From Candidatus Dormiibacterota bacterium (GTDB lineage Bacteria > Chloroflexota > Dormibacteria > Aeolococcales > Bog-877): a stretch of 64,000 bases of DNA. Positions within the stretch are counted from its first letter, which is position 1, and each line of letters opens with the position of its first letter. The stretch is from NCBI GenBank assembly GCA_027313505.1, contig DAHVDN010000010.1:1-64000 (forward strand), written 5' to 3'. Positions 1 to 64,000 of the stretch are shown piece after piece. The notes under the pieces are model-generated. The model saw only the letters and a program-made list of their open reading frames with translations, was not told the origin of the DNA and ran no database searches. The position numbers were made by a program, and so were the translations under genes.

Positions 1-18
1 ACCAGCCGACTCATTTCC

Positions 19-261
19 TCAGGTTGAGCTGGAGGTTGAGGTACCGGCGCTGTCAGTACAGGTGGGTGTCGAGGTTGTTGGCGTATTCGCGGCTGGCGTC
101 TGGGTGTTGGCTGCCGCGGGTGTGGCCGGCGTCAACGATGCCGCTGTCACCGTGGTGACTGTGGCGGCGCCGACCCCGATCCAGGCAGCGGTGCCTGCTC
201 CCAGCAGTCCCGCCGCCGTGGCTCCGGTCACGATCAGTCGCTTGGCCTGCGTTCCTCGCAT
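19..261 (-). CDS. small Thr/Pro/Ala-rich exported protein
   Basis: An 80-residue protein with a basic N-terminus (Arg, Lys, Arg within the first 8 residues), a hydrophobic stretch at about residues 9-35 and a tail made almost only of Thr, Ala, Pro and Ser. That layout fits a signal peptide or membrane anchor followed by a disordered, possibly glycosylated stalk. The ATG has an AAAGG ribosome-binding site 7 bases upstream. I recognise no family. The low-complexity tail means it could be a chance frame, but the start signal and hydrophobic segment favour a real gene. Confidence 0.45.
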   Translation of the reverse strand: MRGTQAKRLIVTGATAAGLLGAGTAAWIGVGAATVTTVTAASLTPATPAAANTQTPAANTPTTSTPTCTDSAGTSTSSST

Positions 262-736
262 CGCTCTACCTTTGAGGCTGATATGGATCGCCTGCCGCGG
301 TGACCCACCTTCTGGAGCGGTTCATTCCCGCTGTGATTCACTCGACCGCTGTGAGCTGGGAGCTGGGTAAGAGCGGACTGATAGGTGGATGGGAGGTCTC
401 GCGCAACCGTCCTGTCGGCTGCCGTCAGAGCGCCGGCCAGAAGAGCGTCGACGTCCCGTGGATTCGTCCCACGATGTGAAACCGACCAGGGAGACCCGAT
501 GCACAGGTGGGCCAAGAACACCAGATCTGGCTGCGGCTGAGCACCGAGGTGGTACGTAGGTCTTTCCGCGAAGACGCGGCCGAGTGATGATTGGCTCCCT
601 TCCGCGACCGGGTCGGTCGCTGGTAGCCGAGGGTCACCCCGATCGGTGGTGGCCAGCAGACTGCGCACCTCGAGCCGGACAATGCTCAGGTCGTCCCGAT
701 GTGGGATCAGGGCCGGTACCGTGAGGTGAACAGGTG
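262..736. other. intergenic region, no gene seen
   Basis: Several open frames cross this stretch, but none combines a ribosome-binding site with a recognisable protein, and their compositions look like out-of-frame GC-rich DNA. It should hold the promoters of the small exported protein (leftwards) and the zinc-finger protein (rightwards). I could not assign either with confidence. Confidence 0.4.
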
Positions 737-1054
737 ATGAACATGGGGCTTGGCGGTGTGACGGACCCGACGGGAATGTTGGCTTCGCGCCTCGACATCT
801 TGAACGCCAGTCTTACAGAGGCCGCCGAGCGGGCGCCGCTGATTGAGGAGGCCCGTCGGCTCCAGCATGACCGGCACATGGCCGCCCTGCACCGGGTAAT
901 CAGCCAGGTCGAGGCCGCGCTCGGGAAGGTGCGGGACGGAAGCTATGGCAGCTGCGATGCGTGCGGCCATGACATCCCAGCCCACGAGCTGGCAACCGAG
1001 CCAGCGACCACCCTCTGCGGTTCCTGCCGGGGGCACGAGTCGCTCGCAGGCTGA
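737..1054 (+). CDS. DksA/TraR-family C4 zinc-finger protein
   Basis: A protein of about 105 residues. It has a helical N-terminal half rich in Glu, Ala and Arg (the DksA coiled-coil region) and a C-terminal zinc finger with CDAC and CGSC pairs 17 residues apart. DksA/TraR proteins bind RNA polymerase through the secondary channel and tune promoter output; short members such as this are common in GC-rich Gram-positives. Start choice: GTG 734, ATG 737 and ATG 743 are in frame. GAGGTG at 723-728 lies 8 bases before ATG 737, which I prefer. It stands alone, next to a convergent regulator gene. Confidence 0.85.
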   Translation: MNMGLGGVTDPTGMLASRLDILNASLTEAAERAPLIEEARRLQHDRHMAALHRVISQVEAALGKVRDGSYGSCDACGHDIPAHELATEPATTLCGSCRGHESLAG

Positions 1055-1088
1055 CCCCTCGAGCGATCCTGCTACACCTTAGGCGCGA

Positions 1089-2711
1089 TCAGAGGCCGCG
1101 GGTCGCCTCATCCATCGCCATGAGCGCGACCTGCAGGGAAAGTCTGGACTCCACCGAGTCCAGATCCACATTCAGGATCGTCTCGATTCGTGCTAGTCGG
1201 GTGTAAAGGGTCGGCCGGCTCAGCCCGAGGGAGGCAGCGGCGCTGGCCTTGTTCCCCGCGTGATCTAGCACCGCCCGAAGCGTCGGCATCAGCTCTCCCT
1301 TGGAGCGCCGATCCGCGGCCAGAAGCGGGCCCAGCTCGCGTTCGCAGAACATCTCCAAGCGCGGGTCCTCTCGGAGCAGGTGCAGCAGGCCACGGACGCG
1401 TACGTCGGGTAGCTGGTAGAAGGGCTTGGGTGATGGCTCCCGCAGCGAGTGCATCACCTGCTCCGCCTCCCTCAGCGACCTACGCACCTCGCGCAGCGAA
1501 GACACCATGGACCCGAAGGTGATCAAGACGTCAGCGTCGCCATTGACTGTGACCGCCTTGTGGATGGCCTGCGCCAGTCTCGCCATCCGGGGCAGGGGGT
1601 CTGAGCCCTGTGGTATCCCTGCGACCAGTAAGACGGTGCTGCCAGAGGACGGTCCCACAAGGCATCTCACCCCGGCGGCGCGCACCGCGGCGCTGACCCG
1701 GTGTCCCAGATCTCTCACGCTCGCCTCGCTCTCCTCAGCCGATTCCTGCGGCTTCTGGATAGGGCGAACGCACCCGGCGAGGAACTCCTGGCCGTCCGCC
1801 GCCAGCCCCAGCGCCGTTGCCCGGGCGTCAAGCACTGCAGTGGTCTCGCCTCCGGCCACCAGATCGGCGAGGAAGGACCTCTGAGCCTGCATCTCCAAGG
1901 TCTCCCGGTCACGCTCGACCAACCGATTCAGTACCAGCCCGACCGCCGCTCGGTCGAGGATGCTGCGATTGCGAAGTGAAGGATCAGAGGTCGGTTCGAG
2001 CATCGCCAGGAGCGCCCAGATCTCTCCGCGGGCGCCGACAGGGGTTACCAGCCACCCAGGCGAGCCAGCTATGAAGCGTGTTCGACCAGAAACGGGAATC
2101 CCGTCGGCGACCTCTCGCCAGCTGGTCAGGGTCGACGCCGAATCGAAGTCGCCGGTTTCGAATGCCAGAACCTGGCGGCCGCGGCCCGAGAGCAGGACCG
2201 GCCGGTTGGCCATCTGAGCCGCGCGGCGGACGATGTCGGTCGCGGAGGCTCCCTCCACCGCCAGTTCGGTGAACGTCTCATGGATCTCCTGACTGGCCCG
2301 AAGGGCAGCCAGTTGGGCGTTGATGATGAAGCTGTGCGCCTCCTCGGTCACCTTTACGAACTTGATCTCACGCCTGAGGAGGACGAGGGGAAGCTCCGCC
2401 CGGTCGGCGGCCTGCCTCATAGGTTGCGGGACGGTCTGGAGCCTTCTGCCGGCTTCCAGTACCAGCCCGGCCGCCCCGACCGCGGCCAGGCTCTCAACGT
2501 AGTGGGCCAGTGCCGCTCCGGAGGTGTCCAGGGCGATCCCGGTCGTAAGGAGCAGCTCTCCGCCGCTCAGGAGGTGGGCGATGTCGCGAAGTTCGCTCAC
2601 ATGCACCCAACGCACCTGTCGGACCAGTCCGAGGTTGCCGGCCACGATCTCCGGGTGACCGCTGTTCAGCTCCGGAAGGGCGAGGATGTCTGAGACTGTC
2701 GGGGATTCCAT
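1089..2711 (-). CDS. PucR-family transcriptional regulator
   Basis: 540 residues with the classic PucR layout: an N-terminal purine-catabolism regulatory domain (about 5-125, including HVSELRDIAHLLSGGELLLT), a GGDEF-like middle region (about 290-410), and a C-terminal helix-turn-helix (about 475-535) with LRAVLDHAGNKASAAASLGL and RPTLYTRLARI. Members often sense small nitrogenous metabolites and control purine, gamma-aminobutyrate or amino-acid catabolism genes. The ATG has GAGGTG 8 bases upstream. It is divergent from the dehydrogenase/aminotransferase pair, which it most likely controls. The ligand cannot be read from sequence. Confidence 0.9.
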   Translation of the reverse strand: MESPTVSDILALPELNSGHPEIVAGNLGLVRQVRWVHVSELRDIAHLLSGGELLLTTGIALDTSGAALAHYVESLAAVGAAGLVLEAGRRLQTVPQPMRQAADRAELPLVLLRREIKFVKVTEEAHSFIINAQLAALRASQEIHETFTELAVEGASATDIVRRAAQMANRPVLLSGRGRQVLAFETGDFDSASTLTSWREVADGIPVSGRTRFIAGSPGWLVTPVGARGEIWALLAMLEPTSDPSLRNRSILDRAAVGLVLNRLVERDRETLEMQAQRSFLADLVAGGETTAVLDARATALGLAADGQEFLAGCVRPIQKPQESAEESEASVRDLGHRVSAAVRAAGVRCLVGPSSGSTVLLVAGIPQGSDPLPRMARLAQAIHKAVTVNGDADVLITFGSMVSSLREVRRSLREAEQVMHSLREPSPKPFYQLPDVRVRGLLHLLREDPRLEMFCERELGPLLAADRRSKGELMPTLRAVLDHAGNKASAAASLGLSRPTLYTRLARIETILNVDLDSVESRLSLQVALMAMDEATRGL

Positions 2712-2795
2712 CGGTTTCGCACCTCCGATCCCTATTCGCAGGGGACTATCTGGAGGCCGCAGGCCATGCGATCAGCCTGACGCCCTTCGCCTACC

Positions 2796-2808
2796 TTACA
2801 GCATGTAA
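2796..2808. promoter_or_regulatory. palindromic operator candidate between pucR-like gene and mmsA
   Basis: A perfect inverted repeat, TTACA-GCA-TGTAA, lies midway in the 235-bp divergent gap, about 85 bases from the regulator start. Its position fits a binding site for the adjacent PucR protein. Binding itself is inference. Confidence 0.45.
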
Positions 2809-2840
2809 TGAAGACTGGTGAGGATACTACATCTTGACTC

Positions 2841-2869
2841 TTGACAACCTGCTGGATCCAAGCGACGAT
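2841..2869 (+). promoter_or_regulatory. possible promoter of the dehydrogenase/aminotransferase pair
   Basis: A TTGACA -35 box at 2841-2846 is followed after 17 bases by GACGAT at 2864-2869, a weak -10 box. It lies 77 bases upstream of the dehydrogenase start and 32 bases downstream of the palindrome. Confidence 0.35.
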
Positions 2870-2946
2870 CACGGTTGGATCAGGCAGTTGGCGCGTCGCG
2901 CGCGGGGTATTCTCCGGTCTTCGGTATCGACTCAGGAGGCTTTCAG

Positions 2947-4491
2947 GTGACGCAAGTTGTAAATCCGCTCTCCGCTGCCGGATCTGGCGCCGACGATCCG
3001 GGCCTGCCGGTCATCCCTCATTTCGTCTCCGGTATCAGGGACACAGGAGGTTTGGAGCGTCGGGGTCTGGTCTTCAACCCCGCCCGCGGCGTCGCCGAAA
3101 AGCAGGTTCCTTTTGCCTCTGCAGCCGAGGTGGATCAGGCGGTAGCCTCGGCTCTGGACGCCCAGCGAGTATGGGGAAACTTCAGTCTGTCTCGAAGGGC
3201 GGAGGTCATGTTCTCCTTCCGGGAGCTGCTGGTTCGGCGCAGGGAGGAGCTGGCCGCATTGATAACCGCCGAGCACGGCAAGGTCTTCTCGGATGCTTTG
3301 GGAGAGGTGGCGAGAGGCATCGAGAACGTCGAGTTCGCCTGTGGGCTCACTCACCTTCTCAAGGGGGGCCACAGCCTGGATGCTTCGACCGGAGTCGACG
3401 TCTATGAACAGCGGCAGCCGATTGGAGTGGTGGCCGGCATCACGCCCTTCAACTTCCCGGTCATGGTTCCACTTTGGATGCTAAGCAATGCCATCGCCTG
3501 CGGCAACACCTTCATTCTCAAGCCGAGCGAGAAGGACCCCAGTGCTTCGATCCTGCTGGCCGAATTGTTTCTCGAGGCCGGACTCCCGCCCGGGGTACTC
3601 AACGTGGTCCAGGGAGACCAGGTCGCGGTCGGGAGGCTCCTGGAACACCCGGATGTCTCAGCGATCAGCTTTGTCGGATCAACTCCGATCGCCCGGTCCA
3701 TATATTCTCGGGCGGCCGCAGCCGGCAAGCGGGTTCAGGCGCTGGGAGGCGCCAAGAACCACATGGTGGTGATGCCCGATGCGGACTTGGACCTTACGGC
3801 GGACGCTGCGGTATCGGCCGCCTACGGATCTGCGGGAGAGCGGTGCATGGCAGTCTCGGTGGTGGTGGCTGTCGGGGCGGTTGCCGATCCCCTGGTGGCA
3901 GCCATAGCCAGCCGCATTCACGCTCTGGCGATTGGTCCGGGGGACGACCCGCGATCGGAAATGGGCCCATTGGTCACAGAGCAGCATCGGGAGCGCGTCG
4001 CCTCCTATGTCGACATCGGAAGGCAGGAGGGGGCAACCGTTGTGGTCGATGGTCGGGAGAGGCAGTTTGAGGGACGTGGCTTCTTCTTGGGAGCATCCCT
4101 GCTAGACGCCGTCCGCCCGGGGATGAGGGTCTATGAAGACGAGATCTTCGGACCTGTCCTGGGGGTTGTCAGGGTCGAGACCTATGAGGAGGCACTTCGA
4201 ATTGTCAACGAGAACACCTATGGCAATGGGGTGGCCATATTCACCAGGGACGGAGGGGCCGCGCGCATCTTCTCCAGGGATGTGGAGGCGGGGATGGTTG
4301 GGGTCAACGTCCCCATCCCGGTCCCTGTTGGTTTCTACTCCTTTGGAGGGTGGAAACAGTCGCTGTTCGGAGACAGCCACATGTACGGTCCAGAGGGAAT
4401 TCACTTCTACACCAGGACCAAGGTCATCACCAGTAGGTGGCCGGACCCAAGCTCGAGCCAGGTGGACCTCGGCTTTCCGAGGACCAGGTGA
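2947..4491 (+). CDS. mmsA: methylmalonate/malonate-semialdehyde dehydrogenase (CoA-acylating)
   Basis: 514 residues of the aldehyde dehydrogenase superfamily, closest by motif to MmsA. This enzyme oxidises methylmalonate or malonate semialdehyde with NAD and CoA to propionyl- or acetyl-CoA. Visible motifs are GITPFNFPVMVPLWM (about 165-180), LKPSEKDP, FVGSTPIA, and the catalytic cysteine in GSAGERCMA (Cys300). The start is GTG 2947 with AGGAGG 7 bases upstream; an upstream ATG at 2875 would add 24 unconserved residues. It overlaps the next gene by one base (TGATG), so it is co-translated with an aminotransferase. Together they fit transamination of beta-alanine or a similar amine followed by oxidation of the semialdehyde. 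Confidence 0.88.
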   Translation: MTQVVNPLSAAGSGADDPGLPVIPHFVSGIRDTGGLERRGLVFNPARGVAEKQVPFASAAEVDQAVASALDAQRVWGNFSLSRRAEVMFSFRELLVRRREELAALITAEHGKVFSDALGEVARGIENVEFACGLTHLLKGGHSLDASTGVDVYEQRQPIGVVAGITPFNFPVMVPLWMLSNAIACGNTFILKPSEKDPSASILLAELFLEAGLPPGVLNVVQGDQVAVGRLLEHPDVSAISFVGSTPIARSIYSRAAAAGKRVQALGGAKNHMVVMPDADLDLTADAAVSAAYGSAGERCMAVSVVVAVGAVADPLVAAIASRIHALAIGPGDDPRSEMGPLVTEQHRERVASYVDIGRQEGATVVVDGRERQFEGRGFFLGASLLDAVRPGMRVYEDEIFGPVLGVVRVETYEEALRIVNENTYGNGVAIFTRDGGAARIFSRDVEAGMVGVNVPIPVPVGFYSFGGWKQSLFGDSHMYGPEGIHFYTRTKVITSRWPDPSSSQVDLGFPRTR

Positions 4492-5867
4492 TGGAGGGGA
4501 AGGAGCAGCAGGTACGGCTCGACGACTCCGAACATGTCTTCCATTCGTGGTCGGCTCAGCGAAATCTGAACTCGCTCCCGATCGAGGGAGCTGCCGGATG
4601 CTTCTTCTGGGATTACGAGGGGCACCGCTACCTCGACTTCGCGTCCCAGTTGGTCTATGCCAACCTGGGTCATCAGCACCCGGCGCTGGTGGCTGCCATC
4701 GAGGATCAGGCGTCGATTCTGTGCACTGTGGGGCCATCGTTCGCGAATGCCGCTAGGGGCGAGCTCGCCCGCCTGATTGCCGAGCGGGCTCCGGGCGACC
4801 TGAATCACGTCTTCTTCACCAACGGTGGCACGGAGGCCAACGAGCACGCGATTCGAATGGCGCGTCTGCACACCGGGCGCGTGAAGGTGCTGAGTGCCTA
4901 TCGCAGTTACCACGGTGCAACCGCCGCCTCCATAGCCGCGACCGGGGAACCTCGCAGGTGGGGCAGTGAACCCGGATTGCCAGGGATCGTGCATTTTCTC
5001 GGGCCCTACCTCTATCGATCATCCTTCGGCGCTGAGACAGAGGAGCAGGAGGCGGCTCTGGCGCTTGCCCACCTGCGGCAGGTTCTGGAGTTCGAGGGGC
5101 CAAGCAGCGTAGCCGCGATTCTCCTTGAGACGGTGGTTGGTACTAACGGGGTCCTGTTACCTCCACCGGGCTATCTGGCAGGGGTCAGAGCTCTTTGCGA
5201 CGAGTTCGGGATCGTCATGATCTGCGACGAGGTCATGGTCGGCTTTGGGAGGATCGGCGAATGGTTCGCGGTTCAGGCCTGGGACGTTGTGCCGGACCTG
5301 ATCACCTTTGCCAAAGGAGTCAACTCTGGCTACGTCCCGCTGGGAGGAGTGATCGTCTCCGCCAAGGTTCGCGCCTCCTTCCTGGATCGCTCCTATCCGG
5401 GGGGTCTCACCTACTCCGGCCACCCGCTCGCTTGCTCTGTGGGCGTGGCCAGTATTCGGGTCTTCGAGGAGACTCACCTACTGTCCCACGTGCGCGAGAT
5501 GGGGGAGACCGTGATGGGTCCCGCCCTCGAGCAGATGGCAGTCCGCCACCCGAGTGTCGGAGAGGTGCGCGGTCGGGGGCTGATGTGGGCCATCGAGCTT
5601 GTCAAGGACCGGGACACCAAGGAGATGTTGGTTCCCTTCAACGCCGGAGGCTCCGAGAACGAGCCCATGACGCGGCTCGCGCAGCGATGCCGGGAGCTCG
5701 GGGTCTGGCCGTTCACGCACTTCAATCGGCTGCACATAGCCCCCCCACTGGTGATCTCCAGAGCGGAGCTTCAGGCGGGTCTAGAGCTCGTGGACCAAGC
5801 CCTGCTGGTGGCCGACGAATACTGTGAGGGCGCCAGGGCCCCCATAGCAGACCCCATCCTAATCTGA
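4491..5867 (+). CDS. class III PLP-dependent aminotransferase
   Basis: 458 residues, fold-type I omega-aminotransferase family. Seen: N-terminal LDFASQLVYANLGHQHPAL, FFTNGGTEANEHAIRMAR, the YHGATAAS motif, the DEVMVGFGR cofactor Asp motif, and the Schiff-base lysine in LITFAKGVNSGY (Lys275). ATG 4491 overlaps the dehydrogenase stop and has GAGG 8 bases upstream. Paired with MmsA and divergent from PucR, it probably deaminates an omega-amino acid such as beta-alanine or beta-aminoisobutyrate, or a related amine such as taurine. Substrate cannot be decided from sequence. Confidence 0.85.
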   Translation: MEGKEQQVRLDDSEHVFHSWSAQRNLNSLPIEGAAGCFFWDYEGHRYLDFASQLVYANLGHQHPALVAAIEDQASILCTVGPSFANAARGELARLIAERAPGDLNHVFFTNGGTEANEHAIRMARLHTGRVKVLSAYRSYHGATAASIAATGEPRRWGSEPGLPGIVHFLGPYLYRSSFGAETEEQEAALALAHLRQVLEFEGPSSVAAILLETVVGTNGVLLPPPGYLAGVRALCDEFGIVMICDEVMVGFGRIGEWFAVQAWDVVPDLITFAKGVNSGYVPLGGVIVSAKVRASFLDRSYPGGLTYSGHPLACSVGVASIRVFEETHLLSHVREMGETVMGPALEQMAVRHPSVGEVRGRGLMWAIELVKDRDTKEMLVPFNAGGSENEPMTRLAQRCRELGVWPFTHFNRLHIAPPLVISRAELQAGLELVDQALLVADEYCEGARAPIADPILI

Positions 5868-5884
5868 CCAGGCGCTAAAGGGCG

Positions 5885-6307
5885 TCACTCGGAGGGAGTT
5901 GGCGGAAGCAGCCAGGGGAGGGCCTGCGCCATGGGGTGCAGGAGGACTTTCGCGTGATGGTGATTAAGCTTCGGACGAGCCAGGAGGGCAAGTGCCGCAG
6001 TGAGCAGGGCATCTTCCGCTTTGTGCCCGATCTCTCCATGCTCGGCTCCCCAGGAAACTAAGGGAGTCCCGCGTTCGGTGAGGCCCAGGAGTTGGTTGCG
6101 CGTCGAGTCCCAAAGTTCGCCGTGCTCCGAGCTCTCGACCGCGTGGAGGGCAGCCCGCTCGGCCTCTACAAAAATCGGGTCAGATCCGCGGCGGTCCCAC
6201 GCGGAAGCGATGCGCTCGATTCCGGCAGGGGAGAGGGAGCGGCAGTCTTCAAGCAGGTGGTCGAGGTCTGATTGATCTGGTCTGTCGCCGTATCCATCAA
6301 TATCCAT
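5885..6307 (-). CDS. hypothetical helical protein
   Basis: 140 residues from ATG 6307, which has GCGAGGA about 9 bases upstream; a GTG at 6325 would add six residues. The protein is mostly charged and predicted helical, with no signal peptide, membrane segment or familiar motif. It ends 17 bases from the convergent aminotransferase gene. I do not recognise the family. Confidence 0.5.
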   Translation of the reverse strand: MDIDGYGDRPDQSDLDHLLEDCRSLSPAGIERIASAWDRRGSDPIFVEAERAALHAVESSEHGELWDSTRNQLLGLTERGTPLVSWGAEHGEIGHKAEDALLTAALALLARPKLNHHHAKVLLHPMAQALPWLLPPTPSE

Positions 6308-6559
6308 CGCCACGAATCCTCGCACACATGACCGGCGCGGGGTAACTGGAGATGGATCCCCACCAGCACCCCAAATGTCTGTCCGAAAAGTCGGCCGTAG
6401 TCGGTTCGACCCGTGAGCCGGACTTCGGCCTCACTCCTACACCCGGTTCTACGCAGGCTCGAACCCCACGCACGGGACAATACAGCACAGGTACTCACTG
6501 TCCCACCCAATGACCGCTACTACGCGGCACCAGCCGGGGCCGGTGGGCACCTCTTCGGG

Positions 6560-7930
6560 TCAGCCTCCGATTCCTCGGTAGCAGAAGCCCGCCGCCCGTA
6601 GCACCGAAGGCTGGAGCATATTCCGGCCATCGATGAAGATATGCCGCCGCATCGTTGCGGCGAGGTCCTGCCAGGAGATGCTTCGAAACTCATCCCACTC
6701 TGTGACCAGAACCAAGGCGTCCGCTCCCGCCGCAACCGCGGCGGCAGACGGGCGCAGCTCAAGGCCCTGGAGGGGCACAGCCTGGACCACCGGGTCGTAA
6801 CCGCAGACTGTGGCTCCAAGGCTCAGAAGTCGACCCGCTATCTCCAGGCTCGGAGCGTCCCGGAGGTCATCGGTTCCGGGCTTGAAGGCCAGGCCCAAGA
6901 GTCCGATACGACTTCCCTTCAGTATCCGCAGCTCTTCCTGCAGGAGTCTAACCACAATACCCCGTTGTCCCTCGTTTACCTCCATCGTCGACTGCAGCAG
7001 TGGCGTCGGGAGTCCATACTCCCGCGCCGTTTCCACCAGGGCCAAGATGTCCTTGCCCAAGCAGCTGCCGCCCCAACCGATGCCGGCGCTCAGGAAATCG
7101 CGACCGATCCGGTGGTCCAGCCCTATGCCCTCGGCGATGCTTTGGATGTCCGTTCCGAGGGCGGAACTGAGAGATGCGATCTCGTTTATGAAGCTGAGCT
7201 TTGTGGCCAGGAAGGTGTTCGCAGCGTATTTGATCAACTCGGCCGTCGCTACTGAGGTGACCACCAGACCCGGAACGGCGGTGGGCAGTCCAGAACTCGA
7301 TCCAAGCGGCGGGAACGAACCCTCGAGGATGGGCCGATAAAGCTCCCGAAGGACCTCCTCGTCCCGCCCTGAGTTCACGCCAAAGACCAAGCGGTCAGGG
7401 TAGAGGGTGTCTCGCACTGCGAGGCCCTCTCGAAGGAACTCTGGAGCGCTGCTGATGGTGAACAGTGGCGGAGAGGCCGTGCTGGTTCCTTGCGGCTCCG
7501 CCGAAACTGTTAGGCATGTCCTCAACCATTCCGAGGCCATGGCAGCAGTTCCCACGGGGACCGTGCACTTATTGACGATGAGCATAGGCTGGGTGGAGCG
7601 CCTGTCCGCAAGGACTCTCCCGAGGCTGTCGATCGCTGAGCGCAGGAAGGATAGGTCCACCCCTCCGCCAGAGGCGGTCGGGGACGGAACTGCGATCAAG
7701 CACACGTCGGCTTCCGTCGCCGCCGCGAAATCGGTTGTGAAGTGGATGCACGGCCTGGCGCGCTCCAACAACTCTCCGAGTTCTGCTTCAAAGAAGGGCA
7801 GTTGGCCTCCCTTCAGTCGCTCTATCCGGGACTGGTCGACGTCGATTACCGTGGTGTCATGGTCACAGAATGCCAGGCACACCCCGGTCGTGAGTCCGAC
7901 GTGGCCCGAACCGATGACCGCTACTCGCAA
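6560..7930 (-). CDS. ugd: UDP-glucose 6-dehydrogenase
   Basis: 456 residues. It converts UDP-glucose to UDP-glucuronate using two NAD, a precursor for acidic polysaccharides. N-terminal Rossmann motif VIGSGHVGLTTGVCLA, then NKCTVPVGT, the APEFLREG motif, the central-domain TAELIKYAANTFLATKLSFINE helix, the catalytic cysteine in GWGGSCLGKD (Cys290), and the C-terminal domain starting at GLAFKPGTDDLRDAPS. The start is TTG 7930 directly before the Rossmann strand; its ribosome-binding site is weak. It sits at the left edge of the polysaccharide region. GDP-mannose dehydrogenase is a close relative, but the motifs fit Ugd better. Confidence 0.92.
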   Translation of the reverse strand: MRVAVIGSGHVGLTTGVCLAFCDHDTTVIDVDQSRIERLKGGQLPFFEAELGELLERARPCIHFTTDFAAATEADVCLIAVPSPTASGGGVDLSFLRSAIDSLGRVLADRRSTQPMLIVNKCTVPVGTAAMASEWLRTCLTVSAEPQGTSTASPPLFTISSAPEFLREGLAVRDTLYPDRLVFGVNSGRDEEVLRELYRPILEGSFPPLGSSSGLPTAVPGLVVTSVATAELIKYAANTFLATKLSFINEIASLSSALGTDIQSIAEGIGLDHRIGRDFLSAGIGWGGSCLGKDILALVETAREYGLPTPLLQSTMEVNEGQRGIVVRLLQEELRILKGSRIGLLGLAFKPGTDDLRDAPSLEIAGRLLSLGATVCGYDPVVQAVPLQGLELRPSAAAVAAGADALVLVTEWDEFRSISWQDLAATMRRHIFIDGRNMLQPSVLRAAGFCYRGIGG

Positions 7931-8351
7931 GGCGCTCTCTTTGCGGTACCCAGCGCGGCGCTGGAAGCGCCAGGGCGGCCGGCCTTCCCATAGTCGCCAG
8001 CTCGACCGGCTGGAGTCTCGGAATCCGTGGTCGGCCAGTTTCGCCTATGCCTTCCGAAATCACTGAGTTTCACTTTTGCTTTGACCCACCTGAAAGCTGA
8101 CCGATCCGGCCTCCGGGTCCCCCGGTTGGCCCGCTGCCGTCGATCAATGGCTCTTCCGACCCGACACCTGGCATCCCTCCCTGGGTGCCGAGTTCCAAAT
8201 TCGCCCTGATCATCCTAGGAGCGGAACCGGGTTCGGCCGGCGGCGCCGAGTGGAAAGTGGCCGAGGCACCCAGTCTTCACAGGGCTCTGCGGCTAGGGTG
8301 TGGTCGGCGAGCTCTACTTCAAAACTTGGACCCATCGGCTCTCGGATGTCC
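7931..8351. other. intergenic region upstream of ugd
   Basis: No gene supported. It holds a short hairpin at 8171-8190 (GGCATCC, CTCCCT loop, GGGTGCC; one G-U pair) without a T-run. It probably serves as the ugd leader and spacer after the glycosyltransferase gene. Confidence 0.4.
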
Positions 8352-9212
8352 TCAGACTCCCGCGGAGGGGCTGGTCGAAACCGGCCTTCGGCTGCGCGAC
8401 ATGCCGGGCCGATATTCGCCGAGGATGATCTGGAGCACGCGCCACCCATCTCGGAAGGTCCGGAGGTTGCTGGCGCCATAAAGTCTCCGGTGCTCGAAGC
8501 TAGGCACCTCGGCGACCCTTAAGCCGGAGCGAGCGAGCTGAATGCTGATCATGGTCTCGACCTCGAATCCGTCGCAGGCAAAGGGTATTTCCCCCAGACA
8601 GTCCCGCCAGAAGGCGTTCAGGCCATAGCAGAGGTCGGTGTACTTTGAGCGGTACAGGACGTTGACCATCTGGACCAATGCCCAGTTCCCGATTCGACGG
8701 ACCAACGTGATGTCGGCACTGCCACCGCCGGCCCGAAATCGGCTTCCCTTCGCGAAGTCGGCCCCCTCGACCAGGGCGTTCAGGAATTGGGGAATCTCTG
8801 CCGGGTCGGCGGATCCATCAGCATCGAGCATAACCACCACGTCCCCGGTCGCCGCAGCAAATCCTGTGGAGAGTGCGTTTCCCTTACCGCGGCGAGGATG
8901 GCCCAGAACCCGCGCGCTGGGCAGAAGCTCGCGGACCACCGCAACTGTGTCATCAGTTGACTCCCCATCGACAACGATCACCTCGAAGGTCTCTTGGGGT
9001 AAGCGGGGCAAGACGAAGCGAAGGTTACGCCCCTCGTTCTTGGCCGGAATGACGATGCTGACTCGAGGGTTGGCGAGCCTTCCCCGAACCTCTAGTAACC
9101 GGTCCCCGGTCGGATCTACGGTCAGCTCAGCTGCTGAACCTAAGGACGACGGGTCAGGTATCGTCTCGGGTGAGGCGCCGTCCCCTCCAGTGACCAGGCG
9201 CTCTGTCAGCAC
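8352..9212 (-). CDS. family 2 glycosyltransferase (dolichyl-phosphate-mannose-synthase-like)
   Basis: 286 residues. After about 50 poorly conserved residues comes a GT-A fold: VSIVIPAKNEGRNL, VIVVDGESTDDT, then the metal-binding MLDADGSADP. LCYGLNAFWRD and VETMISIQLARSGLRVAEVP follow, typical of polyprenol-phosphate hexose synthases. There is no C-terminal membrane domain, so the product would be a soluble or peripheral enzyme that charges a polyprenyl phosphate or extends a lipid-linked glycan. The start is GTG 9212. It has the same orientation as ugd. Confidence 0.85.
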   Translation of the reverse strand: MLTERLVTGGDGASPETIPDPSSLGSAAELTVDPTGDRLLEVRGRLANPRVSIVIPAKNEGRNLRFVLPRLPQETFEVIVVDGESTDDTVAVVRELLPSARVLGHPRRGKGNALSTGFAAATGDVVVMLDADGSADPAEIPQFLNALVEGADFAKGSRFRAGGGSADITLVRRIGNWALVQMVNVLYRSKYTDLCYGLNAFWRDCLGEIPFACDGFEVETMISIQLARSGLRVAEVPSFEHRRLYGASNLRTFRDGWRVLQIILGEYRPGMSRSRRPVSTSPSAGV

Positions 9213-10093
9213 GACCGTCGACCCCGCTCGCTCTGGTCGGCTCGAAAGCGCCGATGGCGCGAGCGACCGAATTGACCGACCAAGGCCTGACGCGGGATGG
9301 GCGCCACCGCCGCAGATGGTCCGTCTGCGGTGAAAACTATCGATCTATGGCTCAAGTTTTGGACTTCCCCAACGTGACTCTCCGCATCAGCACGCAGCGA
9401 AGTGGTCGTCCTGGGCGTCAGGCGTTCCTCCTCGCCGCGATCTCTCCCGCCGTTGACCCCCTGCAACCAAACGGTAACGGCATGTGACATGGGTGTCAAG
9501 GGACTTGACTTTTCCGTCACAGCCCAAGCCCTGACTTCCGAAGCAAGCCCCGCCAATCCGATAAGAGGTCAGCGTCTGGCCATTAGCAGCGGGGGCGCGC
9601 GACCGCGAGACCGCGCCAGCCGGTCTGGGAGCGCGCGGGCTGCCGAAGCAGGGGAGTCACCGAATGGGTGTTCCGGCAACCGATGAGTCTGAGGACGGTT
9701 TCCTGTGGTGATCCAGGCCATTGCCAACTTGCGGGCGCACCAGTGCCGGAGTCTCGGCTCAACGGCGCTACTGTTCGGAGCTGTCTGGGCGCGACCAAGC
9801 GCTGGTCGCGATCGGGTGATGCTTCGTGGGCGCGTCAAAATCGCCCAGCGGAGCAGGGCGTTACCCGTTGGGGTGGCCCTGGGTTGAGGTCCGCCGGGCG
9901 ACGCTGCGGGTAGCCTGCCGAAAATCGCAGTTGCGGACAGCTGGGCTACAGTTATTGCAGGGAGGCGCTCGATCTTCGGTGTCATCAGGCAGAGGAGGAC
10001 GGTATCTCCGCGGGTGAGGCGAACAGCCTCCCGTGGTGGAGAGCCGGGACCAAGGTCGCGCGCCGGCTCTCGGACCGAGATAGTTGGAGACAG
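9213..10093. other. long divergent intergenic region with a 9-bp hairpin
   Basis: 881 bases between a leftward glycosyltransferase and the rightward TupA-like gene. Open frames on both strands lack protein-like composition. A perfect 9-bp inverted repeat (10039-10047 with 10063-10071, 15-base loop) lies 22 bases before the TupA-like start and could be a leader regulatory hairpin. At about 9575-9635 there is a short segment resembling one at about 17280-17335, upstream of the flippase. Confidence 0.4.
10039..10071 (+). promoter_or_regulatory. leader hairpin before TupA-like gene
   Basis: GAGAGCCGG pairs perfectly with CCGGCTCTC around a 15-base loop. It is not followed by a T-run, so it is not a classical terminator. 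Its place just before the gene suggests a 5' UTR structure. Confidence 0.35.
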
Positions 10094-10990
10094 ATGGCTG
10101 ATCTGGTGAGTCGGGTGATGGGGGTCGCAGCATCGGGAATTCGCGACCCGCTACTTCCGCTGCTGCCTGTGAGGTGGCGCCGTCAGGTTCTCTATGGCTT
10201 CTCCCAGCACAGGTGGGGGGACTTCAGCCACCCGACGACCTTCAGCGAGAAGATCAATTGGAGAATTATTCACGACCGCAGACCTTTGCTCCGCGACACC
10301 TGCGACAAGCTCCGAATGAAGGAGCTGGCCACTCGAGTCGGAGTATCGGTCCCCGAGACCCTTTGGAGCGGCACCGACTTGGGAGAGCTGACTTCGGTCA
10401 GGCTCCCGAGTCGATGGGTCTTGAAGGCCAATCACTCGAGCGGAAGAATCCACTTCGGACAAGGGGAGGTACGAAATCCCAGGCCGCTGATCAAAGCTAC
10501 TCGCGCCTGGCTTAGGCCCTCACTCCCGGCCAGGTTTGGGGAGTGGGCGTACCTGAACGCGCGGCCCCTTTTTGTTCTTGAGGAGGATCTGAGCCGGGGT
10601 GGGCAGGCCCCGGTCGACTACAAGTTCTTCGTATTTGCCGACCAGGTGCCCCTCATCGTCGTGGAGTCGGACCGGTATTCGAATCACGTAAGGAGGTTTT
10701 ACCGACCGCCCTGGGAGCCCCTGGAGGCTCAGCTGGCGCACGTGGGATGGTCGACAGTTCTCAGACCCCTTGCTAAGGTGATGGCCAGCCCACCGACCCT
10801 TGCCGCGATGCTTGATGCCGCGCTCAAGTTGGGTCGTGGGTTTGACTTCATGCGGGTGGATCTCTACAGCGTCGACGATCAGGTATACGCGGGGGAGCTC
10901 ACCCCTTATCCCGGCGGTGGCCTCCCACGGTTCGTGCCTCGGTCCTTGGATGAGGAGTTGGGTTCCTACTGGGAGCTGCCCCCGTTTTAA
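10094..10990 (+). CDS. TupA-type ATP-grasp protein
   Basis: 298 residues matching the TupA-like ATP-grasp family found in capsule, exopolysaccharide and teichuronopeptide loci. Typical parts: HPTTFSEKINWRIIHDRRPLL, DKLRMKELATRVG, WVLKANHSSG (nucleotide-binding strand), FVLEEDL, DYKFFVFADQVPLI and GFDFMRVDLY ... GELTPYPGGG near the C-terminus, the acidic metal site. TupA itself is thought to join amino acids to polysaccharides; other members are annotated as glycosyltransferases. Here it may decorate uronic acids made by Ugd with an amino acid. That role is inference. Confidence 0.8.
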   Translation: MADLVSRVMGVAASGIRDPLLPLLPVRWRRQVLYGFSQHRWGDFSHPTTFSEKINWRIIHDRRPLLRDTCDKLRMKELATRVGVSVPETLWSGTDLGELTSVRLPSRWVLKANHSSGRIHFGQGEVRNPRPLIKATRAWLRPSLPARFGEWAYLNARPLFVLEEDLSRGGQAPVDYKFFVFADQVPLIVVESDRYSNHVRRFYRPPWEPLEAQLAHVGWSTVLRPLAKVMASPPTLAAMLDAALKLGRGFDFMRVDLYSVDDQVYAGELTPYPGGGLPRFVPRSLDEELGSYWELPPF

Positions 10991-11401
10991 TCGTTTGCCG
11001 AGCGGGGTCATCGGGCCAGCGGGTCGTGTATCGGATCCAGGGTGCGGTGCGCGCTCGATTTCGGGGGACTCATGGACCCGCTTCAACCTCCGAGTTGATC
11101 GGTCCACGTGGATGTGCGGAGGGTTCCTGCCCATCGCTCCATCTCGGTAAGGCACCGTGCCGCAAAGTTGGAAGCACGTCTCGTTGAACATGACAGAGCG
11201 AACTGGCAGCTCCCAGCGCATCGCCGCTTGGGAGTGGTGGAGCAACTGGCCCAATCGGACGTCAGGTCGGCCGTTCACCGTTCCCGCTCAACTACCTGCT
11301 CCCACGGGCTGGACAGTGGGACCGATCCCTGGGCGGCCCCCAACGGGCCGAGGGCATACTCGAGTGATGGTGGCTGGGGCCTCTGGGCCACAAGCTTCCA
11401 G
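10991..11401. other. intergenic region before methyltransferase
   Basis: The reading frame of the methyltransferase stays open through most of this stretch, but the translated residues (Arg/Ser/His-rich) look non-coding. No riboswitch, terminator or small gene could be supported. Confidence 0.35.
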
Positions 11402-12193
11402 ATGGTTGGCCGTCGGGTATCGAGCTTGGCCTGCCTTGGAGCCCGCAGATTGAAGATTCCATGGCGCCGTGGGACGGGAGACCCCCAGGCATTCGATGAG
11501 TTGGTGGAGGTCTATGAGAAGCGCGACCAGTTGACTCGGGGCTGGGTGACCGACTGGCTGGAGGAGACCCTGGAAGGCTATAGTGGTCGCTCGGCGATCG
11601 ACCTTGGGTGCGGCAACGGACGCGCCGCCACAATACTTGCGGGGCACTTTCTCTCGGTGCGAGCAGTGGACCTAAGCGCGCAAATGGTAGCGCTCGCCAG
11701 TGCTCGAAGGCCGCACCCCAGGATCACCTACGAGCAAGGGGACATCGACAAAGTTACTGGTAGATATGACCTAGTCCTGTGCATGATGGTCCTGCACCAC
11801 GTGCCAGACATATTTCGAAGTCTGACTCATATTGCGGAGCTGGTCGCACCTGGTGGCACCGCCATCTTGGTCGACCCGGCCGAACCGCCTCGGGCGAGGT
11901 GGCAGTTTCATCTGGGGCATTTCTTGGCTCTAGCCCATGAGTTAAGGGCGCGCCAACCACACGCATGGGCGCGCTTCCGGGTAAAGAGTGATCGCCGCTG
12001 GATGGACCATCTGGCGAGTGATAGGTTTTTGACCGTCGAGCAGTTTCGAGAAATCTACTCGAGCGCACTTCCGGGGGCCATCATTGGTCCGGTTCAAGGA
12101 CTTCATTCCGCGATTTGGAGCCGCCCGCCGCAAGGTCCGGGCAGCAACGATGAAGTACCCGGCCGGGAGCGGGCCTCTGGCAGGTCAGCGTGA
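11402..12193 (+). CDS. SAM-dependent class I methyltransferase
   Basis: About 263 residues. A Rossmann-type methyltransferase core starts near residue 45: AIDLGCGNGRAATILAG (motif I), VDLSAQMVALA (motif II), ITYEQGDID, then YDLVLCMMVLHHVPD (motif IV) and LVAPGGTAILVDP. A C-terminal extension of about 90 residues is not conserved to my eye. The start is uncertain: ATG 11402 has no clear ribosome-binding site, and TTG 11450 has GGAG 7 bases upstream. The substrate may be a sugar or lipid intermediate of the surrounding polysaccharide genes. Confidence 0.75.
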   Translation: MVGRRVSSLACLGARRLKIPWRRGTGDPQAFDELVEVYEKRDQLTRGWVTDWLEETLEGYSGRSAIDLGCGNGRAATILAGHFLSVRAVDLSAQMVALASARRPHPRITYEQGDIDKVTGRYDLVLCMMVLHHVPDIFRSLTHIAELVAPGGTAILVDPAEPPRARWQFHLGHFLALAHELRARQPHAWARFRVKSDRRWMDHLASDRFLTVEQFREIYSSALPGAIIGPVQGLHSAIWSRPPQGPGSNDEVPGRERASGRSA

Positions 12194-12525
12194 CCGCCAC
12201 CACCCGAGGATCAGCGGCGAGCGCGGCTTGCGGCGTGGGACGACACCGGTAGACCCCGGCTGCCCCGCTCTTCGCTACTTCGCGGAGCGCAGCTCCTTTG
12301 GGCGGTGAGCCGGAGATTGAGTGGTCACCGCCACGTCTGAGCCCATCTGACCGCCACAGCGCCGAAGCCATTCTTGTAAGCGCTGCTAGGTCTGCTGTCC
12401 TGCGCGCTTGCTCTGGCGACCTGGACGCGGAACTGCTTATACGAGCCGGTCACCACCTGATTACGAGTTGGCTACGACGGCTCACTCAGCCGGTAGGAGC
12501 GATAGATTCCGAGGGCGGGCTCCCG
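12194..12525. other. spacer with 8-bp hairpin before the riboswitch
   Basis: 332 bases with no supported gene. GGCGGTGA (12301-12308) pairs perfectly with TCACCGCC (12325-12332), and a second GC-rich fold lies at about 12275-12295. These may end transcription from the methyltransferase. The promoter of the riboswitch transcript should lie in the second half. Confidence 0.4.
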
Positions 12526-12612
12526 GAACGGGCAAACCCATCGCGAGGTGGCGACGCAAAGTCACGGGCCTCCAAGCCGAACGGAAGGGAGGTAGCCGGA
12601 CCGCCGAAGGCG
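12526..12612 (+). promoter_or_regulatory. cyclic-di-GMP-I (GEMM-I) riboswitch
   Basis: Conserved GEMM-I blocks appear in order: GGGCAAACC (12530s-12539), stem CCATC/GGTGG closed by a GCGA GNRA tetraloop (12538-12551), GACGCAAAG (12553-12561), the tetraloop-receptor-like GGGCCTCCAAGCC (12566-12578), and GGTAGCCGGACCGCC (12591-12605). This is the standard aptamer that binds c-di-GMP. It lies 20 bases before a strong AAAGGAGG ribosome-binding site (12631-12638) and 42 bases before the start of the exported glycoside hydrolase. No clear T-run terminator follows, so control at translation initiation is plausible. ON/OFF sense is not readable. Confidence 0.92.
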
Positions 12613-12646
12613 AGTCGGATCTGAGCCAGCAAAGGAGGTTCAGACC

Positions 12647-14041
12647 GTGCAATTGTTCGGGGCACCCAGCCTACTCAGGGTCAGGCTTCTTGCGTTGGCG
12701 GTGGCAGCCGGAATACCGGCGGTGCTCCTGGTCGTCCCGGGCGCTGCAGTGGGGTCGGTTCAGTCGACGCGGGTTGCCCCTCCACATGGGTCGGGAGGAC
12801 AGATATCGGAGGGCCACGGCCCGATCGGGAAATTAAAGTCAGTCTCGGTGACCGCGTCTCCCCCTGGCGCTGGTCAGTTTCACGCGAGGTCCAAGTTCGT
12901 ACCATCGGTGGCGGCCACGGCCTCCCCCAACGGCGCCCCCAGCGCTCCTGGCCCAAGAGCCACCCCGACACCGACGCCGTCGGCCCCTCCAGCCGGCCCG
13001 CCCAGCAGTGGTATCGTCGGGCGCTCGGGGACGGAACTCGTGGTCGCCGGTCAGCCCTACCACTTCACCGGAATAAACATCTACATGGCCGCGAGTGGCG
13101 GGACTCCTTCGAGTTGCGGGGGGGAGCTCTACCCCAACGTTGGAGTGCCTCTGGCGCAGATGCCCAATGGCATAGTCTTTCGCTTCTGGGCGTTTCAGGA
13201 CTTCTTCGTCTCCAACGGGGCGTTCAACTGGAGCAATTTCGACTTGGTCCTTCAGATGGCGGCCGAACACCAAGATCGGGTCATCCCAGTGCTCGCCAAC
13301 CAATACAACTATTGCGACGGTCCGGCAAAGGACCTGGCTTGGTACCAGTCCGGGTACCAGACGACCGTGTCGTCTGGGGATCTGGTTTCGTATCGTCAGT
13401 ATGTCGCAGATGTGGTAACCCGTTACGCCGGAAACCCTACCGTCGCCATGTGGCAGCTGGTCAATGAGGGGCAGGCCGTCAATGACAATGGCAGCTGTGA
13501 CGAATCGGCAGCTCTGAGTGCGCTTCTCAGCTTCTCAAACGACGTCGGTGGTCTCATCCACAGCCTTGACCCACACCATCTGGTGAGCCTGGGAACCCTG
13601 GCCGGTTACTCAGGCAGTGGTCTCCAGTGGTGTGGCGCCGCCAACGGCGACTACCAGACGTTGATGGCCTCCCCGGGCAATGACGTCTGCGACTTCCACG
13701 ACTACGGGTATCCCAGCTCACCCATGGGGAATCCCCAAACCCCTGACCTGGCCACCGCGATTCAGATGTGCCACGCGGACGGCAAGCCGATCATGGTCGC
13801 CGAGACCGGGATCTTCGCGAGCGCCTCAAATCAGCTGGCGACACGCGCCGCCCAATTCCAAGCCAAGTTCTATTCACAGTTCCAGGCCGGGGTAGTGGGG
13901 GAGCTCATGTGGGACTGGGCCAACATTCCCCAATATGTTTCCCCGGTAGCCGACCCCGACTACGGCATCTTCCCAGCGTCTTCCTTCGACGGCTACCAGG
14001 CGGACCCGTCGCTCAGCCTACTTGGGCGAGTTTACTGGTAG
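12647..14041 (+). CDS. secreted glycoside hydrolase, clan A (GH5-like), riboswitch-controlled
   Basis: 464 residues. A signal peptide (basic start, hydrophobic 11-36), a disordered stretch and Pro/Thr/Ala-rich linker (about 85-122), then a TIM-barrel hydrolase domain (about 123-464). Likely acid/base Glu274 in MWQLVNEG and nucleophile Glu386 in IMVAETG; DFHDYG supplies the usual His/Tyr strand. GH5-type endoglucanases and mannanases share this arrangement, although the standard NEP is NEG here. The start is GTG 12647 with AAAGGAGG 8 bases upstream. A GEMM-I riboswitch in the leader ties expression to c-di-GMP. The next gene is a paralogue. The polymer substrate is unknown; the locus' own exopolysaccharide is a good guess. 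Confidence 0.87.
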   Translation: MQLFGAPSLLRVRLLALAVAAGIPAVLLVVPGAAVGSVQSTRVAPPHGSGGQISEGHGPIGKLKSVSVTASPPGAGQFHARSKFVPSVAATASPNGAPSAPGPRATPTPTPSAPPAGPPSSGIVGRSGTELVVAGQPYHFTGINIYMAASGGTPSSCGGELYPNVGVPLAQMPNGIVFRFWAFQDFFVSNGAFNWSNFDLVLQMAAEHQDRVIPVLANQYNYCDGPAKDLAWYQSGYQTTVSSGDLVSYRQYVADVVTRYAGNPTVAMWQLVNEGQAVNDNGSCDESAALSALLSFSNDVGGLIHSLDPHHLVSLGTLAGYSGSGLQWCGAANGDYQTLMASPGNDVCDFHDYGYPSSPMGNPQTPDLATAIQMCHADGKPIMVAETGIFASASNQLATRAAQFQAKFYSQFQAGVVGELMWDWANIPQYVSPVADPDYGIFPASSFDGYQADPSLSLLGRVYW

Positions 14042-14332
14042 CTTCCCAGGTCAAGGTCCGGGGCGGTAATTCTTGCATCTGGGAAAAGGGCTCGTTGCAG
14101 CTTGAGCTAAGCCCGGCACCGGACAACCAAAGTCCGGATGGGAGATCGCGAGTGGATGGATAGCCAGGCGGTTACCCCGCTACCCTGAAGTTGTCATGAC
14201 CCTTGTCGCGCTCTCCCCTGGTTCCCGCTGGCCCCCTCCGGGTGCTCCCAAGTCGATCACCCGACCTTTGCTGAGGCAGCCCGCGCAGCTGCTCCCGCCA
14301 GCGCCGACAATTGTTGCGACGGCGGGCCATCT
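14042..14332. other. spacer between paralogous hydrolase genes
   Basis: 291 bases, no gene supported. A hairpin CCGGAC-N7-GTCCGG lies at about 14121-14139 without a T-run. Unlike the upstream hydrolase, no GEMM-I conserved blocks are present. Confidence 0.4.
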
Positions 14333-15436
14333 TTGGGCCCCAGGTTGGATGCTGTTTTGAGAGTGGCGAAGGGTATCGCCATCACCGTCACTGCGGCCGC
14401 GACTTTGACCTTGGCGGGGTGCGCTGGGAGTACCCCTGACCCCGTGCCAACCCCCTTTGTCCAGGGGGGCTACGTCAAGGCCGCAGGAACCCAGCTGACC
14501 TTGGGCGGCGCCCCATTCCGGTTCGAGGGCCTGGACATCTTCATGGCCGCGAGCAACGGGCGCTGCGGCGGGACAGTCAACCTGCCCCAGGTCCTGCGGG
14601 AGATCGGACCGTCTCAAACCGTCTTCCGGGTGTGGTTGTTTCAGTCCTTCGCCGTCTCTCACGGTCGGTTCAACTGGAAGCCATTCGACCGGTTGCTCTT
14701 GGTCGCGGCCCAGCATGGGGAAAGGGTCATCGTGACCTTGGCCAACCAGTGGAACTACTGTGATGGGCCAGAGAAGACATTGAGCTGGTGGCAATCTGGC
14801 TATCGGACTCAGGTTCTGGCGGGCGACCTGGTTCCCTACCGCAAGTGGGTGGCTGACGTGGTGGCCAGGTACCGGAACGACCCGACGGTGGCGATGTGGC
14901 AGCTTGTCAACGAGGGATCGGCCGTGACCGCGCCTGGTGTCTGCCATGAAGGGGCGGCGCTGGCGGCGATGACCGCGTTCGCGACGGATGTCGGGGGGCT
15001 AGTCCATTCGCTTGATCCCCATCATCTGGTGAGCCTGGGCGACATCCCGGGTTACTGTGGCGACTCTGGACTCGACTACCAGACCCTGAATGCTGTGGCG
15101 GCGATCAATGTGTGTGACTACCACGATTACGGTGCGCCTGGTAGCCCGCTGGGTGAGGCTGGTCCCAACGGGCTGCTCTCTGCGATCTCCGCCTGCCACG
15201 CCGACGGCAAGCCCATCATGGTGGCCGAAACCGGGATACTGGTTACCGATCCTCAACAGCTCCCCCTGAGGGCGGCCGAGTTTCGAGCCAAGTTCACAGC
15301 CCAGTTCGCAGCCGGTGTTGTGGGCGAGCTCATGTGGTCGTGGGTAAACGGGAGCACTTATGTGCTCCCCGCCACCCCGGAGGACTATGGGATTGGCCCT
15401 GGCGACCCCTCCCTCCGCGTTCTCGGAAAGTACTGA
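14333..15436 (+). CDS. lipoprotein glycoside hydrolase, clan A (GH5-like), paralogue
   Basis: Up to 367 residues. N-terminal hydrophobic segment ending in a lipobox LTLAGC (Cys30 from TTG 14333), so it is probably membrane-anchored on the outer face. The catalytic domain parallels the upstream hydrolase nearly motif for motif: FMAASNG, VFRVWLFQSF, NQWNYCDGPEKTL, MWQLVNEG (acid/base Glu194), SLDPHHLVSLG, CDYHDYG, GKPIMVAETG (nucleophile Glu299), GVVGELMWSW. It lacks the long linker. The start is uncertain: TTG 14333, TTG 14345 or GTG 14363, all with weak ribosome-binding sites. The pair arose by tandem duplication and then diverged in localisation. Confidence 0.85.
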   Translation: MGPRLDAVLRVAKGIAITVTAAATLTLAGCAGSTPDPVPTPFVQGGYVKAAGTQLTLGGAPFRFEGLDIFMAASNGRCGGTVNLPQVLREIGPSQTVFRVWLFQSFAVSHGRFNWKPFDRLLLVAAQHGERVIVTLANQWNYCDGPEKTLSWWQSGYRTQVLAGDLVPYRKWVADVVARYRNDPTVAMWQLVNEGSAVTAPGVCHEGAALAAMTAFATDVGGLVHSLDPHHLVSLGDIPGYCGDSGLDYQTLNAVAAINVCDYHDYGAPGSPLGEAGPNGLLSAISACHADGKPIMVAETGILVTDPQQLPLRAAEFRAKFTAQFAAGVVGELMWSWVNGSTYVLPATPEDYGIGPGDPSLRVLGKY

Positions 15437-15697
15437 GCCGTCCATAGAGGCGCGGGCGGGCGAATGATCCACGCCGGCCGGCCTATTGGCGACCCCTCGG
15501 AAGGCGCTCGCGCCCGCTCGGTCCCAGGCCGTCTTGGAATGGTCTTGCCTTCGCCGTGGCCCCCGATTGACAACCGGGTTGCCAGTAGGTCTTCGCTAGC
15601 ACGGCTCGAGGTCGACCGCGCCTAACCAACCTAGCCCAGAAGGCTCAGAGCACGATGGGGGCAATCGCCAGCTCTCGAGAGCGCTCCACGGAACGTC

Positions 15698-16642
15698 TCA
15701 ACGGCCTGGCCGAAAGCCGGTGACGAAAGCCACCGCCGCTCCTAAAGTGGCGGCGATCAGGCCCCCCAGCACCGCCAGTACACGCCCGCCAGCGGCCTGG
15801 CTACGCCCCGAAACAGCCAATCGCAGGTAGGTCCAGGTGCTGGTGGTGACCAGCCTTCTCAAATACGAATATTCATCACCGAGCTCTCGGGCCCCGGAGT
15901 TGAGTCGGGCCATCGTCACCTTGGATGACCCTTCGGAATAGCAGCGTCTCAGAAAGAAGGCCACGGTTGATCGCTCTGGGCCGACCGTGTGGTCGACCAC
16001 GGCATCCACCACAAGCACCCATTTCTGCCCCGGGTAGGCATGGCCAACCCTGAGGCAAAAATCGGTGTCCTCCGGGCTGGATCGATCGCCGACCTTACCG
16101 AAGTCGATCCTGAACCCACCTACTCGACTGAAGGCCTGATGCCTCACCGCCATGTTTTCTGACCAGACGTTGCGCACCGTGGTCAAAGGGGTGTCGGCCG
16201 CTTGGAACGTGGCCCCCACCACCCAGAGGAACTCGGCCGGAAACCATGCTGGGCGACCATTGATCCAGTCCGGGGCGACGAAGCCACCCGTCCCGATGAC
16301 GGCGGGGTCCGCGAAGGGAGCGATGAGAGTCTCCAGCCAATCTCGACGCGGACGCACGTCGCTGTCCAGGAAGGCCAGGAGCGGTGTGACTGCCAGCTCG
16401 GCGCCGGAATTCCGTGTCCCTGAAGCACCGTTGTCGTAGCGATTAGCCGTGGCCTCAATCGATGGGATCTCCGCCTGCACCCGCCGGAGAAGACTCGGAT
16501 TGTGGTCGACGGCCACCACAATCTGCCGGGGAGGAGTCGTTTGGCGCTGGATCAGGCCCACAGCGGTTACCAAAGACGTCCATCGTTCCTCGGTGTGAGC
16601 GGGGATGATCACTGTGACTTCCTGGCTAGGGACCGCCTGCAC
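15698..16642 (-). CDS. family 2 glycosyltransferase with C-terminal membrane segment
   Basis: 314 residues. GT-A motifs: VTVIIPAHTEERWTSL, IVVAVDHNPS, then GTRNSGAELA and the metal-binding FLDSDVRPRRDWL; SPEDTDFCLRVG supplies the ED catalytic-base region. A single hydrophobic segment at about 285-308 anchors it to the membrane. The start is GTG 16642. It is a stand-alone leftward gene inside the polysaccharide region. Donor and acceptor sugars are unknown. Confidence 0.83.
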   Translation of the reverse strand: MQAVPSQEVTVIIPAHTEERWTSLVTAVGLIQRQTTPPRQIVVAVDHNPSLLRRVQAEIPSIEATANRYDNGASGTRNSGAELAVTPLLAFLDSDVRPRRDWLETLIAPFADPAVIGTGGFVAPDWINGRPAWFPAEFLWVVGATFQAADTPLTTVRNVWSENMAVRHQAFSRVGGFRIDFGKVGDRSSPEDTDFCLRVGHAYPGQKWVLVVDAVVDHTVGPERSTVAFFLRRCYSEGSSKVTMARLNSGARELGDEYSYLRRLVTTSTWTYLRLAVSGRSQAAGGRVLAVLGGLIAATLGAAVAFVTGFRPGR

Positions 16643-17424
16643 CTTTCAGCGATGATGAACGTGGCTGCGGGTCGCAGAGCACGGGTTTGCCCCGGCCGCG
16701 ACGGAGACAAACGTGTCGGACCTCCCTTTCATGGCAGAAGTTTAACGCCCCGTTCCCCGCATCTCAGAACGGAAGCACTGGGATCCTCCGAAAGACCAGT
16801 CCAAGAACAACCTCCAGGGCACGGTAAAACAGAGACAGGGGAATGGCAGCCTAGAAGTCACACCGTTCATGGCTGTCTCTGGTCAGGGGCAGTACGACCT
16901 GGGGGCCAACCTACCCGTGGTGGCCCTCTCCCCGACAGCACCGAGGGTAGATTCAGCACGTCGAGGATTCGGGTGTGGCTGTGCCGTATCCCCGGTCGCT
17001 TAGAGTGGTGGAGATGCGGCTTTGTATTCAGAATCGGGATGTCCTCCAGAGACGGCTGGGCCCCGACCCCGCCCGTGCCGATGCGCCGATGACCGGTATT
17101 TTGGTATCCGGACCGGAGGAGCGCTCTCTCACGAAAAACGGAAACGCGCGCTGCCTCGGGCACCGCCCGGGTGGTGTTGGGAGGCTGCTCCTATGACGGG
17201 GATTCGCCGTCGCTCCAACACTTCATCCGGGCCGGGCCAACAGAACGAGACACTGCCACATCCACCCGGGGAATTACCGTTGGCCCTCAGTCGAGGAGCG
17301 CGGCCGAGGGACCGGGTCGCTTGGTCAGGGTGGGCGATGGTCAAGGGTCGAAACCTGACCCGAACCACGGGTCGGGTCCGAGTGCAAGGCCAGGGAACAT
17401 GCGAGACCGAGGAATAGTCGGCAG
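16643..17424. other. long divergent intergenic region
   Basis: 782 bases between a leftward glycosyltransferase and the rightward flippase. No frame looks like protein. The segment at about 17280-17335 resembles one at about 9575-9635 in both bases and hypothetical translation (GARPRDR core). Near 16683 the minus strand has GGGGCAAACC, but the rest of a GEMM aptamer is absent. It probably holds two promoters and leader RNA. Confidence 0.4.
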
Positions 17425-18756
17425 ATGGCTTCGAGTCCGTTAGGTCTTCACTTTCGGCCGCTGGCCCTGTTGAAACGGGCCCGGGGGGATTCGCTGCTGC
17501 GCAACAGCCTCTTCATGATGGCCACGACCGTAGTCAACTCAGCCTTCGGATACCTCTTTTGGCTCGCCGCGGCCCGGCTCTTTTCTCCTGCCGCCGTGGG
17601 CCTCGCGTCGGCGATAATCTCCGTTAGCACCATCATCTCGCTGTGCGCCCAGCTGGGCGTCGCCACTGTCCTCATCCAATCCCTTCCCGGCCACAAGGAT
17701 CCAACTGATTGGTGGCTGACCTTGTGGACGGTGACCCTCATGGGCGCTGCCACCACGTTCCTGCTCAGTTGCGCCGCATTACTCGCGCTGCCCTTAATCT
17801 CGCGCGATTTCGCCTCCCTGTCTCATCCCGTCTACTGGTTGTTGTTTGGGGCGGGAACGGTGGCCGGCACCGTTGGCTCGATCCTGGACACTGCATTTGT
17901 GGCAGAGAGGGTGTCTGGGAATATGCTGGGACGCAACACCGTGGTGTCCGGTGGCAAGGCCATAGTGCTTCTACCCATAGCCTGGTTGGGATCCGCGGGG
18001 GTCCTGGCCCTCCTGGGTGCGTGGTCTCTAGCCGCGGTCCTCGGCATAGCCGTCGGTGGGCTTCTGGTGGTGAGGCGAGTTGGGACATGGCACCGACCGC
18101 GACCTCGGGCATCGATCGATCACGCCCGGACACTGGTCCGAAGAATAGTGGGCAACCAGTTCGTGGGACTTGGGGGGGCGCTGCCGCCGTTGCTCCTCCC
18201 GCTTCTAGTTACCGCGCGACTTTCGGCCCGGGACAACGCCTATTTCTACACCACCTGGATGATGTGCGGGATTCTGCTTGTGATCTCCCCGGCGATCGCT
18301 CGGTCGCTTTTTGCTGAAGGGGTTCACTCACCCGGGGGGCTCCGGCGCAGCACCCGCTCAGCTCTCGCGATTCTTTGCTTCCTTTTGGTGCCCGGGATGG
18401 TGGTATTCCTGTTGGTCGGGGGGATACTGCTGTCGACCTTTGGGCACGAGTACGCACAGCATTCGATACTTCTGTTGCGTCTGATTGTTCTATCCGCCGT
18501 TCCCGATGCGATCACCAACCTTTACGTTTCAGTTCTGATGGTCGAGCGCCGTGTCGCCAGGGCCGCGTATCTCAACGTCGGCATGGGCGTCGGCACGATT
18601 GTCGTGTCGTGGGTTCTCCTTCCCTCCGTCGGTGTCGCAGCGGTGGGATGGGCATGGCTCGCGATGCAGCTTGCCGGATGTCTCGTGGTGGCGATCGATT
18701 TCGTGAGCCGGCACGGTGGCCCGAAAACTCCCATCGTGGCCAGTTGGGGAGGATGA
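17425..18756 (+). CDS. Wzx-like polysaccharide flippase (MOP superfamily)
   Basis: 443 residues with about 12 hydrophobic segments. It begins with the helix-entry NSLFMMATTVVNSAFGYLFWLAAAR and LFSPAAVGLASAIISVSTI, typical of Wzx/RfbX oligosaccharide flippases, which move lipid-linked repeat units across the membrane. The C-terminal half has another set of helices around 230-430. It ends 4 bases before the GT4 gene, so they form one operon. It is the best evidence that this region assembles a lipid-linked polymer. Confidence 0.82.
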   Translation: MASSPLGLHFRPLALLKRARGDSLLRNSLFMMATTVVNSAFGYLFWLAAARLFSPAAVGLASAIISVSTIISLCAQLGVATVLIQSLPGHKDPTDWWLTLWTVTLMGAATTFLLSCAALLALPLISRDFASLSHPVYWLLFGAGTVAGTVGSILDTAFVAERVSGNMLGRNTVVSGGKAIVLLPIAWLGSAGVLALLGAWSLAAVLGIAVGGLLVVRRVGTWHRPRPRASIDHARTLVRRIVGNQFVGLGGALPPLLLPLLVTARLSARDNAYFYTTWMMCGILLVISPAIARSLFAEGVHSPGGLRRSTRSALAILCFLLVPGMVVFLLVGGILLSTFGHEYAQHSILLLRLIVLSAVPDAITNLYVSVLMVERRVARAAYLNVGMGVGTIVVSWVLLPSVGVAAVGWAWLAMQLAGCLVVAIDFVSRHGGPKTPIVASWGG

Positions 18757-18760
18757 CACG

Positions 18761-20032
18761 ATGAGGATCCTGCAAGCCACTGACTGTTACCCCCCGCCCA
18801 TCGTCGGGGGCAGGGACCTTCAGGTGCAGATGCTGTCCCATGAGTTGGCGGCTCGGGGGCACGAAGTCGATGTGGTGGCGCTGGCCGGCCCCAGCGGTCC
18901 CAGCCTCACCATGGATGGTGTGGTGCCCGTCCATCGTGTGGCGGGGTGGAGTCGGGTTCTCAGCCGCCTGTACGCGGATCCGGAGAAGCCCTTTCACCCG
19001 ACGATGGCTGATCCCGGGGTGGTGCGCTCGCTCCGCAGGCTGCTCCGAGAACGCCGGCCAGATGTCATCCATGCGCACTCTTGGATGCTCTATTCGTTCC
19101 TGCCGCTGCTACCCTGGCCGGGAACCAAGGTTGTGGTCGCCATCCACGAATATGGCTTCGTGTGCCCCAAGAACACCTTCGCATATCGAGGCGGAGTGTG
19201 TTCCGGACCGGCATATCGGAAGTGCGTGGCCTGCGCTGCTGAGCAGTACGGCTTTGGGCGTTCCCTGGCTCTCACGACCGGCCTGACCTTGATGAAACCG
19301 TGGGTTCGAAGAGTCGACCGCTACGTCGCCAACAGCCGGGCGACGGCGCGCGCATCAGCGGGGTTGCCCGGCCCGGGTGGCGAACCGATTGCGATCATTC
19401 CGCCCTTTGTGCCCGATGCCGCCTTCTCTTTGCGCTCTGAAGGTCGTCCGAGCTTCGTGCCCCAAGAGGGTGACTACCTGATGTTCGCTGGTGGTCTTGG
19501 TCCCTATAAGGGGGTTGACGTGCTGGTGGACGCGTGGCTGGGCCTGGAGTCGAAGGTCCCGCTGGTTCTTGCGGGGGTGCGGCGACCAGACACCCCATCG
19601 GAGTTCCCTCCTGGGGTGATTGTGGCCGAGAACGTGCCCCACGAGGAGGTGCTGAGGGCTTGGAGTCATTGCTTGATGGGGGTCGTTCCATCTCGCTGGC
19701 CCGAGCCGTTTGGAACCGTCGCTCTAGAGGCAATGGCCGCGGGGGTGCCCGTGGTGGCTTCCCGGGTGGGGGGGCTGGCCGACCTGGTCGTGGACGAGGT
19801 GACCGGGGTCTTGGTCGAGCCCGGTGATGTCCGAGCTCTGAGGGAGGCATTAAGGGTTCTGCTATCGGATCCTGCGCTCAGGCGACGGCTGGGGGATGCC
19901 GGGCGGGACCGGGCGACCAGGTACTCGGCCAGAGCCGTCGTCGGTGCCTGGGAGGCGGTGTTCAGCGAAGTGGTTGGAGGGCCACCCGGGTCGTCCCCGG
20001 CCTCGAAGCTGCTTGGGGGCGCTGGAACGTGA
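18761..20032 (+). CDS. family 4 glycosyltransferase
   Basis: 423 residues, GT-B fold. N-terminal domain: MRILQATDCYPPPIVGGRDLQ, HELAARGHEVDVVAL, DVIHAHSWMLYSFLP. C-terminal nucleotide-sugar domain: LMFAGGLGPYKGVDVLVDAW, then the signature PEPFGTVALEAMAAGVPVVASRVGGLADLV with the EX7E pair, and a closing ALRVLLSDPALRRRLGDAGR. The start is ATG 18761 with GGGAGGA 7 bases upstream, 4 bases after the flippase stop. It probably adds a sugar to the lipid-linked repeat unit on the cytoplasmic side. Confidence 0.9.
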   Translation: MRILQATDCYPPPIVGGRDLQVQMLSHELAARGHEVDVVALAGPSGPSLTMDGVVPVHRVAGWSRVLSRLYADPEKPFHPTMADPGVVRSLRRLLRERRPDVIHAHSWMLYSFLPLLPWPGTKVVVAIHEYGFVCPKNTFAYRGGVCSGPAYRKCVACAAEQYGFGRSLALTTGLTLMKPWVRRVDRYVANSRATARASAGLPGPGGEPIAIIPPFVPDAAFSLRSEGRPSFVPQEGDYLMFAGGLGPYKGVDVLVDAWLGLESKVPLVLAGVRRPDTPSEFPPGVIVAENVPHEEVLRAWSHCLMGVVPSRWPEPFGTVALEAMAAGVPVVASRVGGLADLVVDEVTGVLVEPGDVRALREALRVLLSDPALRRRLGDAGRDRATRYSARAVVGAWEAVFSEVVGGPPGSSPASKLLGGAGT

Positions 20033-20165
20033 CCCGGTCGGGAAGGATGCGGTGTCGAGGCGGGACCTTCCATCGAGTTGCCCCAGGTTGCAGGCCGGAG
20101 TCCCCTTCGGAGGCGATCAAGTCATACCTAGAGTCGAGGCCGGTGCCATCAGGGCCAGCCCACAA

Positions 20166-21197
20166 ATGACTTCAAAGGTCGCTGTGATTACCCCCACCTA
20201 TCGGCACCAGCGGCTGCTGCAAGCCTGTATCTCCAGCGTCATTGGACAGACCTTTGAAGACTGGGAGATGGTGGTTGTCGATGATGGGTCGGACGACGGC
20301 ACCCCCGAGGTAGCGGAGTCGTTCAGTGATCCTCGCATCTCGGTGGTGAGACTGCCTCACCTCGGGCTCGGGGCGCTCGGACGATCCTACGCGGAAGCTC
20401 TTTCAAGAACCCGGGCGCCGCTGGTGGCGGTGTTGGAGGGGGATGATATGTGGCCACCTTCCAAGCTGGCGATTCAGAGCCAGCTGATGGAGCTGAATCC
20501 GATGGCCGTGCTGAGTTACGGCCCTGCCCGGCTCATCGATGACTGGGGCCTCACCTACGCGGGCCATCGTCACGCGCCACGCGGAGCTGTCTCTCTCAAC
20601 CGGCCCCTGGGTTCCATCATCCCGGCGCTGATCAAGACGGACTTTCTGGTCACCTCCACGGTGATGATCCGACGCCCGGCGCTCGATCTGATCGGGGGTT
20701 TCATCCAGCCGCCTGGAGTTCCCTACGTCGATCTCCCGACATGGCTCCGTCTGGCGACAGTGGGCCCGTTTGCTCGCAGCGACCAGGTTCTTGGTTGCTG
20801 GCGGCGTCACGCCCAACAGTGGACGATACAAAACGTCTTCGGTGTTGGCCCAGACCGTCGGAGCTACCTTTCGGAAGCTGCGGAGCGCGCTCGGCAGCTA
20901 TTTGGGCCGAACGAGTGGGAAGGGCTCAAAGAGATTATTGCGGCGGATCCCGCCCGCCAGCTTCAGGAGTCTGCGATCTCGCGGGGTCGTCTGGCCCTCA
21001 TCGAGGGGAAGTGGGCCGACGCGGCCGCTATCTGGAGAGGACTATTGGGGTCCGGAGAGCTCCGGACCAGGTCGGTGGCTGTCCTAGGTCTGGCATGCTC
21101 CGTGGCCAGATCGGATTTGGAGTGGGCGATCCGCGCCGCGGGCCGGCACTCCTATCCCTCCAGAAGACATCTTCGTTCCCGAACAAGGCCGGAGTAG
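20166..21197 (+). CDS. family 2 glycosyltransferase
   Basis: 343 residues from ATG 20166. GT-A core: VAVITPTYRHQRLLQACI, MVVVDDGSDDGTPEV, then VAVLEGDDMWPPSKLA (metal-binding acidic motif). The C-terminal 120 residues (about 220-343) are helical with no clear family. The frame is open for 90 codons upstream, overlapping the GT4 gene, but those residues look non-coding; the ATG directly before the first beta strand is the better start, although its ribosome-binding site is weak. Third gene of the flippase-GT4-GT2 run. Confidence 0.82.
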   Translation: MTSKVAVITPTYRHQRLLQACISSVIGQTFEDWEMVVVDDGSDDGTPEVAESFSDPRISVVRLPHLGLGALGRSYAEALSRTRAPLVAVLEGDDMWPPSKLAIQSQLMELNPMAVLSYGPARLIDDWGLTYAGHRHAPRGAVSLNRPLGSIIPALIKTDFLVTSTVMIRRPALDLIGGFIQPPGVPYVDLPTWLRLATVGPFARSDQVLGCWRRHAQQWTIQNVFGVGPDRRSYLSEAAERARQLFGPNEWEGLKEIIAADPARQLQESAISRGRLALIEGKWADAAAIWRGLLGSGELRTRSVAVLGLACSVARSDLEWAIRAAGRHSYPSRRHLRSRTRPE

Positions 21198-21256
21198 ACT
21201 TTTGTCGACCAAAGCAGTGGTGAGGGCGGTCTCGGTGGTTTGCCGGAAGGAGGGAG

Positions 21257-22084
21257 TCAGCCGATCCTGACCGCGGTACCTGCTACAGGGATGGTTGATG
21301 AGCCAATGTACAGACTGGTATGGACGATTTCGAAGGTGGCGGGCGAAGGGAGTTTGACGCGAGCCGTCCACGTCTGCCCTGGTCTGAGATGGATCCTGGT
21401 CCACGTCCCGACCACTATTTTCCCATCCAACACAGCCACCCGAATTGCGACCGATCTCCTCTCGTGGCTGGTGACCGTGACGGCCACCGCCGGTGGGCTC
21501 AGGGCCCGCGTCCCGAGCGCCAGGTAGGCTGGTCCGCGGGCGGCGACCGCTGCGTGCTGGGAGAGCAGCAGGGATCCGCCCACGATCGTGCAAACGGCCG
21601 CAGCTGTACAGATCGAGAGGACGACCCGCCACCCTGTCCGCAGCCCTTCATAAAGATCGCTTACCGGCGTCGAAGGGGTGGACTGGGTGGCCACCAGGTG
21701 TGGGCCAGCTCCTACGTCGGCGCTCGCGCGTGCCTGCCGGATCGCGGCGATGCTGGCAGCAAGTGCTGTGACCATGGACAGCCCCAGAGCGACGGAAGTG
21801 GCGGTCAGGCCAATTGCCGTTCCCCCAACCGCCAGCCCGCAGAGGAGGTCACAGCAAATGCTCACAGCAACGCAAGCCAGAGCCAATTGGGGAACTTTGA
21901 GTCGTAGCCGGGGAGCTGCGGCTGCCAGGACCGAGAACCCTGGCAAGATCAGAGTCATGAGCAAGCCAATCAAGACGCGCAGAGGCAAGGGCGGAGTCGT
22001 GCCCGCAGCCAGTGCCGTCACCATCGACAGAAACGCGGCCGCCCCCAAGGCGGCCAGTCGCCAGGGTGCCGTTCGGGTCACCAT
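21257..22084 (-). CDS. DUF1616-like membrane protein
   Basis: 275 residues. Four hydrophobic segments (about 10-28, 34-57, 64-100 in two spans, 150-175) and a C-terminal soluble domain of about 100 residues, probably outside. The segment LPLRVLIGLLMTLILPGFSVLAA matches the signature of DUF1616 membrane proteins, which often sit in archaeal and actinobacterial glycan loci. It follows the 831-residue membrane protein by 3 bases on the same strand, so the two are co-transcribed. Function unknown. Confidence 0.65.
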   Translation of the reverse strand: MVTRTAPWRLAALGAAAFLSMVTALAAGTTPPLPLRVLIGLLMTLILPGFSVLAAAAPRLRLKVPQLALACVAVSICCDLLCGLAVGGTAIGLTATSVALGLSMVTALAASIAAIRQARASADVGAGPHLVATQSTPSTPVSDLYEGLRTGWRVVLSICTAAAVCTIVGGSLLLSQHAAVAARGPAYLALGTRALSPPAVAVTVTSHERRSVAIRVAVLDGKIVVGTWTRIHLRPGQTWTARVKLPSPATFEIVHTSLYIGSSTIPVAGTAVRIG

Positions 22085-22087
22085 GTC

Positions 22088-24583
22088 CTAGCCGGCCCTG
22101 ATGGCGGGTACGCATAACCCGTCCGCGATTGCGGTTACGTCATAGATGCGCAGGGGGCCCGCGAAATACACCAGGCTGGTGCAGCTGGTGGCTCCAAACT
22201 TAGCCCAGTAGCTGCTTGGAAGGGGATGGGCGTGATGACTGCCACCGGGTTCGTAGGGACTGAAGTAATAGCTGGGGTTGATAGGTGTGCCCAAACTCAT
22301 GCGAGTGTCCACGAAGATGTAGTCGACTCCGGCAGATCGGATGTCGTGAACCACCGCCTGACTCATCGTGCTTGAGAAGAAGATGGGAAAGGCAAGGTTT
22401 TCAGAGATCGGATTTTGCTCACCGAAGCTCCCCAGGACTGGCGCGTCCAATGCATCGGTCGCGAAAGTCCGGCCCGGGCCCAAGTTGGTCCGCGCCCAGG
22501 CAGCGGCCGCGAACACGTCAGGTTGCACGGCGGATGGGTACCCCACCGGGTTGGCTGGCTCGGGCAGCAGCTTGTTGTACGGCGTACCAACCGTGACTCC
22601 ACCCAGGAAGACCACGGTGAGCACCGCCGTAACGGCCAGTCCTGACCGCCGCTTGCCAGGCACCAGTCTGAAGAGCCACCGGAGCCATCGTGTTTGATGT
22701 TGGCGTGCTGCAGGACCACTCGCCATTGCGGCAACCATCCCGAGAATACAACCTAGACCAGCGTACAGGTACTCCGACGACCTCCCTGAGATCGCCACCC
22801 CGTCTGGAGCCAGCCGAGGGATGAGGCTCAACGGGTAAAGGGCGGCGACCCCCGCCGCCACAAGAAGCGCTGGTCGAGAGGAGTGCTTGGTCCAGGCGTA
22901 GTAAACGCCGATCGGCAGTAGCAACAGCAGTATCGCCACTCCACCAAACCCCGCCAATCGCTCCCACAGCGGAGCCGCGCTGCCGGCGCTGCTGTACAGG
23001 GTTCTGGCAGCGAGATGTCCCTGAACCAAGGCCACCGTTTGGGATATGCCAGGGTAGATGTTCTCGCTCCAGAGATAGGCGATTGCGGGACGAGCGATGG
23101 TCGCCATCCAACCGATGGGCACCACAAGCGAAAGTGCAGCCATCCACCCCAGCCTTCGAACGGCGGGTTGCGTTCCGCGCACAATCCTCTCCGCCACCCA
23201 CCAAGCAACCAGGACCGCTGCCAGGGCGAAACCAGCCACATGGTGGGTTACCGTGACAGCAACAACCCCGACCGCTCCGACAAGTAGCGGTCCACGACCT
23301 GGCTGTCGACGGGTCGTGGCAATCCACCAGACCACGAAGGCGGCAAGCGGGAGGGCAAGGTTCTCGTACGAGAAGTAGGCACTCCAGAACAAGAACATGG
23401 GGTTACTCGCATAGACCAGGGTGGCTCCGGCGGCCGCGCGTGAAGAACCGGTGACCTGCTCCGCCACGTAGAAGAAGGAGGCGGTGAACACCAGTCTGGC
23501 GACCCCCACCAGGAGGAGCCCGGCCACGAAGGGGCTGAGGCCGGTCATGTCCGCGATAGCCGATGTGACAGTCTCCAGCCCTGGGTAAACCGAGGACGCG
23601 GCTAGTAATGGGTTGAAGGTGAAGAGGTGGTGGGTCCTGAGGATGTCCTGGAGGGTGCGCAGGTGAATGAACTCGTCGATGAAGCTGAACCCGGTCGGTG
23701 CGGCAGCGACCTTTACCAGGTACATCGCGCTGCCCAGCATCAACGCCAGGAGGAGCCTTTCGGATCGACCGCACGATCCCGACAGGCTGCGATGGGCGGT
23801 GGGCACAAAGATCCCCAGCAGGCCCAGCCAGAACAAAAACGACAGCTTGCCATCTCCCTGACGGCTGGCTGCATCCGCGATCGCCACCAGCCCAAGCCCG
23901 ACCGAGGAGCTGAGGCAGACTGCAGCTGTCCATAAGAGCTGTCCGCCGCTGGGGGAGACAAGCTGCTTCTCCGACGAACCCCTGGGTCCGCCAGCCACCG
24001 CAATGGGGTCGTCTCCCTGGTCGCCCAGCGAGGACAGGAGAGCCTCGGCTTTTTGCAAGGCGGGCGCAGCCTCCGACACCAGCGGAGGTACCTGGGTTTC
24101 GCCGGGGAGCTGGTGCGCTTCGGCCGCCTCCGGCCGTCGCGATTCGGGGTCACCAACTTCAGTTGTTAGGTCCGACGCAGGCAGTTGGCCGGCCTCGGAA
24201 CCCAGAATCGGTGAACAGTTGGGAAGCTCTCCCGCTCCCTGCCCCGGACCTTCCTCGTAAGGACGCGGCTGGGCGGTGCCAATCTCCTTAGCTTCAGGGC
24301 TGGGGGATTCCCCGGCGCCACCGTCACCCCGCGGGCGACCGGCCTTTCCTGGACGAGTGCGGGGGGGCCCCTGCGCTCGCCGGCCAGAGCCTTGGGCCCT
24401 GGTGCGATCCTTCGTCCGGGGCCGAGTGGGTTCATCTCCGACCCCCGGATGATCTGGTTGCTTAGAGTCCGCTGGCCGGCCAAGGGGATCGGTGTCCATC
24501 GAACCTTTATTGCCGGAATCGAGCGCGTCATCATTCCCTGCCGGTTGAACCCGGCGGCGGCCGCTTCGGCGCGTCCCGGCCAC
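22088..24583 (-). CDS. large multi-spanning membrane protein (GT-C-like)
   Basis: Up to 831 residues. The first ~200 are charged and Gly/Pro/Glu/Arg-rich (probably disordered); then come about 13 hydrophobic segments between 215 and 665, and a C-terminal extracytoplasmic domain of about 165 residues. FIDEFIHLRTLQDILRTHHLF in the first loop is reminiscent of the acidic loop of GT-C glycosyltransferases that use polyprenyl-phosphate sugars. GTG 24583 is a weak start, so the disordered part may be shorter (Met29 is an option). It could be a glycosyltransferase or a Wzy-type polymerase, which the locus otherwise lacks. Confidence 0.7.
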   Translation of the reverse strand: MAGTRRSGRRRVQPAGNDDALDSGNKGSMDTDPLGRPADSKQPDHPGVGDEPTRPRTKDRTRAQGSGRRAQGPPRTRPGKAGRPRGDGGAGESPSPEAKEIGTAQPRPYEEGPGQGAGELPNCSPILGSEAGQLPASDLTTEVGDPESRRPEAAEAHQLPGETQVPPLVSEAAPALQKAEALLSSLGDQGDDPIAVAGGPRGSSEKQLVSPSGGQLLWTAAVCLSSSVGLGLVAIADAASRQGDGKLSFLFWLGLLGIFVPTAHRSLSGSCGRSERLLLALMLGSAMYLVKVAAAPTGFSFIDEFIHLRTLQDILRTHHLFTFNPLLAASSVYPGLETVTSAIADMTGLSPFVAGLLLVGVARLVFTASFFYVAEQVTGSSRAAAGATLVYASNPMFLFWSAYFSYENLALPLAAFVVWWIATTRRQPGRGPLLVGAVGVVAVTVTHHVAGFALAAVLVAWWVAERIVRGTQPAVRRLGWMAALSLVVPIGWMATIARPAIAYLWSENIYPGISQTVALVQGHLAARTLYSSAGSAAPLWERLAGFGGVAILLLLLPIGVYYAWTKHSSRPALLVAAGVAALYPLSLIPRLAPDGVAISGRSSEYLYAGLGCILGMVAAMASGPAARQHQTRWLRWLFRLVPGKRRSGLAVTAVLTVVFLGGVTVGTPYNKLLPEPANPVGYPSAVQPDVFAAAAWARTNLGPGRTFATDALDAPVLGSFGEQNPISENLAFPIFFSSTMSQAVVHDIRSAGVDYIFVDTRMSLGTPINPSYYFSPYEPGGSHHAHPLPSSYWAKFGATSCTSLVYFAGPLRIYDVTAIADGLCVPAIRAG

Positions 24584-25028
24584 CTACTGGGGTCCGCTCT
24601 GAGGTCTGTTCACTGTCGCGGCCCGCCGTCCCGAGTCCTGCAGCGTCGAAAAGTCCTGGGTGAATGCGCCCGTGAATTCGGCCCCGCGTGATGCCACACC
24701 AGTTGACTTTTCGTCAATTTTGATTGATCACGGTCGAGCCTTCGGGTCAGCGGTACACGACGTGGTCCAGGACTCAGCCCCCGGAGATGTAACGCGAAAG
24801 AATTACGGTCGGGCCCACAGCACCCAAACTGATGGGAGGATTGCGCCACCTGACCGGCATGGATGCTCCGCCCGCCATCCCGGTGAGCGAGGGCCAAATC
24901 CCGGCCAATGCGGGGGTGGTGGGCGGCAACGGCAACCTGGACGGCACCGATCATGGGGCGCAACAGCACGACGCCTAGGTTAACGTCACCATCCTGCAAT
25001 CCCGGAGGCGCTGATCTGAACGATCCCC
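24584..25028. other. intergenic region with AT-rich inverted repeat
   Basis: 445 bases between two leftward genes. TTGAC-TTTTC-GTCAA (24713-24727) is a perfect inverted repeat inside an unusually AT-rich patch and may be an operator or promoter element. A 48-codon plus-strand frame at 24832-24978 starts with residues recalling the N-terminus of WS/DGAT acyltransferases but is too short and divergent to call a gene. Confidence 0.35.
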
Positions 25029-27008
25029 TCAACCCCAAATTTTTTGGACGCAGATCTGGGCGTCGAGAAACGCTCTGACCCGGCTATGAGGGGATGGGAC
25101 GTAATAGGTGAAGTAACGAACTCCCTCTGTCAAGACTCCGAACACCCAGAGGCTGGGCTGCTCCTCTCCCTGCCGACTTATCGGATGAAAGTCCGGGGTC
25201 AGATCGACGCTCCCGAGTTCTGATCCCTCCTGGCGAAACTGGGAGAGGCGCCCTCGGCGATAGAGGTTGGAGAGCAAAGGGGAGACGGATCGGTGCACGG
25301 AGGGGTCGTCCAGATACCCCCGGATGAGGGTTCCGGCTGGAGCGCGGTACCTTTGGCTCAGCCGAGTGGATGTCACCGTCTGGCCAGACACTCCGTCCGC
25401 CGAGACCTCTGGTGAGGGCCCAAAGGGAAGTGTCAGCACTCCGGAGTCGATGAGTGCTAGCACATTCTGCGCCCGGATGGCGGGCGGCCCCGCGACCAGT
25501 CGGGTCAGCCGTCCACGAATGTTGGAGGCGAAATCCAGGTAGGAGCTGGCTGTCAGGCCACCGAACTCGATCACCCGGCGCATCGGGTCCCTCAGGTAGC
25601 GCAGCACCTCGTACGCCGCCTTCAGGGGACTCTCGCCCCCGGTCCGCAGCGCCTCCTTTAGGTCGGCAGCAACCGACTCGCGTACCCAGCTCTGGTATTC
25701 GCCAGAGTCTGCGAATGTGACTCCCTGTCCAGGAAAGACGTGGGCAGATGGATCAAAGTGCCCGTGCTGGACGGCCACTTCCCGAACTAGCGGGGGGAAC
25801 TCTCCTGTCCGCCAGCCTTCCGAGAGCCGTGCCCACATGCGCTCCGCGGCGATTTGACCCGACCGACGCCGCTCTGCCTGAGTGTAGAAGGCCAGGTGCA
25901 TCTCTGCGTATATCAGCGGAAGGAGATCCGATCTTGCGTCCAACCGCTGGCCTTTGGCGCGCCCCTGCCGGAACGCGGAGGTGACCTCATCTGTCCAGAT
26001 TCCGAGCCGGTACTCGTCGGTCGTGTCCCGCTGGCCGACCGCCTTGGCCGCGTGGAACAGGCCACCTCTCGAATACAGCCTTATCTGCGGCTCGAACCCG
26101 CTTGGTCGGTAGACTTGGCGGTCCCCGGTGTGGTGGAACGAGCCACCCCGGCCCACGGTCAGTGCGGCCAGGACGTCCGCCGCCACCAAGCCCATTCCCG
26201 CGATTGTTACCTGGGAATTGCGGGACAGGCCGACGGAGTACTTGGACGATGGGTATGGTGCCACCCATGTCACGCCGGGGCGCCCACCTCGCTCCCCGCG
26301 ATTCTCCGTGTGACCGCAGGTGATGATGACATGGTCGACGAGCACCGAGGTTCCGTCGGCAAGTGAAATCCGCTCCCGCCCGCGGCCGTTGTTGACCACA
26401 TCGACAGCCGACGTTTGGTGATGGATGATCTCAAGGGCAGGCGGTCGGGACGCGACGAGCTGGGCATAGAACCACGCCAGGTATTCGCCCATGACTCGTC
26501 GCGGAAGAAAGTCGTGCTCTGTGAGCGGCCTTCCGGTCCGTCCTCGAAGGCAGCTCTCTCCAACCCAGCGGTAGCCCTGTTGCACGGCCCACTCCCATAG
26601 GGTCAAGGCGTAAGAGGTCTCGTGGCGTTCCGGCCAGGGGGAAAGACACATCTGGCCGCAGGCGGTATTCATAAGGTAGTAGTCGGGCTGGTGTTGGGCG
26701 TAGATTCCAACTCCTGGGAGATCTGGCTCGATCACGTGAAGGCGAGTGGGGAAAGAGCGTCGCCCGGTTCGGGCCAGGTCCACGAAACGCTCCAGGACGC
26801 AGAGTCCCCAGGAGCCAAGTCCAACGATCGCCACCTCAGTCGTCCCCGCCGCCGGTGTCCCCAATAATCGACCCCGCTGACCAGTTGTGGGACTGGTGTC
26901 ACCTATGGCGGGGCGGGGCATCACCCCTGCGCCGCTCGGAGAGGGTCGACCGTCTAAGCCAAGGTGATCCGACTCCTCGACCGAGACTGCTGACGCCACG
27001 TCATTCAC
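25029..27008 (-). CDS. FAD/NAD(P)-binding Rossmann protein (NAD_binding_9 type)
   Basis: 659 residues. After ~55 variable residues, a dinucleotide-binding motif VAIVGLGSWGLCVLERF leads into VIEPDLPGVGIYAQHQPDYYLMNTACGQMCLSP, characteristic of the FAD/NAD(P)-binding family of N-hydroxylase-like flavoproteins. DHVIITCGHTE and VTIAGMGLVAADVLAAL give the second nucleotide site. GTG 27008 overlaps the upstream MetY-like stop by 8 bases (GTGAATGA); ATG 26921 is an alternative. Members of this family are largely uncharacterised and often sit near biosynthetic genes. As the last gene of a MetA-like/MetY-like operon it may oxidise or bind a sulfur or amino-acid derivative. That is inference. Confidence 0.75.
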   Translation of the reverse strand: MNDVASAVSVEESDHLGLDGRPSPSGAGVMPRPAIGDTSPTTGQRGRLLGTPAAGTTEVAIVGLGSWGLCVLERFVDLARTGRRSFPTRLHVIEPDLPGVGIYAQHQPDYYLMNTACGQMCLSPWPERHETSYALTLWEWAVQQGYRWVGESCLRGRTGRPLTEHDFLPRRVMGEYLAWFYAQLVASRPPALEIIHHQTSAVDVVNNGRGRERISLADGTSVLVDHVIITCGHTENRGERGGRPGVTWVAPYPSSKYSVGLSRNSQVTIAGMGLVAADVLAALTVGRGGSFHHTGDRQVYRPSGFEPQIRLYSRGGLFHAAKAVGQRDTTDEYRLGIWTDEVTSAFRQGRAKGQRLDARSDLLPLIYAEMHLAFYTQAERRRSGQIAAERMWARLSEGWRTGEFPPLVREVAVQHGHFDPSAHVFPGQGVTFADSGEYQSWVRESVAADLKEALRTGGESPLKAAYEVLRYLRDPMRRVIEFGGLTASSYLDFASNIRGRLTRLVAGPPAIRAQNVLALIDSGVLTLPFGPSPEVSADGVSGQTVTSTRLSQRYRAPAGTLIRGYLDDPSVHRSVSPLLSNLYRRGRLSQFRQEGSELGSVDLTPDFHPISRQGEEQPSLWVFGVLTEGVRYFTYYVPSPHSRVRAFLDAQICVQKIWG

Positions 27009-28308
27009 TCCCCGCGTATTGCCGACTCAGCAGGCGTTCCTGACACACCGCTAGCGCCTGGTCGATGTCCTCGAGGATGTCGTCTGGGTGCTCCAACCCG
27101 ATGGAGAGCCGGATGGCTTCGGGCGGAATGCCCGCCTGCTCGAGCTCCGCTGGCGAAAGTTGGCGGTGCGTGGTGGAGGCTGGGTGACTGACCAGGGACT
27201 TGGCATCGCCCAAGTTCACCAGCCGCTTGAACAGCGCGACCGAGTTAAAGAAATCCAATCCGGCCTGGTATCCGCCTCGGATCCCGAACGTGAGGACCGA
27301 TGGCGCCCGCCCCCCAAGATATGTCTCGGCCAACCGATGGTATTGGTGGTCCGCGAACCCGCAGAAATTGACCCATTCGACCCTCGGATCGTGACGCAGG
27401 TAATTCGCTACCCGACGAGCGTTGGCTTCGTGCCGCTCAAGCCTCAGTGGAAGGGTCTCCAGCCCCTGCAGCAATAGAAATGCGTTGAAGGGGGAGAGGG
27501 TGGGTCCGAAATTGCGGAGGCCAACCGTACGGCAGCGGACGATGTACGGCATCTCCGGGAAGTCCCTGGCATAGACCACCCCGTGGAAAGCTGGCTCAGG
27601 CTGATTGAACATGGGAAACCGGTCCGGGTGCTCTGCCCAGGGGAACGACCCGCCATCGATGACCGCCCCTCCCAGAGTGGTGCCATGACCACCGATGAAC
27701 TTGGTCAGGGAGTGGACTACCACGTCGGCACCGTGAGTGAGGGGTTTCACCAGTAGGGGAGTGGCCACGGTGTTGTCTACGATCAGGGGAACCCCGTGCG
27801 CGTGGGCCAGCTCCGCAACCGCAGCCAAGTCCACTATGTTGCCAGCGGGGTTGCCGATGCTCTCGCAGAATATCGCGGTGGTCTTCTCATCGATCAACGG
27901 CTCCATTGTTCCGGTGGTGTCGTCGGCGGCCAACCGCGCGGTGACCCCGTACCGGGGAAGGACGTGGCTGAAGAATGTGTGGGTCGCTCCATAGAGTTGC
28001 GGGGCGCAGACGATGTTGCTGCCCTGACGGACCACGTTGAGCACGGCCTGGGTCACGGCCGCCTGTCCGGATCCGAACGTCACCGCCCCCACCCCTCTCT
28101 CGAGGGCGCAGAGCCGGCGCTCCAGCACATCGTTGGTGGGGTTGTTGATGCGGTTGTAATGGAACCCCGGCAGTTCCAGGTCGAAGATTGCCCCGGCCTG
28201 GCTGGCATCGATGAACTCATGAGCGACGGTCTGATAGATCGGTACTGCCACCGCCCGAGTTGGGTCACCGTCATACCCGGCGTGGATCGCCAGAGTCTCA
28301 TCCCTCAA
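27001..28308 (-). CDS. metY: O-acetylhomoserine sulfhydrylase-type Cys/Met metabolism PLP enzyme
   Basis: 435 residues from TTG 28308, which has GGAGG 6-7 bases upstream; ATG 28326 would place that same GGAGG inside the gene. The N-terminus LRDETLAIHAGYD is typical of MetY. Other motifs: FGSGQAAVTQA, SIGNPAGNIVDL, PLIVDNTVATP, and the PLP lysine in HSLTKFIGGHGT (Lys203). MetY makes homocysteine (or methionine with methanethiol) from O-acetylhomoserine. It lies between a MetA-like acyltransferase and a flavoprotein on the same strand, so an O-acylhomoserine made by the former is the likely substrate. Confidence 0.9.
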   Translation of the reverse strand: MRDETLAIHAGYDGDPTRAVAVPIYQTVAHEFIDASQAGAIFDLELPGFHYNRINNPTNDVLERRLCALERGVGAVTFGSGQAAVTQAVLNVVRQGSNIVCAPQLYGATHTFFSHVLPRYGVTARLAADDTTGTMEPLIDEKTTAIFCESIGNPAGNIVDLAAVAELAHAHGVPLIVDNTVATPLLVKPLTHGADVVVHSLTKFIGGHGTTLGGAVIDGGSFPWAEHPDRFPMFNQPEPAFHGVVYARDFPEMPYIVRCRTVGLRNFGPTLSPFNAFLLLQGLETLPLRLERHEANARRVANYLRHDPRVEWVNFCGFADHQYHRLAETYLGGRAPSVLTFGIRGGYQAGLDFFNSVALFKRLVNLGDAKSLVSHPASTTHRQLSPAELEQAGIPPEAIRLSIGLEHPDDILEDIDQALAVCQERLLSRQYAGSE

Positions 28309-28383
28309 AGTCCTGCCTCCCCCCATCGTTCGGCCGTAGGTGGGGGATGCGGGGCTGCCCGAACGGGGAGCTGCCGACGGCCC

Positions 28384-29451
28384 TCATCCGACGGTGGCCG
28401 GAAAGTTGGCGACCCCGGTCGGGGTGCCTGAGGAGCTGCTACGGTTGACCACCCACTCCATCCAGTTTCTGTATAGGGTCGCTGCCGAGTGACTCCAGCT
28501 AACCATTACCTCGGAAGCCAACTCAGTGAGGGGAAAACCCGGGGTCGGGGTTGACCCCCCCGACCCACCGGCTGAGCTCCGGGAAACTTCATGGAGCATG
28601 GATAGGCCGATCGGGGTCAGATATCCTGTCGGGGTGCTCGGGCGGGTCGATTGGCGCCCAGACTGAAACAGGCGCAGATCTCGCCGGTACTCGCGCAACA
28701 AGGTGTTCCGCTGGTATTCCGGGTGACCTTGGAGGAGCAAGAACAGGCAGTCCCCAGAAAACTTGGTGACTGCCGTCCAGTCGCGCTGAGAGGTCAACAG
28801 CCGCTGGTAGCCTTTGGCTTCCAGCTGGGACAGCTCGACACCGTTTCTTCGGGAGTGGGGAATCGGGACTTCCGAGTCGAGGTCCCGTGACAGGGGATGC
28901 CGGTGGTCGACTTTGTTCACCATCACGCCTGAGAACTTCTGAGGGAGGGAGGTGCGCTCCACCTCGTCGAGCAGGTAGATTGCCGCGTGGGCCGCGAGGC
29001 AGGAAAGGAGTGCGGAGGTGGTAGAGCGCTTTGCCCAATTCACCAGCTCCGACAGCAGCGGCCAGAATGCCTCTGACTGGAGGTTCGGCGCGAGAGGATC
29101 AGTTCCGGTGATGATCACCGCGTCAACGGATCGGCCAAGCAGCGACCCGGCGCTCTCATAGGACGCCTCGATAAGCGATGCAACCGCTCGGCCCCTGGGC
29201 ACTCCGGGCATCCAGTAGCGCGTGATCAGAATCGGCGCTACGGACGACGCCTCTCCGAGGAGCCCTAGGAACTGGGCCTCGGTCTCCCGAAATGCAGCAT
29301 CGGGCATGTTGTTCACGAAGGCGACGGTTACTGGCTGTCGCCCAGCGGACGAATCGCGTCTGAGCAGGGTGGCCCCTGCTGCCCCATCCAAATCCATGAA
29401 CAGCGGGGCGCGCTGGCTCACAGACAGGTCGCCCTGACTACCTGCTGGCAT
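28384..29451 (-). CDS. MetA-like homoserine O-acyltransferase (HTS family)
   Basis: 355 residues, class I glutamine-amidotransferase-like fold of the MetA family. Seen: VNNMPDAAFRETEAQF (the NxMP/TE.Q motif near 47-61), IITGTDP, the nucleophile Cys151 in LLSCLAAHAAI, and the triad His243/Glu245 in QGHPEY. MetA proteins acylate homoserine with succinyl- or acetyl-CoA. This one departs from standard MetA: SCLAAHA replaces SCWGAQA, and the N- and C-termini are extended with Ser/Gly/Thr-rich residues. It may be a paralogue with another acceptor. It is the first gene of the trio, 75 bases upstream of the MetY-like start. Confidence 0.8.
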   Translation of the reverse strand: MPAGSQGDLSVSQRAPLFMDLDGAAGATLLRRDSSAGRQPVTVAFVNNMPDAAFRETEAQFLGLLGEASSVAPILITRYWMPGVPRGRAVASLIEASYESAGSLLGRSVDAVIITGTDPLAPNLQSEAFWPLLSELVNWAKRSTTSALLSCLAAHAAIYLLDEVERTSLPQKFSGVMVNKVDHRHPLSRDLDSEVPIPHSRRNGVELSQLEAKGYQRLLTSQRDWTAVTKFSGDCLFLLLQGHPEYQRNTLLREYRRDLRLFQSGRQSTRPSTPTGYLTPIGLSMLHEVSRSSAGGSGGSTPTPGFPLTELASEVMVSWSHSAATLYRNWMEWVVNRSSSSGTPTGVANFPATVG

Positions 29452-29527
29452 CGCCTCGTGCCCTCCCCTCCAGAAGGAACGCTAGGCTCACAACCTCATT
29501 ATGCGCCCTGGAGTAACAGTTGAGGAA

Positions 29528-29547
29528 CCGCCCAACGGAATGGGCGG
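29528..29547 (-). promoter_or_regulatory. hairpin upstream of MetA-like gene
   Basis: CCGCCCA and TGGGCGG form a perfect 7-bp stem with a 6-base loop, 77 bases upstream of the MetA-like start. No T-run follows on either strand. It could be part of a leader structure, but I could not match a SAM riboswitch class. Confidence 0.3.
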
Positions 29548-29673
29548 GGGCTCGCCAGGGGATGTCCCACAAAGCCACCTACCGTTGATGATGAGATGAG
29601 CGGCCGTCCCTGACTGGACTTACACGAGGGGGTTCAGCCTAGGCTCGGGAGTGCGAGCGGGGGCCTGTTCCGG

Positions 29674-30654
29674 TCAGTGTCGCCCACTAAGTGAACGTCG
29701 GGCACGGCGAGCCCAGCGCCGAGCCCGATCAGTAAGGGCGAATACGAAGATCCCGAGGAGCGCGTACATCCAGGCCCGCGGGCCGGCGCCGCCGATGCGG
29801 CGCGCGCGCTTGAGGATCTTCAAGTAGGCGACTAAGTCGCCTGTGACCAGTGCCTTGGGGGCGACATCACAGATGAGGCAGTCGCTCCGCTCCGAAGCCG
29901 ACAAAGGCGTTGTGATGGCTTCGGTCCAGGCGCGGCTCATCTGCCAGCTGCGCTGTCTGGAGTTCCCGCCCTCATGCTCCGTGTACCGTGCCAGAGCTTC
30001 GTCGACCTGTTTGATCTTGGTGTCAGGCCGGGCTCCGAGTCTTAGGAGCCAGTCCCAGTCCTCGCTAATTGTCAGAGACTCATCGAAGGGAACCTCCCTG
30101 GCGAGGGCGGCATCGAAAAGGAGGGTGGAAGGCAAGAGCAGCGCTCCGCGACGCCGAATGTGGCGGCGACGAAAGAGATAATCACCGACGCTTTGACCTT
30201 CGGCGATGAGGTCGATGGGAGCCGTCGCGAGCTGGCCTCCCCACCAGTCCTGGATCACGGCTCGACAGCTCACCAACGGGTGTGCGACGCCCTCATCCAG
30301 AAGCTTTCGATAGGCCGCCAGCTGGCGCTCCAATTTGGTTGGCAGCCACTCGTCGTCGTCATCGAGAAGGGCTACCAGGGGGGTGCGAAGGTGACGCACT
30401 CCTGCGTTCCTGGCAGCGCTCAGGCCCGAAGCGGGCAGACTCGATATCAGCTGGATTCGGGGGTCGTCAGGTAGTTGCACAGACCGTATCAGTTCGGTTG
30501 GGCCGTCGCACACCACTACGATCGCGGCCGGTGGGATGGTTTGCTCCAGGGCGGTGACAACGGCGGCGGTGAGGCGTGGTCGCCCTATTGTGGGGATGAC
30601 CACGCCGACCGGGAACCCGGGATCGATGGCGGGCCCTCGGCCAAAATTACCCAT
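29674..30654 (-). CDS. family 2 glycosyltransferase
   Basis: 326 residues. GT-A motifs: VGVVIPTIGRPRLTAAVVTAL, IVVVCDGPTE, SAARNAGVRHLRTPLVALLDDDDEWLPTKLERQL (metal-binding DDDDE), then ISEDWDWLLRLG as the catalytic acidic region. A C-terminal hydrophobic segment at about 293-308 is followed by an Arg-rich tail, suggesting membrane attachment. ATG 30654 has AGGTAG just upstream. It is separated from the main polysaccharide region by the sulfur-metabolism trio. Confidence 0.85.
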   Translation of the reverse strand: MGNFGRGPAIDPGFPVGVVIPTIGRPRLTAAVVTALEQTIPPAAIVVVCDGPTELIRSVQLPDDPRIQLISSLPASGLSAARNAGVRHLRTPLVALLDDDDEWLPTKLERQLAAYRKLLDEGVAHPLVSCRAVIQDWWGGQLATAPIDLIAEGQSVGDYLFRRRHIRRRGALLLPSTLLFDAALAREVPFDESLTISEDWDWLLRLGARPDTKIKQVDEALARYTEHEGGNSRQRSWQMSRAWTEAITTPLSASERSDCLICDVAPKALVTGDLVAYLKILKRARRIGGAGPRAWMYALLGIFVFALTDRARRWARRARRSLSGRH

Positions 30655-30776
30655 GCATGGCTACCTTAGCGGCGGTGATTGAGATGATCGCCGGAGCCGC
30701 CGGTTTTTCGGTTGAATGGCGAGCCAACCCGGATAGATGGGGGTGGGATCCAAGTGTTGTCCAGCCGTCTGACCGC

Positions 30777-33134
30777 CTACGTGTTTTTCAGCATCGCCTG
30801 CAGAGACGCGATTCGCTGAGGGTGCTCCGTTACGAATCGTTCCAGGGCGTCGAGGATGTGAGTGCTAGTCAGGTGAGCCTCGTCCATGACCTCGTCGACG
30901 CTGCCCCCGGTTCTCCAGCGGTCGTCCCAATCGGGTGAGAGGGAATACTGATTTGAAAACGGCCCCGAGATCCAGTCGCCCATGAGGCGAAGGGCCCCAT
31001 TGGTGATCGCCATGGAGTCGAGGCGATCGGCCGGGCTCACCGTGGCTTGGCGGTATTCCCTGTCTTGCAGTGCGAAGAGCTGCGGACTGATCGCAGCCAC
31101 GATCTTCAAGTTGTAGCTGGCCCGGTCGATCTGCGGCAGCGCTGCAAGCAGATTGGCGGTGGGCAGCGTCCCTCGGACGAACACCGTTCCATGTCGCGGC
31201 TCGCCAGCTCTGAAGTCGCGAATGAGGTATGCACCACGAGCCGCAGCTTCATGAGAGGGGATGGCCAATGCGTCTCGGTCGGGGATCTCCACTGGCGGTC
31301 GGGTCAGGTGAAGGGCGATGATCGGGGCTGGCGATGCCAGGGCAGCCGCCAGAACCACCGGTACCTCGTTGTACTCCCAGGGATGTAGGTCGATGACGTG
31401 GCCCGCTGGGAACAGCTGGGTGACCCCGGGAGAGAAGATCCCGAAGTGAGTCCGGGAGTCCTCGGCGGTCTCAGGGCCGGAGTGTCCGGCAATCCAAAGC
31501 ACCTTGCCAACTCTGAGCTCGCAGTCCTGGGCGAGCTGACTGAAGAGGCGCATCTCTCCATACTTCAGATAGCTGAAGGAGCCGTAGGTCGAGCATGCCG
31601 CCCAGAAGCCGTCGAAGTCGCGGAAGGGATCTGCGGCTAGATTCACCGAGGCAAGTCCGACACTGATACCGGCATTGGTGAATTCGGTAATCTCCTGGGG
31701 CAAGACCGTCCCCCTCGGGTTCTCCAAGCGGTCGTACCATCCCCAGCCGGGAGCGTCACCCCACCCCTTCGCGAAGCCACTCAGGTTGGTGGAGTCAGCC
31801 AGGTCAGCAGAGCTGGCGATGAACAGCGGCCTCCCATATTCGGACCTCGCGAAGGAGTTGATCCAGCTACCCCAGGCGGCTAGAGCCGCCCGGTTCGGCT
31901 GTCGGTCACCGGGGAGCTTGAACATCTCCGAGGGATAGGAATGGAAGTCGGTGAGGCGCTTATCGGAGAAGAGCTTGGCCGACCCCGCAGCCAGGTTGAA
32001 CCCCTCGACCTCGTCAGGAACTGAGGAGGCGATCTGCAGCAGCCGGTCGGACAGATAGTTCACCAGCTCGGTGTCACGCCGCAGGACCCCGATCGCTGTC
32101 TGGAGGTTGTTCGCGGCCTGTTGCGCCCTCTCCTCGGGATCGGTGGGCGCCGGCTCATCGACTCCTTCGTAGGTGACGCCGTACAGCTCCATGAACCGCC
32201 TTCGGACGTTCCAGAACTCCGGGCTGTTCAGCGGGTGGGGGGTTCCGTGCGAGGCCGCGTCGAATTTGCCGTAGCCCCGTCCCTTTCTGGTCTTGAACCA
32301 CGCTGCCGCGGGGCCGGAGCGGGGCTCATCGCGGCGGCTGACCTCCAGCACCGTCCTTGTGACCGGCTCCCACTCCATGCCGTCATCGGTCCCCACCACC
32401 TGCCACCCGTAGGGCTCGAACCAGCTTGTGGGGTCACCGTGGACCACCGAGGAGGCCGGCCTCTGATCTATGCCGAAGTCATTCCAATCCACCAGGAAGA
32501 TGAGGTTGTCCAATCCGAGCCCCCAGGCGGAGTTCTTGGTTTCGTGAGCCCCCCCTGGAGTCAGCCCCCCTTCGCCTTCAACCGTGAAGACCCTGACCTC
32601 GCCCGCTCCGGCGAGCTTGAGGGCGAGTGCCTCGCCCGCGGCCGGAGGCATTCCATGCCCCGAAGGGCCGGTGTTGAACTTCAGAAATAAGCTCTTGCCA
32701 CTCATCTCCGCATGCCCAGGGAGGCCGCCCCTGTGCCGGAGCCCAGGTAGGTCCTCCCAGGTCAGGGCCCACCGGCCGTCGTCCGGAGCTGCGAACCGTG
32801 GGTCGCCATCGAGCTGAAAGCGAGCGCGCATCGCCTCGTTGAGGACCGCCAAGGTTGCGTAGACCAAGGGAACGGTGTGGCCGGCGGAGAGGACGAAACG
32901 ATCGCCGAAGCGGCGCCAAGGGCGCTGGATGTCCCAGCGCATCGCGCCGGAGAGCATGGTGGCCACAAGCAGGTGGACCTTGGATCTGGACCCTCCCGGA
33001 TGCCCCGACTGCCGGTAGTTCAAAGACAGGTCGATCATCTCGTCCACCAGGTCCTTGAGAACCTCCCAGTGGGCGAATGACGGACGGCATTCTGCGAGGA
33101 GGTCCTCGACGGCGGAGCGCTGCGTTGTTGCCAA
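30777..33134 (-). CDS. transketolase-family TPP enzyme
   Basis: 785 residues, longer than the usual 620-700 of transketolase. N-terminal TPP domain: NYRQSGHPGGSRSKVH, FVLSAGHTVPLVYATLAVLNE, FNTGPSGHGMPPAAGEALALKLAG, the metal motif GEGGLTPGGAHETKNSAW and DNLIFLVDWNDFGID. The pyrimidine and C-terminal domains follow (TEFTNAGISVGLAS, GHSGPETAEDSRTHFGIFS). It would exchange two-carbon units between sugar phosphates. TTG 33134 has GGAGG 7 bases upstream. It is monocistronic and some 8 kb from the zwf-gnd-tal-pgi operon. It represents the long transketolase subgroup; a different ketol-transfer substrate is possible. Confidence 0.83.
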   Translation of the reverse strand: MATTQRSAVEDLLAECRPSFAHWEVLKDLVDEMIDLSLNYRQSGHPGGSRSKVHLLVATMLSGAMRWDIQRPWRRFGDRFVLSAGHTVPLVYATLAVLNEAMRARFQLDGDPRFAAPDDGRWALTWEDLPGLRHRGGLPGHAEMSGKSLFLKFNTGPSGHGMPPAAGEALALKLAGAGEVRVFTVEGEGGLTPGGAHETKNSAWGLGLDNLIFLVDWNDFGIDQRPASSVVHGDPTSWFEPYGWQVVGTDDGMEWEPVTRTVLEVSRRDEPRSGPAAAWFKTRKGRGYGKFDAASHGTPHPLNSPEFWNVRRRFMELYGVTYEGVDEPAPTDPEERAQQAANNLQTAIGVLRRDTELVNYLSDRLLQIASSVPDEVEGFNLAAGSAKLFSDKRLTDFHSYPSEMFKLPGDRQPNRAALAAWGSWINSFARSEYGRPLFIASSADLADSTNLSGFAKGWGDAPGWGWYDRLENPRGTVLPQEITEFTNAGISVGLASVNLAADPFRDFDGFWAACSTYGSFSYLKYGEMRLFSQLAQDCELRVGKVLWIAGHSGPETAEDSRTHFGIFSPGVTQLFPAGHVIDLHPWEYNEVPVVLAAALASPAPIIALHLTRPPVEIPDRDALAIPSHEAAARGAYLIRDFRAGEPRHGTVFVRGTLPTANLLAALPQIDRASYNLKIVAAISPQLFALQDREYRQATVSPADRLDSMAITNGALRLMGDWISGPFSNQYSLSPDWDDRWRTGGSVDEVMDEAHLTSTHILDALERFVTEHPQRIASLQAMLKNT

Positions 33135-33349
33135 GGACGACCTCCAGTATCAGAAATTGCCGTGAACCCATTTTGGTGATGAGCCAAGCTCAGAAGAGTG
33201 TGTCCCGAGTTTACCGCCGGGGCTAGTTCGTCGGATTCTGCCGTCGCACACCGCCGCTATCGTGATCGGACTGCGGGAATCTCGTGCGGCGTATCATTCC
33301 GACACGGTGGCTGAGCTGGCCACACAATGGACCCAGGAGGGTTATTGCC

Positions 33350-33787
33350 ATGCCGGTGCGGACAGCACATGTCGCTTGGACGGGAACCCTCGAACAGGGT
33401 TCGGGTCAGGTCGAATTGACCAGCAGCCATCTGGCGACCTACGAAGTCAGCTTTCCTCGGCGGGCGGCTGACGACGCCCAGGGGGTCACGAGCCCGGAGG
33501 AACTCATCGCAGCCGCCCACGCCGCGTGCTACGCCATGCAACTGTCCGCCATGATCGCCCAAGCGGGAGCAACACCCGGGTCACTGGATGTCAACGCCGC
33601 AGTCTCGCTCGGACCGGATCCTGCCGGAGGGTTCGCTATATCCGGGATTCGTCTGACGGTGGTCGGGCAGGTCGATGGCCTTGACTCCTTGGAATTTCAG
33701 AAGGTTGCCGACGCGGCCAAGGCCAGTTGCCCGGTGAGCAAGGCGCTCTCAGGGACAACCATAACCTTGGAAGCCAGCCTGGCCTGA
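33350..33787 (+). CDS. OsmC-family peroxiredoxin
   Basis: 145 residues. OsmC/Ohr proteins reduce organic hydroperoxides with a pair of cysteines. Both are present: Cys60 in SPEELIAAAHAACYAM and Cys127 in AKASCPVSKALSG. ATG 33350 has AGGAGG 9 bases upstream; the frame is open further upstream but without sense. It is divergent from transketolase with a 215-base shared promoter gap. By the SPEEL and CPVSKAL motifs it is closer to OsmC than Ohr. Confidence 0.9.
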   Translation: MPVRTAHVAWTGTLEQGSGQVELTSSHLATYEVSFPRRAADDAQGVTSPEELIAAAHAACYAMQLSAMIAQAGATPGSLDVNAAVSLGPDPAGGFAISGIRLTVVGQVDGLDSLEFQKVADAAKASCPVSKALSGTTITLEASLA

Positions 33788-34153
33788 GACCCTCCGGCTG
33801 CGAACTAGGGTCGCCAACGGCGAGCCCCACTTCTCGGAGTCGCATGCTGAGTGGTGTGGCACTGGTAGCCTGCGGGCCCCAGACGACAAATTGGCGGTCG
33901 ACTCCCTGGTGAGGCTGTCCGGGCTGAAGTGGGAGTGCCCGTGGGGGCCAGGCCCAACAAGGGTGGGGGAGTCCTATCAAGGTAAGGGCTGTCGCGGTAG
34001 GGCTGTACCCTATAGTTGGAATCTCACCCAGGGCCACGGCGTCTGGCCCGGATGGCGTGGGACTGGGCCGCCACCACTTTGGAATGCGCAATTTTCTGCG
34101 CTCCTTGGGGGTGTTCGGCCCAAGCGGGATGGCCAGTGCTGAGGAGTCGCGAC
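33788..34153. other. intergenic region, nothing recognised
   Basis: 366 bases between two rightward genes. No gene, terminator with T-run or riboswitch could be supported. A GAGGAG ribosome-binding site for the next gene closes it. Confidence 0.4.
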
Positions 34154-35392
34154 ATGATCGAAGCGGAGGCGCTTTCCGGTGCCGAGGATGCCCTCGATAT
34201 CCAAGCCATAAGAAGCGACTTCCCGGCCCTGGCCGACGGCTACGCCTACCTTGATGGAGCTGCCGGGACTCAGACGCCGTCCGCTGTGATAGACGCGATC
34301 GCAGATGCGTACCGGCAGGGTCTCAGCAACATCAACGGGGCATTTCCGGCCAGCCGGCGCAGCGACGGGATTGTCGCCGACTGCCGCCAGGCGGTGGCTG
34401 ACCTAGTGGGTGGAACCGCTCAGGGGGTGGTGCTCGGCCCCAACATGACGACTCTTACCTATCGACTGTCATCAGCCATCGCCAAGCTATGGGGCCGGGG
34501 TGACGAGATCGTTGTCTCCCAGCTGGACCACGATGCGAATGTTCGGCCATGGGTGCAGGTTGCCGAGCGCAGCGGGGTCATCGTTAAGTGGGCCAGAGTT
34601 GATGTTGAGACTGGCGAGTTGAACTGGGAGCAGTACCAGTCGCTGGTCGGACCCAAAACGCGTCTGGTTGCGGTGACCGCCGCGAGCAATGTCCTAGGGG
34701 TGCGTCCTCAGGTGGAGAGGATCACCGAAATTGCCCACGCCGCTGGAGCGCTCACCTACGTGGACGGAGTTCACGCCACCCCGCATATGCCCGTCGACGT
34801 TCGCTCGCTGGGGGCCGACTTCTACGTCACCTCGGCCTACAAGTGGTGCGGACCCCACATCGGCGCAGCCATCGCTGACCCCGCCTTGCTGGAGAGTTTG
34901 CATCCGGATCGGCTTATCCCCGCCAGCGACGATGTACCCGACAGATTCCAAACCGGGACCGCACCATTCGCCGACTTTGCCGGAGTGACCGCGGCTGTCG
35001 ACCACCTTGCTGGCCTCCTGCCGGCGCGCCATCGCGATCGGCGTGCGCAACTCCTGAAGGTGATGGCGGCGGTTGAGGAGTACGAGTCCGCACTCTTTGA
35101 CGAGCTCCGGGATGGCCTTCGCTCCATGGCTCACGTGACGCTCTATGGGGAGGCGACGAAGCGCGCCCCGACGGCCTACTTCCAGGTTGCCGGATTCACG
35201 CCGGATGAGGTCGCCGAGCGGATGGCGTCCCTAAAAATCAACGTCTGGAGCGGAGACAACTACGCCTGGGAGGTGGTCGGTGCGCTCGGGCTGCGCCATA
35301 TCGGAGGGGCGGTGCGGGCCGGACTGGTGCACTACAACAACCGCGCCGAGGTGGGTAGGTTGCTGGAGGCGGTCGATCAGCTGCGGCGGTAG
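34154..35392 (+). CDS. class V aminotransferase, cysteine-desulfurase-like without the usual Cys
   Basis: 412 residues from ATG 34154 (GAGGAG 7 bases upstream). NifS/SufS-type fold: YLDGAAGTQTPSAV, LGPNMTTLTYRLS, DHDANVRPW, VTAASNVLGVRP, TYVDGVHATPH and the PLP lysine in SAYKWCGPH (Lys230). In SufS the catalytic Cys follows in a GHHCA-type loop before the RxSxxxYN motif; here that loop reads WSGDNYAWEV before RAGLVHYNN, with no Cys. That matches the VC1184-type subfamily of cysteine desulfurase-like proteins, whose substrate is not established. It is unlikely to be the main Fe-S cluster sulfur donor. Confidence 0.8.
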   Translation: MIEAEALSGAEDALDIQAIRSDFPALADGYAYLDGAAGTQTPSAVIDAIADAYRQGLSNINGAFPASRRSDGIVADCRQAVADLVGGTAQGVVLGPNMTTLTYRLSSAIAKLWGRGDEIVVSQLDHDANVRPWVQVAERSGVIVKWARVDVETGELNWEQYQSLVGPKTRLVAVTAASNVLGVRPQVERITEIAHAAGALTYVDGVHATPHMPVDVRSLGADFYVTSAYKWCGPHIGAAIADPALLESLHPDRLIPASDDVPDRFQTGTAPFADFAGVTAAVDHLAGLLPARHRDRRAQLLKVMAAVEEYESALFDELRDGLRSMAHVTLYGEATKRAPTAYFQVAGFTPDEVAERMASLKINVWSGDNYAWEVVGALGLRHIGGAVRAGLVHYNNRAEVGRLLEAVDQLRR

Positions 35393-35438
35393 AGCTCCCA
35401 TCTCGGAGGAGCTTCCGGCGACGTTGGCGCTGCGAACC

Positions 35439-36797
35439 TCAGGCCGGCGAGCTTGCCAGGGCGAGGTCTACCCGTCGAGTCAGCGTCTGTAGCTCGTTGC
35501 TGGCGGTGACCCTGTAGGGAGCAGGGTGGGACAACCGCTTTATCCGCTCGGGGACCTCCCCCCATTGGGCTTCGAAGTGGTCCGATGCCTGTGCCAGCGG
35601 TCGGGCGCCGGCGGCGGTCCTGGCCCCCTCGAGCATCACCTCCTCCATCTGGGGTAGGTGGTTGGCACTGGGAGGTGCCTCGTCGGCGAGAGCGAGGGTA
35701 TCTCCGCTCCAATTTAACGGGCGGAACACCTGCTTGGCTCCGGGCCAGATAGCCTTGCCCACTGAGGTTTTACGAACCGGCCGTCCCTCATGAACCACCA
35801 GCTTGTATACCGTCTCCAGGGTCGGGACGTCGCCCGCGGAGCCAAGGGAGGTCCCCACCCCGAACCCATCGATGGGGGCCCGCTCGACCCTGATCAACTG
35901 GTCTATCCGGTGCTCATCAAGTCCGCCGCTCACGAAGATGATTAGGTGAGGGAACCCTGCCGCGTCGAGCTTGGCGCGGGCCAGCCGGGAGAGATAAGCC
36001 AGGTCGCCGGAGTCGATCCGCACACCGCGAAGTTCGACCTGCCGCTCGCGCATCTCGAGGGCCACCTCGATGGCCCGATCGATTCCGCGCTCGGCGTCGT
36101 AGGTATCCACCAGGAGAAGAGCGCGCTCCTCGAAGGTCTCCGCGAACCGCCGAAAGGCGGTCGTCTCGTCATCGTGAGCCTGGACGAACGAATGGGCCAT
36201 GGTTCCACTGGCCGGCAGGCCGTAGCGATCGGCGCCAGCCACGTTGCTGGTGCCGTCGAGCCCCACCAGGCGGGAACAGCGGGCGAGCTTCATCCCCGCA
36301 TCCACCCCCGGGGCTCTGCGCAGGGAGAAGTCAATTACGGATCTGCCTTGTGCGGCGTGGCGGCAGCGGGCGGCCTCTGTGGCCAGCCCGGTCTGGAGGG
36401 TGATCTGATTCAGGAGGAAGGTCTCCGCAAGTTGAGCGGTGGCCAGGCTGCCTTCGAGTTCAAGGATTGGTTCACCGGGGAAGACGATGCTGCCCTCGCG
36501 CACCGCCCGCACCGATCCCTTGAACGTAACCTGGGAAAGCCAGCTGAGGAAGTCGTGTGAGAACCCTCCGAGCCGCTCGATCGCGGCCAGGTCAGAGGGC
36601 TCGAAGCGTAGGGTCTCCAACCAATCGAGGCAGTCGGCAAGCCCAGCGGCCACCAGGTAGCCCCAGCTCTCCGGTAGCGACCGGGCGAACAGGCTGAAGG
36701 TGGCGCGATCATCGGCGATGCCCTCGGTCCGATAGGCGTCAGCCATGGTCAGCTCATAGAGGTCCAGGAGCAGGGCTGGAGAGACATCCTGGCTCAT
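35439..36797 (-). CDS. pncB: nicotinate phosphoribosyltransferase
   Basis: 452 residues. It makes nicotinate mononucleotide from nicotinate and PRPP, the NAD salvage step. Motifs: LLLDLYELTMADAYR at the N-terminus, FEPSDLAAI, FPGEPILELEG, FSLRRAPGVDAGMKLAR, GTMAHSFVQAHDDE with the conserved His, LVDTYDAERG, GVRIDSGDL and FVSGGLDEHRID. Length fits the bacterial family. It lies 64 bases after prfC on the same strand and may be co-transcribed, though the two share no pathway. Confidence 0.93.
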   Translation of the reverse strand: MSQDVSPALLLDLYELTMADAYRTEGIADDRATFSLFARSLPESWGYLVAAGLADCLDWLETLRFEPSDLAAIERLGGFSHDFLSWLSQVTFKGSVRAVREGSIVFPGEPILELEGSLATAQLAETFLLNQITLQTGLATEAARCRHAAQGRSVIDFSLRRAPGVDAGMKLARCSRLVGLDGTSNVAGADRYGLPASGTMAHSFVQAHDDETTAFRRFAETFEERALLLVDTYDAERGIDRAIEVALEMRERQVELRGVRIDSGDLAYLSRLARAKLDAAGFPHLIIFVSGGLDEHRIDQLIRVERAPIDGFGVGTSLGSAGDVPTLETVYKLVVHEGRPVRKTSVGKAIWPGAKQVFRPLNWSGDTLALADEAPPSANHLPQMEEVMLEGARTAAGARPLAQASDHFEAQWGEVPERIKRLSHPAPYRVTASNELQTLTRRVDLALASSPA

Positions 36798-36861
36798 CGC
36801 TGCCGAATCCCTATCGAAGCATCAGTGTGCGGCCGGTGCCTTCGATGTCGATGATTTGCTC

Positions 36862-38463
36862 TCATTCCGTAACTATGGAAGCAAAGAGCCAGTCGGGGTG
36901 GTCGGCCTGAAGTCGCTCCAACCAGTAGGGGCTCTCGAAGGCGGCCAGCAGCGTTCCGTCGCCGCGCCGAAGGACTTTGACCCCTCTGATGGCGGACAGC
37001 GCCTTGGCGGTCGCCTCATCCGTCCTCCTGGCAAGCCGGTGGGGCGTGTGGACTAGGTCGACCGGAGCCCCGTACTCCGCCGCCAGTCGATGGGTGAGAA
37101 CCTCGAACTGCATCTCTCCGACCGCGGCCAGGATCGGTGCCGGGTCCCCTTGGGGGTCGTGGAGGACCTGGACCACTCCCTCCTGCTCGAGTTGCTCCAG
37201 CCCCTTACGGAACTGTTTGTAGCGGGAGGAGTCCTTGGGTCGGGCGGTTGCAAACAGCTCCGGAGCAAAGGTCGGAATCGCCGGAAACTTGACCGGGTCC
37301 TGGCTGTAGAGGGTGTCTCCGATGCGCAGGTCGCTGGCGTTGACCAGTCCCACCACGTCCCCGGGATAGGCGCGTTCCACGGTGTTGCGGTCAGCTCCAA
37401 ACATTGACGCGGCATACTTGGTCCCAAAGAGCCGACCGGTTGGGCCGTGGGTGAGTTGCTCCCCGCGCTCGAACTCACCGGAACAGACCCGAACGAAGGC
37501 GACGTGATCTCGGTGGGAGGGGTTCATGTTGGCCTGGATCTTGAACACAAATCCTGAGAAGGGGGCGGAGAGCTCACGGGGCCTCCCCGCCACATCCATC
37601 CGCGGACCGGGGGCCGGGGCCAGCTCTACCAGCGCGTCAAGCAGGTGGCGCACTCCAAAATTTGTGAGTGCGGACCCGACGAAGAGCGGAGTGGAGTCTC
37701 CTGCCAGGAAGGAGCGCAGATCAAGGTCAGCCCCAATTCCTGAAAGAAGGTCGGCCTCTTCATCGCTACTGATCCAGGCACTCCCCTCCTCATCCGCGGC
37801 GCGCTCCCGGGATACCTCTTCCTCGGGGGCCATGCTGCTGCCGCGAATTGTCCTCGAAAAGCGGATGAATACCCCGCTCCGGCGGTCGATGACCCCGCGG
37901 AAGTCACCCGGAATGCCGACCGGCCAGGTTACCGGGGTAGGTCGCAAGCCGATCTTCGCCTGAATCTCATCTAGGAGTTCCAATGGGGGGATGCCCGGTC
38001 GGTCGCACTTGTTAAGGAAGGTGATTATCGGCAGACGCCGGGCCCGACAGACCTCGAACAGCTTGAGGGTCTGTGCCTCTATGCCCTTGGCGACGTCAAG
38101 GACCATAACCGCGGCATCGGCGGCGGCGAGAACCCGATAGGTGTCCTCGGAAAAATCCCTATGCCCGGGGGTGTCCAACAGGTTGACCGTGTGGTCCCGG
38201 TAAACGAATTGAAGCGCGGTGGAGGTGATCGAGATCCCGCGTTCCTGTTCCATGACCATCCAGTCGGAGGTCACCCGCCTCCGACCCTCTCTGGCCTTCA
38301 CCGCTCCGGCAGCCTGGACAGCACCCGAGTAGAGAAGGAACTTCTCGGTCAGCGTGGTCTTCCCCGCATCAGGGTGGCTGATGATCGCGAAGGTGCGGCG
38401 CAGCGCCGCGTTCGCCAGGACCGACCGGCGCGGTTCAAGAAGCACCTCAGGCACTGGGGTCAC
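36862..38463 (-). CDS. prfC: peptide chain release factor 3
   Basis: 533 residues. A translational GTPase that recycles release factors RF1 and RF2. Seen: P-loop SHPDAGKTTLTEK, the switch region RRRVTSDWMVMEQERGISITSTAL, DTPGHRDFSEDTYR, FLNKCDRPG, and the C-terminal RF3 domains including GEMQFEVLTHRLAAEYG. The start is GTG 38463, about 25 residues before the P-loop, with only a weak ribosome-binding site. Confidence 0.94.
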   Translation of the reverse strand: MTPVPEVLLEPRRSVLANAALRRTFAIISHPDAGKTTLTEKFLLYSGAVQAAGAVKAREGRRRVTSDWMVMEQERGISITSTALQFVYRDHTVNLLDTPGHRDFSEDTYRVLAAADAAVMVLDVAKGIEAQTLKLFEVCRARRLPIITFLNKCDRPGIPPLELLDEIQAKIGLRPTPVTWPVGIPGDFRGVIDRRSGVFIRFSRTIRGSSMAPEEEVSRERAADEEGSAWISSDEEADLLSGIGADLDLRSFLAGDSTPLFVGSALTNFGVRHLLDALVELAPAPGPRMDVAGRPRELSAPFSGFVFKIQANMNPSHRDHVAFVRVCSGEFERGEQLTHGPTGRLFGTKYAASMFGADRNTVERAYPGDVVGLVNASDLRIGDTLYSQDPVKFPAIPTFAPELFATARPKDSSRYKQFRKGLEQLEQEGVVQVLHDPQGDPAPILAAVGEMQFEVLTHRLAAEYGAPVDLVHTPHRLARRTDEATAKALSAIRGVKVLRRGDGTLLAAFESPYWLERLQADHPDWLFASIVTE

Positions 38464-38753
38464 CGCCCGTAAGTGGGCTCACGCGATCCGAAGGGTGATC
38501 AGAGGTCTGTCCCTCTCGGCCAGTCGTTCCGTAGCCGGGTGTACCCCAGGGCCGGGCCCGAGCAGGAAAGGGGAGGGTCAACCGGTAGGCTCGACGGCCC
38601 AAGGCGAAGTGCACGCGGACTACCTCTCATGGTGCTGAGGCTTTCACCCAGTTCCCATCCTGGATTCGCGCTGGTCCAGGTGAATGTGCAGCCTCAGGGG
38701 CGGCACGGCCTTACGATCTTAAGTCTAACGATGGAAGGTGGGCTCGACTGAGG

Positions 38754-39197
38754 CTACAGGAGTGCCGCTGACGGCGAGCCTTCGTCAAGGACCGCCCTGA
38801 TTAGCTTGGGCAGGCCGTCGAGCTGGTGAGCCAGCGGCTGATCGAATCCGTAATGACTGAGCAGCACCTCAGGGTCAGCCAGCAGCACATCGCATTCAGT
38901 CCCGCTCGCTCTTACCAAGACCTTCATCGGAAGCTCCGGGGGCGAGATCTGGAGCGATCAGCATCCAGGGGGTGATCAAGAGAGGGGTCTAGAGAAGGAG
39001 GACCACGGTGTCGGGCATGGACAGCGCGACCCCGCCGCGGCCGCGGAATGGTGGACTATCTCTAAGATCGTAAGCCCGTTGGCTTCGGCCGCAGCCACCA
39101 CCAGCCGCAGGACCTGCTCAACAGATCGTCGAATATGGTGGCGGATCAGCGCCTCTGACAGGGCCCCCTCCTTTTTCAAGACCCAACTCGGAGGCAA
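38754..39197 (-). pseudogene. degenerate DUF302-domain gene
   Basis: Three pieces of one DUF302 domain lie in different minus-strand frames. The N-terminal piece (39197 to about 39020) reads RRSVEQVL...AAAEANGLTILEIVHHSAAAAG, the usual helix and IDH-Ser strand. The middle piece (about 39025-38945, another frame, with an in-frame TAG) reads SMPDTVVLLL and LIAPDLA. The C-terminal piece (ATG 38927 to 38754, 57 codons, GGAG upstream) reads MKVLVRASG and DPEVLLSHYGF, matching the domain's LP-L-K-VLV and NDP-YL-RHG end. At least two frameshifts are needed to join them. The last piece could still be translated alone. Sequencing error is the other explanation. Confidence 0.6.
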
Positions 39198-39384
39198 ATT
39201 GTCGGTGTGAGCAGACTCCTAAAGTCGGCACGGAAGATGACCCGGGCTGACTCTTCTGAGTGCGGGCCGCTCCACTCCAATAGGGCGCGCCCTCAATGGC
39301 GTTTGCATGCACACGCAATTGGATATGATTGGGGCAGTTGGAAGAGGCTATCAGCCCGAAGCGGATCCTGCCCAGGAGGGCACC

Positions 39385-40191
39385 ATGGTGAACTCGGTCG
39401 ACACGAATCAACGGTCTCGGTTGCCGGTCCTCTACCTCAGCCACGGCGCGCCCACTTTGGCTGACGACGCTCGGTGGACTGATGAGCTGGCCCGCTGGTC
39501 GGCCGACCTCGGAAGGCCCCGGGGAATCCTCATAGTTTCAGCCCACTGGGAGGCGGCTCCGCTGACCATTTCCGCCACTTCGACAGTTCCTCTGGTGTAT
39601 GACTTTTGGGGCTTTCCGCAGCGTTACTATCAGGTCACCTATCCCTCTCCGGGGGCGCCCTGGTTAGCGGAGCGGGTGACCCATCTGCTCTCGGCCTCCG
39701 GGGAGGCCGTCCACCAGGCGCCTCAGCGTGGACTGGATCACGGTGCCTACATCCCCCTTGTTGAAATGTACCCAGAGGCGGACATACCGGTTCTCCAACT
39801 CTCCATGCCGACGTTGGATCCCGAGGCGCTTTTGCTGATGGGCAGACGGCTGGCGCCACTTCGAGACGAGGGTGTACTGATCGTGGGAAGTGGATTCTTC
39901 ACCCACAACCTCCACGCCCTGCGCGAGGCGCCCGAAGCTGACTCCCGCCCGCCCGCCTGGTCAGCGGAGTTTGACCAGTGGGGAGAGGAGGCGCTGAAGA
40001 GTCAGGATGTGGATGCCCTGCTGGACTTCGAACACAAATCCCCAGCCGGCAAGCTTGCGCACCCGCGCACGGAGCATTTCGCCCCCCTGTTTGTGACGTT
40101 GGGGGCCGGCGAGCTCGACCTCGACACGGGTAAGACCGTGATCGACGGGTTCTGGCACGGCTTGGCGAAGCGGTCCATACAGATCGGCTGA
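39385..40191 (+). CDS. DODA-type extradiol aromatic ring-opening dioxygenase family protein
   Basis: 268 residues, LigB superfamily (YgiD/DODA group). Likely metal-binding histidines appear in YLSHGAPTL, LIVSAHWEAAP, GLDHGAYIPL and GSGFFTHNLHAL, in the family order. Plant DODA cleaves DOPA; bacterial members act on catechol-type rings, but their natural substrates are mostly unknown. ATG 39385 has AGGAGG 5 bases upstream. The next gene starts 36 bases downstream on the same strand. Confidence 0.87.
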   Translation: MVNSVDTNQRSRLPVLYLSHGAPTLADDARWTDELARWSADLGRPRGILIVSAHWEAAPLTISATSTVPLVYDFWGFPQRYYQVTYPSPGAPWLAERVTHLLSASGEAVHQAPQRGLDHGAYIPLVEMYPEADIPVLQLSMPTLDPEALLLMGRRLAPLRDEGVLIVGSGFFTHNLHALREAPEADSRPPAWSAEFDQWGEEALKSQDVDALLDFEHKSPAGKLAHPRTEHFAPLFVTLGAGELDLDTGKTVIDGFWHGLAKRSIQIG

Positions 40192-40227
40192 GGCCGTCGA
40201 GCGGCTCAGAGTCCGTAGGATTTGGCA

Positions 40228-40455
40228 GTGGCTGCCACATCCCCAAGGTCGCTGGAGACCCCCCATCCCACCCGCTTGGACCCGTCAGCTCCCAGGTACC
40301 TCGACATTCTTCAGGCGCACCGGCTGGCCCTGGCTCGCGGGAACTCCTTCTACACCGACCCCACCTCCGGTCTTCTGGTACTGACCGCGGCTTTTCTCCT
40401 GTCGCGAGGGAGTTGCTGCGCTCGGGGTTGTCGCCACTGTCCGTATGTCCGTTAG
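40228..40455 (+). CDS. DUF5522 cysteine-rich protein
   Basis: 75 residues from GTG 40228 (AGGA 7 bases upstream). The signature HRLALARGNSFYTDPTSGL, LTAAFLLSRGSCC and CRHCPY matches DUF5522, whose CC-x(3)-C-x(2)-C cluster probably binds a metal or Fe-S centre. The end overlaps the Dph6-like gene by 11 bases, so the two are translationally coupled and presumably act together. Biochemical role unknown. Confidence 0.8.
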   Translation: MAATSPRSLETPHPTRLDPSAPRYLDILQAHRLALARGNSFYTDPTSGLLVLTAAFLLSRGSCCARGCRHCPYVR

Positions 40456-41131
40456 CTCCTCTGGGAGCGTCCCGCGAGTGCTCATGAGCTGGAGCTCTGG
40501 CAAGGACTGCGCGATGGCGCTGCATCTTTTGCTGGAGTCTGGTGCGGTGGAGGTCGCCGGGCTGCTGGTGACCTTCAACGCCGAAGCGGATCGGGTATCG
40601 ATTCACGGGGTGAGGCGGGAACTGGTCCGGGCCCAAGCGGGACGCCTTGGACTGCCCCTGCTGGAGGTAGCCCTTCCCAGCCCCTGTTCGAACAAGGTTT
40701 ATGAGCGGACCATGAGTCGGCAGTTGGAGGTGGAGGCGGCGAAGGGGGTCGCCAGCGTCGCCTTCGGAGACCTCTTCCTCAAGGACGTGAGGGTCTACCG
40801 GGAAGCCCAGCTCAAAGCTGCCGGGATGACCGCGGTGTTCCCTCTCTGGGGTCGGCACACTGGGGACCTCGCGAGGGAGCAACTGCGAGTGGGGATCAGG
40901 GCCATCGTCACCTGCGTCGATCCAAGGGCGGTTTCTCCCGAATTGGCGGGGCGTCACTTCGACTCCTCACTGCTGGCGGAGGTGGGTCCGGCGGTCGATC
41001 CATGCGGCGAGAATGGGGAGTTCCACACCTTTGTATGGGACGCTCCCGACTTCAGTTCGCCGATTCCTGTGACCGTCGGAGAGCGGGTCGATCGCGACGG
41101 GTTCTGCTTCGCCGACCTGTTGCCGGCCTGA
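40445..41131 (+). CDS. Dph6-like ATP-pyrophosphatase (diphthine-ammonia ligase family)
   Basis: 228 residues. PP-loop motif MSWSSGKDCAMAL near the N-terminus, then VSIHGVRRELVRAQAGRLGLPL, FGDLFLKDVRVYRE and a C-terminal DPCGENGEFHTFV that is diagnostic of the diphthine-ammonia ligase/MJ0570 family. In eukaryotes and archaea Dph6 amidates diphthine on elongation factor 2; bacteria have no diphthamide, so the bacterial members must amidate or adenylate something else. It overlaps the DUF5522 gene by 11 bases. Confidence 0.85.
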   Translation: MSVSSSGSVPRVLMSWSSGKDCAMALHLLLESGAVEVAGLLVTFNAEADRVSIHGVRRELVRAQAGRLGLPLLEVALPSPCSNKVYERTMSRQLEVEAAKGVASVAFGDLFLKDVRVYREAQLKAAGMTAVFPLWGRHTGDLAREQLRVGIRAIVTCVDPRAVSPELAGRHFDSSLLAEVGPAVDPCGENGEFHTFVWDAPDFSSPIPVTVGERVDRDGFCFADLLPA

Positions 41132-41240
41132 GCCTGTGGCGCCGATGAGCTCCGACTCCCGAGGGACGGACCGCAGAGCCTTGAGCGGTCGGGTCGTCGG
41201 CCAAGTCGCCGGATGGTGGTCGCGCGGATAAACTCGAATC

Positions 41241-42683
41241 GTGGCGAGTGAGACCCCGGAGGCTACAGGTGCCCTGGTCATCTTTGGGATAAGTGGTGAC
41301 CTGGCTCGCAAGATGACCTTTCGTGCTCTCTACCGCCTGGAGCGAAGGGGTCGCCTCAGCTGCCCAGTGATCGGGGTGGCGATGGATGACTGGACCGAAG
41401 ACCAGTTGCGGGCACACGCTCGGTCAGCGGTCGAGGGGGAGGAGCCGCGCTTCTCACAGCGGGTCTTCGGTCGGCTCGCCCAGCGTCTTTCCTATGTCAA
41501 AGGAGACTTCAACGATCCGCAGACCTATGCTCGGCTGTCGGAGCGGCTGGGGCAGGTGTCTAAGCCCCTGTACTACCTGGAGATACCTCCGTCATTGTTC
41601 GGCATGGTCGTCAGCCATCTGGCTGACGCCGGCCTGATCAGGGACTCCAGAGTTATGGTCGAAAAGCCCTTTGGTCACGACCTGGCTTCGGCTCGGGAGT
41701 TGGACCGGCAGCTCCACGAGGTCTTGAACGAGGAGCAGATCCTGCGCATCGACCACTTCTTGGGCAAGGAGCCAGTGATGGACCTGCAGTTCCTCCGGTT
41801 TGCCAACGACATCTTGGAGCCGGTCTGGAACCGCGATCACGTGTCATCAGTTCAGATCACGATGGCGGAGGACTTTGGGGTCGAGGACCGGGGCGGTTTC
41901 TACGACGCCGTCGGGGCCATTCGGGACGTCATCCAGAACCACCTGATGCAAGTTCTTGCCCTCGTAGCCATGGAACCTCCTGCGGGAGCCAGTGCCGACG
42001 ACCTCCGCAACAAGAAGGCTGACGTCTTTCGAGCGATGCCTCAGGCCGACCCTGACCATTGTGTCCGGGGACAGTACGTCGGATACCGGAAGGTTCCCGG
42101 GGTCGACAGTCACTCGTCCACCGAGACCTATGCCGCCATGCGCCTGGCGATCGACAATTGGCGCTGGGCGGGAGTTCCGTTCTTCATCCGGGCCGGCAAG
42201 GGCATGGCCGAGAGGGTGACCGAAGTTCGGATCCTCTTCCGTCACCCTCCGCACCTGGCCTTCCTGGGCCGCGGCGCTCAAGCTGAGCCCAATCAGGTGG
42301 TGCTCAGGATTGACCCGGACCCGGGACTCAGGATAGTTCTCAACTCCAAGGGGAGTGAGGGACGTATCTCACAGCCAGTCCACCTAGATCTTTCATTCGC
42401 GGAGGAGGTGGGCCGACCCGCCGAGCCCTACGAGCGGCTGATCGACGACGCACTTCGCGGGGACCACAGGCTGTTCACCAGGGAGGACACTGTGGAAGAG
42501 ACTTGGCGGATCGTGCAACCGTTGCTTGATCCAAAAGGTCCAGTGATGGAGTACCAAAAGGGGAGCTGGGGGCCAGCGGAGGCTGCGCTCCTGGTAAGGG
42601 GCCACCCCGCCTGGCACGAGCCATGGATGGCCGCGATTCCCTCTCAGGCTCACGGCCCGAAAACCCCGAGGAGGAGGCGATGA
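41241..42683 (+). CDS. zwf: glucose-6-phosphate 1-dehydrogenase
   Basis: 480 residues. It oxidises glucose-6-phosphate to 6-phosphogluconolactone, the entry to the oxidative pentose phosphate pathway. N-terminal LVIFGISGDLARKM coenzyme site, VEKPFGHDL, the active-site RIDHFLGKE, and NHLMQVLALVAMEPP. GTG 41241. First gene of zwf-gnd-tal-pgi; its stop overlaps gnd (ATGA). A separate lactonase or opcA activator gene is not present in the window. Confidence 0.95.
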   Translation: MASETPEATGALVIFGISGDLARKMTFRALYRLERRGRLSCPVIGVAMDDWTEDQLRAHARSAVEGEEPRFSQRVFGRLAQRLSYVKGDFNDPQTYARLSERLGQVSKPLYYLEIPPSLFGMVVSHLADAGLIRDSRVMVEKPFGHDLASARELDRQLHEVLNEEQILRIDHFLGKEPVMDLQFLRFANDILEPVWNRDHVSSVQITMAEDFGVEDRGGFYDAVGAIRDVIQNHLMQVLALVAMEPPAGASADDLRNKKADVFRAMPQADPDHCVRGQYVGYRKVPGVDSHSSTETYAAMRLAIDNWRWAGVPFFIRAGKGMAERVTEVRILFRHPPHLAFLGRGAQAEPNQVVLRIDPDPGLRIVLNSKGSEGRISQPVHLDLSFAEEVGRPAEPYERLIDDALRGDHRLFTREDTVEETWRIVQPLLDPKGPVMEYQKGSWGPAEAALLVRGHPAWHEPWMAAIPSQAHGPKTPRRRR

Positions 42684-43714
42684 AGAGTTCAAGCCCGATG
42701 CAGTTGGGCATGGTAGGCCTCGGACGGATGGGAGCCAACATAGTCCGTCGTCTCATGCGTGATGGACACAGCTGCGTCGTCTACGACGTGGATCCGGCGG
42801 CGGTGCGGCGGCTGGAGCAGGAAGGTGCCGTGGCCGCGACTTCGATCGACGACTTTGTGGCCAAGTTATCAAGCCCCAGGGCGGCGTGGGTGATGGTTCC
42901 CGCGGGCGATATCACCGAGTCGACGGTGGCAGAATTGGCACAGCGCATGGCACCTGGCGACGTAGTCATCGACGGGGGCAATTCGTACTATCGGGACGAC
43001 ATTCGGAGGGCAGCCGCTCTCTCGAAGTCGGGGGTCCACCTGATTGACTGTGGCACCAGTGGGGGGGTTTTCGGTCTGGAGCGCGGCTACTGCCTCATGC
43101 TGGGTGGTGACAAGGGAGCCGTGGAGCGGCTGGATCCGATCTTCAAATCAATCGCTCCTGGAGTGGACTCCGCACCACGGACCCCCGGTCGGGCAGGGAA
43201 GCCGTCGAACGCCGAGCAGGGGTACTTGCACTGCGGGCCCAATGGCGCAGGGCACTTCGTGAAGATGGTTCACAACGGGATTGAATACGGGATGATGGCC
43301 TCCTTGGCTGAGGGGTTGGACATCCTTCACAACGCCGACGCGGGATCGCGGGCCCCGAGTGCCGATGCCGAGACCGCGCCGATGGAGGAGCCCCAGTTCT
43401 ACCGGTACCAGATCGACGTGACCGAGGTCGCGGAGTTGTGGCGCCGGGGCAGTGTGGTTGGGTCATGGCTGCTCGATCTCACCGCCATCGCGCTACACGA
43501 GTCGCCGACGTTGGGGGAGTTCACCGGAAGGGTCTCCGACTCCGGCGAGGGGCGCTGGACCTCAATCGCGGCAATCGATGAGGGAGTTCCCGCGCCGGTC
43601 CTGACCGCAGCCCTCTACTCCCGGTTTGGCTCCCGCCATCTGGGTGACTTCGCCAACAAGGTTCTGTCGGCCATGCGAAAGCAGTTTGGTGGACACGATG
43701 AGAAGACATCATGA
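42680..43714 (+). CDS. gnd: 6-phosphogluconate dehydrogenase, short (GndA/YqeC) type
   Basis: 344 residues, the shorter class of decarboxylating 6-phosphogluconate dehydrogenase. Motifs: LGMVGLGRMGANIVRRL, WVMVPAGDITE, VVIDGGNSYYRDD, DCGTSGGVFGLERGYCLMLGG, and GPNGAGHFVKMVHNGIEYGMM with the catalytic Lys and Asn. Short forms are often NAD-preferring; the coenzyme here is unproven, but YDVD after the second strand (Asp-type end) fits NAD. ATG 42680 has GAGGAGG upstream and overlaps zwf by 4 bases. Confidence 0.93.
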   Translation: MKSSSPMQLGMVGLGRMGANIVRRLMRDGHSCVVYDVDPAAVRRLEQEGAVAATSIDDFVAKLSSPRAAWVMVPAGDITESTVAELAQRMAPGDVVIDGGNSYYRDDIRRAAALSKSGVHLIDCGTSGGVFGLERGYCLMLGGDKGAVERLDPIFKSIAPGVDSAPRTPGRAGKPSNAEQGYLHCGPNGAGHFVKMVHNGIEYGMMASLAEGLDILHNADAGSRAPSADAETAPMEEPQFYRYQIDVTEVAELWRRGSVVGSWLLDLTAIALHESPTLGEFTGRVSDSGEGRWTSIAAIDEGVPAPVLTAALYSRFGSRHLGDFANKVLSAMRKQFGGHDEKTS

Positions 43715-43805
43715 GAGTGGAGGGCCTGAACGCCATCGGCTGTGCTCGCATTGGCGTGCGTGAACGCCGGCTGGGGATGAATGGCGGTCCGGTTGAGGAG
43801 ATGAT

Positions 43806-44891
43806 GTGAATCCAGCCCTTGAGCTTCATCAGATGGGTCAGAGCCTCTGGCTCGACAACATCACCCGGCAACTTCTGGACGGCGGGGGGTTGGCGGCCCA
43901 CATCGAACTTCGGTCGGTCACCGGATTGACTTCGAACCCCACAATATTCGACAAGGCGATTGAGAACAGCGACGCCTACGACTCCGACATCGCGGCCGGT
44001 ATGGCCGAGGGGCGCTCGAGCGAGGAGATCTTCTTCGGCCTTGCCATATCCGATCTCCGCCGGGCTGCCGACCTATTTCGGCCGGTGTACGAAAGGACAG
44101 CTGGGGTGGATGGATGGGTCTCTCTGGAGGTGTCGCCGCTGCTGGTGGACGATGCGACCAACACCATCGCAGCCGCCATCACCTTGCATCACCGCGCGGC
44201 ACGAGAGAACCTCTACATCAAGATTCCAGGCACCAAGGCCGGCCTGGAAGCGATTGAGGAGTCAATCTTTCAGGGGGTTCCGGTCAACGTGACCCTGCTC
44301 TTCTCAGAAGCCCAGTATCGCGCCGCAGCGGAAGCCTACATGACGGGGCTGGAGCGCCGGGTGGCCGCGGGCCTACCTCCCGATGTGAGTTCGGTGGCAT
44401 CGGTCTTCGTCAGTCGCTGGGACAGCGCGGTCAAGGGGAAAGTTCCGGACGACCTCCACGACCGGATTGGGATCGCGGCCGCCCATCTGGCCTACCGAAG
44501 CTACCGTCAGCTGTTGAATTCAGATCGGTGGCAGCGTCTGGCCAACTGCGGTGCCAGGGCACAGAGGATCCTGTTCGCCAGCACCTCGACCAAGGACCCC
44601 TCATCTCCCGACATCCTCTATATCAGGGCGTTGGCGGCTCCACATACCGTGGACACCATGCCCGAAGAGACGTTGGTTGCCTTCGCCGAGCACGGAGAGG
44701 TGGGTGCGGCGCTGGCAGTTGACGGCGGTGACAGTCAGCAGGTGCTGATACAGCTAGCTGCCGCCGGAATCGATCCCCTGGCGCTGGCCTCACAGCTGCA
44801 GCTGGAGGGAGCGGTGTCCTTCTCCAAGTCCTGGCGGAGCCTGGTCAACTGCATCGACGGCAAGCGCACCGAGGTCGGACGAGGTGCCTGA
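43806..44891 (+). CDS. tal: transaldolase
   Basis: 361 residues, the longer actinobacterial/cyanobacterial type. [38 protein letters not shown], and the Schiff-base lysine in [19 protein letters not shown], then INVTLLFS-like [12 protein letters not shown]. It transfers a dihydroxyacetone unit between sugar phosphates. GTG 43806 with GAGGAG directly upstream; overlaps pgi by 8 bases. The 91-base gap after gnd holds nothing evident. Confidence 0.94.
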
Positions 44892-46539
44892 TCCGGCAAG
44901 CTCCGGGGAACAAGGGCTCCCCGGTTTGCGGGAGCGGGAGGCCTTCATGGCCCTGGAGCAGCACTTTGATCAGCTCAAGGAGCTGACGCTAGGGGAGATG
45001 TTCGCGAAGGATCGCTCAAGGGCCGGGCGGCTGACCAAGGAAGCGCTGGGAATTTACTTCGACTATTCGAAGCATCGGGTGACCGATGAGACCTTGGCTC
45101 TGTTGATGAGGCTCGCTCGGGAGTGTGGTCTCCCCGCCCGAATCCAAGCCATGTTCGAGGGCCGAAGGATCAATGTCTCCGAGCAACGCGCGGTACTCCA
45201 TATCGCCTTGCGGGAGCCACCGGGCACATCCCTTGTGGTCGATGGCCAGGAAGTCGTGGCTGCGGTCCACGCGGTCTTAGATCAGATGGCTGCATTCGCC
45301 GACCGGGTTCGGAGTGGAAGCTGGCGAGGGCACACCGGCAAGCGGGTGTCAACTGTCGTCAACATCGGGATCGGCGGCTCTGATCTGGGACCGCGGATGG
45401 CCTATGAAGCGCTCCGAGCTTATTCCCAACCGGGACTTTCAGTTCGATTCATCTCCAATATCGATGGGACAGATTTCGCCGAGGTCACCCGCGGCCTGGA
45501 CCCTGCCGAGACGCTCTTCGTGGTGTGTTCCAAGAGTTGGCACACGCTGGAGACATTGACCAACGCTGAGACCGCCAAGGAGTGGGTGTTGGCCGCTTCG
45601 GGCGGGGATGAGAGCGCTGTGGCCCGGCATTTCGTGGCCGTGTCCACCAATGCTAAGGGGGTTTCCGACTTCGGAATCGACACCGCCAACATGTTCCCGT
45701 TCTGGGACTGGGTCGGGGGTCGGTACTCTCTGGACTCCGCCATCGGGCTCTCGCTCATGATCGCCATCGGACCGGAGCGCTTTTCAGAGATGCTGCAGGG
45801 CTTCCATGAGATGGACGAGCACTTCCGTACCAGCCCTCTGGAGGACAACCTGCCAGTGCTCATGGGCCTCCTGGCGGTCTGGTACAACAACTTTTTTGAG
45901 GCGGAGTCCCTAGCCGTGCTTCCCTACGATCAGTATCTGGCAAGGCTTCCCTCATATCTCCAGCAGCTTGAGATGGAGAGCAATGGCAAGCATGTGGATC
46001 TGAAGGGCCAAACGGTGAGCTACCAGACCGGCCCCATCATCTGGGGCCAGCCTGGTACCAACGGGCAGCACGCCTTCTATCAGCTGATCCATCAGGGGAC
46101 CAAGCTCGTTCCCTGTGACTTCATCGGGTTCTGCCAGACCCTCAACCCCCTCGGCCGCCATCACGACCTCTTGATGGCCAACATGTTCGCCCAGACAGAA
46201 GCGTTGGCCTTCGGCAGGTCAACGGCAGAGCTACGCCAGGCCGGAGTAGCAGAGTGGCAGATACCGTATCGGGTCTGCGAGGGGAATCGGCCAACCAGCA
46301 CCATCTTGTTGGATCGGCTCACCCCAGGTAGCCTGGGAAAGTTGGTAGCCCTGTATGAGCACAAGACATTCACTCAGGGAGCCATCTGGGGCATCGACTC
46401 CTTCGACCAGTGGGGGGTGGAGTTGGGCAAATTGCTCGCCGACCGGATAATCCCCGAGCTTGAGTCCGCCGCGGACCCGGAGCTTGACCACGACGATTCG
46501 ACCAACGAATTGATCCGTCGCTACCGGCGCCTTCGCTGA
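44884..46539 (+). CDS. pgi: glucose-6-phosphate isomerase
   Basis: 551 residues. It interconverts glucose-6-phosphate and fructose-6-phosphate. [33 protein letters not shown], the signature [34 protein letters not shown] and the C-terminal [15 protein letters not shown] 44884 lies inside the tal end. Last gene of the operon, followed 26 bases later by an intrinsic terminator. With zwf, gnd and tal it gives a compact hexose-pentose phosphate cycle. Confidence 0.95.
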
Positions 46540-46565
46540 TCAGCCACCAGTGAACAGCAGCTGAT

Positions 46566-46595
46566 CAGAGCCGGCCCTAAAGGCTCTGGGTTTTT
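46566..46595 (+). terminator. intrinsic terminator of zwf-gnd-tal-pgi
   Basis: CAGAGCC (46566-46572) and GGCTCTG (46582-46588) form a 7-bp stem with a 9-base loop, followed by GG and five T. It is placed 26 bases after the pgi stop. Confidence 0.85.
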
Positions 46596-46884
46596 GCAGG
46601 GACTCGGGGTTAGCGTGCGACGACCAGCTGAGTTGAAGGCGCCTCACGTCGAGTGGCGGCTACCAACTCAGCTGGGGGACCCGAGCCGATCCTTCTCCGG
46701 AGACTGCCCCCGTTGGACCAGTCGAGGCTGCCGAGGGTGGTGCGCTCGACATTGGTGACATCCTTGGAGGCGGAGGTCTGCGCTGATCCAAGCGTTGACA
46801 GCCGACCCCGATCCTAACTCCCACCGCTCCTTGGGCAGCTCCCTGTGCTCGACCCAAGGTCTTCATTGGAGTGCGCCACCGCCC

Positions 46885-48927
46885 TCAGCCGGTGCCCTGG
46901 TGAGTTGGGGTGGTTCCGTTAGCCATCAGCAGGTCGAATCCGTCGGGGGTGTTCAGATATCCAGGACCCGTTCCCGGCACTCCCTTAACTCCGTACTGCC
47001 AGACGGTGGCGCCGGTTGCCGGGTCGATGGCAATCATCCTGTCGTTGTGGTCGTCATTCATCATGAACACGCCGCTGGGGAGCATCTCTACCAGGGACGG
47101 TTGATTCAAGGCTCCCGGGCCCGACGTCACGTAGTACCGGTAGGTGATGGTCCCCTGTTGGTTGAACTCAACAATCTGCCCCGGGTTGGTGTAGCTCGCA
47201 ATCAGGTATTGATCAGGCCCCAGCTGCTGCGGGTCGGAGGGGTAGGAGATGCCCAGGTGGGCGGTCCAGACCAAGCCACCTGTAGCGGTGTAGTCACTCA
47301 CCCAAGAACCATTGATCTCGGAGATCAGGAAGGTTCCATTGGTCAAAGGGGTGTCTCCGTTGGGGGAGCCCAGGTGGGTTGGGGGCCGGTGGGTACAGGA
47401 ACCGGTCGTCCCGATCTGTTGGGCGAGGGTGCCGTTGGGGTTGATGATCAAGACTCGACAGTTGCCGATGTCGGCGACGGAGATCTGGCCGCTCTTCAAC
47501 TGGTAGGCATCATCGGGGGTGTGCAGGTATCCTGGGGCGCTGCCACTCACCCCAGGATGACCATAGGTCCAGAGCACCTTCCCCGACGGGTAAGCGATCT
47601 CTACGATCTCTTGGTAGGATTCCATGTTCATCACGATGGCGGTCCCGTGGTCGGCAAAGAAGGCGTCGTCCGGGTAGACCAAGCCGCCAGGAGGAGCTGG
47701 AGCGGTTGCGCTCGGGTAGGTCCAGATGACCTGGCCGGACGGATTGAGCAGAAGCACCTGGTTGTTTCCGCTGTTGGCCACCAGGAGATCTCCCCCAAAA
47801 AATGGGGACCCTGCGCCTGGTTGACCGGCTGACCCAAACTGCGCGTTGGGGGTCAGCATTTGCACGCTAGCCACCGCCCCCTGGGCTGTCTCGCCACCGA
47901 CGAGCCAAGCTCGCCCGCTCACCACCGCAGCGCCGGCATGCGCGACCGGCACCCTGAGAGAGCCGGCGGCCAGAAGCTGGCTGGAGGATGGGGCGAAAGC
48001 CCAGATGGTCGCTATTGGCGCTGTCCCTGAAGCTGCGGAGGTGTTGCCACCAGCGACATAGATGGTGCCCCCGATGTTCATGGCCACCGCTCCGGTATCC
48101 GGCTCAGGCATGTTTCCCAAGACTCGGGCCGAGCGGGTTAGAGGGTTCACCACCTGAATTTGAGCCGAAACAAGCCCGTCAGCCGTCTGGCCGCCGAACA
48201 CGTAGATCAAACCCCCAAGGGTGGCTACCGCAGGATACCGGACGGGCACGGGCAGGCTTGCCACGAGCTGAAAGGAGCTTCCATTGGTTGTGGCGAGCAC
48301 CTCGGAGTCGAAGGCTGAGCCATCGTAGCCGCCCACCACGAAGGCGGTCCCCCCGATCACCGCCGCGGCCGAGTCAGATCTCGCCTGCGGCAGGCTGCCG
48401 GTGGAGACCGCCGCCCCCAGGGTCGCCGGGACCCCCTGGACCAAGGAGCTGCTCGCAACCGTCCCCCCTCCGAAAAGGAGCTCCCTCCCACCCAGGACGG
48501 CGCCTGAGGCATCATGGACCGGGCCGAGCAGGCTGCCAGACCTAGCGAGGGCTCCGCTGGTGGTGTTCAGGGTGTAGATGCCAGCGGCGGATCCGCCGCT
48601 GGCGGTGAGACCGCCCAGGATGGTCAGCTGGGATGGACTGGGGCCGGCTAGGACCACCTCGCGGCTGATGGGGTTGGCCAGCGACCATGGGAGCAGTCCG
48701 GACTCCGCGGCTGGGAGCGCCGCGGGAGGTTGGGGAGTGTTGATGGGCGAGGCCGGAGGCGACGGGTGACTAAGGCGGCGCGCGGAGCTCGCACAGCCTG
48801 CGAGGGTCGCGGAGCCACCGACAAGGAGGGCCAGGAGTAGCGAGGAGAGCGCCAGTCTCAGGCTGGCCCGATGTCGCGGCTTCCCCGAGCAGGGAGTGGG
48901 GTTCGTCGGAGCGGGCATCGGCTTCAT
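46885..48927 (-). CDS. lipoprotein with kelch and PQQ/NHL-type beta-propellers
   Basis: 680 residues. A signal peptide with lipobox TLAGC (about 41-45), a Pro-rich spacer (50-75), a kelch-like propeller (about 80-355; repeats with GG doublets such as IGGTAFVVGGYDG and GGLIYVFGGQ), then a second propeller (about 375-665) with repeats like GDLLVANSGNNQVLLLNPSGQVIWTY and YLHTPDDA. The second half resembles PQQ-like or arylsulfotransferase-like propellers. It is outside the membrane and monocistronic. No catalytic residue could be picked out; binding or scaffolding is the safe reading. Confidence 0.8.
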   Translation of the reverse strand: MKPMPAPTNPTPCSGKPRHRASLRLALSSLLLALLVGGSATLAGCASSARRLSHPSPPASPINTPQPPAALPAAESGLLPWSLANPISREVVLAGPSPSQLTILGGLTASGGSAAGIYTLNTTSGALARSGSLLGPVHDASGAVLGGRELLFGGGTVASSSLVQGVPATLGAAVSTGSLPQARSDSAAAVIGGTAFVVGGYDGSAFDSEVLATTNGSSFQLVASLPVPVRYPAVATLGGLIYVFGGQTADGLVSAQIQVVNPLTRSARVLGNMPEPDTGAVAMNIGGTIYVAGGNTSAASGTAPIATIWAFAPSSSQLLAAGSLRVPVAHAGAAVVSGRAWLVGGETAQGAVASVQMLTPNAQFGSAGQPGAGSPFFGGDLLVANSGNNQVLLLNPSGQVIWTYPSATAPAPPGGLVYPDDAFFADHGTAIVMNMESYQEIVEIAYPSGKVLWTYGHPGVSGSAPGYLHTPDDAYQLKSGQISVADIGNCRVLIINPNGTLAQQIGTTGSCTHRPPTHLGSPNGDTPLTNGTFLISEINGSWVSDYTATGGLVWTAHLGISYPSDPQQLGPDQYLIASYTNPGQIVEFNQQGTITYRYYVTSGPGALNQPSLVEMLPSGVFMMNDDHNDRMIAIDPATGATVWQYGVKGVPGTGPGYLNTPDGFDLLMANGTTPTHQGTG

Positions 48928-49184
48928 TCGCGCGGGGTCAAGGGTGTCGAGCTGCTCAGGGGGATCTCCTTTGGGACCGGAATGGCCCAGCGGTGGGGTC
49001 GGGTCTGGAGGTAGATGCTAGCGTCTGGGTTGGGCGGCGCCCGGGTAGCAAGTCACCCTTTGGTCCCTATCAGGAAGCGCTGAGCCCGACGCTCGCCGGT
49101 CACTGAGCTGGCCCATGAGCCGGCTGAGGTATCCTCGAGCAAAAGGGCACCACTGCCCGACGGCAACTTCGTAAGGCAGCACCG

Positions 49185-50408
49185 ATGAACCTCCTCTCCG
49201 GCATCCATGGTGTGGTCGCGATCGTCCTCCTGTCGAGCCTGCTCTTCGTTGAGGAGGCTGGAGTACCGCTGCCTTTCGCGCCCGGAGAACTCACCCTACT
49301 GGCTGCGGGGCTGTTGATCGCCGCAGGTGGGCTCGACCCTTGGGTGTTCATCCCCTTGGCCTTCGTGGTGTGCGTGGCAGGGGCGATGGTGGGCTACAGC
49401 TGGGCCCGGATCGTAGGCGATCATGGCCTGACCGGCCTGGCTGTGCGGTTTCACCAGGTCAAAGCGCTTGAACGGGTATCCCACAGAGTGCGGCGAGCCG
49501 GACCCGTCGGAATTGGAGTCTCTCGACTCATCCCCGGATTGAGGATCTACACCACCCTGGTGGCGGGCGCCTTCGGAGTTCGCCGCCGGACCTTCCTCGA
49601 GGGGTTGGTGCCAAGCACCGCCATCTGGGTTGGCGCCTTCGTCGCCCTCGGGATCGTGGTGGGGATCCCGGTTGAACATTTCCTGACCAAGTTGGCCCAG
49701 ATGGCTGTCCAGGGGGCCATCCTCCTAGTTCTCGGCGTCGGGGGCTACTTCGCGATCCGCCGGGCTCCCTCCAGTGAGCGGGAGTCATTGGTCAATCTCC
49801 CTGGTTGGATAAAGACCGGCCTCGCAGCCCTGGTCGATCTGGGTGTCGTGGCCAGCATCCTCACTGGAATCCTCGCGATCGCAAGGATGGTGACCGGAAC
49901 AGGCGTCATCGCCAGTTGGGCGGACGGCGTGGTGGCGCTCGCGGCGTTGGGAGCAGCGTACCTCTTCATAACCCGCAGGAGCACCGGGGCTACCGTCGGC
50001 GAAGCCCTCCTTCACACCATCTACCTGAGAAGGCGCTCCGGCGGGCCAGTCGGGGGGATCGAAGCCTCTGCTGGCCCCGCCGATGCCGGCCTGAAGTCGG
50101 CGGCGGAACGGTTGGGCTCCCTCGCGTCTGTTCCGCGGCTGGCCATCGTGAAGCTCCTCCTGGAAGGATCAGCCACCTCGGCACAGGTGGCTGACCACAC
50201 TTCGATGAGTGGCGCAGAAACGGTGTTCCACCTGGCCGCACTTCGGAAGGCCGGGCTGATCGAGGTTGCTTCAGTGGCCGGGGGAGAGGAGCGGTTTGAG
50301 CTCATGGCCGAATCACGGGGATGGTTGGGCGCCTACCTGGGGGAGCTGACCGCTCTAACTCCGGTGAACTCGGGAACCGCTGCTCCGGAGCCCGCCGGGG
50401 GTCTCTGA
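49185..50408 (+). CDS. DedA-family membrane protein fused to a winged-helix domain
   Basis: 407 residues. N-terminal DedA/VTT domain (about 10-170): FVEEAGVPLPFAPGELTLLAAG, a second membrane region, and the signature SRLIPGLRIYTTLVAGAFGV. Two to three further helices follow (175-285) with an RDD-like end (TGATVGEALLHTIY). Residues about 310-390 form an ArsR-like winged helix: PRLAIVKLLLEGSATSAQVADHTSMSGAETVFHLAALRKAGLIEV. DedA proteins are undecaprenyl-phosphate or phospholipid transporters; a DNA-binding-type tail is unusual. ATG 49185. Confidence 0.82.
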   Translation: MNLLSGIHGVVAIVLLSSLLFVEEAGVPLPFAPGELTLLAAGLLIAAGGLDPWVFIPLAFVVCVAGAMVGYSWARIVGDHGLTGLAVRFHQVKALERVSHRVRRAGPVGIGVSRLIPGLRIYTTLVAGAFGVRRRTFLEGLVPSTAIWVGAFVALGIVVGIPVEHFLTKLAQMAVQGAILLVLGVGGYFAIRRAPSSERESLVNLPGWIKTGLAALVDLGVVASILTGILAIARMVTGTGVIASWADGVVALAALGAAYLFITRRSTGATVGEALLHTIYLRRRSGGPVGGIEASAGPADAGLKSAAERLGSLASVPRLAIVKLLLEGSATSAQVADHTSMSGAETVFHLAALRKAGLIEVASVAGGEERFELMAESRGWLGAYLGELTALTPVNSGTAAPEPAGGL

Positions 50409-50456
50409 CGTTTGGGTCCCGTCTTGGGTCCGGCACTTTATCTTGTGCTCGTTTGT

Positions 50457-50485
50457 TTGACAGACCACCATATATAGGCGACAAT
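50457..50485 (+). promoter_or_regulatory. sigma-70-like promoter of the NCS1 permease
   Basis: TTGACA (50457-50462), a 17-base spacer, then GACAAT (50480-50485), 4 of 6 to consensus. It is in an AT-rich patch and 75 bases before the permease start. Confidence 0.6.
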
Positions 50486-50559
50486 ACCGACCTCGGCTGT
50501 CTTCAAGAGGCAGGCCGCCGTCCGTAGACGCGTTACCAGACCACCAGGGGAGGAGAGGC

Positions 50560-52050
50560 TTGGCGACTAGTCAACCGATTGAATTCGAGCGCCGCGGGTT
50601 GGGCTCCGGCGGGGACGAGTATGGGGCGTTCAAGGTAGAGCGACGCGGGATCGAACTGATCCCGGAAGCGGACAAGACGATGACCGCCGCCGGCCTCTTC
50701 TGGCTGTGGGCGGGGGGCATTTGGAATGTTGAGTTTCTGGTATACGGGGCTCTGGCGATGTCCTTCGGCCTGTCCTTTGGGCAGGCGGCGCTGGCGATCC
50801 TTCTGGGCAACACCGCCTATGTGTTCCTGGGGTTGGCTAGTCTGCCCGGCCCGGAGACCGGGACCACGGCCTTCATGGTCTCGCGAGCGCCGTTTGGACT
50901 GAACGGAAACCGAGTCGTCTCGGCCTTTAACTGGCTGACCCAGGTGGGATTCGAGATCGAGGGCATCGTGCTCATCGTGCTGGTCGCCTTGGCGATGTTT
51001 GCCAGAGGCGGGATAGGCGCCAGTTCCGGCCTCAAGGTGGGACTCATCGTGGCGGCGGTCGCGATCCAATTCATCGTGCCCTTTCTGGGCCACGCGATGA
51101 TCACCAAGACGCTGCGATACCTCTCCTATGTCTTCATCGTCCTGTTCGCAGTAATGGCCGTCTTGGTGGTGCCCCATGTCAACCTGGGGCACTTCCATCA
51201 GCAGGCGTCGTGGGCAGTGTGGACCACCGCGTTGGTGCTGATCATCGCGGCGGGCGGCCTGGGCTGGACGGAGAACGCCAGTGACTACTCCCGCTATCTG
51301 CCGAGAGCCACGCCCAGGGCGCGGACCTTCTGGGCGGCCACCCTGGGTGGCGCGATCCCTTCGATCCTGCTGGAGCTTTTAGGGGCGCTCGCCTTCATTG
51401 TCAGCCCCAAGGTGACAGCCGTGACCGGGGTACCCTCCTCGTTTGCCGGCTGGTTCTTCTGGCCGTTTCTCATTCTGGTCCTGCCGCAGCTGTTCGCCAT
51501 CAACTCCCTTGACCTCTACTCGTCTGGGGTCACCCTGCAGGCGATGGGGGTGCCGGTGAAGAGATGGGGCGCAGTGATAATCGACACCCTGGTCGCCGGG
51601 GTGGTCACGGCACTGGTGATCTTCAAAGGCAATTTCTACACCGACCTCTCGGGTTTTCTCAACTACATAGTGGTCTGGCTGGGACCGTGGTTTGCGATCC
51701 TGCTGGTCGACTATCTTCTGAGGCGGGGCCGCTACGACGCGGATTCGTTGGCCTCAGGTCATGGTGGCCTGTATTGGCGCAACGGTGGGGTGAATTGGAA
51801 GGCGCTCATCGCCCAGGCCCTGGGAATGGTTGCGGCTTTGCTATGGATAGATGCGGCCTTCTATGTCCCGTCCTTCATCGGACCTCTCTCCAAAGCGACC
51901 GGTGGTGCGGACTTCAGTTGGGCCGTGGGGATCCTGGTAGGTGGACTCGCGTACCTGGTCTTGTCCACGGGGAGCATCGGTAGAGAGCTGGCCGCAGGCA
52001 ATGGCGGCGCGGATGGGGCATCGGCTAGGGCTGAGCAATCTGGGGCGTAG
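50560..52050 (+). CDS. NCS1-family nucleobase/cytosine permease
   Basis: 496 residues with 12 hydrophobic segments between 45 and 480. It begins with RRGIELIPEADKTMTAAGLFWLWAGG, the hallmark of NCS1 (cytosine, purine, allantoin, hydantoin or thiamine) symporters. NAS-DYSRYLP in helix 7 region (ENASDYSRYLPRATP) is also typical. TTG 50560 has GGGGAGGAG upstream. It is convergent with HPRT, so a purine or cytosine is a reasonable substrate, but it cannot be read from sequence. Confidence 0.9.
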   Translation: MATSQPIEFERRGLGSGGDEYGAFKVERRGIELIPEADKTMTAAGLFWLWAGGIWNVEFLVYGALAMSFGLSFGQAALAILLGNTAYVFLGLASLPGPETGTTAFMVSRAPFGLNGNRVVSAFNWLTQVGFEIEGIVLIVLVALAMFARGGIGASSGLKVGLIVAAVAIQFIVPFLGHAMITKTLRYLSYVFIVLFAVMAVLVVPHVNLGHFHQQASWAVWTTALVLIIAAGGLGWTENASDYSRYLPRATPRARTFWAATLGGAIPSILLELLGALAFIVSPKVTAVTGVPSSFAGWFFWPFLILVLPQLFAINSLDLYSSGVTLQAMGVPVKRWGAVIIDTLVAGVVTALVIFKGNFYTDLSGFLNYIVVWLGPWFAILLVDYLLRRGRYDADSLASGHGGLYWRNGGVNWKALIAQALGMVAALLWIDAAFYVPSFIGPLSKATGGADFSWAVGILVGGLAYLVLSTGSIGRELAAGNGGADGASARAEQSGA

Positions 52051-52057
52051 AGGAGGC

Positions 52058-52087
52058 GCCCGGCCGGGCCCGCGAGCCCGGCCGGGC
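52058..52087. terminator. GC-rich bidirectional hairpin between permease and HPRT genes
   Basis: Two copies of GCCCGGCCGGGC (each self-palindromic) flank six bases and form a 12-bp stem. It lies between convergent genes. The downstream T content is modest, so efficiency is uncertain. Confidence 0.6.
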
Positions 52088-52115
52088 TACCCGGGCCCCT
52101 CTGCTTTTGTCGGGC

Positions 52116-52661
52116 TCACCCTAGGGTTGGCAAAGACGGGAGCCACTGGGCGAGGTAGGGCAGTTCACGGTACTTGTCGTCGTAGTCGAGTCCGTAGCCC
52201 ACCACGAATCCGGGGCCGTCCAAACGGAAGCCGACGTATCGCGGGTGTACCGGAACCTCGCGGGCTTCCGGACGATCCAGGAGGGAGCAATACTCAACTC
52301 TTCGCTTCGGCGAGGTGAGCCGCCGGATCATTGCATCTGCGGTATGTCCCGCGTCGACGATGTCGTCGATGATCAGGACCGTCTGTCGCCCGTCGGAGCT
52401 CAACTCCCCAAGTTCCTGGATCACCGGGGCCCTCCAGGCCTTGGTCCCACGGTAGCTGCTGGCGTGAAAGAAGGTGATCAGGAGGTTCTCCATGCGATTG
52501 GCGATCAGCTCTCGAGCCAAGTCCGCAGCAAAGACGAACGCGCCGCGCAGGACCACCGCCAGAGTGAGCGGCTCGCCCCCTAGCTCCCCTGCAATCTCGT
52601 GGGCCAGGCCGGCTACCCGCTCCCTGACCATCTCAGCGCTGGCGATCTCGCGAATGGGCAT
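52116..52661 (-). CDS. hpt: hypoxanthine phosphoribosyltransferase
   Basis: 181 residues from ATG 52661, the usual family length; ATG 52769 would add 36 atypical Pro-rich residues. MPIREIASAEMVRERV at the N-terminus, LRGAFVFAADLAREL, the PRPP motif VLIIDDIVDAGHTADAMI, and YVGFRLDGPGFVVGYGLDYDDKYRELPYLAQ at the C-terminus identify HPRT. It salvages hypoxanthine and guanine with PRPP. It is convergent with the NCS1 permease, suggesting a purine-salvage pairing. Confidence 0.9.
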   Translation of the reverse strand: MPIREIASAEMVRERVAGLAHEIAGELGGEPLTLAVVLRGAFVFAADLARELIANRMENLLITFFHASSYRGTKAWRAPVIQELGELSSDGRQTVLIIDDIVDAGHTADAMIRRLTSPKRRVEYCSLLDRPEAREVPVHPRYVGFRLDGPGFVVGYGLDYDDKYRELPYLAQWLPSLPTLG

Positions 52662-52860
52662 CTGAGGACTTCCCGCATCGTTCCAAAACGCGAGCTGGCC
52701 AACAGCCTGCGGAGCCGGGACCTCCAGCACCGGCACCAGGATCGGCTGGGCCGGTGGTGATGCCTCCATCCGCCTACTTTAGCAACAGCTGTCGGCCGGC
52801 GGCCCACTGACCACTTCCACCCCTGCCTACACGGGCTAGGGGCCGGCGTTCTGGACTGGT

Positions 52861-53820
52861 TTAGTTCGGGCCCTCGCCTCTTACGAGCACCACCTTGCCA
52901 AACTTGCCGCCCTTGACCAGGTGGTCGTACCCGTCCGCGGCGCGCTCCAGGGGGAAGGTTGCGGCGATTGGGACTCTCAGTTTTCCGTTGCGCAGCAGTG
53001 GGAGCACGTGTTTCCGCACCGCGGCGGTGGCTCCCGCCTTTTCCCAGACTGTCCGAGCACGCAGGGTAGATCCGAAGACCCGGGCGCGCTTTCCCATAAG
53101 AGTCAAGAGATCGAGTTCGGTGGTCCGTCCGGCGCCAATACCTATGACCGCGACGCGGCCTTCGGTGTCGAGCGCGCTGAGCGCATCTGCGACATGTGAT
53201 CCACCGACGAGTTCCAGGATCAGGTCGAAAGGTCCCCGCCCAACCGCCTCGGTAGCTTCCAGCACTTCGGCAGCACCCAGGCCGGCCAACTCGCTGGCGT
53301 GCTCAGGGTGACGCGTGGAGGCGACGACGCGAGCGCCCAGAGTCGCCGCCAATTGCACTGCGGCGGTTCCGACGCCTCCCGACGCTCCGGTTATGAGGAC
53401 TCGTTCGCCGGCAGAGAGCCCACCCCGCGATACCAAAGCGTCCCAGGCGGTTATGAACCCCTCGGGGAAGCCGCCGGCCGCCGTCAACGAGCAATTGTCG
53501 GGTACTTCCATCGCAGACCATTCATCCACAGTGGCGAGTTCAGCGTGAGCCCCGCCGCCCACCAGGGCCATGACCCTGGCGCCGACATGGAAGCGGGTGA
53601 CGGCCGGTCCTCTGAGGACAATCACACCGGCGAGTTCCAGACCTGGGATGTCCTTCGGCGATCCCGGAGGCGCTGGGTAGCCGCCCTGCAACTGCATGAC
53701 ATCTGCGGCGTTGACCCCGGTGGCACCCACTTTGACCAGCAGCTCATGCTCACCGGGGATTGGGTCGGGCACCTCCTGCCACACCAGGGAGCCGTCTCGA
53801 ATGACGTTGGCTCTCACCAC
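52861..53820 (-). CDS. quinone-oxidoreductase-like MDR protein
   Basis: 319 residues, medium-chain dehydrogenase/reductase superfamily, zinc-free QOR type. GATGVNAADVMQLQGGYPAPPG, GLELAGVI, the nucleotide-binding VLITGASGGVGTAAVQLAATLGARVVAS, and a final AADGYDHLVKGGKFGKVVLV. It would reduce quinones or enones with NADPH. GTG 53820. It is divergent from the sigma factor gene by 83 bases. Confidence 0.88.
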   Translation of the reverse strand: MVRANVIRDGSLVWQEVPDPIPGEHELLVKVGATGVNAADVMQLQGGYPAPPGSPKDIPGLELAGVIVLRGPAVTRFHVGARVMALVGGGAHAELATVDEWSAMEVPDNCSLTAAGGFPEGFITAWDALVSRGGLSAGERVLITGASGGVGTAAVQLAATLGARVVASTRHPEHASELAGLGAAEVLEATEAVGRGPFDLILELVGGSHVADALSALDTEGRVAVIGIGAGRTTELDLLTLMGKRARVFGSTLRARTVWEKAGATAAVRKHVLPLLRNGKLRVPIAATFPLERAADGYDHLVKGGKFGKVVLVRGEGPN

Positions 53821-53903
53821 TCCAGCTTATTCCTGCGCGAGCTCCTGGCGCCGAGTTCGGACTCCGCGGCTCCCTGGCGTTACCGCCACTTTTCGGGTCA
53901 GCA

Positions 53904-54497
53904 TTGGTCGATACTGCTATGGCGCCGCTCAACCGAGGGCGGTACAAAGGAGAGGCTGCGTCTCAGCAACGCCAGATCGGTCCACAATCGGCGACCAGCT
54001 CCGACGAGGAGATGTTGAATGGGCTGGTTCGGGAGCATGGCCGCGCCGTGATGACAGCTGCGTTGCGGAGCACAGGGGACCTTCATGCTGCCGAGGACGT
54101 GGTCCAGGAGACCTTCGTTAGAGCCTGGCGACATCCGCAGGCCTTCACCCTGCCGGACAGCCGACCTCGAGCGTGGTTGCTCACGGTGGCTCGTCGCCTG
54201 ATCGCTGACCAGTGGCGGTCTCAAGCCAGGCGGCGCCAGGCGGAGGCCGCCGCATCGAGCGACCAACCGGGGCGAGATCTCTTCGACGCAGCTCTGAAGC
54301 TGGCTGTTGTGGAGCAAGCGGTGGGACGGCTCAGCAGTGAGCATCGGGAGGTCCTGATCCAGTGCATCTGGCTGGACCGTTCTGTCGCCGAGACTGCCGT
54401 TGCCCTGGGCATCCCCCCGGGGACCGTCAAGTCGCGAACCTTCTACGCCCTTCGCTCCCTGCGCCTCATCTTGGAAGAGATGGGGTATGTCCCTTGA
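53904..54497 (+). CDS. ECF RNA polymerase sigma factor
   Basis: 197 residues. Sigma region 2 at about 45-105 (AEDVVQETFVRAWRHPQAF, RPRAWLLTVARRLIADQWRSQARR) and region 4 at about 130-190 (AVGRLSSEHREVLIQCIWLDRSVAETAVALGIPPGTVKSRTFYALRSLR). Start uncertain: TTG 53904 or ATG 53919. Its stop overlaps the anti-sigma start (TTGA). The arrangement resembles actinobacterial SigK/SigL-type stress or envelope sigma factors. Confidence 0.93.
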   Translation: MVDTAMAPLNRGRYKGEAASQQRQIGPQSATSSDEEMLNGLVREHGRAVMTAALRSTGDLHAAEDVVQETFVRAWRHPQAFTLPDSRPRAWLLTVARRLIADQWRSQARRRQAEAAASSDQPGRDLFDAALKLAVVEQAVGRLSSEHREVLIQCIWLDRSVAETAVALGIPPGTVKSRTFYALRSLRLILEEMGYVP

Positions 54498-55138
54498 CCG
54501 GTCACGAAGAGGTCCGCCACGAGATCGGAGCGATGTTGCTCGACGCGCTTAGCCCCGAGGAAGCCCTGCGGGTGCGAGCCCACATCAAAGTGTGTCCAGC
54601 ATGTGGCCGAGAGGTCGCAGAGCTTCGAGGCATTCCTTCTCTCCTGAGACAGCTGGCTAGAAAGGGCGCCTCAAATCTCGAGGCGACGATCACGGCTCCA
54701 GCCCCATCCTTCCTTCGACCGGGCCGCCCGCGGACCGAATGGAAGAGGTGGGTTGCGGCCTTTGGCACCCTGGTACTGGCTGGGGCCACGGTTGTTCTGG
54801 TCGGCGCAGTCCGTACAGAACCGGGCATCGCCCAAGTGGCTTTGCGACCTGCCGCGGGCGTCCTACAGGCCGGCGGGACAGTCGGTTACACGGCTGAGAG
54901 CTGGGGAACCCAGCTACTTCTAAAAACCCACAGTCTGCCTGGCGCTGGCCGATGCACCATCTGGGTGGTCGGAGGAGACGGCAGCTGGCAGTCGGTCGGT
55001 TCCTGGAACTCGGCGGGGGGCAAGGGGTCCGAGGTCGAGGTGGCGACCTGGCTTAGGCCGAACCAGATTGCGGAGGTGGTCCTGGAGTCCGGGGCCGGTA
55101 GGCCTCTGCTGACCGCTAGAGGCCCGGGCAGTGCCTGA
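54494..55138 (+). CDS. zinc-binding membrane anti-sigma factor
   Basis: 214 residues from TTG 54494, overlapping the sigma stop by 4 bases. N-terminal anti-sigma domain with HEIGAMLLDALSPEEALRVRAHIKVCPACGREV, i.e. the H-x3-C-x2-C zinc motif. One transmembrane segment (about 83-103) and an extracytoplasmic domain of about 110 residues follow. It would hold the ECF sigma at the membrane until a signal, probably envelope or oxidative, releases it. Confidence 0.88.
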   Translation: MTGHEEVRHEIGAMLLDALSPEEALRVRAHIKVCPACGREVAELRGIPSLLRQLARKGASNLEATITAPAPSFLRPGRPRTEWKRWVAAFGTLVLAGATVVLVGAVRTEPGIAQVALRPAAGVLQAGGTVGYTAESWGTQLLLKTHSLPGAGRCTIWVVGGDGSWQSVGSWNSAGGKGSEVEVATWLRPNQIAEVVLESGAGRPLLTARGPGSA

Positions 55139-55155
55139 CCGGTTAGACCAGTGCC

Positions 55156-56583
55156 CTACCCCGGTGGCACTGTCGGACCCTGGGATGCGTCACTTTGGTC
55201 TTGTGGACACCGCGATCCGAGCGCCGCAGCCGTCGACATCTGGTGGTCCCGATCGGCGGCGGACCACGGTCCACCCTTAGCTGTGATGCGGTCCAGCTGT
55301 CTGGCGTCTCGGCAGAGGGCGGTCAACTGCTCTCCCATCTGGTGAGCCTCCAGGGAGTCCCTGTCCTTAAGGCTGACTCCGACCCTGCGACCGGCTACGT
55401 CGAGGTGGAGGGTCGCGAGCTTCAGGCGGCGCTGGACAGGGCCCTGAGACCAGCGCACGCTCTGAACCTTGTTCAGCGCTACCCAGGTGGTTGTTCGCCG
55501 CAATCTGCCGGTGCAGGCTGCGCCCCAACCCGGGGTGAGGCCGACGGCCAGGAAGTGATAGCTGAGCAAAGTCTTGATGTGCGCACGGGAGGGGGGCCGG
55601 CCGTTTGGAGGGAGTGCGCCCCGGGCAACTTCCGCCAAAAACAGCGCCGCCTCCTTCCTGGTAGCCACCGGCAGGAGGATCCTCATCTGCCCTGACATAC
55701 CGCGGTCCTCGCCCTTGCGGCGCTGCCCGCCCGCGACGTCGGCGTCCACCCGCACCCATCCGAACGGGCGCCACCAGAGAGGTTCGATCTGGCGCAGAGC
55801 CTGGATACGCTCCTTCGGCAGAGTTTCCACCACAGTCCCGATGAGTCCTCCACGGATGCGCAGTCCGTCTGGGGCCTCGGCCACCTCATATGCGAGCTGG
55901 GAGTTGAGCCGGTTGCCGACCGCAACCACGAGCAAGACGATCCACACCGCCGCAGTACCGAGAAGGGATGAGCGGCCCCCTGGCGTGGGAACCAGGAAAG
56001 CGGCGACCAGAAATCCCACCGCTAGGAGAATCTCGAATGGCACCACTCCCTGGAGCCAGACGGCCAACAGGAGGCGTCGGTTGCGGACAGCGGCAAGCGG
56101 CTGCTCCAGGCTCTCCGCCTCCTCGATCGTTACCCCGTGTGACCAGGCCAAAAGGTTGGCCCTGATGGTTTCGGCCCTCTCCTCGGCAACGTACGCCAAG
56201 CGCGCATCTCCATCGCGTGCTACCCCGGTCCTAACCCTGACCTCAGCCAGACCGAAGATCCGGGCCAGCGCGGGCCGAACCACGTCTACCGACTGGATAC
56301 GGCTTAGCGGCACCTGGGTATGCCGACGACGGATGAGTCCGGTTTCGACCCGGAGGGTGCCGCCCTCAACGCACCATCTGGTCACCAGCCACGAGATCAG
56401 GCCGCCGACTGCCGCCAGAGCGATGATGACCACGTCGAAGTAGTCGCCGGAGTGCTGTCTGCCGCCATTTGAGATATACGGGATAGCCAGGACAAAAAGG
56501 ACCGCGACGGCGCTGCGCCCCAGCTGGATAACCGGAGAAAGTGGGTGGAGCCGCTGCCACGGGAGATTCGGAGTCTCGCTCAC
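55156..56583 (-). CDS. PH-domain membrane protein (YdbT-like)
   Basis: 475 residues with bacterial PH (bPH2) domains flanked by membrane segments. Paired hydrophobic segments at about 25-60 and 180-220 and PH modules containing IRRRHTQVPLSRIQSVDVVRPALARIFGLAEVRV and IGTVVETLPKERIQALRQIEP, plus a third module at about 370-430. Start ATG 56583; it overlaps the upstream smaller PH gene by 4 bases. This YdbS-YdbT type pair is widespread in Firmicutes and Actinobacteria, and some members affect sensitivity to antimicrobial compounds. Ligand unknown. Confidence 0.85.
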   Translation of the reverse strand: MSETPNLPWQRLHPLSPVIQLGRSAVAVLFVLAIPYISNGGRQHSGDYFDVVIIALAAVGGLISWLVTRWCVEGGTLRVETGLIRRRHTQVPLSRIQSVDVVRPALARIFGLAEVRVRTGVARDGDARLAYVAEERAETIRANLLAWSHGVTIEEAESLEQPLAAVRNRRLLLAVWLQGVVPFEILLAVGFLVAAFLVPTPGGRSSLLGTAAVWIVLLVVAVGNRLNSQLAYEVAEAPDGLRIRGGLIGTVVETLPKERIQALRQIEPLWWRPFGWVRVDADVAGGQRRKGEDRGMSGQMRILLPVATRKEAALFLAEVARGALPPNGRPPSRAHIKTLLSYHFLAVGLTPGWGAACTGRLRRTTTWVALNKVQSVRWSQGPVQRRLKLATLHLDVAGRRVGVSLKDRDSLEAHQMGEQLTALCRDARQLDRITAKGGPWSAADRDHQMSTAAALGSRCPQDQSDASQGPTVPPG

Positions 56584-57131
56584 AGCCCCTCGGCGTGAGC
56601 CTCACCAAGGTCGGCAAGTCGATCGCGGAGTGCGGCGGCTTCCAATCTGGCCAGCCCGGGAATTCGAGCGTCGCTGGATGCCGAGGCCGTATGGAGACGG
56701 ATGGTCGCAAGTCGAAAAGCCCGTTCCAACGGCCCGGCGGTGACGTCGACAGTTTGCATTCGTCCGTAGGGGACAACCGAGAGGCGCCTGAACATCACCC
56801 CCCGCCGCACCAGCAAATCCTGATCCCGGGCCAGGTAGCCCCAGCTCCGGACCCTCCTGGAGATGTAAAGCGACCCGGAAGACCAGCCGCCAATGGCCAC
56901 TACTGCCGTGACGACGGAAATGAGTGCGACGCCCGTGACCAGTCCGGCCACGGCTCCGATGAGCAGCAATCCAACCGACGCCCCTCCGACCTCGATCTGC
57001 CGGATGCGGCCCAGGCTCGGACTGATCGCCTGCCAGCCGGCGAGGTCAAAGAAGGGAGCTTCGGATGTCGATGGGTCAGATGAAGGAGGAGGTGCGGGCA
57101 GCTGCTTACCCGGTATAGGGTCGGTTTCCAT
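56580..57131 (-). CDS. PH-domain membrane protein (YdbS-like)
   Basis: 183 residues, smaller partner of the YdbT-like protein. Two adjacent hydrophobic segments (about 57-100) and one bPH2 domain (LYISRRVRSWGYLARDQDLLVRRGVMFRRLSVVPYGRMQTVDVTAGPLERAF). ATG 57131; stop overlaps the start of the next gene (ATGA). Both proteins probably form a membrane complex. Confidence 0.85.
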   Translation of the reverse strand: METDPIPGKQLPAPPPSSDPSTSEAPFFDLAGWQAISPSLGRIRQIEVGGASVGLLLIGAVAGLVTGVALISVVTAVVAIGGWSSGSLYISRRVRSWGYLARDQDLLVRRGVMFRRLSVVPYGRMQTVDVTAGPLERAFRLATIRLHTASASSDARIPGLARLEAAALRDRLADLGEAHAEGL

Positions 57132-57402
57132 GGGCGAAGCCTACCGCCTCGGTACATAACCATGGCGGCCTCGGGTAACGTCAGCAGCCAACCGGGAGCT
57201 CACTGGAGGCATCCCGCGGCCGGGAAACTGGTCCGGTGGTGGCGCGAATCGCCCGAGCTCAGGTTCACGCGACCGCACCGTGGTTGCGGGGGATCGGAGC
57301 ATAGTGGGAATGACCATAGCTGGACCAGGCTGGACACGACCCAATCCGCCGAGCGGCTATCAGTTGACGGAGCGCACTTTGAAAGTCCACAATCTCGGGG
57401 TG

Positions 57403-57468
57403 ATGGTGCTTGAGACCGGCGGAGTTTGGCGCTGGCCCAGTTGGGTTTCGGTGTCAACGCGTCTTTAG
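57403..57468 (+). CDS. trpL: tryptophan-rich leader peptide
   Basis: 21 codons: the peptide has three Trp codons at positions 9, 11 and 14 (VWRWPSW). ATG 57403 has CTCGGGG-TG directly upstream. It lies 75 bases before trpE and is followed by a terminator hairpin. That is the arrangement of a classical ribosome-mediated trp attenuator, in which stalling at Trp codons when charged tRNA-Trp is short prevents termination. Confidence 0.82.
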   Translation: MVLETGGVWRWPSWVSVSTRL

Positions 57469-57493
57469 ACCCTTAGACCAAAAGACCGCCACC

Positions 57494-57526
57494 AAGCCCT
57501 GAGCCATTGGCTCGGGGCTCTTTTTT
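57494..57526 (+). terminator. trp attenuator terminator
   Basis: AGCCCTGAGCC (57495-57505) pairs with GGCTCGGGGCT (57509-57519) with one G-U pair, followed by C and TTTTTT. It sits between the leader peptide and trpE. An alternative pairing of GGGTT..GGTG (57443-57453) with CACC.AGCCC (57490-57499) overlaps the terminator's left arm and could act as antiterminator. Confidence 0.82.
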
Positions 57527-57542
57527 CTTCAAGGGAGGCCTT

Positions 57543-59039
57543 GTGAGCCACGAGATCGTAGTCAAGCCGAACGAGAGCTCCATTCACGCGCTGGCTGGAA
57601 ACTGGGCGCTGGCGCCGATGTGGGTGGACCTTCCCATCGACTCCGCGATCCCCGAGGATGTCTTCGAAGCGCTGACTGGTGGTGGGCCGGGAATCCTCCT
57701 GGAAAGCTTGGACCTCTGGGGCCAGCCTGGCCCCCACACGATCGTCGGCTGGGACCCTGTGGCACTGGTGGAGGTAGACCAGGAGGGGCTGAGGTTCAGG
57801 GACCAGGTGAGGGAGCTACCTCTGGAAGGCGGTTGGGCCGGGACCCCGGGCGATCCAGCTGGGGCCCTTAGAGAGCTGGCGCGGCGCCTGTCCGCGCCCC
57901 CGATACCCGGTCTGCCAACGCTCACCGGAGGACTGGGCGGGATGCTGGCATACGAGGCGGCCTCACTCATTGATGGGCACGCCTGCCCCCAGGGCAGGGG
58001 GCGTGGCTTTGGCCCTCCCGTACAGCTGTTGGTGCTGGACAGGGTGGCGGTGTTTGATCACCGGGCCAACCGTCTGGTCCTTGTATGCCACGTGCGGCCG
58101 GAGGATGGCTATCGCGAAGGGGCGGAAGTCCTGCAACGTTTGGCGACTCAGCTCTCCGAGATCCGGTCTTCGCCTAGAACGCCATCGGCGGCGTTCGCCT
58201 CCTCGCTGGCGGCCGCACCGAACATCTCCCGGGAGACCTACCGAGCCGGGGTCAAGCGGGTCAAGGAAAACATCCTCGCCGGCGACATCTATCAGGCGGT
58301 CCTGTCGCGCCGGCTCTCGGTGCCCGCATTTCAATCGGGGCTCCAGGTCTATCGGAGGCTGCGGCAGACCAACCCATCTCCGGCGATGTTTTTCCTGCGG
58401 CTGCCTGAGCTCGAGCTGGCTGGCTCTTCGCCTGAACCGCTGGTGAAGGTCTTTGGAACGCATGCGATGACCAGACCAATCGCCGGAACCAGGCCGAGGG
58501 GGGTGAACGAAGAGGAGGATGCCAGGCTTGCAGAGGAGCTGCTTGCGGACCCGAAGGAACGAGCCGAGCATGCGATGCTCGTGGATCTGGCTCGCAACGA
58601 CCTGGGGCGGGTGTGCCGCCCGGGAACAGTTGAGGTCACCGAATTCATGACCGTTCAGAACTTTCCCCGGGTCATGCATATCGTGAGCACGGTTGAAGGC
58701 GAGCTTGCCGATGGCCGTCAGCCGATTGATGCCCTCTTCTCGACCTTCCCCGCCGGCACGGTGACCGGTGCTCCCAAGCGGCGGGCGATGGAGATCATCG
58801 CCCGAGAAGAGCCAACCGCTCGGGGCCCATATGCAGGGGCGGTTGGATACCTCTCCTTTGCCGGTGACCTTGACTTCTGCATCACCCTTCGGACCGCGGT
58901 CATGGCCAGGGGACAGGTTCACGTTCAGGCGGGGGCTGGAATCGTCTCCGACTCCGACCCCAATACCGAGCTGCATGAGACCGAGGCCAAGGCTTCCGCA
59001 ATCCTGGCCGCCGTCAGCGGTGAGGAGGGGCTGGAGTGA
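57543..59039 (+). CDS. trpE: anthranilate synthase component I
   Basis: 498 residues. It uses chorismate and ammonia or glutamine-derived ammonia to make anthranilate. N-terminal region with ESLDLWGQPGPHTIVGWDP, chorismate-binding domain with KENILAGDIYQAVLSRR, RPIAGTRPRG, LVDLARNDLGRVCRPG, VMHIVSTVEGEL, FPAGTVTGAPKRRAMEII, and the ending GAGIVSDSDPNTELHETEAKA. GTG 57543 has AGGGAGG upstream. The trp leader upstream supports TrpE over PabB. GTGA overlap with trpG. Confidence 0.94.
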   Translation: MSHEIVVKPNESSIHALAGNWALAPMWVDLPIDSAIPEDVFEALTGGGPGILLESLDLWGQPGPHTIVGWDPVALVEVDQEGLRFRDQVRELPLEGGWAGTPGDPAGALRELARRLSAPPIPGLPTLTGGLGGMLAYEAASLIDGHACPQGRGRGFGPPVQLLVLDRVAVFDHRANRLVLVCHVRPEDGYREGAEVLQRLATQLSEIRSSPRTPSAAFASSLAAAPNISRETYRAGVKRVKENILAGDIYQAVLSRRLSVPAFQSGLQVYRRLRQTNPSPAMFFLRLPELELAGSSPEPLVKVFGTHAMTRPIAGTRPRGVNEEEDARLAEELLADPKERAEHAMLVDLARNDLGRVCRPGTVEVTEFMTVQNFPRVMHIVSTVEGELADGRQPIDALFSTFPAGTVTGAPKRRAMEIIAREEPTARGPYAGAVGYLSFAGDLDFCITLRTAVMARGQVHVQAGAGIVSDSDPNTELHETEAKASAILAAVSGEEGLE

Positions 59040-59611
59040 TCGTCATAGTGGATCACCAAGACTCCTTCGTCTACAACCTGGCCCAATTGGTGGGGGCTGC
59101 AGGGCATGAGGTCGTGGTGGTCTCCTCCCAGGGCCCGTCTGCGCGCGAGGTGGTTGCCATGGCGCCGGATGGCGTCATCCTGTCGCCGGGGCCGGGCAGC
59201 CCCGAGGACGCCGGATCATTCGTGGAGCTCATCCGGATCCTGCCGGCGATGACCCCGTTGCTCGGGGTCTGCCTCGGGCATCAGGCGCTGGCAGTGGCCT
59301 TCGGGGCGGCGGTCGTCCGAGCGCCCATGCCGGTGCACGGTAAGGTCAGCGCAATCAACCATGATGGGACCGGGCTGTTCGGCAAGCTCGAGTCCCCAAT
59401 GGATGTCGGCCGGTACCACTCCCTCATCGTGAGCGCAGACACTCTGTCCCCCGATCTGGTGGTCAACGCCACAACCGAGGATGGGCTGGTGATGGCGTTG
59501 CGCCATAGCGGGCTACCCCGCTACGGGCTTCAATTCCACCCGGAATCGGTTCTCACCCCCCTCGGGCCGCAGCTCGTGGCGAGCTTTTTGACGATGACCC
59601 AACAGAGGTGA
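59036..59611 (+). CDS. trpG: anthranilate synthase component II (glutamine amidotransferase)
   Basis: 191 residues. It supplies ammonia to TrpE. IVDHQDSFVYNLAQL at the N-terminus, SPGPGSPEDAG, the nucleophile Cys in LGVCLGHQALA, and the His/Glu of FHPESVLTPLG. GTG 59036 overlaps trpE. As in many bacteria it could also serve PabB, but none is in the window. Confidence 0.93.
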   Translation: MIVIVDHQDSFVYNLAQLVGAAGHEVVVVSSQGPSAREVVAMAPDGVILSPGPGSPEDAGSFVELIRILPAMTPLLGVCLGHQALAVAFGAAVVRAPMPVHGKVSAINHDGTGLFGKLESPMDVGRYHSLIVSADTLSPDLVVNATTEDGLVMALRHSGLPRYGLQFHPESVLTPLGPQLVASFLTMTQQR

Positions 59612-59874
59612 GCTCCGCTGCGCTTGACGCAACGATCTCAAGCCGTCATGCTTGGTGGCCATATGAGTCGCTTGGGAGTCATGAACACGGTCAGCGGGGC
59701 TGCGGGCACCCGATTTTATGGGTATCGCGACGCCACGTCTCCCGTGGGCGGACACCCGGAGTAACTTTCCGGCCCGAGCCCGAACCGGGAGGCGTGGAGC
59801 GAGATCCGCGCCACCGGCAAGCGGCGGCTCAGCTCTCGCTCCCCCCTCAGATTGCGGATGGAGGAGTTGCGAAC

Positions 59875-60303
59875 ATGAGATCGCGAGGGGAGCGATCCGC
59901 CGACCCTGGGGACGCACCATGGGCATGTCGGGGGATCCGTGGCGCTACCACACTTGACAGCGGCCAGAGCGGCGAGCAGCTGTCAGCCGCGGTTCAGGAT
60001 CTTCTGGGGGAGATGACCGAGCGTAACGGAGTGGCAGTTGAGGACGTCGCCGCCCTTATCTTCACGCTCCAGGACGATGTTGGAACGGTCAATCCGGCGG
60101 CGGCAGCTAGAGTTCTGGGGTTCTCGCCCGTGCCGCTCCTCATGGTCCGAGAGCATGGAGGGGACACGCGGGTCAGCCGATGCCTTCGGGCACTCATGCT
60201 CGTGAACACGAGGCTGACCCAAAGCCGCGTTCGTCATGTCTACCTGCGCGGTGCAGCCGTGCTGCGCCCGGACCTGGTTGAACAGGAAGGAGCCCTGCAG
60301 TGA
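59875..60303 (+). CDS. aroH: AroH-type chorismate mutase
   Basis: 142 residues from ATG 59875 (GGAGGAG 8 bases upstream). AroH fold: RGIRGATTLD, LFGEMTERNG-like LLGEMTERNGVAVEDVAALIFTLQDDVGTVNPAAAAR, CLRALMLVNT, and VYLRGAAVLRPDL with the conserved catalytic Arg and Glu positions. It makes prephenate from chorismate. The frame is open back to the trpG stop, but that 89-codon region looks non-coding. Overlaps the DAHP synthase gene by 4 bases. Confidence 0.9.
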   Translation: MRSRGERSADPGDAPWACRGIRGATTLDSGQSGEQLSAAVQDLLGEMTERNGVAVEDVAALIFTLQDDVGTVNPAAAARVLGFSPVPLLMVREHGGDTRVSRCLRALMLVNTRLTQSRVRHVYLRGAAVLRPDLVEQEGALQ

Positions 60304-61316
60304 TCGTGATGGCCGCTCACGCAACCCCATCTGACCTCAAGGCTGTGGTCGCACGGATTCGGCTCCTGGGCTTCACCCCCCACGTCTCCCACGGCAGGGA
60401 GCGCACCATCGTGGGGGTGGTCGGCCACGAGACCGACTCCGATCTGGAGGCGCTGGTGGCACTCACTGGCGTGGAGCGGGTGGTCAGGGTCTTGAACGAC
60501 TATCCGCTGGCCAGTCGGGACTTCCACCCGGCCGATCGGGTGATCGAGTTCGCCAATGGGGTGAGACTGGGGGGCCCAGAGGTGCTCATGATGGCCGGTC
60601 CATGTGCGGTGGAGGGCAGGGAGCAATTGGAGGAGGCGGCGACCGCGGTGGCCAGCGCTGGGGTGAGGGTCCTGCGCGGTGGTGCATTCAAGCCGCGAAC
60701 GTCCCCCTACTCGTTTCAGGGGCTTGGCGAAGAGGGGCTGCGAATGCTTAGGTCCGTCGCCGACGGTCTGGGGCTCCTGGTGATCACCGAGGTTGTGGCC
60801 GGTGAGGACGTGGATTTGGTGGCCCGCTACGCGGACCTGTTGCAGGTGGGCGCCCGGAACATGCAGAACTATCGGCTTCTTCAGGCTTGTGGAGCAGTTG
60901 ATCGACCAGTGGTCCTAAAGCGGGGATTGTCTGCCACGGTTGACGAGCTGCTGCAGGCGGCAGAGTACATCCTGGCCGGTGGCAACCAGCAGGTGGCCCT
61001 TTGCGAGCGTGGAATTCGTAGCTTCGAGCCCAGCATTCGCTTCAGCTTGGACATCACCTCGCTGCCGGTCCTGAAACGGCTGACCTCTTTGCCGATAGTG
61101 GTGGACCCCAGCCACGCCGCTGGCAGGTCTGAATACGTCCCGGCGATCGCGAGGGCCGCGGTGGCTGCAGGCGCGGACGGGCTGCTGGTCGAGGTTCACC
61201 CTCGACCCTCCGAGGCACTGTCGGATGGGGCACAGTCGTTGGACCTCAACGCCTTCTCCGCCCTCATGGTGGAGGTTGGGAAGATCGCCGAGGCGGTGGG
61301 CAGGCGAGCGGCGTGA
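60300..61316 (+). CDS. aroF: 3-deoxy-7-phosphoheptulonate synthase (DAHP synthase, type I beta)
   Basis: 338 residues. It joins phosphoenolpyruvate and erythrose-4-phosphate, the first step of the shikimate pathway. An N-terminal ferredoxin-like regulatory domain (1-70) precedes the barrel: MMAGPCAVEGREQLEEAA, GAFKPRTSPYSFQGLGEEGL, VGARNMQNYRLLQACG, VVLKRGLSATVDELLQAAEYI, IVVDPSHAAGRSEYVP. GTG 60300. Erythrose-4-phosphate would come from the transketolase and transaldolase encoded earlier in the window. Confidence 0.93.
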   Translation: MIVMAAHATPSDLKAVVARIRLLGFTPHVSHGRERTIVGVVGHETDSDLEALVALTGVERVVRVLNDYPLASRDFHPADRVIEFANGVRLGGPEVLMMAGPCAVEGREQLEEAATAVASAGVRVLRGGAFKPRTSPYSFQGLGEEGLRMLRSVADGLGLLVITEVVAGEDVDLVARYADLLQVGARNMQNYRLLQACGAVDRPVVLKRGLSATVDELLQAAEYILAGGNQQVALCERGIRSFEPSIRFSLDITSLPVLKRLTSLPIVVDPSHAAGRSEYVPAIARAAVAAGADGLLVEVHPRPSEALSDGAQSLDLNAFSALMVEVGKIAEAVGRRAA

Positions 61317-62179
61317 GGGAGTTGGGCGAGGTGGCCGTCGTGGGCGCCGGCCAAATCGGCACCCTGATTGGGATGACCCTCCGAGAGCGCTCCCCACAGG
61401 GGCTGGCCGGTATCGGACTCCTCGACCAGCGAGAGGGGCGTTCCCAGGCCGCGGTGAACAGGGGGGCAGGAGACACCGTTCTGGACCACCCACTGCGAGT
61501 TCTGGAGGCGGACACGATCATCCTGGCGATCCCAATTCGGGGGATCCTAGGCTGGCTGCGAGCGTGGGGCCCGCAGCTTCGCCCGGGATCGCTCCTCATT
61601 GACACGGGCAGCTCCAAGGGTTTGGTGGCGGACACTATGAGCCAGTGCGTGCCCCCTTTGGTTCACGCGATCGGCGGCCACCCCATCTGCGGCAATCAGG
61701 GGAGCGGCCCGGAAGCGGCGGAGTCCGGGTCTTTGTCGGGCAGCTCGTTCGCTCTCACCCCGGTGCGCATGGACCCCACGGCCCAGCTCTGGGCTATGGA
61801 GCTGGTCGAGGCACTCGATGCCAGGTCGATCGTCGTTGATCCCCAGCTCCACGACCGGATCCTGGCCCGGAGCAGCCACCTGCTCCACCTGCTTTCAGCT
61901 GCTCTAGTCGAGCTGGCGAACGATCAGCAGATTACTTCGGAGCTCTGGCGCCAGCTGGTAGGGCCGGCGTTCCGAGGGATGACGCGGCTGGCAGCCTCGG
62001 ACCCGGAAATGGTCTCAGGATTTCTGGAATCGAACTCGGCCGAGACGGTTGCGGCTGTGGGTGAGCTCATCGAGCAACTCGAATCCTTGGCGGCCATGAC
62101 CCCTCGCCCGGACCAGCTCCGGCCGGTGCTGGGAGAGATTGCCATAAGGAGAGCTGAGCTCTTGGGTGCCGGGCAGTGA
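61313..62179 (+). CDS. tyrA: prephenate dehydrogenase
   Basis: 288 residues. It oxidatively decarboxylates prephenate to 4-hydroxyphenylpyruvate. Rossmann VAVVGAGQIGTLIGMTL, DTIILAIPIRG, DTGSSKGLV, and the signature HAIGGHPICGNQGSGPEAAES. No C-terminal ACT domain, so feedback by tyrosine through that route is absent. Arogenate dehydrogenase activity cannot be excluded. GTG 61313 overlaps the DAHP synthase gene. Confidence 0.88.
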   Translation: MRELGEVAVVGAGQIGTLIGMTLRERSPQGLAGIGLLDQREGRSQAAVNRGAGDTVLDHPLRVLEADTIILAIPIRGILGWLRAWGPQLRPGSLLIDTGSSKGLVADTMSQCVPPLVHAIGGHPICGNQGSGPEAAESGSLSGSSFALTPVRMDPTAQLWAMELVEALDARSIVVDPQLHDRILARSSHLLHLLSAALVELANDQQITSELWRQLVGPAFRGMTRLAASDPEMVSGFLESNSAETVAAVGELIEQLESLAAMTPRPDQLRPVLGEIAIRRAELLGAGQ

Positions 62180-63471
62180 CCGTAGCACCAGTGCGGCGGG
62201 CCACCTCGGGGCTGCAGGGAAGGTGTCGGGTCCCTGGTGACAAGTCGATCTCCCATCGCGCAGCTCTACTTTCGGCACTGGCTCCCGGAACCAGCGTGAT
62301 CGCGGGGTTCTCGCCAGCGGGTGACTGCCGAACGACCCTGGCGGCCCTCCGTGCCCTGGGCATGCAGATGACCGTCTCCGGCGATCTCCTTCATCTGAAA
62401 GGTGGATTGGACCGGGCAGGCGAGAAAGTTACTCGGGAGGTCGACTGTGGTCGTTCGGGGACCACGATGCGCCTTTTGGCCGGGATTCTGGCCGGCAGCG
62501 AAGGAGAGTTTTTGTTGACCGGCCATCCCCAGCTGCTGGGGCGTCCCATGGGTCGGGTTGCCAAGCCCCTGCGCGAGATGGGCTCTGACATCGGCCTGCT
62601 GCATCACGATCTGCCTCCGATGCGCATTCGTGGTGCCCACCTGCGGGGGATCACCTACACTCCTGATGTTTCCAGCGCGCAGGTTAAGTCCGCCATCCTC
62701 CTGGCCGGACTATCGGCTGCTGGTCCCACCACGGTTGTTGAGCCAGTCGCCACCCGGGATCACACGGAAAGACTCCTTGCGGGGATGGGATCCCAGATAA
62801 CGGTCAGTCGAACTGGCCGGGGATGCCGGGTCAGGATGGAGCCCGGTGAGCTGACTCCCCTTCACCTGACGGTGCCAGGCGACGCCTCCTCTGCGGCCGT
62901 GATCGCGACGGCGGCAGCTTTGGTGCCTGGATCGGACGTCGTGATTGAGGGGGTCTCCGCCAACCCCACCCGCACCGGGCTGCTCCGGGTGCTCAGCGCC
63001 ATGGGGGCCGGGGTGGAGTCGGTCGGTCACCCTCCCGGACACGAAGTAGAGCCAGTTGAGGACATACGGGTCAGGCATCGGCCGCTGCGGGCGGTGAGAA
63101 TCGAAGCCGAAGACGTTCCCTTCCTCATCGATGAGCTGCCCCTGGTGGGTCTCCTCGCGACTCAGGCCACCGGGACCACCGAGGTGGTCGGGGCACAGGA
63201 ACTGCGGGTGAAGGAGAGTGATCGCATTCGAGGCTTGGTTGAGGGCCTGAGGCGGCTCGGAGCGGATGCTGAGGAGCTGCCCGATGGGTTCGTAGTTCGC
63301 GGGCATACTGAGCTCACCGGCGGCGCATGCGATTCCCTTACCGACCACCGGCTGGCGATGACCTTCAGCCTGGCGGCGCTGATTGCGCACGGACCGGTTG
63401 AGGTCTCGGGGCTGAAGTTCATCGACGACTCCTTTCCAGGCTTCACCGAGTGCCTTGGGCGGTTGCTGTGA
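62176..63471 (+). CDS. aroA: 3-phosphoshikimate 1-carboxyvinyltransferase (EPSP synthase)
   Basis: 431 residues. It transfers enolpyruvyl from PEP to shikimate-3-phosphate. RVPGDKSISHRAALLSALAPG, the LDCGRSGTTMRL-type VDCGRSGTTMRLLAGIL, VSSAQVKSAILLAGL, TVPGDASSAAVIATAAALVPGS, and LRVKESDRIRGLVEGLR, KFIDDSFPGF. GTG 62176 overlaps tyrA by 4 bases. Confidence 0.95.
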   Translation: MTVAPVRRATSGLQGRCRVPGDKSISHRAALLSALAPGTSVIAGFSPAGDCRTTLAALRALGMQMTVSGDLLHLKGGLDRAGEKVTREVDCGRSGTTMRLLAGILAGSEGEFLLTGHPQLLGRPMGRVAKPLREMGSDIGLLHHDLPPMRIRGAHLRGITYTPDVSSAQVKSAILLAGLSAAGPTTVVEPVATRDHTERLLAGMGSQITVSRTGRGCRVRMEPGELTPLHLTVPGDASSAAVIATAAALVPGSDVVIEGVSANPTRTGLLRVLSAMGAGVESVGHPPGHEVEPVEDIRVRHRPLRAVRIEAEDVPFLIDELPLVGLLATQATGTTEVVGAQELRVKESDRIRGLVEGLRRLGADAEELPDGFVVRGHTELTGGACDSLTDHRLAMTFSLAALIAHGPVEVSGLKFIDDSFPGFTECLGRLL

Positions 63472-64000
63472 GCTTTTGCGTCGGGTTGGTCGGTTCAGAC
63501 GTTTCGGGGAGTCCATCACCGGCCATTCACCGTGCCGCATTTGACAGCCTTGGGCTCAACGCCTGGCGCTATTCGGCGATCGAGGTGGGGCGCGGAGCTC
63601 TTCCCGCTCGCTGGCGGGAGCTGGCCGCAACCCACTCTGGTCTCAACGTGACGGCTCCACACAAGGAGGTTGCGGCTTCGCTCGTGGACCAGTTGACCCC
63701 CGCGGCCGCGCTGGCTGGCTCCGTCAACACGGTGGTCTTCTCATCTGAGGGAGCGCTGGGAGCGACCACCGATGGTCTGGGTCTGGTAAGGGCCATCGAG
63801 CGCACCTGCACCGCCGTCCCTCACCGGGTGCTGGTCCTGGGAACGGGAGGGGCAGCGCGGGCCATCGTGGCAGCCCTCATCGGCGCTGGCTCGGTGGTTA
63901 TGGTCTCGGGGCGCAACGAGTCGGCGGGGAGAGCCCTGGTGGCTGCGCTCAGCGGGGTTGGGCCGGGCACCGTCGCATTCGCTCCGAAGACCACTCGGGC
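63468..64000 (+). CDS. aroE: shikimate dehydrogenase, 3' end outside window
   Basis: 177 complete codons are visible, to the window edge. It reduces 3-dehydroshikimate with NADPH. FCVGLVGSDVSGSPSPAIHRAAF, the substrate motif GLNVTAPHK with catalytic Lys, SVNTVVF, GATTDGLGLV, and the NADP site VLVLGTGGAARAIVAALI. GTG 63468 overlaps aroA by 4 bases (GTGA). More aromatic genes may follow. Confidence 0.93.
   Translation, partial: MSFCVGLVGSDVSGSPSPAIHRAAFDSLGLNAWRYSAIEVGRGALPARWRELAATHSGLNVTAPHKEVAASLVDQLTPAAALAGSVNTVVFSSEGALGATTDGLGLVRAIERTCTAVPHRVLVLGTGGAARAIVAALIGAGSVVMVSGRNESAGRALVAALSGVGPGTVAFAPKTTR

Follow-up and report, generated by a model that had tools for sequence, protein, structure and literature searches.

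A c-di-GMP-I riboswitch aptamer ahead of a predicted secreted GH5 glycoside hydrolase in an exopolysaccharide region of a Dormibacterota genome

The signal c-di-GMP is known mainly for turning polysaccharide synthesis on, often via PilZ-type proteins. Class-I c-di-GMP riboswitches are known in both directions (PMC6366702). Vc1, upstream of gbpA in Vibrio cholerae, is an ON switch, reported to respond positively to c-di-GMP (PMC4744006), and in C. difficile the functional class-I switches are OFF and some c-di-GMP riboswitches are reported to be non-functional (PMC6366702). In Vc2, the ligand is contacted by G20, A47 and C92 (PMC4744006). Exopolysaccharide (EPS) loci carry glycan hydrolases, such as CcsZ (GH5) and BcsZ (GH8) (PMC7710045). 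The open-access papers searched yielded no report of a c-di-GMP riboswitch together with a glycoside hydrolase or an exopolysaccharide locus, an absence that is not proof. We know of no riboswitch on CcsZ or BcsZ.

The two elements are found side by side in the window, the whole 64-kb stretch of DNA analyzed here. A full-length match to the c-di-GMP-I (GEMM-I) aptamer model RF01051 lies at 12521-12608 on the + strand, with 54.5 bits (gathering score, 35 bits) and an E-value, computed for the whole window, of 6.7e-8; nothing else in the Rfam scan of the 64 kb reaches a gathering score. It is the sole RF01051 match in the 3.18-Mb, 92%-complete assembly, and 14 control genomes gave 0 matches. The sister model RF03167 (c-di-GMP-I-GGC) does best on a shorter stretch, where it scores 55.1 bits, slightly below its cut-off of 59. 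The ligand contacts of Vc2 correspond in our mapping to G12531, A12558 and C12604/C12605, all of which are present; P2 is closed by a GNRA tetraloop (GCGA, 12543-12546), and P3 is extended. The proposal of a GEMM-I aptamer at this position, made in a sequence-only reading of the same DNA, is thus borne out by the model score and the intact contacts.

Conservation of the fold was examined in an alignment of 30 related aptamers. In the aptamer structure 98.2% of the cells are paired, compared with 31-52% in slid controls. Eight pairs are changed on both sides, which was equalled in 2 of 500 shuffles, and the 43 doubly changed cells were reached in none of the 500. The P2 and P3 helices of this aptamer class are kept by covariation across the 30 relatives. 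The window aptamer itself has one compensated pair, U12562-A12600, which is C-G in most relatives, and two non-standard outer pairs, 12537-12552 and 12560-12602; its score is the lowest listed for an aptamer in the class (Dormibacterota). We infer that it binds c-di-GMP in vivo.

The gene behind the aptamer begins with a GTG at 12647, 38 nt past the aptamer and preceded by AAAGGAGG. Its product, P0001, has a signal-peptide-like N-terminus and a Pro/Thr-rich linker. On its own P0001 has no Pfam match, PF00150 being missed; 12 of the 15 family members match PF00150. A phmmer search of the PDB with P0001 finds GH5 beta-mannanases at 1e-8, and a profile built from the 15 sequences finds GH5 mannanases with E down to 6.5e-28. 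The AlphaFold2 model of P0001 is a TIM barrel (pLDDT 79, pTM 0.86), whose best fold matches in the PDB are again GH5 mannanases (E 4e-16, TM about 0.6). Both catalytic glutamates, the acid/base within an NE pair and the nucleophile, are invariant in the 15 homologues, and R, H, Y and W residues are conserved too. By profile and modeled fold, P0001 belongs to GH5 and has a predicted beta-mannanase-like activity; together with the signal-peptide-like start, this agrees with the earlier claim of a secreted glycoside hydrolase behind the aptamer.

A tandem GH5 paralogue, overlooked in the sequence-only reading, follows downstream (Table 1). Because it carries a lipobox, the pair appears to consist of one secreted and one lipid-anchored enzyme. 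The stretch ahead of the paralogue, 14041-14333, has no Rfam match and hence no riboswitch of its own. An FMN-riboswitch-like string between the GH5 genes, AAAGTCCGGATGGGAGA (about 14130-14147), was dropped because Rfam gives it no support, also when the threshold is relaxed. Two antisense ORFs, 14180-14947 and 14999-15472, were rejected as genes: neither matches a family, and it is the other strand that carries the real GH5 paralogue.

EPS genes flank the GH5 gene on both sides. The region holds in total a dehydrogenase, four GT2 and one GT4-type glycosyltransferases, a TupA-like ATP-grasp protein, a methyltransferase and a flippase. The dehydrogenase, GT2s, ATP-grasp protein, flippase and GT4 confirm the description of the region as an exopolysaccharide locus. 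At its edge, an 831-aa ORF (22088-24583, -) has no Pfam or NCBIfam match. The genome encodes many c-di-GMP enzymes, with 10 hits to GGDEF domains, of which one is split in two, and 9 to EAL domains, of which one is a fragment. PilZ and MshEN receptors have no match in this 92%-complete genome, so that among the receptors tested the riboswitch is the only one for c-di-GMP.

Table 1. Features of the leader, the GH5 genes and the surrounding EPS region in the window
Feature	Position	Strand	Remarks
UDP-glucose/GDP-mannose dehydrogenase	6560..7930	-	PF03721, PF00984, PF03720
GT2 glycosyltransferase	8352..9212	-	PF00535
TupA-like ATP-grasp	10094..10990	+	PF14305
Possible -10 element TAGATT	12503..12508	+	Most relatives have TAnnnT at a similar distance, 8-20 nt ahead of their aptamer, by eye
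Predicted P1 of the bound form	12518..12616	+	GGCUCCC 12518-12524 with GGCGAGUC 12609-12616, one bulged C
Predicted anti-aptamer hairpin	12599..12616	+	GACCGCC-GAA-GGCG(A)GUC; cannot coexist with P1 or the ligand pocket
Predicted RBS hairpin	12617..12646	+	Arm 12617-12627 with 12637-12646, 10 bp; partly covers Shine-Dalgarno AGGAGG 12633-12638
Secreted GH5 beta-mannanase-like glycoside hydrolase (predicted)	12647..14041	+	464 aa; acid/base E274, nucleophile E386
Tandem GH5 paralogue, probable lipoprotein	14333..15436	+	LAGC lipobox; 58% identity to first GH5
GT2 glycosyltransferase	15698..16642	-	PF00535; 60% to ortholog upstream of aptamer in G008
Polysaccharide flippase (Wzx-like)	17425..18756	+	PF13440, PF01943
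GT4-type glycosyltransferase	18716..20032	+	PF00534; counterpart beside GH5 in L063, 54-58%
GT2 glycosyltransferase	19896..21197	+	PF00535

The aptamer occurs in 16 of 110 genomes of the class. By reading of the downstream genes, its target in seven of the 16 is a glycanase or lyase that is secreted: GH5 in G000, G030 and G042, GH26 in G008 and G054, GHL15 in G048, and a pectate-lyase-like protein in G049. The remaining targets are sortase-like, CAP, TadE, subtilase or Ig-like proteins, and three genomes (G025, G026, G027) have six or seven aptamer copies each. G008, of the same family as the window genome, has an orthologous EPS locus (GT2 60%, dehydrogenase 61%, TupA 45-60%, and a weak flippase match) where the aptamer is kept but stands before GH26 instead of GH5. 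In G030, whose GH5 is 41% identical to P0001, and in G042, the aptamer-GH5 unit lies near exosortase EpsH, and in G048 the aptamer-GHL15 unit adjoins three GT4s and a Wzy-type gene. The G030 locus (L041:7770-12088) has the riboswitch-GH5 gene divergent from a GH113 gene and a second GH5, beside exosortase EpsH and a GT2. Strong GH5 homologues are found in nine genomes of the class, only two of which, G000 and G030, have the aptamer; GH5 homologues without it being frequent, the pairing of aptamer and GH5 is not obligatory. The loci L042 (G104) and L057 (G025) have identical aptamers and near-identical targets in different families, which is likely due to contamination or misbinning of one MAG.

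A second lineage repeats the arrangement. In a MAG labeled Acidimicrobiaceae (palsa_509; locus L063), the aptamer, the sole copy in its genome, occurs with a GH5 of 71% identity across the aligned domain; next to the two lies the same GT4 as in the window. The claimed link of aptamer, hydrolase and EPS locus is therefore conserved, with the GH family swapped at the G008 locus and with the same GH5 and GT4 in the second lineage, and comparison with the relatives indicates that the link is more than positional. The aptamer is found in 44 genomes of a 397-genome sample of the order of this MAG. Targets there were read by eye at about 20 of 30 loci, those with a usable downstream ORF; they are mostly CAP-domain proteins and type IV pilins, a few being glycanase- or lyase-like. 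Given this, and seven of 16 in the class of the window, glycanase targets are a recurrent minority in that order and common in this class. Two loci of the order, L110 and L122, have c-di-GMP-I aptamers before secreted proteins that by eye are GH39-like and GH18-like.

How the aptamer might act on the gene was studied by folding of the leader. From the position of the possible -10 element (Table 1), transcripts would start near 12514-12516; a generic sigma-70 scan gave no hit. In unconstrained ensembles of transcripts from 12515, the 3' strand of the aptamer is taken up by the anti-aptamer hairpin (pair probability about 0.6-0.98). The predicted P1 (7 bp, one bulge) is seen only when the aptamer is imposed on the transcript from 12515 to 12646 and is absent from longer folds. 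To impose the aptamer takes about 7-10 kcal/mol, the value varying with the ends chosen for the transcript, and tight binding of c-di-GMP could cover this cost. The core pairs of the RBS hairpin have probabilities of about 1.0 in the free and aptamer-imposed ensembles alike, and compared with shuffles its stability is only suggestive (z -1.5, p 0.085). The hairpin is identical in equilibrium folds with and without the aptamer, where no ON/OFF switching is visible; as it persists in either ensemble, these folds give no sign of a coupling between aptamer and RBS. The terminator scan found no intrinsic terminator in the leader. A long-range extension of P1 was considered as the switch and rejected, being not above chance (p 0.57) and also undetected in other glycanase-type leaders. 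As modeled, the RBS hairpin and the anti-aptamer hairpin point to translational control of GH5, which we consider likely.

Expression platforms are more readily recognized elsewhere in the class. In the sortase/pilus/CAP group, GUCGGCUCC in the leader forms a helix with GGGGCCGAC; the GGGGCC of the latter doubles in several members as the 5' arm of the hairpin at the RBS, and the long-range P1 extension is well formed in the riboswitches of G022, G025, G027 and G029. The same pairing is common to L036, L046, L047, L050, L053-L055 and L057-L060 (G022, G025, G027; up to seven riboswitches), where the targets are sortase-like, TadE and other surface proteins and the RBS hairpin encloses the start codon. 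Because it takes up this hairpin arm, the pairing suggests a translational ON switch in this group. In G073 (L044) and G078 (L043), a strong intrinsic terminator shares the 3' strand of the aptamer, which suggests transcriptional ON control, as the aptamer would break the terminator. The glycanase-type leaders are without the long-range pairing, so these precedents give ON a slight edge only, and for the window switch that direction is weakly favored.

An OFF switch, by which c-di-GMP lowers the hydrolase so that polymer builds up in the biofilm state, to be cut once the signal drops (dispersal), is a serious contender that we rate somewhat short of even. It is the direction of the functional class-I switches of C. 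difficile (PMC6366702), and by hand reading GAGCC 12623-12627, in the arm of the RBS hairpin, has a potential partner in GGCUC 12518-12522, a strand that P1 would remove in the bound form. However, the probability of this pairing is essentially zero in all ensembles, and the readable platforms just described suggest ON. It might be asked whether the RNA switches at all, since the score of 54.5 bits ranks last among those listed for the class, with mismatches at 12537-12552 and 12560-12602, the equilibrium folds do not switch, and c-di-GMP riboswitches that do not function have precedent in C. difficile (PMC6366702). The intact contact bases, the compensatory pair change and the persistence of the link in G008, G030 and L063 make a decayed or non-switching remnant quite improbable. 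As to the ligand, 3',3'-cGAMP might take the place of c-di-GMP. Where A replaces G20, GEMM-I RNAs can favor cGAMP (GEMM-Ib), but the window has G there, at 12531, which leaves very little room for cGAMP. The A is confined to G049 (L040), G073 (L044) and G078 (L043), where a cGAMP preference is possible.

The substrate could also lie outside the cell's own products. The riboswitch may be real and the GH5 a nutritional mannanase for environmental mannan of plant, fungal or algal origin, its placement among EPS genes being incidental; the closest solved relatives are indeed fungal, plant and bacterial endo-beta-1,4-mannanases, and GH5 homologues elsewhere in the class occur without the aptamer. 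We regard this as unlikely, because the orthologous EPS locus of G008 keeps the aptamer with a different enzyme, the GH5 of L063 still adjoins the same GT4, and family scans of the window show no sugar-uptake genes adjoining GH5. The swap of the hydrolase under a conserved locus and the retention of the GT4 with GH5 favor the locus' own polymer over environmental mannan, and we take that polymer to be the moderately probable substrate. GH5, GH26 and GH113 are all families that contain beta-mannanases, and as the enzymes of the window, of G008 and of the G030 locus (its GH113) fall in these families, there is a hint that the polymer contains beta-mannose.

Taken as a whole, the explanation we are inclined to accept, with modest confidence, is of a working riboswitch that sets the level of GH5, and of a GH5 that acts on the polysaccharide of the locus. 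The GH5 mRNA would have as its 5' leader a c-di-GMP-I riboswitch, in which ligand binding would lead to formation of the aptamer and P1 and to loss of the competing hairpin 12599-12616. This change would alter RBS access in the hairpin 12617-12646 and so set the level of the secreted enzyme, which would trim, detach or tailor the polysaccharide made by the surrounding genes, tying the biofilm signal to glycan turnover. The recurrence of the arrangement in relatives, with other enzymes in place, suggests that c-di-GMP governs how the cell trims its own coat. Should the functional link hold, c-di-GMP has polymer cutting among its outputs, under control by an RNA. More tentatively, and in our view doubtfully, the riboswitch may in this uncultured soil lineage be the chief receptor through which c-di-GMP acts on the surface glycan, presiding over an interchangeable "slot" for a mannanase-type glycanase (GH5 or GH26), in which the RNA and the locus are kept and the enzyme is swapped; were this true, the c-di-GMP circuit would bear on polymer cutting, not on polymer synthesis.

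Compared with known GEMM-I riboswitches (RF01051, RF03167; e.g., Vc2 of V. cholerae), the window RNA shares the model match, the ligand contacts, the P2/P3 architecture with the GNRA loop and the position in a 5' leader; it differs in its host lineage and target, both new, and its platform seems, from the predicted folds, to be an RBS hairpin. A functional parallel, Vc1/gbpA (PMC4744006), likewise has a class-I aptamer before a secreted protein acting on extracellular glycan, but GbpA is a chitin-binding colonization factor, whereas the window aptamer has as its target a hydrolase encoded among EPS genes. With CcsZ and BcsZ the window enzyme has in common that a glycanase is encoded with exopolysaccharide machinery, and with CcsZ also the GH5 family; unlike those enzymes, which belong to cellulose synthase loci, it resembles beta-mannanases. 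It shares the TIM barrel and the catalytic glutamate pair with the GH5 endo-beta-1,4-mannanases of known structure (PDB 4qp0, 1qno, 3ziz, 3wfl), from which it differs in being only about 20% identical and in forming a distinct clade from soil bacteria. In a genome without recognizable PilZ or MshEN, the only class-I riboswitch thus sits on a glycan-cutting enzyme inside a glycan locus. The aptamer class is already known; within the open-access papers searched, the placing of a c-di-GMP riboswitch on an EPS-locus glycanase, with the enzyme exchanged under a conserved switch, appears to be new.
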